The notes under the pieces were generated by a model. The model saw only the letters and a program-made list of their open reading frames with translations, made no database searches and was not told the DNA's origin. Below are positions 1-64,000 of a stretch of DNA of 64,000 bases, piece after piece (position 1 is the first letter of the stretch; every line of letters begins with the position of its first letter). Source of the DNA: Phorcus lineatus (lineage: Eukaryota > Mollusca > Gastropoda > Trochida > Trochidae); the NCBI GenBank assembly GCA_921293015.1, contig OV121093.1, positions 24,872,622-24,936,621 on the forward strand, given 5' to 3'. A program made the position numbers and the translations under genes.

Positions 1-201
1 GTTTTATTGGTAAATGAAAATTGGATGTACTACTAGAATTAAAATTATATTACAACTAGTAGAATAAGAGGGTGGCCCAATTTACACAAGAAATAGGGTT
101 GATTGTGTTTAGAGCTGAGTGGAAGCCATTGTTAAACACATGTAAGTCATATTCAAATATCAATTCATTATGTTTACAATATCAGTGCTATCGTCTTACA
201 G

Positions 202-351
202 GTTGTTGTTACTGAATCAGGAGGAAACGATCTTAGTGAATGTTTTCTTTTCGAAAATTTGATAATCAGGCGCCGCCAGATCATTTTTACCATGTTTCTC
301 GCTTATGATTTTAGCAATTTTGTACTTGTACAATTGTTTTGCATTTTATAA
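202..351 (+). pseudogene. Possible exon relic resembling exon 2
   Basis: A good acceptor (pyrimidine-rich, ending cttacag) is followed by an open stretch that begins V-V-V-T-E-S-G-G-N-D-L-S. This resembles the start of exon 2 (V-V-V-S-D-E-S-D-S). The similarity ends after about 12 residues and no linker or P-x-F follows. The only nearby donor, at about 236, has poor consensus and an unmatched phase. It may be a truncated duplicate of the exon 2 start, or a short real exon of the preceding domain. Confidence 0.25.
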
Positions 352-769
352 TGAAGATACAACTTTATTTCTGTACAATGTAAACTTTGCCCAATCGGAG
401 GGTGAATTATACTGTTAAGCATTCTAATGACAACGATTCGGTTTATAGAACAGACATCGAGTTTCAGTATTCATCCACGGAGCATCCTTTGGCCTGATGG
501 TAACAACTTGTCAGGCACAAGACTGTTGCTTAAGTTTGGTTAGTTGATTAGTTAAGTTTTCTACTTGATTTACGTCTCCAGGGGCAAATCTCTTGTTTCA
601 CTCAAAAGAACTACGTTTATTACTAAGAGGAACAATGCCAATTAAACAATAGTTAGTCTGATTCAAATCGACCGTGTTTCGAGGAATAAAAGTTTGTAAA
701 TATTACGATAGTCATCATGTTTTCTTTTGTAAATAACTTTATGGTAAGTTTTTTTTTGAGTAACATATA

Positions 770-976
770 TAGGACAATGATTACTACATACAGGGTGCAG
801 TACCACCCATGGTTCGCTAGTTCCAGCCGATGCTCGCAGGTTTAACCGCAATGCATAGTCACAATGGTGTTGGGATGGCCCTGCTAATACTAGCAGCCGC
901 GATATAAGTGAAATAATCTTGAAAGCGGCGTTAAACACTCACTCACTCACTCACTCACACTCGCTCACTCACTCAC
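770..976 (-). mobile_element. Dispersed SINE/MITE-like element with (ACTC)n tail
   Basis: The end of the element reads gcggcgttaaacactc and runs directly into an (ACTC)n microsatellite at about 936-976. On the minus strand it begins gtgagtgagtgagtg followed by ttaacgccgctttc. I recall this junction from dispersed repeats in abalone and related gastropods. The boundary near 770 is a guess, and no clear polymerase III boxes are seen. Confidence 0.45.
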
Positions 977-1593
977 TTCCATACAGAGTGGAGTACACCA
1001 GAGTCTAGTACAAGCCCAGCATGTGAAACAAACATAACATCAATCAGAATACTAGAATTAGTATCTTTGTAAACAGTAGATTTGTGATAATCCATTCAAC
1101 AGCTTGATTTCTTCTATTCTGTTTAAATCAGTAGTAAGGATGTTTTCATAAAAGTCCCCAGTTATTATTGAAGTCAAACCAAGATCTACAGCATGAGTAT
1201 TCGATTCATCTATCAAGTCTCAGTATCCATTGCTTTAGTCTGCTGTATGAAATTTTCCAATTAGGTTACTCCGTTTTTTACTTGTAATTTCGATCCACAT
1301 GCAAATCTGAACGAAAACCGGACAATGGCATTCTTACAGTTGAAGGCGCTGACACATCAAGCATCTTGTTTTTGTACTGTTGTGCTTGATCGATATTTCA
1401 TATCAACTAACGGTACCCTAAGTTTAACTTGCTATTATTTGATCATTCTTCTCTCACAGCAAATGTATTGCTGGTTGGTAATTACATCATCATAACGGGT
1501 TCAATATAAACACGCATTGTGTTTGCATTTGTTTAGTAGTCGATTGAGACGACTATGAATATATATATATACAATCCTGTGTTACCTTACCAG

Positions 1594-1731
1594 CTGCCTG
1601 GCGACCCGGCCCAAGGCTACATATTCACCGCTCCTGATGACAGCCCATTCTTCGTGGACCCTGAAGGATTCGTTCGACTCAAGGACAATCAGCAGCTGAA
1701 CCGCGAGACTCAACAATCTCACAACTTACTG
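1594..1731 (+). CDS. Cadherin exon 1: middle of partial domain W0
   Basis: Residues 1-46 of the assembled model. It carries the F-F-V-D-P-E-G-F-V strand typical of the middle of an EC domain, then L-N-R-E-T, a version of the LDRE motif. The acceptor is ttaccttaccag and the donor ctg/gtaaac, phase 0 on both sides. An ATG at 1555 lies upstream of the acceptor in frame, but I do not take it as the start because no signal peptide follows. Confidence 0.8.
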
Positions 1732-4700
1732 GTAAACTTCTTGAATCATTGCGTTACTTTACTAAAACATTTCATGAATATCATTGGGGCTTCATACCAT
1801 CAATACCATCAAGCATTCTCGTAGGTGTGCGTTACCTCAGACTAGTTCCACATTGGATTATCAACATGTTAGAAAAGCATAATAACACCCAGGTTTGAAC
1901 CAGTAAAAGCTGTCCATTCAGATTGATACAAATGTGTAAAGAAGAATGACGCAGAAAGGACTCAGGAGATAACACTTTTTTAAGTGACTCCCCAGTGAGC
2001 GACTCCAGAGTTAATCCTGATTATAGTGACCCCTCTCAAGTCGTGCCTTGTATTTCAGGTAGTAGTAAGCGATGAATCAGACTCCCGGTTGCAGAGCGCC
2101 ATCCGTCTGACAGTGACAGTTTTGGATGTGAACGACGATGCCCCGGTGTTCATAAACACAGACCAATACAACGTCCAAATAGAGGAAGACACCTACACTC
2201 AGCCTAATACTGTGTTTCAGGTGATTCACATGTGGTACACTAGCGATGCAGTCATATCTAATTGTTTTCTGAATACGATGCTTCACGAAATTCGGCAGTC
2301 ACTATTGTATATGCGACATGTATATGATAATAATTACAAATAATGCACTAATGCAATGCAAAGTCATAAGAGAAAAATAAGGATGTTGCACTAGTTTTTG
2401 ACCAGCAATATCATTTGCAGTGTATTTGATATGGCACAATTATCAAAAATGATCAAAGATAAATGCTTGAAGGACAATGGAAAAATAATTATTTTGGAAT
2501 ACATACAGATATAAATAGTCCTTGAATTGTTGCGCTTGATCTCCCCTTTTTTCGAAGGTGCCTTCGTGGAAAATGAAACTTAGCAATATCAAAAAAGTTG
2601 TTGCTTCATTTAGGATATAATGTTAGGACTAATTCTTAAATAGAAAAGAAGTATAGTTCGAAAATGGTTTCCAGGTCACAGCAGAAGACGCTGACGCTCC
2701 ACCGAGTAACATAATTACATACACAATACAGTCAGTATCCGACAATGCTGGGGACAGGTTCACAATAGACGAGACCAGTGGACGGATTTCTGTACAAGGG
2801 ACATTCCTCGTTGGGGAGGAACTCGCCGTCACTGTTACAGCCACTGACAGCGGCTCACCGACCAGGAGGTAGTTTGACAAGGGAAACACTCTTTTTGTAA
2901 TAGCATAGGCATCTAAACAAACGCAACTTTTGCCACTTGTGTATTCAAGTAAGTGACATCGGATCAACCCCCAAAATTTAACATTGTTATTCAGTCATGG
3001 GTATTCTCCGTAACAAACATTATATTTAAGCGTTCTTCTTGAATAAGGCAAATGTATGAAGTTCAGTTACACACATCTAGGCTTATACATGCATGGCATC
3101 TCCCTATTACTGCAGTGTGATGGGTGCAGAGTTAATACCTGTCTCATTTAGATGTCAGCAACTCTTTAATGGAAGCGTTCATCCGATCACCTCCTCAACA
3201 GAACAGTACAGCTCTCCAGGCCACTCTGGCAGAGGGAGAAGTGTTCCTGCTTATCCTGACATTTCTTCCAGATACAGAGTTGTGCTCACAGCTGCAGTAT
3301 GTTCTCAGGACCGACAGCGGCTCTCATGATTCATTAGACCGGCAGCGTATAAGTGAAGGTGTTAATAATATAGCATCCTCGTACGTGGTGCACACATTAA
3401 CTCAGTACCATTTGCATCAGAATAGATTTGTTGATCACATTTTGATGTTTGTTTAACGATTTTTACTTTTAGCAATATTACCAGTTAACATCACGGGTCC
3501 TGCTTGTCTAAAAATGTGCGTTTCATTTGTTGACAATAAATTTTTTTACATTGTATGATACTTTTCATTTCAGCACTACCGATGTCGTGTATTTTACTAT
3601 AATATCGTCTGGGAACAAACCACCTACATTTGCACAGAGCCAGTACACGGTAAATGTGAGCGAGGGAATTGCAGTCAACCAACTGGTCTTCACGGTGACG
3701 GTATGTAGAATTTGTCCATGTCCTTTGGCCTCAACAGTAGAAGCTTACTGATTACAACTTTGTAGATAGAACATTTAGTAGGTAGACGAAAGTGACACTG
3801 TTAAGCTTCTTCTTATTTATTCTTGATATGATCATCACATTCGGACTATCGAAGTTATCATTGGCGTGTTTGCAAAATAAGTAGACTACATTGGTCCACA
3901 TTGAAGGTAGACTAAAGAAGATGAATGTCTTATCCTATGCATGGTATGAATATGAATAACTCGAAAACAATTTCTTTCTTACGTGAGCACCAATATATTT
4001 TGGGTTTAATACTAGTATTTGATCCAGTCAATAGTCGGGCTGACCAGCGTGACATGTAGGTTCCTGAAATATTTAACTACCCTTTGACTTAATGAATAGC
4101 AATACATTGAACTTCTTGATATTTCCTGTTGTTCTGTGTATCTGCAGGCTACTGATGAAGACAGCACAAGCCTTACCTACAGCATTCGTAATGGTCCATT
4201 TCGTATAACTGAGTAAGTATACTTGTGCTTTTTAAAAAGTTTCCTACTGATTATCATAAATCATATCTTCAACCTAAAGTAAAGAGGACCTTTAAATTGT
4301 CTGAAATATTGTGTTATTAATGGTGCTATAGTTATTATACAGAGCGTATTCCCAGGAAATTACAATCACAATGCTTCTCACTTTCAGCAAAGGGGAAGTG
4401 TACAACACAGATACCCTAGATCGCGAGGCGCAGCCTACTTATAGTCTTGATGTCAACGCAAGGGACGAAATTTTGGTGCGGGTATTTTTAGATTGATTAT
4501 AATTTTGCTAAGGCAAGTTAAATATTGATAAATGAGAAATTATGGTAAACATTATATTCAAGTTAATAAATAATATTTATTTTAGCTTTAGTCATCTGTA
4601 AAACATCTATGTGTACTTTGTTGTGATTTCATCACATCTGAATCACTCATACTTTTCTAATTGTGACCCTTTTTCCTTATATATATATATGTTTTTCTGA

Positions 4701-7700
4701 ATGTACTGCAGATGGCAACAACTCGACTCCGAGTCATCGTCACCGACGTGAATGATAACAGTCCAACTTTCGTAAAGAGTGATTACACTTTCTCAGTTGA
4801 TGAAGGAAATACAATAATTGGGACGATAACTGTAAGTTGAATATTTATGGATCGATATGTTAGTGTACAATCTTTCATTTGGTCAATAAGTTGAAATAAA
4901 TAATTCAATTGTATGTAATTTGACGCTTGCAATGTTTATGATGTTTGTAAAATACGTTAAAAATTACCTCAATGCCTACATGTCCGAAGGTCAAAATCAT
5001 ATCTTGTTGCTGCTATTTTGAATTCTGCTGAAGATCTTTCTATTCCACGAAGTAGATGAGGATTAATGGTTTGAGCTGAGTGTGTCCTTCCGTTCGAGTC
5101 AAAGGGGACGTAATATTTTCAAAGAAAAAGTTATACAAGATAACCAAATGTTGGGTCTGTCTTCTTCAGTGACAAAAAAGAATTCGAATGAGCGAAGCGC
5201 TTAATTATGCTTTCCTTAGTTATAACATTTGGTCTGTTTATAAGCTCTGTTAGGGGAAGAAAGGAAAATTTCAATAACTTGATGGATTTTGAAAATTATA
5301 TGAATGCAAACAATTTCCCAAAAGTTATTGTCAATGTTTCGTTTGTGGACTAGGTATCATCTAAGGGAAATGTTTTTCTTTGAAAACTTTCAGATGATGT
5401 AACGAAATTTAGTATTTGGCTTTAGGGTATCAATACACAGATGCTTTTTTAAAACGAGAAGCCTTTTCATATGGAGTTAATAAACTCCTACCGTTTTTAA
5501 ACTCTGATTTAGGACATTTAGGAAAAGGTTGTGAGTTATGATGAGAACCAGTCTGGCGGTGTATTTGAATGAGTTTCTCATGTTGTCATTTGCGCAGGCC
5601 ACGGACAGGGATGAGGCGAACACACCCGAGTCCCGAGTGAGATACCGCATACAGGAAGAGACCAGCAGGTAGGTTGTCTGGTCACCTTGTGCCCAACTGT
5701 AGTCGGCTATCTCTCTCCTGTCATACAGATTCAAACTGTTTCTTATTCAAAGTGGTTTGAAAATGGTTGAATAAGGATTTCAAGAGGATTTTATATTACT
5801 CTAAATTTTCATTTTAAAATATCTAAGTGTTGAAGTTCTTCCTTAAAGCTTCTTTTGATTCATAGAAATGCAGTCTTATATCTTTTTTTACAATTCTTTC
5901 AAAAAGGCTTTCATATTCACTTAGAATGCTTTAAATGCTTTAAATGATATATGTACACAGTAAAACACCAATATTCAGGTGAAGAATCGGTAGTTATATA
6001 CAGCTATCAGGCATTGGAAATCATAGAACACTTCCCTGGCTTCTACACGCCCCCTGTTAATTTAACAATGAAAGTAACATTAGTAAGTCTTATGGCTAGT
6101 GAGACTTGTTATTTGAAAAACATTTCAAAGCCGATCAACAAACCGATCGATAATAGCTGGCGGTAGTATTAGACGTCTATCTAAGAGTTAGGGACATCTA
6201 ACTTTTATCTTTGTTATGTCGTCTTTGCGAATTGTATGGACCAACAAAAATTTCAATTGGTGTTGTATTTCTTAAACAAAAGCATTGTTTCATGCTTCCA
6301 GATTCGAGGTAGATGAAAGCACCGGCGCTATCACTTCGAGAGAGCCCCTGGACTATGAGATGCAGCAACGACACAGTATCACAGTGCTGGCAGTAGACGG
6401 GGGTTCAAACAGTCGAACGGGGGTCGCCATCGTCACCGTCATCGTAGGGGATCTTCCAGATTCAATACCAATTTTCAGTCCAAGCAACTATGAGGCTCGA
6501 GTACCGGAGGACATCACAATCGGCTCGTCTATACTAACCGTGACAGTATGTTATCATATCTTAGTTATTGGTATTCTTCATCTTTATTGGCAGTAGTTCA
6601 GGCCACATGGCCCATGGTACAGTTGTGATATAAAATGTATAATTGTTGTGATTGATATTCAACATTCACGAGATTGCTGGTTTTGAGGGAATAATCATTT
6701 ATAATGTATTAGTTTATATTTCTTAATTCAACACCTCATAAGGTATGTATTTAGGTTATTGTTCTGCACCTTGTAATTGTCTCCAAACGTGAAGAAGAAA
6801 AGCAAGAAGAAGAAAAGTGAGACGTGGACGTTACAGCCGTATAAGAGAATTATCAAAGGTCTGTATTATCCATATAATGTTGCTGCAGGTCCCATGCTCT
6901 AATCCTCAGTGGAAGTATTTTCTCCTTCCCAGGCCACGGCTGCTGACAGATCTACCCGCTATGTGATGGACTCTGAAGGCACGCCGTTTACTGTGGACCC
7001 GTCCACCGGTCTGGTCCGCACTAGCATCATCTTAGACTACGAAACTGAGGACCAATATACGTTCAGAGTTACCAGTGTCAGTGGCAGGACGACCGCCAAC
7101 TCTAGACAACACACTGCCACGGTCACTGTGATCGTCACAGTTAGTATACTGTACATCTCCTGGACACGCAGATTCAGACAGACATCTGACACTGTTAACT
7201 TTTATGTCATATTTGAAATAAAACGTAACCGCAAAGAAAACTTAAGAAATGGTTGGAAGGGGCTTTGATTATCTGTTGTCCTTTTAGAAAGAGCTTTATA
7301 AATTTATTTCATGTGAATGAAGTGTTTTGTTCATCAATGCCAAAACATTCAATGTCGAGGATATGACATTTTACGTGCAGTTACAGTTATGTCCATGTTT
7401 AAATTAAGGATGTTTTGAACTTCGAATAAATTGTCTTTAGTATCAGTTCACTATGAAGACCAATGTCTCAAGCACATGTTAATAAAGGTTTTGTAAATCA
7501 GGATGTGAACGACCTTGCCCCAGTACTGTCTATTGAGGACGAGACCCTCACGCTATCGGATGACACAGCTGTCGGCACACGCGTGTTTGATGTGAATGCC
7601 ACCGACGGGGACCAGCTTGTTAGTACACCTTGGGTTTACACTTGATTAAACACACAACTTGAATTTCTACCTGAAAGTCGATGGGCAAAAATATATCACT

Positions 7701-10700
7701 CTCCTGAAAATATCGGAATAACTTACAATTGTAATTGTCTTCTGCTAATTGATTTGTCTTTCTTGATTATCAGTTTGTTTTAAAGCTTCCGAAATCTACC
7801 AATTAGGTGGTTTATGTCTAATGATTTATTTTCTTCAAGGACGTTTCCCCAAATACGTTAAATGTACCGAGAATTTTCTCTTGAATGTCCAATAGTCCTT
7901 TTACTAGACACTTTTTCATCAGTGATTTTTTTGCTTGATATAAAACTTATTAGCCAGACGCTGAATATTTAAAGAATGTATTTATTGGATAATGTAGTTA
8001 TGCCCTGTCGAGGAATATATCTTATCTAACCTGAATTGCATATGTGATGGAAATTTTCAAAGCATTTTTACAACAATTTGACTCTTACTGTTAAAAGACT
8101 GTCTACATATTTATTAGATGATTTAATTCAGCCTTCAGACAGCAAATGATTTTCTGTGGAATAACGTTTTTTTTTAAACAAGACTTTTGTTTTAGAAGAA
8201 ATTAAGTAGAGTGTAATGTTAGTTCTTGTTCGTTCATTTTGAAAAGTCTATGCACATTCATAGAAGCTGTTAGCAAATTGTTGCAGTGCAGTTCACATCT
8301 CCACGTCTTAACGTTCACCATTGTTGATCAATACTATTTTACGTAATCTAGTTTGGAATTTTGTTAAAGATGACATATTATTTTTTTTCAAACAATAATG
8401 AGATTTGAGCCAATCATTTATTCCGTACCTTTGTGAACTAAGTATGATATTGTTGGGAAACAATATAGTTATATCTAGACCAACAATAAATCACCATCAA
8501 CTGCTTCATCAAATTGCTTAGGTCTTTCTACAGTTACTGCATTCAGTTTCTTATCTATAGTGAGAATAAAATATACTGGACAAAATAAGTTAAGGATACT
8601 GAATTTCTATGATTGATATTACATCAGGTGCTCACTGTACAATATGTTATTATCAATAATTTCCGAATTTTCATATAACCCTTATTATTTTTGTTTTATG
8701 TAGTTGTTTTCAACTACTTCATCCCATGTCTTACGACTCTCACCAGGGAAGCCTGAACCAGGAAATCCGGTATTCCTTTTCGTCCATGAGCCCTGAATCA
8801 GGACGGGGAGTGTTCTTCATCAAAGAGCTGACCGGGGAAATAATCCTTATAGCCCCTCTCACCCAGGACGTGTCCATCCAGACCTACACAGTAGGTGGCG
8901 GCGCCTTCTAAATAATGGTTCAACAACACCACCAACAATATATGTTCTGTTTGCTATTTTTGCATGCGTCTTTCAATTCTAGATTTTCATTGTTAAGCAT
9001 TTTGGCAAAAACTAAAATTAAAATGTTGATAAATGTGCATCGCTACACAGCAGCATGGCAACACAGCCATACAGCACCATAGCAACACAGTCAATCATCA
9101 GTAACATAGTAACACAGCTATTCATTAGCAGCATTGCAACACAGCCATTCATCAGTAGCATGGCAACACAGCCATTCATCAGTAGCATAGTGACACAGCC
9201 ATTCATCAGCAGCATGGCAACACAGCCATTCATCAGTAGCATGGCAACACAGCCATTCATTAGTAGCATAGGGACACAGCCATTCATCAGTAGCATAGTG
9301 ACGCAGCCATTCATCAGTAGCATAGTGACACAGCCATTCATCAGTATCATAGTCACACAGTCATTCATCAGCAGCATGGCAACACAGCCATTCATCAGCA
9401 GCATGGCAACACAGCCATTCATCAGTAGCATAGTGACACAGCCATTCATCAGCAGCATGGCAACACAGCCATTCATCAGTAGCATGGCAACACAGCCATT
9501 CATCAGTAGCATAGTGACACAGCCATTCATCAGTAGCATAGTGACACAGCCATTCATCAGTAGCATAGTGACACAGCCATTCATCAGTAGCATAGTGACA
9601 CAGGCATTCATCAGTAGCATGGCAACACATGCATGCATCAGTAGCATAGTGACACAGCCATTCATCAGTAGCATAGTGACACAGCCATTCATCAGTAGCA
9701 TAGTGACACAGCCATTCATCAGCAGCATAGTGACACAGCCATTCATCAGCAGCATGGCAACACAGCCATTCATCAGTAGCATAGTGACACAGCCATTCAT
9801 CAGCAGCATGGCAACACAGCCATTCATCAGTAGCATAGTGACACAGCCATTCATCAGTAGCATAGGGACACAGGCATTCATCAGTAGCATAGTGACAGCC
9901 ATTCATCAGCAGCATAGTGACACAGCCATTCATCAGCAGCATAGTGACACAGCCATTCATCAGTAGCATAGGGACACAGCCATTCATCAGCAGCATGGCA
10001 ACACAGCCATTCATCAGTAGCATGGCAACACAGCCATTCATCAGTAGCATAGTGACACAGCCATTCATCAGTAGCATAGTGACACAGGCATTTATCAGTA
10101 GCATAGTGACACAGCCATTCATCAGTAGCATAGTGACACAGCCATTCATCAGTAGCATAGGGACACAGCCATTCATCAGTAGCATAGTGACACAGCCATT
10201 CATCAGTAGCATAGTGACACAGCCATTCATCAGTAGCATAGTGACACAGCCATTCATCAGCAGCATGGCAACACAGCCATTCATCAGTAGCATAGTGACA
10301 CAGCCATTCATCAGTAGCATAGGGACACAGGCATTCATCAGTAGCATAGTGACAGCCATTCATCAGTAGCATAGGGACACAGGCATTCATCAGCAGCATA
10401 CTGACACAGCCATTCATCAGCAGCATAGTGACACAGCCATTCATCAGCAGCATACTGACACAGCCATTCATCAGTAGCATAGTGACACAGGCATTTATCA
10501 GTAGCATAGTGACACAGCCGTTCATCAGTAGCATAGTGACACAGGCATTTATCAGTAGCATAGGGACACAGCCATTCATCAGTAGCATAGTGACACAGCC
10601 ATTCATCAGTATCATAGTGACACAGCCATTCATCAGTAGCATAGTGACACAGCCATTCATCAGTATCATAGTCACACAGTCATTCTTCAGTAGCATAGTG

Positions 10701-13700
10701 ACACAGCCATTCATCAGTAGCATAGTCACACAGTCATTCTTCAGTAGCATAGTGACACAGCCATTCATCAGTAGCATAGTGACACAGCCATTCATCAGTA
10801 GCATAGTGACACAGCCATTCATCAGTAGCATAGTGACACAGCCATTCATCAGTAGCATAGTGACACAGCCATTCTTCAGTAGCATAGTGACACAGGCAAT
10901 TATCAGTAGCATAGTGACACAGCCATTCTTCAGTAGCATAGGGACACAGCCATTCATCAGTAGCATAGTGACACAGCCATTCATCAGTAGCATAGTGACA
11001 CAGCCGTTCATCAGTAGCATAGTGACACAGCCATGCATCAGTAGCATAGTGACACAGCCATTCATCAGTAGCATAGTGACACAGCCATTCATCAGTAGCA
11101 TAGTGACACAGCCGTTCATCAGTAGCATAGTGACACAGCCGTTCATCAGTAGCATAGTGACACAGCCGTTCATCAGTAACAGAGCAATCTGCCTATCATC
11201 AGTAGCATAGTAACCAAGCCAAACATTAGTGACAGTAACACAACAAACCAACATGGTTATGCAACAATAACATGACAACAGAGTCATTCATACGTAACAG
11301 AAATATTCATTAGTAGCAACACAGCCATTCATCAGTGCCAGAACGACAAAGCCGTTCATCAGTGTGAAAGTTAGTTTGTGATATTGTCATAGTCTTCGTT
11401 TTTTTAAAATAACACAAAGTTGCCATTCATGTACTTTCTTTAGCATCTGTTAACCCTATCTTCGATGTGAGCATGTTATTTGCAGTAAGAAAAGGCATGA
11501 TTACAAAGAATATTTTTTGTCTCCTGATTATCAAACTCACTGCAATATACATGTGTCACAATATGGAATGACAACAAGATTCAAAGCTTGAATAAATGAA
11601 ATTTATTCAAAATCAATGCAGTTAATATATGTATAAAATCCCCCTCCCCCAATTCTATCTCGCATACAAACACACCCACATATTCACTGTTACCCAAACA
11701 TACTAATGGAACACTACCCACACGCACAATACTTTCAGTCATTACAACATTAACCTATAACAATTGATTACATATTACATATTTGCTTTATACTTATACA
11801 AAATATACCATCTAATACTTGTAGCAATGTCCAAGAATACACATGGCTCAAATGATTTGCAGAGCTTATTGTCCACTTAAGCCCAATCACAAGAAACGTC
11901 TCACTGTAAAAAGTCCTGTGTCACAGTTACTTGCTGGACGCCCACACATCAGCGGTCCAGAAAGGCATACAGATCCTGGGGTCCGACCTCGCCCACTGGT
12001 CTGGTGTTTCACCTCGGGTGTTTTCCGGCGGAACGTCGCCCAGGCACGATACTCGGGCTGCACTAGACCCGGACACTATACAACATGATAAAATATTTAT
12101 CATTCAACACACACGAGTATTACAACTCAGAATGATTAACACTGTTACATAACCATTCAACATACTACGAGCGTAACAGCTCAGAATGATTTACACCGTT
12201 ACATAATCATTCAACATACTACGAGCGTAACAGCTCAGAATGATTTACACCGTTACATAACCATTCAACATACTACGAGCGTAACAGCTCAGAATGATTT
12301 ACACCGTTACATAACCATTCAACATACTACGAGCGTAACAGCTCAGAATGATTTACACCGTTACATAATCATTCAACATACTACGAGCGTAACAGCTCAG
12401 AATGATTTACACCGTTACATAATCATTCAACATACTACGAGCTTAACTGTTCAGAATGATTAAAATACATACACAATCATTCAACATACAACGAGCGTTA
12501 TATTTGTTGCTATCTATAAGCTTACTAAATATGTTTATATTAATGCTAGTTCTTGCTATTTTCAGATGATGGTTGAAGCTCGGGATAGAGGTGTCCCGCC
12601 ACTCGCCGACAGAGGACGATTAACAGTGATCATTAACAGAAACACTGCGCCTCTGTTCCAACCTGATGCCCTTACTCGTCAAGTAAATGAGGACGATTTT
12701 GGTCTTGTTGAAACTCTACGTGCCTCTGACTCTGGTGATGGGGTATGTCAAATATATAGCTTTGTTACTTCATGATCATTGCGCTTATCTTAACCAAGCC
12801 CCAAGCAAACAAAGCTCTCACTCAAATATACATGTACAACAACATTTAGTTTTAATATATACCCCCGAATGCTGAAGCAATGCAAAACTAACACTATCCC
12901 TCAAATACCGGAAGTGCATTTAGACGTTGAAGTAAAGGATATTGCCCGCTTAGGAATGAATTTGGTAATAGTATCACCAAGCCCGGAAGCTACCAATCAT
13001 TGGCTATAGAACTAGGATACTAAACTCAATCATTTAATAAAGAGCTAGAATACCGATCTCAACCATTGGATATGACCTAGGATACTTAACTCAACCATTG
13101 GATATAACCTTGGTTACTTAACTCAACCATCGGCTATAACCTAGGATACTTAACTCAACCATTGGATATAACCTAGGATACTTAACTCAACCATGGGATG
13201 TAGGCCTACGATAATAAACTCAATCATTGGATATAGACAAAGTATGCGAAACTCAATCATTGGATATAAACTTAGGATATTAAACTCAATCATAAGATAA
13301 TGAACTCAATCATAGGATATAGACTTAGAGCACAAAACTTTGTCATCAGTCACTTAATGGATATAGACCTTAGCTACTAAGTACAACCTTTAAATGAAGA
13401 CCTCGTACACTGAATTCAGTCATTTGATATAAACTAGGACACTTAATTGATATAGAAATAGGTAAATAGCTAAACTCAACCATAAAGACTGAGGTAGAGG
13501 GTGCTACAATATTTACAGGTGATATATACAGCATCAAGTATATACCTTTACTCCCTGAAAGAAGTAAGTTCTTGTATTTCAGTTCTTCAAGTATGGTATA
13601 TGATATAAGCATCATTATAAAGATAAGTTATTCCATAAACAACACAGTGAGTTATGAGATGATCATCCTTTATAAACAACTTGGAAATTTCGACAATTTA

Positions 13701-16700
13701 TCAAATCAAAACTTTGGAAGGATACAATGTAAATCTTCCAGGACCAGGGTATTACCAGGAAACACTTTATTGCTTGAAGACAGGGGATGCATGCCAGCTA
13801 GTCTACGTTATGTTGAAAATGTTTTTGTCCATTTATGATGTAAACATGATAATTGTAAAGAACTGTCATATACTCAGTTCATTATGTCATAAGTAGCTGG
13901 TTCTTTCTTATTCCTACCAACACCTTTTCCTTTCCCTTAACCTTACCTAAACCATTACCTTTACCACAACCCTTAATCAACACTTATACATACCGAAACC
14001 GTAATCCATATGCCAACCCTTGGCCTTTCTCCGGCCTTGATCTTCACACAAATCTTTTTCTCTACCCAACCCCGCTTCATTCCCAAGTAACGACTCCACC
14101 CTAATTCTTACCCCAAATTCAGCCCATTCAAAACAATGTTACCCCAAACTAGCCTCAAACCATACCCTTATCAATATCCTTTAGCCCAACCCTAGACGTA
14201 ACCCCACTCTCCTCTTCCCAGTCCTAGTCAATAACCAGACCCTAGTTCTCACCCTAACCCTTTCCCTCAATAACCTTTACTCGATAACCCAACAGTAGTC
14301 CTCACCAAACCTTAGACTTTAACCCATCCCTTACCCTCAACGAATTCTACTCCTTAACCTTACCGTAGTCCTCACCAAACACTAGTTCTGACCCCAAACC
14401 TAGTTCTCACACCATCCCTTACCCTTAACAACCTCTACTCCTTAACCCAACCGTTGTCCTCACCAAACCTTAGACCTAAACCCAGTCCCACTCCTAGTCT
14501 CAAAACCCAAACCTATACCCAAACCTATAACTTATCCAACCCAAGTCCTTATCCTAACTTGTTATTCAACGATCATCTTTATCAAACCATTGTTCTTACA
14601 AAATTCCTATTTGCTGCTTCCATGATTATAATGACCCTTACCAAATCCTTATCGCATTTCAATCGATTCCTTACCGAAACGCTTATGCTAGTTTTAACTC
14701 CAAACTGGCCTTAACATATATATCATGTTTTGCAATTACATTTTAGGTTTTAAGATACCAACTGACTGGGGAGACAGCAGCTCTCCAATATTTCCAGGTG
14801 GATTCAACCAGCGGTCAGCTGTCCATCATCTCGCCACTGTCGAACACCCCAGACACGGAGTTTATTGTGAGTCCATATGCATTGTACCTGTATAGTGGAA
14901 ATACAAATAACAGTTTGGTATTGAGGAATGCTCATTAGTAATAACTTAATAGGTTCAACATTTCAGGAAATATGAATAGTTTCATTGAAAAATTAAGATT
15001 CAATCGTTCGACTTTTAGATGATGAAATATATGTCACAGTTGATATCATATATAGTAATCAAATGCCTTAAACCCCATCTTACTTAGTAAGCTAAACCTT
15101 TCTTCAATATATGATTGTATGTAAAAAGCTTGATGACTTAAACAGTAAACTGGAATAAAGAATTTCAAATCGGTTTCGATTTAAGTAAAAACGGTAATAT
15201 TAAAACATATTCTATCAAAGCAATTTATAAAAGTGGTTCATACTAACGTAATATTGAATTTTACACAAAAAAGGAAGGTTACAAGAATAGTTAAAGCACA
15301 AACTATTGCTCTGTAATCAGGCCAATGCTTCAGTGCTAGCTAGATCGAAACAACAAGATAATTAAGATGTTAAATTGAAGTAAATCTATCATTTGTACAA
15401 CAATACCTTATAAGGAACAAGTGAGACTGATAGCATTAGCTTTAACATGGAAAAGTATCATCATCGACATCCAAGGAACATGGACAAGTATCATCATCGA
15501 CACCCAAGGAAAAATGGAGATCACAATCAACATTTAAGGAAAAATGGAGATAGATGGTCTCACAATCAACATGGACAGAACAATGGAGATAGATGGTATT
15601 ACAGTTAGCATTTAAGGAACTTTTGAGATGAATAGTATTACAATCAACATTGACAGAACAATGGAGATAGATGGTATTACAGTTATCATTTAAGGAACTT
15701 TTGAAATGGATGGTATTACAATCAACAATGACGGAACAATGGAGATGGATGGTATCACAGACATCACGTTGTTCTAACTGTACTTGCACATCTCTGCTTT
15801 ACTTTCGAAATTTAACACTATTCTTTTATAACGTGATATATCCGAGTTTTCTGAATAAAGTAAAAAGGGTTTGGCAATACTTTAAACACTTTGAACGATA
15901 TATGCTCTAGAAACATATTATTTGTTAAAGGTGGCCGATTGATATTCTTAAACGGTATTAATATAATGCTATATGTTTGTGTGCTACAGTTGAAGGTGAA
16001 GGCTACAGACAGCGGGGGGTTGTCAGATGAACTCACAGTCACCGTGACTGTTAACAAGAACCTGAATGATCCAGTGCTTCAACAGACAGTCTACAATGAA
16101 AGTATTCTCTCTACCAAACCAGTCTTGGAGGAGATTGTTACTGTGGCGGCAACTGATGCTGACAACTTTGTAAGTTGGGTTTGTGTATGATATAAGATAT
16201 AACATAAACATGTCAAGTTGCTGTGCCGGTGGACCACTAGACATATTGCTGTCCGCATTCTGTGTGTATGTGTATACATGTGTGTGTGTCTTTCACATCA
16301 ATATTGATATCATTGTAATATATGCCGACGAAGCCGAAGAGTAGACATTGTCATTGTGCGGTCTGGCCGTCCACCCATCCCTTCCGAAACACAGGTCCAC
16401 GGATCATTAAACAAATTTTTTTTTTTTTCAAATTCTTAAATTAAAATTTTGTTTGAGAACACCCCCTGAATAGAATTGTACCTCTGTTAATAGTATATAG
16501 AATTTTCTTACTTTGGAATATTTTGCCACCGCTTCTTAATCTTGACTATACTCACAATAAAGGAAACAATTTCCCGATAACTACTTCCGAAAAGAACATT
16601 GTAAAAAGGCCTAGTCACATTGATGTTCTCTGTTGCCTGTTTTTTGGGGTTGTTGTGATGAGATTTGCCAGAGTAAAGGGTACAATATGTACAATGCTGC

Positions 16701-19700
16701 CTTTTCAAATAATTCTATAACTAATAGATTCATTCGAAGTGCTTCTGTAGAAGGTAGAGCGGGCATCAAAAGCTTGATGATAAAGGACGAGGAACAAATT
16801 TTGGGGATTGTGATCAAATATATATATTCTCACTGAATTTAAGGAGTCGGGTAATTTCAATTCGGCGCTGAGTCCTAAGTAAATATGCTGAATGCAAGGT
16901 CAGAGGTCCTCCAATTAATTGGTTACAAGGAATACATAAATAAATATCATTGTCCTACTTACCACATTTTATTTTGTAATTCAATGTTTTGTTTATATTA
17001 TGTATTAAATGTTATTATTCATATAAATGTATATGAACATTGTCCCTCCAGTGAATATACTTACGTAGTTAACATTGTGCTGTAAGTGTTTTACCACGGT
17101 AAGCCCAAACCTAGAAACATTCAAACATATATTAGGGTTCCTCCTCTTATCCACCAACTCAGTAGCAATGTCAGATGATTGAAAGCTTTTCGTTCTTGTG
17201 TGAGTTGAGTTTTATATTCAATATTTATACTTAAAATTTAAAACACGGATTATAACCAAATAACACAACAACAATGCTCTTTCAATAAACCAGCCTTATG
17301 GCGCACTTTGCTGAGTGCACTTTGTTACTGGATGTATTACAGTATATTTAATATTTCCAGCCCCCCTACAACACGCCAACCTTCAGGATATTGGGTGACG
17401 GGTTGGCTGAACAGTACTTAGATGTCGACCAGCAGGGACGGATCTTCCTCACACGATCTCCACATAACACTAACATTGACTTATTCAACGTAAGACAATG
17501 CATGTTCATGAGTTATCTATCATAGTGCTGGTGTATAAGAATATAATATATATATAAAGAGGAATTACAACGAAAACATATTTTAGGTATCTGAAAAACA
17601 TTATACATGTTCTTATTTCTATCGTGCACATGCTCTTTTTCTTTTATATATATTGTTTTACTCTTATGACACTATACATCAGCGTCAGATGAAAGGCTAT
17701 GTTTAAACGTTAATGTCCTTCTGTTTGGAGTCCCCCAGGGATCAATAATTGGACCTCTTCTCTTTTCTCTTTTTTAATTCCTCGGCATCAGCTCATCACA
17801 GCGTCAAAGGCTTAAAATATGCAAACCAAGCCTGGAAAAATGACCCCCCCCCCCCCCCTACCAGTAATAACTCCAATATTCCATAAACTATTTATAGGTT
17901 CTATTACATTCATATTCTTATTTCTTGATATGCATACTCTTACTGCTATGATACACGTTCTCGTTTTCCTTATTTATACCGGCTTTTAATCTTATGATAT
18001 AGATGTTCCTAACCCTCGTACGACTCTTAGAGAAACTTTCCACTGAGCACCATGGAGTCGGTGCCAGACCCCAGAGAGTTTCTGGCACAGATGACATTAA
18101 AGATGCCCTACACCTTGCCAAAATTATGCTCAACTGTATTTTTATGGTATCAGTATGAGTATACTAACATTCAAAATGGCACCGAACAGGCGATATTCAA
18201 CAACAAAATTTAACCTTTTTTTTTAAAATCTACAAAACAAATTGAATGTTTTTTTAAAAATATATATTTTGCCGCTGTAGTTTAAACTTTTACAAACATT
18301 ATTAGAAATGAAAATTTCCATTCGTTTTGACAACCGATTTATTCAAGACACATATCAGAAATGAAGTTGAAAGTGTTAGGGATATGTACCATACGTGACC
18401 TCCCTGTCGCTGGGGTGTAACAGACACCATATGCTTGGCAAGGGATGTGCGGATTAAGATTTTTTTAATTATACGTGGTACGATTTAAATGATACACAAG
18501 TTTTTCTGATAAAGTACACATGCTATATTTGAATGAATACACGTGCTCCTTTTATATGCATGCTTTGATTTCTATGATGTTCCTACAGTTTTGTCTTAAA
18601 AGGTTTATCTTTCAAACCAATGATAATGTTGTCAAATCAATATAATTTTATCTAAAATTTCAAAACCGATTTACTTTACACACTAGTAAAAGAAATTTGT
18701 AATCTTGTAAATATTTACTACTTTCGGAAAGATAATTCAAATGGTAAAAAAGGAATATTTGTGTGAAAATTCGGTTTCAGTTTTAAGATAGTGTTACAAT
18801 TGTCAGTAAATAAATTTGAAATGTCAGATAACCAAATGTTTTAATCGGAGCTGTAACAAATAACCGTGTTATGTTTTTTATGATTGCCATTCAAATCAAC
18901 GAAATTATTATTTGGAGTTAGCTACAACTGTACATTTACCAGGTGCAAGTCGAAGTGAGAGACCTAGACAGAAATAATCCAGATAGTCGACTGGCATCCA
19001 ACAACCCTGCCACATTAACAATCCACGTGTTGAGAAACAACAACAACCCCGTGTTTGAACCGTCCGTCTACTCAGCAAGGATCAACCAGGACTACCCTGT
19101 TGGCGGCGTCGTGGAGACGGTCAGGGCCACAGACCAGGACACTCACGTACGTGTTGTCTAGCTCTTCATGGGCGCTAGTTTGTTCTTATTGTTGTCATCT
19201 GTTCAGTCTTGAGATGCTTCTTATACACTTCGCGATGAGGAGGCATTTCTCGTCACCGTTTGCACAGTGATAATGGATTTACGTTATGGTGTAAAATTAA
19301 TATGTACGAAATGATTTTCAGTTACAGACTGTATCATATCTGTGTAATAAACCACTCTTGTATTGGTAGACGTAGATGTAAAAAATAAATATCATGTTAT
19401 ACTTTTGAAAGTTTAGACAGGAGACAAATGATTAAATGGTGTTCACATTAAATTTGCCACAGTGAGCTTTTTCATGAAATGTGATAATGTCTTATATGAC
19501 TATGAGTAATCGGGTATGGGTTTCATGCAACCTAAGTAGAGTCATTTATTTATTTTTTTATTTTTATTTATATTTTTATTTCCCATAAGATGCGTACATA
19601 ATTTGTCCATAATTATAGACACAACATACATGGATGTAGATATACACATTGTAAACAGGTTCAAATACATAGTTATAGCAGGTCTATTGTATTACAAGGT

Positions 19701-22700
19701 TTTCATTTTTTATGATTTTTAAGCATCGGTCTGATTCAATGAGTTTAGTAAAGTGTGGAAAGAGGACCAAAATGAAAAGAATTTTGATCGCTCATTATTT
19801 GTAAAGGCAATGTATTTACATGCCTGATAATATCTTAATAAGTCTTTCTGAATGATTTTAAAATTGAGCTTCTTTCCCTTTCTGCTCATACTATATATAT
19901 TTTGTTTCACTGGTAAACAGATAGTATTTAATGGGTTATTATGTTTACCCTTAAAACCAAAAATAATATTTTCTGGTGTTAAATCAATAAATCCTTCAGC
20001 CAATTTATCTAGCCATTCTGACAACTCCCTCCACACTTTTCTCACATGAGTACACTCACACAGTAAGTGGATAATACTTTCAGGTATCTGCTTACAGAAA
20101 GAACACAATGGTGAATCAATATATCCAATCTTATACAAAAAATTATTGGTTGTAAGAATATGCTGAGTTATTTTATACTGAAACCATTTTAGATTAACAC
20201 TGTGTGTGCATCTATTAGGCATCATATTGATATTCTCCCAATCATTCTGTAGAAACTCCTTGCCAAATATTTCTTCCCATTTCAATTGGCCATTTGATTT
20301 ATTGAAACTAAATTGACATAATATTTGATAAAAATGTTTACTTTTATCAAGTTTTGAAATATTAAATGGAAGAATTGGGAAGGAGTATATGTTTTTCTCC
20401 TCAATGAATGTACAGTTTCTCTTATTAAAGTATTGATATGTTGCACTCTTAATACCTTGATATGTAAGAAAATCAACAGCAATGTCATATTTATCAATAA
20501 ATTCTTCATGAGACATAATAGTACCAGCTTCATTCATAATATTTCTTAAATATGTTAATTATGATATCAACAAATGAATTGGTGAATTTCAGGGAAATTT
20601 TGGGACCCTGCAGTATGAAATTATAGGGGATGGAATTTCTCCTGACTATTTCCGTATGAACAACAATGGAGTGGTGACGTTGAAGAGGGACCTGGAAGAC
20701 ACAGACAAGACAAACTTCCTGGTGAGTTGTTAACATGTGTCTCCAGAATCGAGACTTCTTGGTGAGTTGTTAACATGTGTCTATAGGATCGAGACTTCCT
20801 GGTGAGTTGTTAACATGTATCTATAGGATCGAGACTTCCTGGTGAGTTGTTAACATGTATCTATAGGATCGAGACTTCTTGGTGAGTTGTTAACATGTAT
20901 CTATAGGATCGAGACTTCCTGGTGAATTGTTAACATGTATCTATTGGAACAAGACTTCCTGGTGAGTTGTTAACATGTATCTATAGGATCGAGACTTCTT
21001 GGTGAGTTGTTAACATGTGTCTATAGGATCGAGACATCCTGGTGAGTTGTAACATGTATCTATAGGATCGAGACTTCTTGGTGAGTTGTTAACATGTGTC
21101 TATAGGATCGAGACTTCTTGGTGAGTTGTTAACATGTATCTATAGGATCGAGACTTCCTGGTGAGTTGTTAACATGTATCTATTGGAACAAGACTTCCTG
21201 GTGAGTTGTATACATGTATCTATAGGATCGAGACTTCCTGGTGAGTTGTTAACATGTATCTATAGGATCGACACTTCCTGGTGAGTTGTAGACATTTATC
21301 CGTAGAATCAATACTTCCTGGTTAGATGTCTCTAGGATTAAGACGTCAACTTTGCGTGTATGACTGAATATCTCAAGATGTAAATCAGTCAAAACCACTA
21401 CAAAATTCACTTCTGTTAGAAATGCTCTGAATTAAAGGTAAATACTGTCACTTGATTATGAATAACACGCTTTCCATATTTGAGACAAATAAAAACCGAA
21501 GCAACAATTACTCAAGAATGGTATACGCAGTACGCATTTTGCATAAGGTCATCATCACGCTCTTCCAATAGATTGAATTGCTTTAATGACTGCATGACGT
21601 GTGACCGTGGCTTTTAAAGGTACACAATTTTAAGAAAATTGAAAAAAAAAATGACGGTGTTTAAACTTCAAGTGATAAAAGGGATATTGATTTTAAGAAA
21701 AAGTACAAAGAAAGAATTATAACAAATTTGAATATGCTCATGCGAGGAGGTGGTAAGGCGTGGAGAGATAGCTCCCATAAAATGTTCATATTATGCAATA
21801 AATTGTTACTGAATGTGACTACAGGCAGCTATTGGCACGCAGATCACACTGAATTGCAGATAAAAAAAACTACGCAACTAAGACAACAAAAGACAGTGTC
21901 AGAGAAATAGCTGAGAGAGAGCAAAAGGAAGAGAACATTTTTTTTTCCACATTCATAATATTAAGATCGAGGATTTGAAAACACCAAGAAAGAAAGAACA
22001 CGACAAACAATGAGCACAGAATGAATGCAATAAGTCTATGGAATATCAGTTATGGTAAACATTTGGAGACAAAAAACTGATCTTGGTGTTATATATATAG
22101 ACTATAACTATAGATGGATTGGATATCCACAAAAGAAAAAACGATAAAATTGTAGTTTGATGAAATATTGACTTTGATTTTATATGGCTTGCATGGTTAA
22201 AGAAAAAGTATTGACGCAAAAAAAATGTTTATGAAAAAATACCCCAATGAACTAAATGAAATTAAAGAGAGATATTGTTACTAACTTGACTTTGTGAAAG
22301 AACGGGCGCAGGTGAAGAAAACAAACTTGACTTGACTTTGTAAAAGAACGGACGTAGATGAAGAAAACAAATGATATGATCATTGAAAAAGAGCTTGGAA
22401 TTCTTTTTTTATTGATATCATTAAATATTGACTTTAATATTTGAAAAACGACTGAATGAACTATTGAAATTTGACAGGAAAATAGCTTTGATGAAAATCT
22501 GATATGATATAAAAATCTGATGACGAATAGATATTCACTTTAACTTCATATTAACTTTCCAGACTGTATCCGTTTCCAAATTGAAAAGATTGACAAAATT
22601 AAAGACTTTGATAAAATCTTATTTTGAAATCTGTTTTAGAATAGATCACTTGAAGGAAGATGTATGAATAACGAAATACTGATGAAATGAACTGTCATTT

Positions 22701-25700
22701 ATAGAAATGTCTTCATGTAAAAAAGAAATAATTTGTTTAGGTCTCGATTTTGGTAAAATTGAAGTCTACATTTAACATCGTAATTATGGTTGAAATGAGA
22801 GATACAGAGATAATACAAGGGCTAGGGGTCAAGTCAGAAAAGAGAGTCTAAAAGCAATTAAAAATTTTGAAAAAGAGTTAGCAAGAAAGGCTATGACAAA
22901 CCCGAGAGTTTCAGAACCTAGACATGAACCGGAAAGGCAGATTACAAAATGCTGAGGGCAAGAAAGGCAAAGAGGACACTGAGGAGAACTGTGAGAACAG
23001 CACTAGAAGACATAGATGTCACAGAAGAACAACTTAACATGAGATTTAGGAATCTCAAGCCAAACAAGTCACCCGGAATAGCTGACATCAACTCACACAT
23101 TCTGAAGGAACGAGATGACACTTCAACACCTCTGTCAGGGTCCTACATCCCAAAGAGCTTGACAGATGCATTCATCATGTCTCATTAATGAAACGGAAAC
23201 TGCGTTGGAAATATTTGTATTCTTGGAAGTTGATGTAAGTTTCCAATATACTGAAACAGAAAATTCCCAGTTTGTGAATTTGTTTTAGATTGTAAGTATT
23301 TCACCGCATAGAACTACATTTATAAATGGGGCAGAATATTGTGATCGTGACAATGTGATAGAGGTTTGAATCTTGAATCTGTTATCTATTAATGATATAG
23401 TAGTAGGCATTAATGAGGGTTTCGGATTAGCGGTGAGTAAGTGAGAAGATTAACCATTACAGGTAAAAACTACGGAGAAGTTTCAATGTAAGGTAAATGA
23501 GAAATTACGTTTTGGTGTACGTTGGTTCGAAACCCTCATTAAAACCTACTATAATTATAATATTACTTTGAATTTATGAAAGAACGAAATTCTATAACAA
23601 GCAACTACAGGCATGTTAGTCGTGTAAGCTTGTCGTGTAAACTGATGGAATCCATCGTGAGAGACTGTGCCAGGTAACACATGAAGAGAAACAACGTGAT
23701 ACCAACAAACCAACATGGACTTGAGCCAGGCAAGTCATTTGCTGATATTCTACTGAAGGTTTTGGACGACATGACGAGAGCGCTTGATGAGGGTATCTCC
23801 ATCATTATTATTTATCCAGACTTCTCCAAAGCCTTTGAAACAGTTCCTAACAGACGATTCTGAAAAGATCAAGGGTTACTGAATCAAGGAGAGTCTACCC
23901 AAAATACCATTCATTATTTGCATCAACGATCTCTAAGACTTAACTGAGTCTCCTACTGAAATGTTCGCTATACCGACATATAAGAAACGAATTAGACAAA
24001 GACATATCACACAAAGAAATCAACTGCCTCACCACATGGGCAGAAATATGCCAACTTCGTTTCAACAAATCAAAAGAAAAAATCCTCCATATAAAGGGAA
24101 AACAACCCAAAGAAAGTTAACACTATGCAAGGACAAACTGGCGCAACTAACTTGACCGAAACACTGCTGGAGAAAGACCTTGGAGTTGACATTGACCAGA
24201 GCTTAATTTGTTAAGCGGTTAGAAATCCAAATGAATATGGTCAACATACTATTTGGTTTTCTTTGCATGAGATAAAACCACCTTGATGTGGAAACTCTGA
24301 TTTATACAACATTGATTAGATCCCATCTTGAACTCTGCAATGCTGCATGGTCACCACTACTGCAGGAAGATATACAACAACGTGTACATCAACTCTTGAG
24401 GGAAGCCACCCAGCTGATCCTAGAAACTGGGGACCTAGAATACTCAGACAGATTCAAACGACTATGACTACGAATACCTAGTCCTGTGTACAGACAACAG
24501 AGAGGAGATACGACTTGCACATTCACTCATGGCATATGCAAGGTCTCAGCATTCCCTTCAAACAGAGGCAGTTCTGTCATAAATTCCAATACTACCTCTG
24601 TCCAAAAAAAACAGGTTTCTTGAGCACGAAATGTAGAAATCTGATTGGATGCAATCAAAGTTAATTGTGCAGTCAGCGACGCCATTTCAAAAAGGTATCA
24701 TTTAAATCGTCTAAATTATTTATGTAAGCTTTCCAAAGCAAAACTTTATTCGAATGTGCACCTTGCACTTTGAGTCTTCTTTACAGAACACATATGCCTT
24801 TGTTGGGAGAGAATGGGTTTCAGGGGCTATCTCAGTATGAAGTACAATAGATAATAACAAATGAATCACACATGCAAAGCTCACTACTCAAGGAACCTCT
24901 GGTGTGTGTCCATCACGTACATCATTTCTTCATTGCAGCAGGGGACACGCTCACAGTTGTGACAATTACGTGTTCTTTCATGTATATAGTGAGTTGAAAG
25001 CAGATTTGCGTCAGTGTGTGGCTTTATGAGTCAATATGACCGAGTCAAATATGTTCCTTGCTTGAAGCTATTTGAAAGGTGAGCCCTTGAATGCTTAATT
25101 CTTGAATAGACAAACTTTGACACGAAAATTAGGAGTTTTGTATGCTTTGCAACAATTCATGCACTGCAAGAAATATACCTTTATATCATTTTTTGTCAAT
25201 TTCATATGCAAATCTTCAACCAAATACAATAAAACATGAAGTATTGATGAGCTTCAGAGCCAGTGGCTCTATTTTAAAAACAAATGCTTGCTACACATCC
25301 TTGAATTGACTGTAATTACGATATGATATGATATGATTAACCGATTAATTTAAAGGGCAAGAAACTGAAACCAAAAAATAAATTCTTGTTAATGCCGGAA
25401 AACACAAACTTTCTATTTAACGGACTAAAGTCTGTAAAATTAAAAAAAAATTAAATAAGTGTTATTTTCACGCCCTCGAAGTGATACAATAGTGGACTCT
25501 TGAAAGATTTTGTTACAAACCGTTTTAACAAATAATTTTATTCAAAATTGTTATTACATGAACGCTCATTTAGTCTACTCTTGGTATAGATCTCTTTTTC
25601 AAATTGCAAAGAGGTGCCAGTGATGGGTTAGTTGTGTCTCCTCTGTTGTATGCTGGTCGGATCATAATTTTCAATTAAATCTAATCACGACGCTTATACG

Positions 25701-28700
25701 CATGATGATGAGCATCAACTTGTACACTGCCAGGTGCGGATTGTGGCCCGAGACGGCGGGTCCCCTCCAGCAACAAGCACTGCCCTGCTATTTGTGAATG
25801 TGACGCGCAACTTCAACCGACCACAGTTCTCCAACAGGGTTTACCAGGCTAGTGTATCGGAACTTGTGTCTCTCGATACTGTCCTCGTCAACATCAATGC
25901 TCCAGACACAGATCAACAGGTTAGTGAGTTCTATTGTTACATATATCATTTCCTACTTTACAACCAGGGGTTATGCTATTTCGGTTATTTGAATTTCCCT
26001 CAGTAATCCCAATACTTCCTCAGTTTTTATGTGAGACCCTGGTTATATTTGAGACCGAAAATGTGTCAGCACCCCACGACCCTCCGGTGTCCAAGGTTGA
26101 ACTGAAGTCTGGACTGTATTCGGAGAAATAAAGAACATGTCTATGCATGTTATTATGTTTTTTCATTAAATACCTGTTCCCAAATTAATAATCACTTGTT
26201 TGCCAAAATAGTTTCGCTGTGACTGGCATTCTCTTGGTTTAGGCAATATAGCTTCTTGTTTGAAGGAGTAAGCAGACAGGTGTTTCACAAGTTAGCGGTT
26301 CATTGTAGAGTTAGATTTTGGTGCAACATTTGACTAAAGTAAATTCCTTATAAACATAATGCAATTATAAAGAGGTAGTGGATAGAGGGGATCATTCTGA
26401 TAATTTTCAAATCCAAAGATCACGTTTTGAAATTCATCATACAAGCCCAAATGAAGTTTGATATCTTATCTATGTCGGGCAAACTGACCGAGGTATCGAT
26501 TCGAATATTTTGAAACTCTGCATTATAAAATATAATTTGAATAAAGTAAATATGAACAAACCAAACTATTAAAAAGTAACATCTAGTTTGGATTATATCT
26601 TAAAATGCAGAATTGTTTGTAAATTATCCGAAACTAAAGGTTTTTATTGCCTATATGAAATTGCCCGAGGTTTGGACAGTTCTGACCTAATCTGGGACAG
26701 TTGCACATAATCTTCTCGCATGTATCCCAAACTTAAAGTATTTATCAACTTGATCTCAGACATTCAAAAAATGCAGTTAATAGTTCATGTACAATAAAAT
26801 CAAGGTTTTTAGGAAACATGAATTCATTTGTCATCTCTACAGAGCATGCTTTCCGATGTTAAATTCTCCCAACACTACAATAAAAATATTTATCAAATGA
26901 AATGTATAAGATAACATAACATAATGTATTGCCCTTATTAATGCATCAGCTCCTAGTCAACTCAAAGTCAAAGTTTATTGTACTTAAATACTTGCACTTA
27001 GTCAAAAGTGTCCGTTGTTCGGGTGACCTCGGGTAGTGTCCGAACCTCGTTGAGTTTGTCCTATATCAATTGAGTGATAGTGTAACCGTTCATAGTAAGT
27101 AAGCATTACAGTTTTGGCAGGGGTTCCAACTGTATGATTCAACCCCACAGATAGGGATACTGCTGACCAGAGCTAGGGTACATCTGAACCAGCATTGTTT
27201 CTTACAGGGAGGGTTATGGATATGTATAGTGTAGTTTGGTCCAAACAACTTACTTAACCAAGATGGCCACTGCCCTGTATGTTGTGAGAGACAATATTGA
27301 AATTGGCAACCAGACAGGACAGATTACAGAGTATGACATTGCTTTTACAAAAACAATGTGTTCTTAAAATGGTTTTAACAAAATGTAAGCAGTGCAAAAG
27401 AGAGAGAGAAAATAAAGTGTTTAATTTTTCAGCCGCCCAATAATGTTGTGACGTACAAACTGCATGGAGACACTTCTGACCTCAGTTACTTTGGAATCAA
27501 CCCATCAACGGGAGAAATCCGCCCAACAAGGCCTCTCTACACTGACTTGTCTGGGAAAGAGTTGTACATCGTAAGTATCAACAAATAAAGATTGTTAGAG
27601 AAGTAGACAGCACTGCCTCCCCCACATCACCTAATTAAGGCTTTTTTGTCTGACAAGCAGTAGCTCAGCATAGCATGGATACACTTTGTCGACGTTGTTG
27701 GGGAGGTGATTCCAGCGGTTTTGTGAAGTGTATCAAATTAATATAGTTTGAGAATTACTTCTGTCCATTTATGGAATCACATTATTATCTTGGCAGGATT
27801 CTACTTCAAGCAACAAAATGTAACAGTTATAAAACTACTTAGAGTTGGTTTGGCATGCTTTGTCGATTTTGTCTTGAAAGTCATAAAGCACATGATCCAT
27901 CAGCAACTGCTTTCTTATTCCAATGCCAGTGGGATGTGGATCTAGAAAGAAGGTGACATGGAGTGATGCCAACCAATTGCTTGTTTCAGTTCCAGGTCAG
28001 TGCGACGGACAATGGAGCCCCGCCCTTATCAGCTCCATTCAATGCTACACTTGAAATAAACGTGTACAGGAACAACAATCCTCCCTCCTTCACACAAGAC
28101 ATCTATAGCACAACCAAGGAGGAGCGTGATCTGAATCTTGATCTCATCAGAGTGCAAGCAACCGACACTGACAGTCAAGAGGTAGGTGTGAGCAGGGACC
28201 TTATGAGAGTTCAAGCCTTGGACATATAGTAGGCGTGGGACATTCATATAGTTGGCCTGGGACTTTCTTATAGTTGGCCTGGGACTTTCTTATAGTTGGC
28301 CGAGAGTGGAAGTTATACCTGAAGTTAACTTGTGTAGCTTGAGAGTGTAAGTTGGGTATCCCTGTAGTAAACTTGTATAGCTTGAGAGTGTAAGTTATAC
28401 CTGAAGTTAACTTGTATAGCTTGAGAGTGTAAGTTGGGTATCCCTGTAGTTAACTTGTATAGCTTGAGAGTGTAAGTTATCCCTAAAGTTAACTTGTGTA
28501 GCTTGAGAGTGGAAGTTATACCTGAAGTTAACTTGTATAGCTTGAGAGTGTAAGTTATACCTGAAGTTAACTTGTATAGCTTGATAGTGTAAGTTATACC
28601 TGAAGTTAACTTGTGTAGCTTGAGAGTGTAAGTTATACCTGTAGTTAACTTGTGTAGCTTGAGAGTGTAAGTTGGGTATCCCTGTAGTAAACTTGTATAG

Positions 28701-31700
28701 CTTGAGAGTGTAAGTTATACCTGAAGTTAACTTGTATAGCTTGAGAGTGTAAGTTGGGTATCCCTGTAGTTAACTTGTATAGCTTGAGAGTGTAAGTTAT
28801 CCCTAAAGTTAACTTGTGTAGCTTGAGAGTGGAAGTTATACCTGAAGTTAACTTGTATAGCTTGAGAGTGTAAGTTATACCTGAAGTTAACTTGTATAGC
28901 TTGAGAGTGTAAGTTGGGTATCCCTGTAGTTAACTTGTGTAGCTTGAGAGTGGAAGTTATACCTGAAGTTAACTTGTATAGCTTGAGAGTGTAAGTTATA
29001 CCTGTAGTTAACTTGTACAGCTTGAGAGTGTAAGTTGGGTATCCCTGTAGTTAACTTGTATAGCTTGAGAGTGTAAGTTATCCCTAAAGTTAACTTGTGT
29101 AGCTTGAGAGTGGAAGTTATACCTGAAGTTAACTTGTATAGCTTGAGAGTGTAAGTTATACCTGAAGTTAACTTGTATAGCTTGAGAGTGTAAGTTGGGT
29201 ATCCCTGTAGTTAACTTGTATAGCTTGAGAGTGTAAGTTATCCCTAAAGTTAACTTGTGTAGCTTGAGAGTGGAAGTTATACCTGAAGTTAACTTGTATA
29301 GCTTGAGAGTGTAAGTTATACCTGAAGTTAACTTGTATAGCTTGATAGTGTAAGTTATACCTGAAGTTAACTTGTATAGCTTGAGAGTGTAAGTTATACC
29401 TGAAGTTAACTTGTATAGCTTGAGAGTGTACGTTGGGTATCCCTGTAGTAAACTTGTGTAGCTTGAGAGTGGAAGTTATACCTGAAGTTAACTTGTATAG
29501 CTTGAGAGTGTAAGTTATACCTGAAGTTAACTTGTATAGTTTGAGAGTGTAAGTTGGGTATCCCTGTAGTTAACTTGTATAGCTTGAGAGTGTAAGTTAT
29601 CCCTAAAGTTAACTTGTGTAGCTTGAGAGTGTAAGTTATACCTGAAGTTAACTTGTATAGCTTGAGAGTGTAAGTTATACCTGAAGTTAACTAGTATAGC
29701 TTGATAGTGTAAGTTATACCTGAAGTTAACTTGTATAGCTTGATGGTGTAAGTAGGATATCCCTATAGTTAACTTGTGTAGCTTGAGAGTGTAAGTTATC
29801 CCTTAAGTTAACTTGTATAGCTTGAGGGTGTAAGTTGGGTATCCCTATAGTTAACTTGTATTGCTTGGGTTGTAAGTAGGGTATCCTTGTAGTTAACTTG
29901 TATAGTTTGAGGTGTAAGTCAGTTATCCTTGTAGTTAACTTGTATAGCTTGAGGGTGTAAGTAGGATATCCCTGTAGTTAACTCGTATAGCTTGAGAGTG
30001 TAAGTTATCCCTGAAGTTAACTTGTATAGCTTGAGAGTGTAAGTTATCCCTGAAGTTAACTTGTATAGCTTGAGAGTGTAAGTTATCCCTAAAGTTAACT
30101 TGTGTAGCTTGAGAGTGTAAGTTATCCCTGTAGTTAACTTGTATAGCTTGAGGGTGTAAGTTGGGTATCCCTGTAGTTAACTTGTATTTCTTGGGTTGTA
30201 AGTAGGGTATCCTTGTAGTTAACTGGTATAGTTTGAGGTGTAAGTCAGTTATCCCTGAAGTTAACTTGTATAGCTTGAGGGTGTAAGTTATCCCTGTAGT
30301 TAACTTGTATAGCTTGAGGGTGTAAGTTGGGTATCCCTGTTGTTAACTTGTATTGCTTGGGGTATAAGTCGGGTATCCCTGAAGTTAACTTGTATTGCTT
30401 GAGGGTGTAAGTTATCCCTGTAGTTAACTTGTGTAGCTTGAGGGTGTAAGTTATCCCTGTAGTTAACTTGTGTAGCTTGAGGGTGTAAGTTGGGTATCCC
30501 TTAAGTTAACTTGTATTGCTTGGGTTGTAATTAGGGTATCCCTGTAGTTAACTTGTGTAGCATGCGAGTGTAAGTCAGTTATCCTTGTGGTTAATTTGTG
30601 TTGCATGAGAGTGTAATTTTGTTAATCCTGTAGTCAACTTGTGGATCATGCAATTTTGTTGAAGCACACAAAATTAGGAAAATGATTGAACACTTACATA
30701 CAATATTGACATGTATCTATAATTGATTGATTCAAAAGGTGTGTGTGTGGGGGGGGGGGGGGGGGGGGAGTCTGGACCGGATCCGCCACTGCACTTTCAC
30801 CCATGTCCAATGATTAACCATGGTGATAGATGGGCAATATCACTTCAATATATTTTCAAAATTTAAAAAAAAAAAATGTTATGATTTGAATTCCAGGGAG
30901 GATTCAACATACTGGAGTATTCAATAACTGGGCCTGCTGAAGCTCTAGAACGATTTGTCATTGACAATGCAACGGGAATCATATCTGCAAGGAATCCAGA
31001 TTCCCTCAGAACTGAACAACAGACCAAATATCAGGTATTTTAGATCCGTTCATGTGCCCATTGTACTTTATAATTATATCTTTCAAGCTCTTTTTTGATG
31101 GCTAGTTCAGACTTATGTATAACCCAGAGAGTTAATGCCCTAAAACAGCACATGCCGTCATCCCTCCAACATCAAAACATTTAAACTATAATATCAAATT
31201 GTCTACTTGCTGTCATTCTTGCCGATAAGACTTTACAGGGTCATGTGACCTGTATAGTAGTCATTCCAATTAACCCCCAAACTGCAGGATAACCGAAGTG
31301 TAACCACCCTCATGTGAACATCAGGACTATATATTGCATCAATGTAGCGTTACTCAGTGAGGAAACCACCCTGACATGCTGCTTTCCGTAATATCGTTTG
31401 AACATATTTAGATAAGATAGAATTATTCAGAAATGAGTTCATAGTAACAGTTTACGATGAATAATAATCAAATGCTTTTCATAATCTTTTTGGTGAACTG
31501 TTTTTTGTTAGTGATCCCACTTGAGTGAACTGGCACTAATGAATCATGGTGCATTATCAAATCATTAAAAGCACTAATTAGTATGTCACTTTGCGAATTG
31601 TTTATCCTCTAATCTTATTTAGCTCAAGAAACATGTATTGAAGGCAAAGGGAAGGCCTAAGGGAAGGCAAAAAACCACAGTTTCAGGGATGTGTCATCTA

Positions 31701-34700
31701 TTTATAGTAACATTCTTTTTCTTTGAAATTATTATTAAAGGTAGAGCATTAGTACATTTGACAAGACCGATTTCTTAGATCATATGTCAAACATATTGAA
31801 TTGTTCTAGATCTATGTGGAAGCAGCTGACAAGGGGCGCCCAGTCAAGTTTGATATCGCCTTGGTTGAAATAAATGTGAACCGTAACATCAACCCACCTG
31901 TGTTTCAAGGCGATATCAGTGTGCAAGTAACAATCAACGAGTCAATCAACATTGGTGCTGTCATCGCTTCAGTTTCTGCATCAGATGCTGACTATTCAGT
32001 GAGTCTATTTGCTTTTACATGTTTGTCATTTTGTATTACCTTCCCAGAAGACAGAATATGATTATCCTCTGTGCAGAGTGACAAACAATGATAAGCCTCC
32101 GTGCAGAGGGACAGACAATGATAAGCCTCCGTGCAGAGGGACAGACAATGATAGGCCTCCATGCAGAGGGACAGACAATGATAGGCCTTCATGCAGAGGG
32201 ACAGACAATGATAAGCCTCCGTGCAGAGGGACAGACAATGATAGGCCTCCGTGCAGAGGGACAGACAATGATAGGCCTCCGTCCAGAGGGACAGACAATG
32301 ATAAGCCTCCATGCAGAGGGACAGACAATGATAGGCCTCCATGCAGAGTGACAAACAATGATAAGCCTCCGTGTAGAGGGACAGACAATGATAAGCCTCC
32401 GTGCAGAGGGACAGACAATGATAGGCCTCCATGCAGAGGGACAGACAATGATAGGCCTCCGTGTAGAGGGACAGACAATGATAGGCCTCCGTGCAGAGGG
32501 ACAGACAATGATAGGCCTCCGTGCAGAGGGACAGACAATGATAGGAGGCTTATCCATGCAGAGGGACAGACAATGATAAGCCTCCGTGTAGAGGGACAGA
32601 CAATGATAGGCCTCCGTGCAGAGGGACAGACTATGATAGGCCTCCATGCAGAGGGACAGACAATGATAGGCCTCCATGCAGAGTGACAAACAATGATAGG
32701 CCTCCGTGCAGAGGGACAGACTATGATAGGCCTCCGTGCAGAGGGACAGACAATGATAGGCCTCCATGCAGAGGGACAGACAATGATAGGCCTCCGTGTA
32801 GAGGGACAGACAATGATAGGCCTCCTTGCAGAGGGACAGACAATGATAGGCCTCCGTGCAGAGGGACAGACAATGATAGGCCTCCATGCAGAGGGACAGA
32901 CAATGATAAGCCTCCGTGCAGAGGGACAGACAATGATAGGCCTCCATGCAGAGGGACAGACAATGATAGGCCTCCGTGTAGAGGGACAGACAATGATAGG
33001 CCTCCTTGCAGAGGGACAGACAATGATAGGCCTCCGTGCAGAGGGACAGACAATGATAGGCCTCCATGCAGAGGGACAGACAATGATAAGCCTCCGTGTA
33101 GAGGGACAGACAATGATAGGCCTCCGTGCAGAGGGACAGACTATGATAGGCCTCCATGCAGAGGGACAGACAATGATAGGCCTCCATGCAGAGTGACAAA
33201 CAATGATAGGCCTCCGTGCAGAGGGACAGACTATGATAGGCCTCCGTGCAGAGGGACAGACAATGATAGGCCTCCATGCAGAGTGACAAACAATGATAGG
33301 CCTCCGTGCAGAGGGACAGACTATGATAGGCCTCCGTGCAGAGGGACAGACAATGATAGGCCTCCATGCAGAGTGACAAACAATGATAGGCCTCCGTGCA
33401 GAGGGACAGACAATGATAGGCCTCCATGCAGAGGGACAGACAATGATAGGCCTCCGTGCAGAGGGACAGACAATGATAGGCCTCCATGCAGAGGGACAGA
33501 CAATGATAAGCCTCCGTGTAGAGGGACAGACAATGATAAGCCTCCGTGCAGAGGGACAGACAATGATAGGCCTCCATGCAGAGGGACAGACAATGATAGG
33601 CCTCCGTGTAGAGGGACAGACAATGATAGGCCTCCTTGCAGAGGGACAGACAATGATAGGCCTCCGTGCAGAGGGACAGACAATGATAGGCCTCCATGCA
33701 GAGGGACAGACAATGATAAGCCTCCGTGTAGAGGGACAGACAATGATAGGCCTCCGTGCAGAGGGACAGACTATGATAGGCCTCCGTGCAGAGGGACAGA
33801 CAATGATAGGCCTCCATGCAGAGTGACAAACAATGATAGGCCTCCGTGCAGAGGGACAGACTATGATAGGCCTCTGTGCAGAGGGACAGACAATGATAGG
33901 CCTCCATGCAGAGTGACAAACAATGATAGGCCTCCGTGCAGAGGGACAGACTATGATAGGCCTCCGTGCAGAGGGACAGACAATGATAGGCCTCCATGCA
34001 GAGTGACAAACAATGATAGGCCTCCGTGCAGAGGGACAGACAATGATAGGCCTCCATGCAGAGGGACAGACAATGATAGGCCTCCATGCAGAGTGACAAA
34101 CAATGATAGGCCTCCGTGCAGAGGGACAGACTATGATAGGCCTCCGTGCAGAGGGACAGACAATGATAGGCCTCCGTGCAGAGGGACAGACAATGATAGG
34201 CCTCTGTGCAGAGGTCCTCTCTCTTGGATGAACATCTTGGCCTGCCAGCTCTTTGCATGTCATTTACAGAACTTGTCCTTGTGTATTTCTGTTAGAGTTT
34301 GATCATGCCTTGTATTGAAGCATGACAGTTGTATTCTCTTGCCATGTGTTTCTTTGTTGTCCTCCCTATCATACCAGATTGTTGGGCATAATAATCTGTG
34401 GCCTCTAATTTAAAATCCAATTGCGCAACTTTCTTCCAGGCTTTCTAAATGAAAGCAACATAATTTTACATATTGAACATCAGGGAAATTGCTCTATTAA
34501 ATTTTAATAATAACAATATTTTAGTGATACTATTTGATTGAACTTTGAAAATGGCAAAAATGGCAGTGATATACATTCAGACCATAGTAAACCGGAACAA
34601 CAGCATTAAAAATCAAAGAGATGTTCATTACTTTTTAGGTGACTCAATGCCCTTTCAGAAAATAACAAGCAAATCTTATAGATCAAAACAAAACTAGGTT

Positions 34701-37700
34701 AAACTTACCTTGGAACACCAGTATGTTGCCACTTCTTCTTCTTGCCAATATAGGGTATGGGAAGTTAAATTGGAATTTAAACTTTATAATGAACACTGAA
34801 TAAAACTAAATGTAATGTTTCACTTCATTAACATATTAGCTCTTTATCAAATGTATGTTTGTGATCATTTAATGTCAATTAATTCTTTTTTTTCGTTATT
34901 TGAGGTACATATTCCGCAGTATTTTGAGAGTTAAACAAACTGTTTTTTACCCAGCTATATGACCCATTATCAATTTGTGTTTGAATTTCAGTTTAAATGT
35001 TTTTACAAGTAAGTTGCGTAAAACACAATATTTTCCTGAGAAATTGAAGCAACAATAACAGTAACATATGAATAATCTGTATATTGTAACTTATCTTTTT
35101 CTATTAATACAACAATCAAATATTACCTCAGCTGTCATTCATGGAACTACTATTTCTTTCTTGATATCAATAAAATGGTTTCCACATAAATTGTACACTG
35201 CATCATGCTTAAACCTTGTAGCATATCTGTCTGTGGTTGTAAATGCCATCAATGTATTTATTGCGTTAAATAAGCACTGTATGTACTATATATGCACTAT
35301 ATGTCATTGACACATCTTGATGTAAATATACCTACAATTCCAGTAAAAATATAACTTTTAGGAGCAAATGTGGACACAGGGTCACATACAGACATGCATA
35401 TATGGGTCATTTTAGGCAATAAAGTTCATTAAATGAATATAAATACATGCAAATTTGATGTTACTGTAAGTCAGTAGACAAAATAACTTTGTGTTAATTC
35501 AAGAGCAAAAAATTGTCAATGAAAACTAAACCGAGGTAAGAATTTTCAACAAGTTGACAAATTTTGATAATACACATATATTATGGTCAAAGATAAGTGT
35601 TTAACTTTCAATTGTTGATTGTGACTGCAAGTTTTGTTTTGATTCAAGACCCCCAACAACAGAGTGACATACAATGCTACTGGCAGCGCTAACACAATGC
35701 GATTATTCCAAGTTAACAGCGCTAATGGAGACGTCATTGTCATCAACAACCTCATCTATGACACGGACACAGAGTATGAGGTAGGTAGCACTTTATCATT
35801 GTGTCTAACAACCTCATCCATGACACGGACACAGAGTATGAAAAAGGTAACACTTTATCATTGTGTCAAACCATATCATCTATGACACAAACCAGCATAG
35901 CGCAACTATTTGGGAACATTAAAACACACAACAAATGGTGTGGTCCAAGTGCCAATACAGAGAAACTTAGTACCTCTTGATTTTGTATTTCAGTTTTAAC
36001 AAAGATATAAAAGTAATACAAAAAGTTTTGTATGTTTAAAGCTAAGAGTGAGTGCTACTGATGGAGGGTCGCGACCACTGTCTGCCAATCCTTCTGCCTC
36101 CGTGTCAGTGACGGTGCTGAGAAACCTCTTTACTCCCCGGTTCGAATCCAGTAACTACGACACTGAAGTCACAAGGAATGACAATGTTGGGACTGTTGTG
36201 CAGACGGTTTCCGCCACCGACAGTGACACGCTGGTACTTTGTACTATATCATTAGATAAGGAAGAAAAGAATAATCACAAAGATTACAGAAACTATTTAA
36301 CAACTTTTTTGGGGAAAATGACAACTTGGAATTCCACTCAATAAAATGTTGCCTTGTTTATACGAAACTAGCAATATTTATATATCTATTATCAGGTGCC
36401 TTCTGAGATGATTGGCTGTATAGTTCAGGCATACTTCATCGAGACTAAACGATTGTGTAATTTGAATAATGTCCTGAATATGACTAATGTTTTGTTCCGC
36501 CGGGACATGTAAGTCACTGGAGACAGCTTAGTGTAACGATGAAGAATTGAAGATATTAGGTTCTCCTTGAAGAAAGCTATCATTATGAAAACACATGAAT
36601 GCGGAGAGCCTTTCCCAATGTTAACCTGTTTCAGTTGGCCTACAGAACTGTCACCTACGAGATAGTCAGTATGACCCTGCCAAGATTTAGAATAGACCAG
36701 GTAACAGGGGTCATCTCTCTCGACCGTCCCATCAACCGCGACACAGAGTCTTCATATGGGGTAAGTCACAAAATGTATATAGTTGGAAAGTCAGAGTGAA
36801 AGTGAACCAAATATATATTTCAGTAAAAATTATCCTTGTGTTAAATGATTCTGTCCTTATCTTTTTGTTCCCAACCTTTCTATGTTCCAAAACTGTTCCT
36901 GTGCCCAGAATATTTGCAACTGTGTAAATGGTTTCTTTCCAAAATATCGGGTGTCGGAAGTATGATTCTGTCCCAACCATTGGGAAGTTGTAGAGAGTCT
37001 TCTTCAGCCTTAGAGGTCATAAAGTTGTAATGTGTTTACCCATCAACAATATTGTTGAAAATTAATTAGTTTTTTTAAGTGGAAGCAATTTGATTGGTTC
37101 AACCAGCAGCATTTTCTTATGAAATATCTAAACATAAACATTATATTGTCATCTATTTCAGATAACAGTATTGGCAAGGGACGGAGGGACGCCCAACAAG
37201 ATAGCCTACACAACGTTTCGTGTCTCTGTCAACAGAAACCTCTTCAGGCCTGAATTCAGGCGTCCTAGTGGACCTGATTTTCGGGACTCAGTGCAAGTTA
37301 AGGAAGACATCGGTTTCAATGAAGTTGTATATGCCATGTCAGCAGTTGATGATGATGACCAGGTAGATAACAAGTGCTTATGACTTCACAATCAGTACAG
37401 TATAGAATCTAGCTACAATGACCAGGTAGATATCAAGTGTTTATGACTTCACAATCAGTACAGTATAGAATCTAGCTACAATGACCAGGTAGATAACAAG
37501 TGCTTATGACTTCACAATCAGTACAGTATAGAATCTAGCTACAATGACCAGGTAGATATCAAGTGCTTATGACTTCACAATCAGTACAGTATAGAATCTA
37601 GCTACAATGACCAGGTAGATACCAAGTGTTTATGACTTCACAATCAGTACAGTATAGAATCTAGCTACAATGACCAGGTAGATATCAAGTGCTTATGACT

Positions 37701-40700
37701 TCACAATCAGTACAGTATAGAATCTAGCTACAATGACCAGGTAGATAACAAGTGTTTATGACTTCACAATCAGTACAGTATAGAATCTAGCTACAATGAC
37801 CAGGTAGATAACAAGTGTTTATGACTTCACAATCAGTACAGTATAGAATCTAGCTACAATGACCAGGTAGATATCAAGTGCTTATGACTTCACAATCAGT
37901 ACAGTATAGAATCTAGCTACAATGACCAGGTAGATAACAAGTGTTTATGACTTCACAATCAGTCCAGTATAGAATCTAGCTACAATGACCAGGTAGATAA
38001 CAAGTGCTTATGACTTCACAATCAGTACAGTATAGAATCTAGCTACAATGACCAGGTAGATAACAAGTGCTTATGACTTCACAATCAGTACAGTATAGAA
38101 TCTAGCTACAATGACCAGGTAGATAACAAGTGCTTATGACTTCACAATCAGTACAGTATAGAATCTAGCTACAATGACCAGGTAGATAACAAGTGTTTAT
38201 GACTTCACAATCAGTACAGTATAGAATCTAGCTACAATGACCAGGTAGATAACAAGTGTTTATGACTTCACAATCAGTACAGTATAGAATCTAGCTGCAA
38301 TGACTAGGTAGATAACAAGTGCTTATGACTTCACAATCAGTACTGCATAAAATCTAGCTGCAAAGTCAGATGTCTTTTCAGAAGCTTAACTTAAGCAGAT
38401 ATTTGGGTTGATATTGATGAATAGGTGAGATGACTACAATACATGTAAATTAATGTGTGATTTTAGCGTCTATTCCAATAGAAGAACTGCTGCTACAAAA
38501 ACATTGTTTATTTGATATCGAAAACTTCAGATTTGTCTATTTGTTGATTCTATGTTTAAATGGATACACATGCAAATTGAAGTTGTTTTAATTCACATCA
38601 GCACAAACTCTTGTATAAGGGAGAAATCAAAAACAAATTAAGTTAAATAAAAGAATGATAAAGGATCTTTATTCCCCTACAATTTTTACATATGTAATTG
38701 TGAATAAATCAATCTCATTATATGTAACTTGATTTCTTGTTCCTCCCTCAACTAAACGCTCTATGGTGACAATTTTGGTATCAGTTGAACTCTTGGTTGC
38801 AGGCTCCCTACAACTCCCTGCGCTACTCAATGATTGGCGACCAGACAGCCTCAACCTACTTCATGATCAACCAGGACACCGGAGAGATCCGCATCAAGTC
38901 CTCTCTACTGTCAGACTCCAGCCTCCAGTACACCGTGAGTTGACATGTAACTCTTATCATCCATTTCAGTTCCTTTCTTAAATGGAATTTGAACCATTTG
39001 GTCGTGACAGTAAAAAGGATTGGCCATTATTACTTGATGGCATCAAATCCCCCGGCAAACAAAGGATATAGAAAAGATCTCCGGCTATCCGTGCATGCAG
39101 GCTTGTGTTTTCTTGACCAGAAGTCAAACTCCATAAAGCACACCTACTGACACTTTGTAGATAAAACAATCAACATTTGTACTTCTGCCATTTGGCTTTT
39201 CAACTTCTTTTTGCATCTATTTTTTGCTTTTTCCATTGAAACATTAGAACTTAGAATTTTATTTCTGGACCAGTACTCAAACACCAAGGCTTTGTTTACT
39301 GGGAATGAAACTCTGTATGTTGCATAAACATCATGTGTACTGGTGCCTTTGGAGTTTTCAACTTCTTCATCCTTTGCATTTTTCCTTTTTTGATGGAAAC
39401 ACAACTTCATTAGGCATATCTTATTGAAACTTGGTATAAAGAACATTTTTATGTGAAGTTGTGCCCTTTTAGTTTTGACTTCTTCAGAATAACATTTTTG
39501 GCTGTTTCAATGGAAACATATGCTACAATGCTGTTTCCAGGGAAGAATGTTAAAAGTTAACACCAAACACTAAGAAAGTGAAGTTTTTAGAGAGGCTTAT
39601 CTATCAGCTATTTATACAGTCTGCCATGTTTATTTGAGGGAAAATGACATAAAAAAGGCACTGTATTTTTACTTAATTCAGAACATATAGAAATAAACTA
39701 TATGTAGCGATAGAATATCCACAAATTGACGAATGATTTATGAATATACTAATCAACAATCCATGGTAATGCTGTAGCAAGGTTTTCAAATTTGTAGCGC
39801 CGATGAATGCCTTCATTTCTCATTCTCGTGTTATTTTACTGAGTGTCCACTCTCATTCATCTACTTGTAAAACCTAAATCAACCAAAATGTTACCCTCAG
39901 TACTATGTTTCAACTGGGTTATGTTACAAATCATTTACTGGTAACATACTTGTATAAACAGGAATATCCCCTTGAATTCCACACACATTTCAATGCTATT
40001 GACAGATACATGTATTTGTGAAGTGTTGTGGAATATATGTCAAGACATTACAAGTTAATGAGCTGCAAGCATTCTGTACATGAAACCTTCCAGCTCCTGG
40101 TGAACGTGAGTGACGGAGGCAGCCCCTCCCGTGTGTCCCAGACCACAGCTACCATCATCGTCAATGTGTACAGGAACCAGCACGCTCCACAATGGGTCGG
40201 ACTCCCCTACACTGCTCTGGTGCGAGAAGATGCTTTTGTTGCCAATTCCTTCTTGAGTGAGGTCACTCTGCTAGCTACTGATGCTGATAATCAAGTAAGT
40301 ATGCTATATAAGTCATTGTCTGATATAGTTACCTGTTTACCAGAGGCCAGTTGATGAATTATTGCAGTGCATGTTCACGGAAGTAAGGATAATGGAAATG
40401 GAAAAAACAACTCACCGCTAGTGAAATTTTCACAGTTTTGGACACTGATTGATGTTATATTCTTTTGTTGTTCGTATATTTATTTTCATGTCAGTATCAC
40501 TCTGGAATGGTGTAGACACAGACTTGTCTTTACTGGTGTTATGCCTGTTAATGTGAAACTTTATCACATGTCTCTGTTGAAAATCATTTAATTTGTGCCT
40601 ATTAGAGTTGAAAATTAATGTTTGAATATTAGAGGAAGACAACTTTAATTTAACATAGTTGGTGGTTCTTTCACCCATCTAAACTTTATAATCCTCTTGT

Positions 40701-43700
40701 ATTATCTGCATGGTTTTGTATACATATTTACTTACACCTTAGGACTTCGGTAGGAACAATCTCGACTTTGAAATTGATAACATTCTTAATACTTTAATTT
40801 CAGGGAACATTTGAGCGAGTTTCTTATGAAATCATCGGGGATGACCCAGCTCAAAACTTCTTCACATTATCTAACTCTGGGTTGATCCAAGTGCGGGAAT
40901 CTCTACAGTCCATTCAGGTGGACAGATTCTATGTATGTATTTTCAACTTTTGAAAGATTTTACTGTAACAAGATACAAACCATATTCCAGAGACTGCATT
41001 ATCGTTTGCCTTCATTATCATTTGCTTCCTTCCGATACCTAACCACACTGCCATTAGTCAATGTTTTCCATAGATACCAAACCACCCTGCCAATAGTCAA
41101 TGTTTTCCATAGATACCAAACCACCCTGCCAATAGTCAATGTTTTCCATAGATACCAAACCACCCTGCCAATAGTCAATGTTTTCCATAGATACCAAACC
41201 ACCCTGCCAATAGTCAATGTTTTCCATAGATAGCAAACCACCCTGCCAATAGTTAATGTTTTCCATAGATACCATACCACCCTGCCAATAGTTAATGTTT
41301 TCCATAGATACCAAAACACCCTGCCAATAGTCAATGTTTTCCATCCGATACCTAACTACCCTGCCAATAGTCAATGTTTTCCATCCGATACCAAAACACC
41401 CTGCCAATAGTCAATGTTTTCTATCCGATACCTAACTACCCTGCTAATAGACAATGTTTGCCTTCTAAGGACTGACCACCAACCAAGATTAGATGTAGTT
41501 TTAACTGAAATTCTAAGAAGATTTTATAATTCTGCAGTTAAGGGTCGTGGCCAGGGACAATGGCCAGCCACCGAAGACCAACACAACCATTGTGGTGATC
41601 ACCGTGGAGAGAAACCTACATAGGCCCAGATTAGGGCAGACCTCGTACAATATTGTCATTAACGAGACTCTGCCTGTCGGATCCACAGTCACCACCATCC
41701 TGGCTGAAGACGACGACACTGTGGTTCGTAACCATGCATACCTGACTTCTTTTATGCAAGCATGAAGTGACTCCATTTCTGTTATCTGACCTAGCTGTAA
41801 AGAATGAGTACTAGTGACAAAACAAAATTATTTCACGAGGGGTATAAACTTGATATGAAAGGTGAATGAGTTTTGTATCCTATTTATTACCCACGTTTTT
41901 TACAATGAAAACATCGTCAAATTCAAGTAAAATTTAGCTTTCCAAAAACCCTTTACGAAGTCCCATGTTGGTAATATATGGAGTGTATAGATTTGATTTG
42001 AGGTGATTGCATTGATAATAAGTTCTAGTCATTTCGTTATTTCTCTTCAAGTTGATACTGATCAAGTTGAAATAAAATCAAATGGTTTCATACAACCGTT
42101 TATGTCATACAAAATAAAATCAATTGGTTTTATACAACCGTTTATGTCATACAAAATAAAATCAATTGGTTTCATACAACCGTTTATGTCATACAAAATA
42201 AAATCAATTGGTTTTATACAACCGTTCATGTAATACAAAATAAAATCATTTGATTTTATACAACTGTTTATGTCATACAAAAAAAATCAATTGGTTTTAT
42301 ACAACCGTTTATGTCATTCAAAATAAAATCAATTGGTTTTATACAACCGTTTATATTATATACGAGTCACAATAAACAATTTACTAATTCACGTCAATTT
42401 CCATTTAGCCTAAATCCCATGCGTTCAATGCATTGAAGTAACTTTAACCATGTCTCTACTCGGCGATTCTCAAGTAAAAGTTTACGACACACTGCATTAA
42501 AAAATAATCCAAATATAGGGACTAATTAATTGTTGAAATAATTTCAATCAAGTATTACTTTTATGTAACGCAATCTTTTGCAGTCGTACATATATATTTT
42601 TTTATTTTTCTTAAATGACATCAGTGACCACAATACGCGCGCCTGACCTAAATATGCTGACATGATGCACTCACAATAAATGTTAAATTCATAAGAGTTG
42701 GAGTTTAACTGCGCTTTGCCTGGTTAAGTGTGATATCATAAAGATGAAATGTAATTCCTCTTTTTCTTTATTATATGATTGTTAAATGGAAAGTGCTGAT
42801 GTTGACTGTAATAAATGAAAGAATGTATGCATATTCGTGATCCAGTTTTGACTGCACGATGTCCTCAGTCCACTACTTTATTCTGATAAATTATTTTGCA
42901 GATGTTGGGAGAGTAATAAATAAAATACTATCACTTGTTAGATACAAAACCATCCACTTGTTACATAAATATATCATTAAAAGGAACATCATTTAGTATC
43001 CTCTATTTATGTTATACAAAAAATAATAATTTGGTTTTATAAAACAGTTTATGTTATACAAAAATGATAATTTTGGTTTTATTCAACAGTTTATGTTTTA
43101 CAAAAAATTATAGTTTGGTTTTTTACAACAGTTTATGTTATACAAAAAATCATAATTTTGGTTTTATACAACAGTTTATGTAAAATGAAAAATAATCGAT
43201 TGGTTTTATACAATGGTTTGGTGGTTGACCAAATTTACTTTGAAACTTTTCTAAAGACTTTGACTCATTGATTTGTGATTACTAAGAGGCTCTTCTTGAA
43301 TGAAATGTACAATTTATCAATGATTAATATACCTTTCAATCTGTAAGTCTCAGAATAACTAGAGATTCTTGAAATACAAAGCTGTTGTAGCTGCCTGAAA
43401 GTGTCACCATCAACATACTATTTTGTCATTACATTACATTACAGGTCAGCAACAATGAGTTTTATCTGGATTCCCCTACTCCTCCTCCCACTTGCCTTGG
43501 GTTGAGCTACTTTTATTCTGAATGGCCCTGTTCCTGGTAATGGAGCACGTGATGTTGTCCAAACCAAGGCAACGGGCCGTTCTTTAGAACTTGTGACACA
43601 CATTTAGCATTAATCATTTTAAGCAACTTCTCTGGTGATGTTGTCCAAACCAAGGTAATGGGCCGTTCTTTGGAACTTGTGACACACATTTAGCATTAAT

Positions 43701-46700
43701 CCCTTTATGCAACTTCTCTGTAAAGTTGCTGAGCAAACCATGTTGTTTTGTTAACTCAATTGATTATTACCAGATTCGGCTCCTTCATTGAATCCTACAT
43801 CTTCAACTTTATGCTCTAAGGTAATGCAGTGCTTTTGTCCAGGCACCTTGTGTGGAGGGTATAGCTCACATCATATGACTGTCCTTCAATTCAATGTGTT
43901 TACATGCAAATACTGTTCATGCTTTCTTGATTTTAATTTCAATTTGATTTGGATACTTAAATTGCACCATATTGTGCTGAAACATCACTTCTTGTTACCG
44001 TGGTATAAGGACAAACACCACTCCCTGTTTCATCAACTTGTGAGGAATATACAACCCATCAGCTGACAAACTGTTGCATGCTTATCTTTTACATTGCGAT
44101 CACTTCCAAACCTTCAAATTTTGCGTACATTACTTTAGAATTAGTTTGACAACAGTGACCATATCCGTTGGCTAGAAAATCAAGAACTTACACATATGAT
44201 TGAAAGTTCAATCAATTTGATAATTTCATAATGGTTATAAGTGCCCAGGTTTTGTATGTTGAAAGGCATATTTGTTAAATTCAGAACCAGTTGATTAATA
44301 TAAACAATTACAGATCTAGAGTATAGAGTTTATCACTGATCCTACATTACAGGAACCCTACAACCAAACCAAGTACGAGCAAGTTCCTGGCAGTGGCAAT
44401 GGTGTTGCAATCTTCAGAGTTGATGCTGAAACTGGAGCTGTTGTGCTAAACCAACCAATCAACGGTGAGAGCCCCAGTACCTACACCTTCCGGGTTCAAG
44501 TCCAAGATGGTGGCGACCCCCCCAAGATTGCTAATGAGCAAGTGACTGTCAGCATAAACATACAGAGGAATCTTCGTAGCCCATACTTCCAAGAATCTGA
44601 ATCTAGTATAAGCTTGAAGGAAGATAGATCTCTGGGTCCAATAGGGCTGCGTGTTACAGCCAATGATGATGACAACTTTGTAGGTATTCTTTTCTCTCAT
44701 ATCGTTAGTAATTAATTTTCATTGTTCAATTAAGAAGAAAGTATAATATGAACTAATTTCAAGACTTCTCCTTCTACTGAAGTTGTTTGAAATAAGTTAC
44801 TTATATTTCCAGTTAGTGAATGTGTCTATAAGACCTTGTATAGATTCTTGTGGAAATGCTCAAATTAAAAGACTATGAGTCCACACACTATTTAACACAG
44901 AGTGTGATCAATATATTATTCATGATATCTTAAAAATCTATATATTTTACTTATTTTCTATTAATTAAAGTCGTATCGGTCTTTGATAAAAACTTGTGTT
45001 GCAAGTTGTGAGACACCCAAATCTGGTACAGTCAGTATTTGAAAATCAAGGAGACACAATTTTCATACAGATGGGTTTGATGAAGCAAACAAATAAAGAA
45101 CGATATATATTGAAATCTCCCTGCATGTGTTTTTATCTAAGATTTGATTGCTACAATGAATTCTGCTTCAGTCAAAGGTCAATGGGTATGTTTATGTATG
45201 TAATTCATCGTATAACACATAAATGTAATATCTCACTCAGTATATAAATGTTTTATGTATAACATATGTGATAAATAGTATAGATATCCAGTCAACTCAA
45301 AGTAATTATATTCTAAAGTCACCTTAGGTAGTAAGCTACTTAATGATGATGTCTTCACACAGATTTTCCTTTCCTTGTGCTATGTCAGTTTGGATTGTTG
45401 TCATACCGAATGAACAAATATTACAAATTATATACACTTAAATTTGAAAAAGGAAATAATCATTATCATATTGACATAAAAAGTTGAACCAAACTGACAC
45501 AAAGCAAACAATTATTGTTTTTTGTGGTTTAATATCAATCACATTTGAAGTGTTCATGCTTAATAAAAAGATCTTACAGTTACTTTAAAGACTGATATTT
45601 AGTATTGAATTGGTTGTGTGTGGATGGATATTTGCAAATTTCTTCAATTTGTTCTTTGGAAAACGTAAAGATTATCAGAGTTATTTCTCTATAACTTCAT
45701 GAAGACTTGGAAGACAACTTAGAATGCGCGCTCAATTTAACCTGCCTTTTCAAAAAGGAAACAAATCTGCATCAAACCAAATATTACTGTGTAGTCAAGC
45801 GATTTTGACTTTCAATCAAATCATAAATGTGTTTCACCATAGTGATCTTGACCAATCTATGTTGACCTTTTGACTGTATCCTACTTTTCTTTTCAACCCC
45901 TGTGGTTTCTCTCTTGGTGTACTGTATGGAAGCCAACTGCAACCACAATGCTGTGTGCATGAAAATAATAAAACTCAATTTATTCATAGACTTGGGACAC
46001 ACCATTAATAACCAGTTAATTTCTCAGCTCATTTGGGGTCTAAAATATTGGCGAAAATAATGCGTAGATCTTTCAATAACAAACATTTATGGCAATATTC
46101 TTTAACTTGTATCAAGGTACTCAAGGTCAGCGATATACAATAGTATAGGATATTTTTTATATCCACTATCCACATTTGTCAAATTTATCAAATTTGATAA
46201 TGGTAACTTAAGGAACTAAGTTTGAATTTTTCACTTGATTTCTGACATTCAAAACATATTATTTGTTACTAAATGATAGATTATTGGTTTATCAATCAAT
46301 CTTTCATATAAAATAAAGGCATTTGACTAATAACCAATGAGTCGTATTTAAGTAGTTTATAAGTAATAGAAGAACATTTGCTAAAATTCATATTAAAAAA
46401 TTAATTCTAAAAATGTTTGTATCTGTAGGTACCATTTAACCAAGTGAATGTGAGTGTTATTGGAGACGAGCCGGGGCCCCAGTTCTTTGGTCTGTCCACG
46501 AACAATGAGATCCAACTTGTGCGGTCTCTCACTACCGATCCCCAGAACAGAACTCTCTACACAGTAAGTACACCACCACTGCTAGACTCAAGCTCCGGTT
46601 TTATTCAGCAAATATGATTGGACAAAATTTTTTAAAGATGTACAGCCAGTTTTCTATCAATAAAGTAAAAATGTGCATTGATGTCCAATTAATCATACCT

Positions 46701-49700
46701 CTTGATGCCAGAAACCATCTTGACAAAAAGTTTGAAATATGAAATCAAATAAATTAAAACAAGTTTTTGTTTATGTTGATTAGAGTTAATCACGTAAGTT
46801 GTTAATTAATTTTTGGGGCCCAAAATAGTAACAACAGAAAAGACGTCGACTTAAATGATTTAAAAAAATCAGTCTTCTCTGCTTTGCTAGTTGTTTATTA
46901 GATTTGAATGTGTATTGTTAACAAAGATGAAATATTTCCTTCATATTTTGTGAGTTTTTCAAAATTATGTTGATTTCATTTATTGATTGATTGAACAGTT
47001 TCCTTTTATTCTTTACAACATTGGATAGTGATGGTTTGTTCGAACCCGGGATAATAACCGGGAGGAGCCACATGTATTCCCAGAAAGATATTGCTGACTT
47101 TCACGAACTCAGCATTCTTCAAGCATATAACATAATAAAGTTTAAGTGCGGAGAAGGTCACATGACACCCTGTTTGTTCCAGCTGAGGCTCAAGGCAGAG
47201 GACGGTGGAGAACCCCCCAAGTCAGCCACAAAGGTTGTGTTTATAACAGTGGATCGCAACCTAAAGAGACCTGTCTTCAGTGCCGCAACCTACAACAACA
47301 CTGTGTCCGAGGACTACTCTCTAGATAGAGATGTCCTCCGTGTTCAGGCCACTGATGGAGACCGACTGGTAAAAAATGATGAAATTGTCCCATTCCACTG
47401 TGTTCTAATGCCTCATGGGGAGATGGGAAACAACTGCTTTTATTACTGGGGCAACTAAAGAGGCTTGTCACATGCAGCTGATCAGTGGTTAACCCTGTTG
47501 AAGTAAACTAAGTCTATGAAAAAGCTAAAATTTCTGTTGGTGAAAGAAATTTTGAATCATTCCATACAAGGTAAAATGTTTAAAGCTGCAAATATATCTG
47601 GAGGTTGTGATATCATGTCGAGGCATCTGCAACCCTTGCATACCATCAGAATTTTGCAGATGAAACCTCTGAATACGACGCAGGAGATATTACATCAGCA
47701 TGTTTGCATTGCTTCTATACAAGGGACATGATAACACATTTCTTATACTAAATAACTATCACAGTTCTCTAGAGCCACTCATCCATGTCCTCTCAATGCA
47801 ATTTGTGTGCTTTTTTACATTAAATTATTAGCTTATTACCTCCCCTGAATCAGAATTTTTTATTTTGCTTCTCATGAATCATAATGTTAAACATTGCATC
47901 AGTGGAAACCTGATATCATATCGAGTGTCATGTAAGTAGCATTTCAGAAATGATATTACCTCCTTCAACTGGAGATAAGCAATATCTAATATTTGAAAAT
48001 CTAAAATTGAACATTGCCACTCAGATTTCGTCCCTTTGAATAAGATTAACATGAAAGAGCATAAAGAAGTTGTCATCCATTAATATTTGTACTTAAGGAT
48101 GTCCGTTCCTCAAATTCAAAGTATTAAGCTTTTTTTCTAACTTGTGTTTCTCAAAGGTTTAGTGTATTTGCTTGAAATATCCACCCCAAAAAATAGGGGT
48201 TAGTGTGGGTTCTTTCGAGATATTAGACAAAGATCCATCTGTCAGTCAGAGTTTTAACGTGGGAGTTCATGGGAAAATGATGACCTTTTTGGAAAAATCT
48301 TAAATTTTAATTAGTTCCTGTATTAAACTTTTTTTAATATGAAAACATGTTAGAGTTAACATAATCTTCTTCCAGAAAAAAGTAAAAAATATGAATGGTA
48401 CTGTGGGTTTTGAGCCACTACGGCACATCATGTATTCAAACATTTCAATTAAATTATCAATACTCAAGCTATTTTTGGACCAAATTTTTAAACATGCTTT
48501 CTCCCACTCATTATCTAAGAATATACATGAACGCATTCATACAAATCGTATTCATTCAACAACATCTATTTTCTAAGAAAAACAGATAATAGAACTTGCT
48601 CAAATAATAGTTACAATTAATATTGCTGAGTCAGCAAAATTGTGAATTATTTCAAAATGAAAATACTACGTTTCTTTATTTTGATGAATATTTAGTCAGA
48701 AATCATCAAAATTGAGAAATTACCGCTTCAATTTGGTTTATTATATAAGAACATTATGATTTAAAGTTAATTTTGTAACTGTAACTGAGGAGCAAACATC
48801 CTTAAATGAGATTGTAATGAGATATTTTCTTTGGCAACTGACTTAAAAAAGGAGAGTGATTAAAAATGAAGAATGAATGTAATTCTAGGAAGCCTACAAA
48901 AAGGTACGCTACGAGATCCGTGAGAGTGATGTGGTTGGTGGACAGTACTTCTACGTCGATCCAGACTCTGGGGTCATCCGACTGAAGCGACCTCTGAACT
49001 CAGACACGACCGCAAGGCGTCAATATGTCGTAAGTATTAAACCAGTGTCCAGGATGGGTTACCATCGTCATTATCAAGTTCAAGCTTAAAGTCTCACTAA
49101 TGGTAATTGACTAAGATCAGATGCAAAGAGAATTGCTTGAGAGATTTTAAAAGTCTGCTGTAGATAATCTCATTTTGAATCAAACTAAATCCTACCAGAC
49201 AAACCACAAAACCTCTGCATGACACAAGGGGAAAGTATGATGATGATTTCTCAAATTTCCTGATCTTACTTAAAATATAATGAATAATTTTTAAGAGAGC
49301 TTCCTGTTATAAACGACACTGAATAGAAATGCAGAGCGTAGCTATGTGTTTCTTAGTGTTCTGGCTTAAATGAAATAACATTGAATTAACATTGCAGTAT
49401 TTCTCTTGCCCACCTCCAGTTTACAGTGGATGCTCGGGACGAAGGTGGGCTGGCAGCACAACCTGCAGCTAGGGTCATCATCGATGTCAACAGGAATAGT
49501 TTTGACCCAGTTTTTGAGCGAGTCAACTACACTGCAGTCATCCCTAACACAGCCCCTGGGAACACTCTTGTCTTTGATACCAACGCTACTGATAGCGACA
49601 GTGATGTATGTCCAATTTTAGATTGCAATGATGACTCACTGAATTTGGATATGTTCAATACCATAATACCTTTTAAAAAAAATTATTCTTTTTCATCAAA

Positions 49701-52700
49701 TATCTTCTGCTTCCTGGTAATGTTAATATGACATTTAATAACAGGGCAATTTTAACGACTTGACGTATCAAATCATCGGTGATGACAGATCTTCAGATAT
49801 ATTCACCATCAATGAGGACAACGGTCGCATAAGTATACAACCTGGAGTTGATATCAGCCGCATCCCAGAGACTGAATTCAATGTGAGTTAGCTAAAACAC
49901 TTGGAAGAATTCTTTTTTGTTGTTGACAATTTAAATGTTATTTACAAAGAGTCTCAACAAATGAGGTGAAAATGAAGAATGTTTGGTTGATTTATGATAA
50001 CATGTAATTGTCAGATAAGAACTTGGAGAGTAATCATGTTCTAATGAATGTTGGTAACCGTCATATGAGAGATTGGTGAGATGACATTATGTTCTAAATG
50101 TATGTTGGTAACCGTCATATGAGAGATTGGTGAGATGACATTATGTTCTAAAGAATGTTGGTAACTGTCATATGAAAGATTGGTGAGATGATGTTATGTT
50201 CTAAAGAATTATGGTAACTGTCAGGTGATGATGGGTGAGATAACATTATGTTCTAATGAATGTTGGTTACCGTCATATGAGAGATTGATGAGATGACGTT
50301 ATGTTCTAAAGAATGTTGGTAACTGTCAGGTGATGATGGGTGAGATTACATTATGTTCTAATGAATGTTGGTAACCGTCATATGAGAGATTGATGAGATG
50401 ACGTTATGTTCTAATGAATGTTGGTAACTGTCAGGTGATGATGGGTGAGATAACATTATGTTCTAATGAATGTTGGTTACCGTCATATGAGAGATTGGTG
50501 AGATGACATCATGTTCTAATGTATGTTGGTAACCGTCAGGTGGTGATGGGTGAGATGACATTATGTTCGAATGAATGTTAGTAACCGTCAGGTGGTGACG
50601 GGTGAGATGACATAATGAGCTAATGAATGTTTGTTACTGTCATATGAGAGATTGGTGAGATGACATTAAATCCCAATGAATGTTGGTCACCGTCATGTGG
50701 TGATGGGTGAGATGACATTATGTTCTAATGAATGTTGGTAACTGTCAGGTGGTGATGGGTGAGATGACATTATGTTCTAATGAATGTTGGTAACCGTCAG
50801 GTAGTGATGGGGGAGATGACATTATGTTCTAATAAATTTTGGTAACCGTCAGGTGGTGATGGGTGAGATGACATTATGTTCTAATAAATGTTGGTAACTG
50901 TCGAATGAGAGATGGGTGAGATGACATGTTCTAATGAATGTTGGTAACTGTCAGGTGGTGATGGGTAGGATGACATTATGTTCTAATGAATATTGGTAAC
51001 CGTCAGGTGGTGATTTGTGAAATGACATTATGTTCTAATAAATGTTGGCAACTGTTAGCTGGTGATGGGTGAGATGACATTCTTTTCTAATGAATGTTGG
51101 TAACTGTCGAATGAGAGATGGTTGAGATGACATTATGTTCTAATGAATATTGGTAACCGTCAGGTGGTGATGGGTGAAATGACATTATGTTCTAATGAAT
51201 GTTGGCAACCGTTAGGTGGTGATGGGTGAGATGACATTCTGTTCTAATGAATGTTGGTAACTGTCAGGTGGTGATGGGTGAGATGACATTATGTTCGAGT
51301 GAATGTTGGTAACCGTCAGGTAGGGATGGGTAGGATGACATTATGTTCTAATGAATGTTGGTAACCGTCAGGTGAGAGTAGAGGCTAGAGATGGGGGAGG
51401 ACGGACCAGCCAACAGGTAGTCAAGGTTGTCATCCAGAGGAATCTGAACCCCCCTGAACTCCTGGACACTCCCTACCAGACGAGCATTCAAGAGATCACT
51501 GAAGTTGGTGCCAGCATCTTCACCCTCAGGGCAAGAGATACTGACCTCACTGTAAGTAGAGAAAAATGTTTATACAAATCATGATTATATATCGGTAAAA
51601 ATTGGAAAAGTCTTTACAAAGATTGATGGATCTGGAAACCGATATTGCTTTAAGAGCTTGTCACAGTATCATCTGTATAAATTGAGTTAAAGTACAAGGG
51701 TACCATTGCACAAAACACTAAGGTGACCTAAAGACACTAAGGTAGCCCTAGTGCAATGTTAAAAGATAGCACTAAGTTAACCTTAGTGTTAAGTTGTTTT
51801 GTGCAACGACCCCATGACCTTTAGCGTGTTGATCAATGTTATCTTATGAAATGTTTATGGTTTGTACATCATCCAAGTCTGATTGTTGGCTGTCGACTCT
51901 TCTAAATCAAATTATATCTGACGCTACTCTTACTGGGAAGGGTCTTTGTAAGGTTTTCATTTACCCGATTGCTTTTATGCCCTTACAGCAAATGAAACAA
52001 CAACTTAAAATGTGGTCAACAAGAAAATTCCTTTGTCTAACTGTTACAACCGTTGCCTTGCCTCAAGTGATCTACGAGAAAGAAATTATAATCACTGAAT
52101 CGAATGAAACTATACCAATGCAGATATGTCATGGTGTTATGTGATAGACAAGTAAGAAACATCACATCCTTACAATGCTTCAGCCTGAACTCTTGCCTAC
52201 CGCAACCAAATCTTCCTCAGTAAATTACAAACCATAACACACCCACAAAACTTAACAGACTACTCCGATCTTAGAAATAAAATTAGGCGGTGTTAAATTG
52301 GCAGACATCTGACAATATCAGTTCAACTTTATGTGGTTTCTGAGCTAACACAACCAACTAAAAGAGAGTTACTACTATATGATATTTTATCATCTATGCC
52401 TTTTGATAAGATGAATTTCAGTAAATCACAGAAATTGACACTAGCTCAATATTGAAAGACGAACACAAAATTTTTCTTACAATTATCTTTTTATAAAACC
52501 CTTTTTACCCAGGGTCCACACAATGAGTTCCGTTTCTACATCGATGGCCAAAGCCAAGATCTGACAGTGGACTCCATCAGTGGTGTAGTGAGACTAGCAC
52601 AGTCTCTGGCAGGTCGCACCATCTCTCGGCTACAGGTCAGTTTCTGTGTCTCTCTTGGCCTATAATGCATCACAGATAGAGGTCAGTTGATCCCAACAAG

Positions 52701-55700
52701 TACTTAATTCTCCATTGTCTATCAGATTTGAGTAATGTAAACATACCCACCAGGTGCCGGTGTATGTGGAGGATCTGGGATCCCCCCCACTACGCAGTGA
52801 GACGTCAAGGCTTCTTGTGGATGTCACACGCAACAGGTTTACTCCAAAGTTTGACAGTGAGGCTTACAACAGCACCCTCGTATCAACCAATCCATCCCAG
52901 TTCGTGATCCAAGTGTCGGCCAATGATAGCGACACAGAGGTAAGATTTGAAACTTGTTGATGATTTGAATATTCATATATGAAAGTGAGGTTATGAATTG
53001 TTGATGTAAGTCTGACACTAGTCCGTTGGGACAAACAAATATTGCTGAGGGCACAGAGGTACACATGTATAATGTTGAAACATGATATTTTTATCATATG
53101 GAGACTGTATAATCTTAAAATATCATGGAAGCCTGATAGAGCTGAATATTTGTAATTTCTCAACAATAGGATATAAATAGAACGAGGGCACATCCAGAAA
53201 TCCTGCACCATAACAAACACAAAATGATGATAGAACATACAAAGACACAATATCAAAAGACAACACATTTGTAAATGATAAATTTTCAATCCAGATTCCA
53301 TACAACTCTGTTACCTATGACATCATTGGTGACGACAGTGCTGACAACTTCTTCAACATCGATCCAACCTCCGGAATAATCACATCCAATGAGAACCTGG
53401 TGGACGATGACGCCGAGACGTATAAGGTTAGGTTAGCTCCATATCATCATGTCACTCCTTGTCATATACCATCTACATCCCATCAAGTCAGTTAGAAATG
53501 AAAATATTTCCAGAGGGGTGCAGCCATGAGTGAAATATTAACGATTCTCCTTCACAATATGTGATGAACAGGGCAAGTTTCAAGGGAAAACATATTTTGA
53601 ATTTATTTTAATACATGACTATTCATTACATGATCTGCATTGCAATTGACCTTTCATTGACCATAGATCATTGAAGAAAGCTGGTTTGAGAATGCAAGTG
53701 TTGTTAGGACATTGTGTGAGAATAAAGGTCTGCACATCTGAAGCCAGGTTTATTTCACTGTTAAGACAGGGTGTATCAATCTCAGGCATATGATAAACTT
53801 ATGAATTGTCAAAACACAATTTTAAAAAGGGAACTAAAGCATACCCAAACAGTCATAATGATCCGTATAGGAAAATGAACTTTGTTTACTTCAATGCATG
53901 CCATTGTGTGTATAAACATAGCTACTTAAGAATTCTCAACTCAACTTCCTTGAAGTTTCTTTTTTGATAGATACAAAAATTAATAAGAGAACCATCTTAA
54001 TGAGAGTAATACATTCAACATTTTTCATGCCAGAAATTGAAATATTTTGATATACCACATAGATAAGAGTGAGAGCAAGAGACCAGGGCAGCCCAAGCCG
54101 CACAGACACAACAGTGGTCACTGTCAACATTGACAGGAACCAGTTTGCTCCCAGCTTCCCCACCCCTGTCCTCAGTGCCAGGATTCTGGAGGTCCAGGAA
54201 CTGGGCGCTGTGTTTCTCACTGTACAAGCTGAGGACGGGGATCTACCGGTAGGTGCAACAACTCTTCTGATGTTTGAGTCATTCATCAGTCAATTCGCAC
54301 ATTGCACCAGCTCAAAGAGGAAGAGAAATATTGCAATATTGGTCCTTTCAGTGTTTTCTGTTTTGTGTATTCTATTAGTCCCTTAATTGCAATATTACCA
54401 TATATATTCAATGAGTTCTATTCCAAACTTTTAATTTCTTTTATTTTTCTTATTTATTAACATTACAGTTTTGATGAAACGCATTGAAATTGATGAAATA
54501 TGAATTTTCAAACAGTCAGTATCAATTGTAAGACACACTTACTCAGCCATCCTTTTGTATTTCAATATTTTAGGATAATTTTTGCCTAAACTTACAAACT
54601 TTTTCTTACAATAATTAAGTCATGCTGACAAATGCTCATATTTCAACTACAATTATTCCAATTGTATCCAAATATGGGATAGAGTAAGGAGTGTTTCTCA
54701 CAGCCAGCAGCTGGTAACTCAATCTGGGTGGGAAGTGGTCCACGCATCTCAAACTTAACATATCACCAGAACTTGCCCACATTCATTATGAGCTGCATAT
54801 CGTCTGTTTAAAAATGTCCATTTCAATCTGTTCAATCAATTATATTTTTCAATGAACATTTAATTGTAAGTAATATTTTTAAATGAACATTTATTAACAA
54901 ATTATTACCATATCCAAGATATAAACAGCTTTTGATTATTGTTACATAAAAACTAATAATAAAGATTTGGATGATTTAGCATGATGACCTTGGTTTGGTC
55001 AGTTGGCCATTGTAGGGTCACTTTTCATATTTTCTATAATGATTAAATTTTCTCAACAAAATCTCAAGCTACATAAACTAACATACAAATGTCACATATG
55101 ACAAAACACTTTATTTGAATCACAAGGGAAGCAAGGGGGGACATTGTGTAGTGATGTTTACAGTGAGATCTAACCTGTCTGAAGCTTGGGCAAACTGAAG
55201 TATATATATATATGAGACCAAGACTGTAATTCTGGTCTGCAGTATGAACAGTTAGAGCAGTGTATGTCAAATGTTAAAAGTTGTTTTAGGATATTGAGAA
55301 GTAATGGTTGTTTCTTTAATTTTTCAATGGTTATCATGTCGGTATTGTGACAATAAACAGGTTGATTTATGATTGAGAATGGGGCAGTGGCTCACTCCAA
55401 TGAAATAACCATAATTCTGGAAACTTATTTACAGCAGACTCTTGACAAATATTACTTTGTAGTGTTTAGTAGTCATTTAATTTGTTATCATGTACTTTTA
55501 ATCATTGATTGGGCTGCTTTTGATGATCAATGAGATTAGAACATGAGAGTTTGGTCATGTTACAAATAAGGATGCAAGTCTGTGTGCAAGGGGGTGTTTA
55601 CAAGTAAACTCTTGACCTAAGGTATTTTGACACTGATGTAAGCCACATCAAAACTAATTTCAAATACAACTTGCACTTCTTGTGTATGTAACTTCTAAAG

Positions 55701-58700
55701 TCTAAAGTCTAAAGTCACATCTAACTTAAAAGACTTGAAACATACTCTGTTACACTTGAATTTACTTGAACAAAATAAAAAAAAACTTCTATTCAACTAC
55801 TTATAGAACATTTATTTCATGGCTAGCAAGCTAGCAACAACCGTGTTATCTTCTATCAAATGTTTCTGCTCTGCAGGGAAGGAACAGTGACTTGACATAC
55901 TCCTTGATACGCACAGAGCGCTGTCGTCAATACTTCAGTATAACATCGGAAGGTGGCCTTTACGTCAAATCCGATTTGGTTACAGCCAGCAGTGAAACTT
56001 CTTCTTTCAATGTGAGTAGATTCAAATGTTTTAATGTCCATTTTAACTATGTACGCTGAGATCCTGACCACATTTGAGTGGTTATAACAACTGAACATGT
56101 GACTGGTCAGTCAGAACTGTATAGATTATTTTGAAAGTGTGTTGTAGATCTTAAATATCCTGCGTTAGCTATAAACATTGTATTGCATGAGTCTTGTGAG
56201 CAAGGTGTGAAACAGGGTCACCCTCCATACAGACAATATAGGAGTCTATTTGCCTTCAGTGATACGGAGAGTGAAATACACCTATCAACAATATATGAAA
56301 TACATAAGTAAAACTCAAATATCATAATTCAATGTCTGGTAATTACTTTCTAAAAAATAAAATTAATGTATCTGTCAAAAATACATATCTAAAGAGCAGA
56401 TGATAGATTGTATGGATGCAAAACAATAAAGAAAATCACCAAATATAAGATTCTCAATATATGGTACTGGTGTGATACTGTATCCAGATACGTGGCAGGT
56501 CACATGCTTACATGTCCTGGACTAACTGATAGCACAAGATGAAGAATCCACCCACATAAAGGCATGTAAACATAAATCAATGCCAGACATATGTTGAATC
56601 AAACTCTGACTATAAATAACCTACACCCTACCCTAAACAAATATATACATGTGTGATACATAAAATATACAATCAAAAAAGGCAATCCTGATCACATGTG
56701 ACTGGTCATAGCCAATAGGAAGGCAATCCTGAATGCATCTGACTGGTCATCTCCAATACAAAGGCAATCCTAAACACATGTGACTGGTCATAGCCAATAT
56801 GATGGCAATCCTGAACACATGTGACTGGTCATAGCCAATATGAAGGCAATCCTGAACACATATGTGACTGGTCATAGCCAATATGATGGCAATCCTAAAC
56901 ACATGCAACTGGTCATAGCCAATATGATGGCAATCCTAAACACATGTGACTGGTCATAGCCAATATGATGGCAATCCTGAACACATGTGACTGGTCATAG
57001 CCAATATGATGGCAATCCTAAACACATGTGACTGGTCATAGCCAATATGATGGCAATCCTGAACACATTTGACTGGTCATAGCCAATATGAAGGCAATCC
57101 TGAACACATGTGACTGGTCATAGCCAATATGATGGCAATCCTGAACACATGTGACTGGTCATAGCCAATGTAAAGGCAATCCTGAACACATGTGAATGGT
57201 CATAGCAAATATGAAGGCAATCCTGAACACATGTGACTGGTCATAGCCAATAGGAAGGCCATCCTGAATGCATGTGACTGGTCATTGCCAATACATAGGC
57301 AATCCTGAACACATGTAACTGGTCATAGCCAACATGAAGGCAATCCTAAACACATGTTACTGGTCATAGCCAATATGAAGGCAATCCTGAACACATGTGA
57401 ATGGTCATAGCTAATATTAAGGCAATCCTGAACACATGTGAATGGTCATAGCCAATAGGAAGGCAATCCTGAATGCATGTGACTGGTCATCGCCAATATG
57501 ATGGCAATCCTGAATACATGTGACTGGTCAAAGCAAATATGATGGCAATCCTAAACACATGTTACTGGTCATAGCCAATATGAAGGCCATCCTGAATGCA
57601 TGTGACTGGTCATTGCCAAAACATAGGCAATCCTGAACACATGTAACTGGTCATAGCCAATATGAAGGCAATCCTGAACACATGTGACTGGTCATAGCCA
57701 ATATTAAGGCAATCCTGAACACATGTGATTGGTCATAGCCAATAGGAAGGCAATCCTGAATGCATGAGACTGGTCAAAGCCACCCTTACCAAATTCACAA
57801 AAATACAATATTCCTACAACTAATTCAATCTTAACATAAGCTAGTAATTTTCTTTTAACTAGAAGGGAAACCTAAAATAATTCAGGATAAACAATTTGCT
57901 TTCAACATCACTCATGATAATTCCTGATTTGCACCATCTTTGAATACTTTATCGTTTATAATAGATAATTTTTTTCCCGCATACACCAACTAAGAAGGCC
58001 TGCATTTGTAGGGAATCTTATACAAGAAAGATGAATTTTGAACAGTGATTGAAAACAGTGAAATTTCAACTCTTTTTGCAAAATCATGCTTTTGCAGTGT
58101 GTAGTAATTGCAACTGACAGAGGAACTACTCCAAGGACTGCGTCTAATCAGGCTCGAGTTACCATCACGGTAGTCCGGAACACGCCACCGACCTTGACAT
58201 TGACACCAAACCCAGTTACCTTGCAAGAGAATGCTACACAAGGGTTTCTTGTCTCACAGATATCCATCAATGAACAGGACAGCGATGTAAGTGTTGTTTA
58301 TTTCTTGTTTCAATATTTGACAAAGCATGGTGTAACATCATCCTTGTTTAGTGGCTGGGTGTTGCCAGAAGTGAACCCAGTATCATGTGTAAAGGAAACT
58401 GTTTGTGACTGGGTGTTGCCAGAAGTGACCCCAGTATCATGTGTAAAGGAAACTGTTTGTGACTGGGTGTTGCCAGAAGTGACCCCAGTATCATGTGTAA
58501 AGGAAACTGTATGTGGCTGGGTGTTGCCAGAAGTGACCCCACTATCATGTGTAAAGGAAACTTGTCAATCATTTTCAGAATTTTGGACTTTACTGAATGG
58601 TCAAATCTTGTCAGTTTTTAAAATCTTCTTCAGCTGTTCAGATTATGAGTGATGGAAATACCCTTATGTATTTTTGGGGTTTTGAAAATGGTCAAATATT

Positions 58701-61700
58701 ATCACTTTCTTAAATTTTGCTGCAGGTGCCCTTCAACGATGTTTATGTGCAAATGATCGGTGATGGAAATGCCCCCAGTATCTTTGGTGTTTCTGATGAC
58801 GGACAAGAGATAAGGGTGACTGGTGCCGCTGATCTGGGGACTGATGTGCAGGAATTGTATAATGTATGTGGTCATACTTGTCAGAATCTGTCTTTGTGAA
58901 TGTTTCTTTGTTGTTGCTAACTTTGTACAAGCTACCAGTAACTGATTGAGTTGATTTTAGGCAACTTGGCTTGATGTTGAAGATCATTGCAATGTCAGTG
59001 TTGAGAAGGGCATAAATCATTAGTAAGAAATAAATAACAAAACGTAAGTGTTTACAGGAAAAATAATAGATTGTAAGTGTTTAAAGAATAATAATAAATT
59101 GTAAGTGTTTAAAGGATAATAATAAATTGTCAGTGTTTAAAGGATAATATTAATTGTAAGTGTTTAAAGGATAATAGTAATTGTAAGTGTTTAAAAGATA
59201 ATGGTAATTGTAAGTGTGTAAAGGATAATATTAATTGTAAGTGTTTAAAGGATAATATTAATTGTAAGTGTTTAAAGGATAAATAGAAGAGTGTGAGTGT
59301 AAGTAGAATTAGTTAATTGCAAACGGTTAAAAGAGAATTATTGATTCTGAGTTGCTAAAGGGGGGTAAATAAATTCTTAGTGCTACTAGAAATTGTTAGT
59401 GCTTTAGTTTTGTTCAAAACTTCATCTAAACCTTAGCAATAAGTAATAATACTAAGTAACAATGTTGATGCCATTCATAACTCCATTGATAAACACTTTG
59501 AGTCTTTAATATACTGCATGTCAAGCATTTATTCAATAGTCCATGATATCAATTTCCTGTCCAGCTGCGACTAGAAGTGAAGGATGGAGGTCGATCCAGC
59601 AAGTCTTCTACTGCTGTGTTAAGGGTCAACATCAATAGAAATCTGGCCACGCCAACATTTATCGGAGACACCGACCTGACCTTTGACATCCCTGAAAACA
59701 CACCTGTTGGAGAACTTGTCGTCGATCTGACTGCGGTGGATGGTGACACTAGGGTACTCAAATTGTTAGAATTCTGTACTAATTCTGACAAGAACTTCTT
59801 TCTTGGGGGCACTTAAAAAAACTTAACTGAATTCTTTCCTTCACTGGCAACAACAACATTTATAAGTTCATGAAGTCACCACATGATTCAAACATTGTCA
59901 ACAGGGTTGTGTATGTTATTGAGGTTTTTGTTTTGAATGGAGGGTCTACCAAGTTTGAATGGCTGTCTGTTATCTGAAACAACAATCCTAACTCCAGGTG
60001 AATGGGAACAAGTTATTTTAATACTGGTTTTGTTTGAAATTCATTACTTGAAATTCATTCTTCCACAGCCATAACTTGAAATTCATTCTTCCACGGCCAG
60101 GTACCCAACAACAAGCTGACCTACTTGGCCCAACTGCCATCCAGCCAGGGTGCCGAGTTCCTGTATGTACACCCAATTAATGGAGAGGTCAGGATTCAGC
60201 GATCGGTCATGGGCACAGCCATACGACAGCTCCAGGTAAGCACTGTTAAATCGCACTTATCAAGATTCACCCAAGTAATTAGTTTCCTTTGTCTGCACTG
60301 CAGTGGGAAAAAGGTCTAAAGACAGTGGCTTTTGAAGAACTCTAAGCTAATTATTTTTTTGTTAGGATGTAGAATATGAAATGTTTGCGAATGTTTTCAT
60401 TACTTATATGTTTGCTGTGTTGTTTTATTTTTAGGACTTTTAAGACCCATTTAAGTTGGATAGATAATAAATCAGATAAAACTTTTGTTTATTTTCATGG
60501 CATTTAATCATAAAGCTTTTCTTCGGTGCTTTAATTATCATCAACTTGCTTGGAGACAAAACTCTCTTATCTTCCCTTACTCTCTCTTCAGATAGTCTGA
60601 CTCGTATGAATATTGCTCTGCTTTCCAGTTTCCAGTGGTAGTTCAAGACGGTGGGTCTCCACCCAAGAGTGCTGTTGCCTCCATCACTGTAAACATCCTG
60701 CGGGATGTGACCAGCCTTGCCTTCCTTTCCTCCAACATCAACGAGCGTATCCAGGAAACCCAGGAGGTGCCCAGTCTGGTGACAACAGTCAGCGCTACTC
60801 CCTCGGTACGTGGGCATCACTCTTTCTCCTGCAACCTATTCAACAACAAACAATGACCAATGGGCCACTATCAAGAAAAAAAGATAACTTGTGTCTAATC
60901 TCAATGAAAGTTTTATTCTGTAGATTAATTCTGTAGTATTTTACTATGCGGATCTGCGTTCTCAAAGCTTTCTGTAACGTTGTAGATACAGATCTACGTA
61001 TCATGTCGTTGATCTTGTAACTAAAGTTTGATTATGCCAATACTGTATGTTCACCATTTCGTTAATGTTATCAGGTTAAACCTTAATCATGAATATTTAT
61101 CTAATGTAACGATCGATGTTGAATGATACTAGACACTGAAATTAAGATTTTCAACATGAATTATAATATGAATGGATTATTTCCGTCTTTATGATTGGCC
61201 TATTTGGTCACATGACAGCAATGACGTCAAGCGACGTCAACCAGTGTGGAACGTGAGAGGTTGATGTAACAATCCAAACACCTCTGGTGAATAAAAATAG
61301 ATTTAAAAAATCCTGGTCCACCGGAAATACTAGAAGGTTATTAAAGACCTACTTCATATAATGAAACAATTATAGATCAACTTCAGACTTGGTTGATCAA
61401 ATGATTTATCGACCTTAGACATGTGATATTCACCTTGGCTTCGACTCTCTGAATATCACATGTCCAAGGTAGATAAATCATTGGATCAACCTCACTTGAA
61501 GTGAATAATTGTTTATTGTGAGAATATTCAGCAGTCCAGATGTGTGTATATGAGGTTACAACTCACCCTGGCCACTGCCTAACTCCTCAAGTCCTCTGAC
61601 ACAACTGACCTCACTCCATTCCTCAGTTCAGCTCACCTGTCATGACCCACGCTATGGTCTGGGGCACCAACTATAGCCAGAGTGAGAATAATACTACTCT

Positions 61701-63328: not shown

Positions 63329-63411
63329 GTGAGGGGAAGGTAGAAGATAAGAAGATAATAATAATTACAAAAAAATTACAACACAGTCTAAAGCCTAGGC
63401 CTAAATTGTTG

Positions 63412-63485
63412 GTTTCTACCTGGATTTGAACCTGTGCAGTTTGTGTGAGAGGCCTATGTGCTAGCCTCTACACCACCATGCTCCA
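63412..63485 (-). mobile_element. tRNA-like SINE head
   Basis: The minus strand contains tggtgtagaggc, matching the polymerase III A-box consensus, and ggttcaaatcc, matching the B box, at tRNA-like spacing. By eye the middle part resembles a valine tRNA (ctcacac at the anticodon position). The ends do not form an acceptor stem, so a tRNA-derived SINE head or tRNA pseudogene is more likely than a working tRNA. Confidence 0.5.
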
Positions 63486-64000
63486 CAGATAGAGATGCAC
63501 ATGCCACTAAGACAATGGCTCTTTTAGCTCAAAGGGAAATCTCCAGTATATAAACAATAAAAAGCCTAAATAAGCTATAAGAATAATAAGCTATAAGAGA
63601 TAATAAGTGATAAATGAAGATGCAGGAATTATCAAATAACCCATATATACTTATATATATTTGTGTAAGTGAAACATCAGAGTTCTGTAGCTCAGTCACC
63701 CCCATGGTGCATAAAGAAACAAGAAAACATTGTCGTATGACAAAGTCAGTAGAACAACCCTTTGTACTTTCTGACTTTGGGCGTCATCCGGTAGAAGATT
63801 CAGAACCTTTCATCTGGAAATGTGACATACCACAAGTCTTTTTATTGTTTTGTATTTCTCTTTGTAAATATTGAAATGCTTTTGAAAGTTATGGATTGTT
63901 TTGTTTGCCCAGAACTTTTATCAATGTCAAACCACTCAACATCCAGGTTAGTACTTTAACTATAATTGTTCAGGGCAAAACTATACTTTATTGAAAAACA
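63486..64000 (+). other. Intron 50, truncated by window end
   Basis: An open frame at 63614-63874 has no cadherin features. I see no further exon in the last 500 bases. Confidence 0.45.

Follow-up and report, generated by a model that had tools for sequence, protein, structure and literature searches.

A 52-bp minisatellite over the acceptor of exon 38 in a giant cadherin gene of Phorcus lineatus

In a giant, spliced cell-adhesion (cadherin) gene of the gastropod Phorcus lineatus, the acceptor of exon 38 is amplified about 26-fold by a 52-bp tandem array that terminates on the exon itself, the array ending at 51375 and the exon starting at 51372 (Table 1). Both the amplification and the termination had been proposed in an initial annotation of this DNA and are borne out here. 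The structure is probably a junction-spanning ('mirage') minisatellite that expanded on its intronic side; the exon would select the copy next to it, and misspliced forms would be destroyed. The window, i.e. the whole stretch of 64,000 nucleotides that was analysed, corresponds to C25:24872622-24936621 of an assembly of 958 Mb in 74 contigs, and positions are counted from its first letter, also past its end.

The joined exons around the array gave a Pfam Cadherin match of 174 bits in four stretches, and their PDB matches were cadherin chains, with CELSR1 as the best. Cadherin repeats are mostly split in this gene between an A exon of ~60 codons and a B exon of ~43 codons. The exon model, whose scope is the window and the following 60 kb, comprises 97 exons (50 A and 47 B) and was based on profiles built in this analysis (thresholds of 25 bits for A and 15 bits for B) and on crude splice scores, with only phase-0 exons being sought. 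Seven profile hits nested in larger exons, six of them above threshold, were excluded by hand; the 97 contain no exons from before ~6.9 kb of the window and lack one near 7.5 kb as well as a large open stretch near 113-115 kb, and weak sites lie behind some modelled ends (e.g. donors 41723 and 73678 and acceptor 36042). Exons 37 and 38 carry the numbers of the initial annotation. The donor of exon 37 scored 9.60 (gene median, 8.15) and that of exon 38 is likewise strong (9.19). Exon 38 had one full match in the (single) assembly, and a further locus with many matches to it was noted at C2:36981151-37061381.

Table 1 Positions of exons 37 and 38, of the 52-bp array and its parts, and of other arrays that straddle splice junctions.
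Feature	Position	Strand	Details
Exon 37, B-type half of cadherin repeat	49745..49882	+	B-exon profile; modelled phase 0; donor AAT/gtgagt
Intron 37, 1489 nt	49883..51371	+	Array occupies all except the first 153 nt
Tandem array, 52-bp unit, 25.6 copies	50036..51375	+	TRF, 83% matches; unit alignment
Upstream CAG/GT copies, 13 (11 CAGGTG, 2 CAGGTA)	50222..51321	+	Unit counts, scores
First bases after decoy AG	50225, 50330, 50435, 50540, 50592, 50749, 50801, 50853, 50955, 51007, 51164, 51268, 51320	+	
Last unit, intronic part	51343..51371	+	CTAAT 51348-51352; acceptor CAG 51369-51371
Exon 38, A-type half of cadherin repeat, 180 nt	51372..51551	+	Modelled phase 0; donor ACT/gtaagt; Pfam Cadherin in joined exons
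Exon 38 segment AGAGATGGGGGAG	51387..51399	+	12/13 match to post-AG half of AG-less unit type
Donor array of exon 20593-20721	20714..21329	+	40 bp x 15.4
Array over last 36 nt and donor of exon 35649-35780	35745..35888	+	62 bp x 2.3
Donor array of exon 37162-37362	37355..38363	+	63 bp x 16
Donor-straddling arrays past window end	70989-71699, 105975-106127, 111330-111738, 120171-120370		
Second acceptor array	97464-97906 (C25:24970085-24970527)		39 bp x 11.3; 33.5 kb past window end

A profile of 46 sibling A exons, with exon 38 left out, reached 61 bits and aligned its first position to the V encoded at 51372, and the same start held although 20 array residues were offered upstream. By homology, exon 38 is predicted to begin where the initial annotation placed its acceptor, and the proposal that the real site is the last copy agrees with the gene model, the start at 51372 being backed by the 46 sibling exons. 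An unseen better acceptor had been named as one of the findings that would speak against that proposal; among the AGs outside the array between 49883 and 51600, a matrix made from the gene's own acceptors placed none above the real site, and the best other AG (51530, inside the exon) scored 6.66 vs 8.94. Under this model, the last copy alone is very probably the one that the cell uses.

Besides the 52-bp period, periods of 105 and 157 were reported for the array, which was cut into 26 units for comparison (25 upstream units plus the last). Mean identity between upstream units was 83-86% at lags 1 to 7. Two main unit types were recognized, one with CATATG and without an AG (7 units) and one with CAGGTG (11 upstream units), and their alternation in units 3 to 10 fits the 105-bp period. 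In 32 of 32 columns the last unit agreed with the consensus built from the remaining 25, these columns comprising 29 intronic nucleotides and the next three exonic ones. The overlap of the array with exon 38 was 4 nt by TRF, and comparing the units suggests an exonic share of about 7 nt. Two array probes searched against the 958-Mb genome gave 11 and 7 matches, counts that are lower bounds from a search that skips very common words, and none of these fell outside the array; origin from a dispersed repeat or transposon was rejected on these counts.

The initial annotation had described the exon 38 acceptor as having no pyrimidine tract, which is right in degree. The pyrimidine (Y) fraction at -20..-4 was 0.47 vs a gene median of 0.65; nine of the 97 acceptors, exon 38 included, were at or below this value, none of the eight others having a straddling array, and in a paralogue described below 3 of 86 acceptors were as low. 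Rankings from the bottom depended on the matrix. The own-gene leave-one-out matrix over -20..+3 placed the site 65th of 97 (49th when the other sites were not left out), i.e. average or better, against the description given, and over -20..-5 an own-gene matrix placed the site 18th. With a paralogue-trained matrix the ranks were 6 of 97 over -20..+3 and 1 of 97, the weakest, over -20..-5, and with a matrix from gene and paralogue together they were 21 and 4 of 97, respectively. Since the own-gene and paralogue-trained matrices disagree, a verdict on acceptor strength from any single matrix was discarded. The CAG core (-4..-1) was ordinary, and we conclude that the acceptor combines a pyrimidine region at the weak end of the range with a normal core.

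The upstream copies are numerous, albeit fewer than the initial annotation assumed when it credited most upstream units with the same CAG/GTG: CAGGTG occurs in 11 of 25, or 13 of 25 if CAGGTA is counted. An AG is present in that column in 15 of the 25 upstream units and lost in 10, vs a mean column conservation of 91%, which indicates that selection does not maintain the decoy AG. Between 7 of the 13 CAG decoys (own-gene matrix, -20..+3) and all 13 (paralogue-trained, -20..-1) scored at least as high as the last copy. Intronic sequence does not favor the last copy over the decoys, and its recognition should therefore rely on a feature beyond the intronic sequence that is repeated.

Exon 38 itself is the best candidate for what selects the last copy. 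Purines make up 0.75 of its first 40 nt, the joint highest fraction among the 97 exons together with exon 71812 (median 0.55), vs 0.53-0.65 after the decoys, and none of 86 paralogue exons reached 0.75. In part this purine-rich start is a consequence of the coding sequence, and a start of this kind need not come with an array, since exon 71812 has an equally purine-rich one without an acceptor array. When read in the phase of exon 37, all 13 CAG decoys led to a stop after 7-23 codons; the test took in these 13 and left out two upstream units bearing TAG. Many units also hold a donor-like TGG/GTGAGA (6.76) ten nucleotides past the AG, the two sites presumably being too close together to define an exon. 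Scores, purine content and stops, read in the light of exon definition, suggest that the last copy is selected by the exon and that erroneous transcripts decay. Of the two routes of recognition considered in the initial annotation, the exon or repeated branch-point motifs, the first gains from the 75% purine start and from the equal or higher scores of 7 to 13 of the 13 decoys.

The second route fared less well. The motif CTAATGA, said to be in each unit, was found in 15 of 26 (14 of the 25 upstream), with CTAAT in 19 and CTAA in 23 of 26. In the last unit A51351, 20 nt before the AG, is a possible branch point. Upstream of the gene's 97 acceptors there was no enrichment of CTAAT (3 vs 5.9 expected) or CTRAY (14 vs 12.3 expected), nor any clear enrichment of CTAAC, CTNAY, YTNAY and four related patterns. 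CTAATGA was therefore rejected as a demonstrated branch-point signal in this gene.

Under the explanation that we prefer, a short stretch around the exon 38 acceptor would have been tandemly duplicated first, and the duplicated unit would then have expanded on the intronic side by ordinary minisatellite turnover, the upstream copies being tolerated because the exon-touching copy could still give a normal mRNA. Exon definition would pick out the last copy, the only one followed directly by the purine-rich start and, at a normal exon distance of 180 nt, by a strong donor; SR proteins on that start would probably assist. Transcripts starting the exon at an upstream copy would carry a premature stop and be destroyed.

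Traces of the first duplication may extend into the exon. The similarity between unit and exon was highest for exon 38 among the 97 exons (score 11.0; next 10.5), a score reached by 1.55% of 2000 shuffles, and derives from the segment at 51387-51399; the CAGGTG unit type scored only 8.0 against exon 38. Together with GTGAGAG at the exon start, this match raises the prospect that a piece of the junction, with exon sequence in it, was the template of the unit; linking the match to the shared exon start requires a 12-nt gap. The match is suggestive only of a first duplication that took in the junction plus about 28 nt of the exon, with 12 nt lost later. The unit takes little from the exon, so that an intronic array that had grown up to the exon would be nearly as good an account of the structure.

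In that account, which we regard as unlikely overall, an intronic minisatellite would have grown until it met exon 38, its stop there being a chance one set by coding selection and the acceptor being captured secondarily. The gene is indeed rich in arrays: those of at least 60 bp take up 21% of the window, with 24% in the preceding 30 kb and 13% in the following 60 kb, vs 2.6% in nine 10-kb samples chosen arbitrarily from four contigs. A 28-bp repeat at 60034-60099 ends 1 nt before exon 60101, and its CCACAG resembles a second acceptor. Exon 38 is not the one odd exon that it had been taken for, as nine of the 42 arrays tested in the same gene extend across a splice junction (seven donors and two acceptors; four in the window and five beyond), the 42 having been taken from 62 after leaving out 11 under 60 bp and nine in the left flank. 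When up to 40 nt of exon were tolerated, uniform placement predicted 5.65 such cases (P 0.085), and the chance of straddling for intron 37 alone was 0.35. At tolerances of 5, 8 and 10 nt, 2, 5 and 5 arrays straddled vs 0.96, 1.48 and 1.81 expected (P 0.25, 0.013 and 0.029), and at 15, 20 and 30 nt, 7, 8 and 8 did vs 2.58, 3.29 and 4.55 expected (P 0.010, 0.010 and 0.066). The values at 5, 30 and 40 nt are compatible with growth up to the exon, and the 2.4-3.4 fold excess at 8, 10, 15 and 20 nt (P 0.01-0.03) argues against it, as do the full consensus unit in the intronic part of the last copy and the resemblance of the unit to exon 38 beyond the junction. As the tolerance width was varied after the fact and P was 0.085 at 40 nt and 0.25 at 5 nt, we rejected straddling as strongly non-random; the excess over chance is at most moderate.

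The other straddling arrays likewise multiply splice signals, a recurrence that favors the mirage reading. Exact copies of the donor 9-mer downstream were counted for six of the seven donor arrays (35745-35888 being left out) and numbered 8 at 20714-21329, 14 at 37355-38363, 10 at 70989-71699, 2 at 105975-106127, 5 at 111330-111738 and 2 at 120171-120370. In the second acceptor array, ten of the eleven copies, the real one included, scored 12.6-14.0, the ten upstream of exon 97890 ranging from 7.8 to 14.0 vs 12.8 for the real site. These strong copies indicate that acceptor arrays do not in general require the tract to be lacking. The four copies nearest exon 97890 are in frame and open, and their use would add 13, 26, 39 or 52 residues as 13-aa repeats.

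A paralogue of the gene (C2:3137001-3177000, minus strand) has 93 model exons in 40 kb with the same exon architecture, 86 of which formed the acceptor set, the seven left out lying near the start or the end or being one long exon. Arrays of at least 60 bp were found neither in these 40 kb nor in 20 kb of another cadherin locus. Of the 21 exon gaps listed for the paralogue, 20 measured 96-302 nt and the other spans exons left out of the list. Exon 38 would pair with paralogue exon 8344 by its order between better matched neighbors (47183/7237, 49420/7718 and 63137/11627). By BLAST alone, it matches paralogue exons 30018, 13701 and 7237 better than 8344, and A exons 52754 to 60629 likewise match exons other than their order-based partners better. 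The intron before exon 8344, equivalent in position to intron 37 if order is a guide, is 302 nt long and holds no repeats or array. Intron 37 thus seems older than its array, given an array-free paralogue with an intron at what would be the same position.

That the repeated acceptors are functional, jointly recruiting U2 snRNP or U2AF so that copy number tunes the inclusion of exon 38, is a very unlikely explanation. The weak pyrimidine region, the AG in 15 of 25 upstream units and the frequent CTAA would fit such a role; the columns for the G of the AG and for the base after it, each retained in 15 of 25 units, belong to the four with the lowest conservation in the array, and both the unenriched CTRAY and the array-free paralogue also speak against it. 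Recursive (ratchet) splicing, in which exon 38 would be joined and then taken out again at its juxtaposed AG/GT, or array units would serve as stepping stones, making exon 38 optional, has the lowest probability that we assign: the acceptor doubles as a strong donor-like 9-mer (CAG/GTGAGA, 51369..51377, + strand; 9.42 vs the gene median of 8.15), the best among ten modelled exons starting with GT and like published recursive sites in its juxtaposed AG/GT with a strong donor half, the donor-like TGG/GTGAGA recurs in many units and the reading frame would survive skipping (exon 38 and the neighbors modelled for it are in phase 0, the only phase that the model sought), but, unlike those published sites, this is an ordinary exon start after an intron of 1.5 kb, which is not long, the decoys are poor donors at the AG itself (2.8-4.2, one 7.3) and the reconstituted donor AAT/GTGAGA is weaker than the exon 38 donor (7.15 vs 9.19), the opposite of the relation in 67% of published sites, which the available part of that report gives as a tendency and no absolute rule (PMC6110456).

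The kind of structure that we favor, a minisatellite spanning the junction, is already known. In the accessible portions of two reports on amphioxus, mirage minisatellites lie over exon-intron boundaries of Adh3, the globins BflGb6 and BflGb9, TnC and PGBD5, splicing is either reported as normal or suggested to be so, and somatic and haplotype length differences are described (PMC3087553, PMC3902484). As in those cases, so far as they are described there, the exon 38 array spans an exon-intron boundary (51371/51372), though with a small exonic share, and its duplicated splice signals are partly intact, the AG persisting in 15 of 25 upstream units. The present case differs from these descriptions in its ~26 copies of 52 bp with few exonic nucleotides in a 958-Mb genome, in the nine straddling arrays of one gene, in the weak pyrimidine region and in the stop that follows every intact CAG decoy. 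In human duplicated genes, internal tandem repeats at exon-intron boundaries can, according to the part of the report available, activate cryptic splice sites (PMC2812944); the repeat described here is similarly of minisatellite size and at a boundary, whereas the human ones lengthen exons or introns or make new introns, and intron 37 seems older than its array. Intron gain by tandem duplication over an intron-exon boundary, proposed in the AGGT model for potato RdRp (PMC4974935, in the part consulted), shares the placement of the duplicated segment, but here the copies remain within what seems to be a pre-existing intron and no new intron is predicted. In open-licence literature, as represented by titles and abstract openings, we found no such arrays in a mollusc or cadherin gene. 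What this gene adds to the known mirages is size, number in one gene and an exon-linked contrast.

A stronger claim, which is possible and which we hold only tentatively, is that the exon 38 acceptor is exon-dependent: pyrimidine-poor, it would work only when joined to the purine-rich exon start, and copies without the exon would be inert, making the 26-fold amplification harmless. If this is true, the array is a natural competition assay between acceptor copies, and enhancer-dependent acceptors would be freely amplifiable, those with strong tracts being amplifiable where misuse stays in frame, as it would for the four copies nearest exon 97890.

The choice of a splice site among equal neighbors is hard to study without engineered constructs. 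This gene supplies both donor and acceptor arrays whose copies resemble or equal one another while the adjoining exon differs, with an array-free paralogue in the same genome, and is well suited as a natural test of how the splicing machinery passes over decoys. With regard to the amphioxus mirages, as far as the consulted parts of those reports describe them, the case would extend such minisatellites beyond lancelet genes and tie them to a minisatellite-dense gene.
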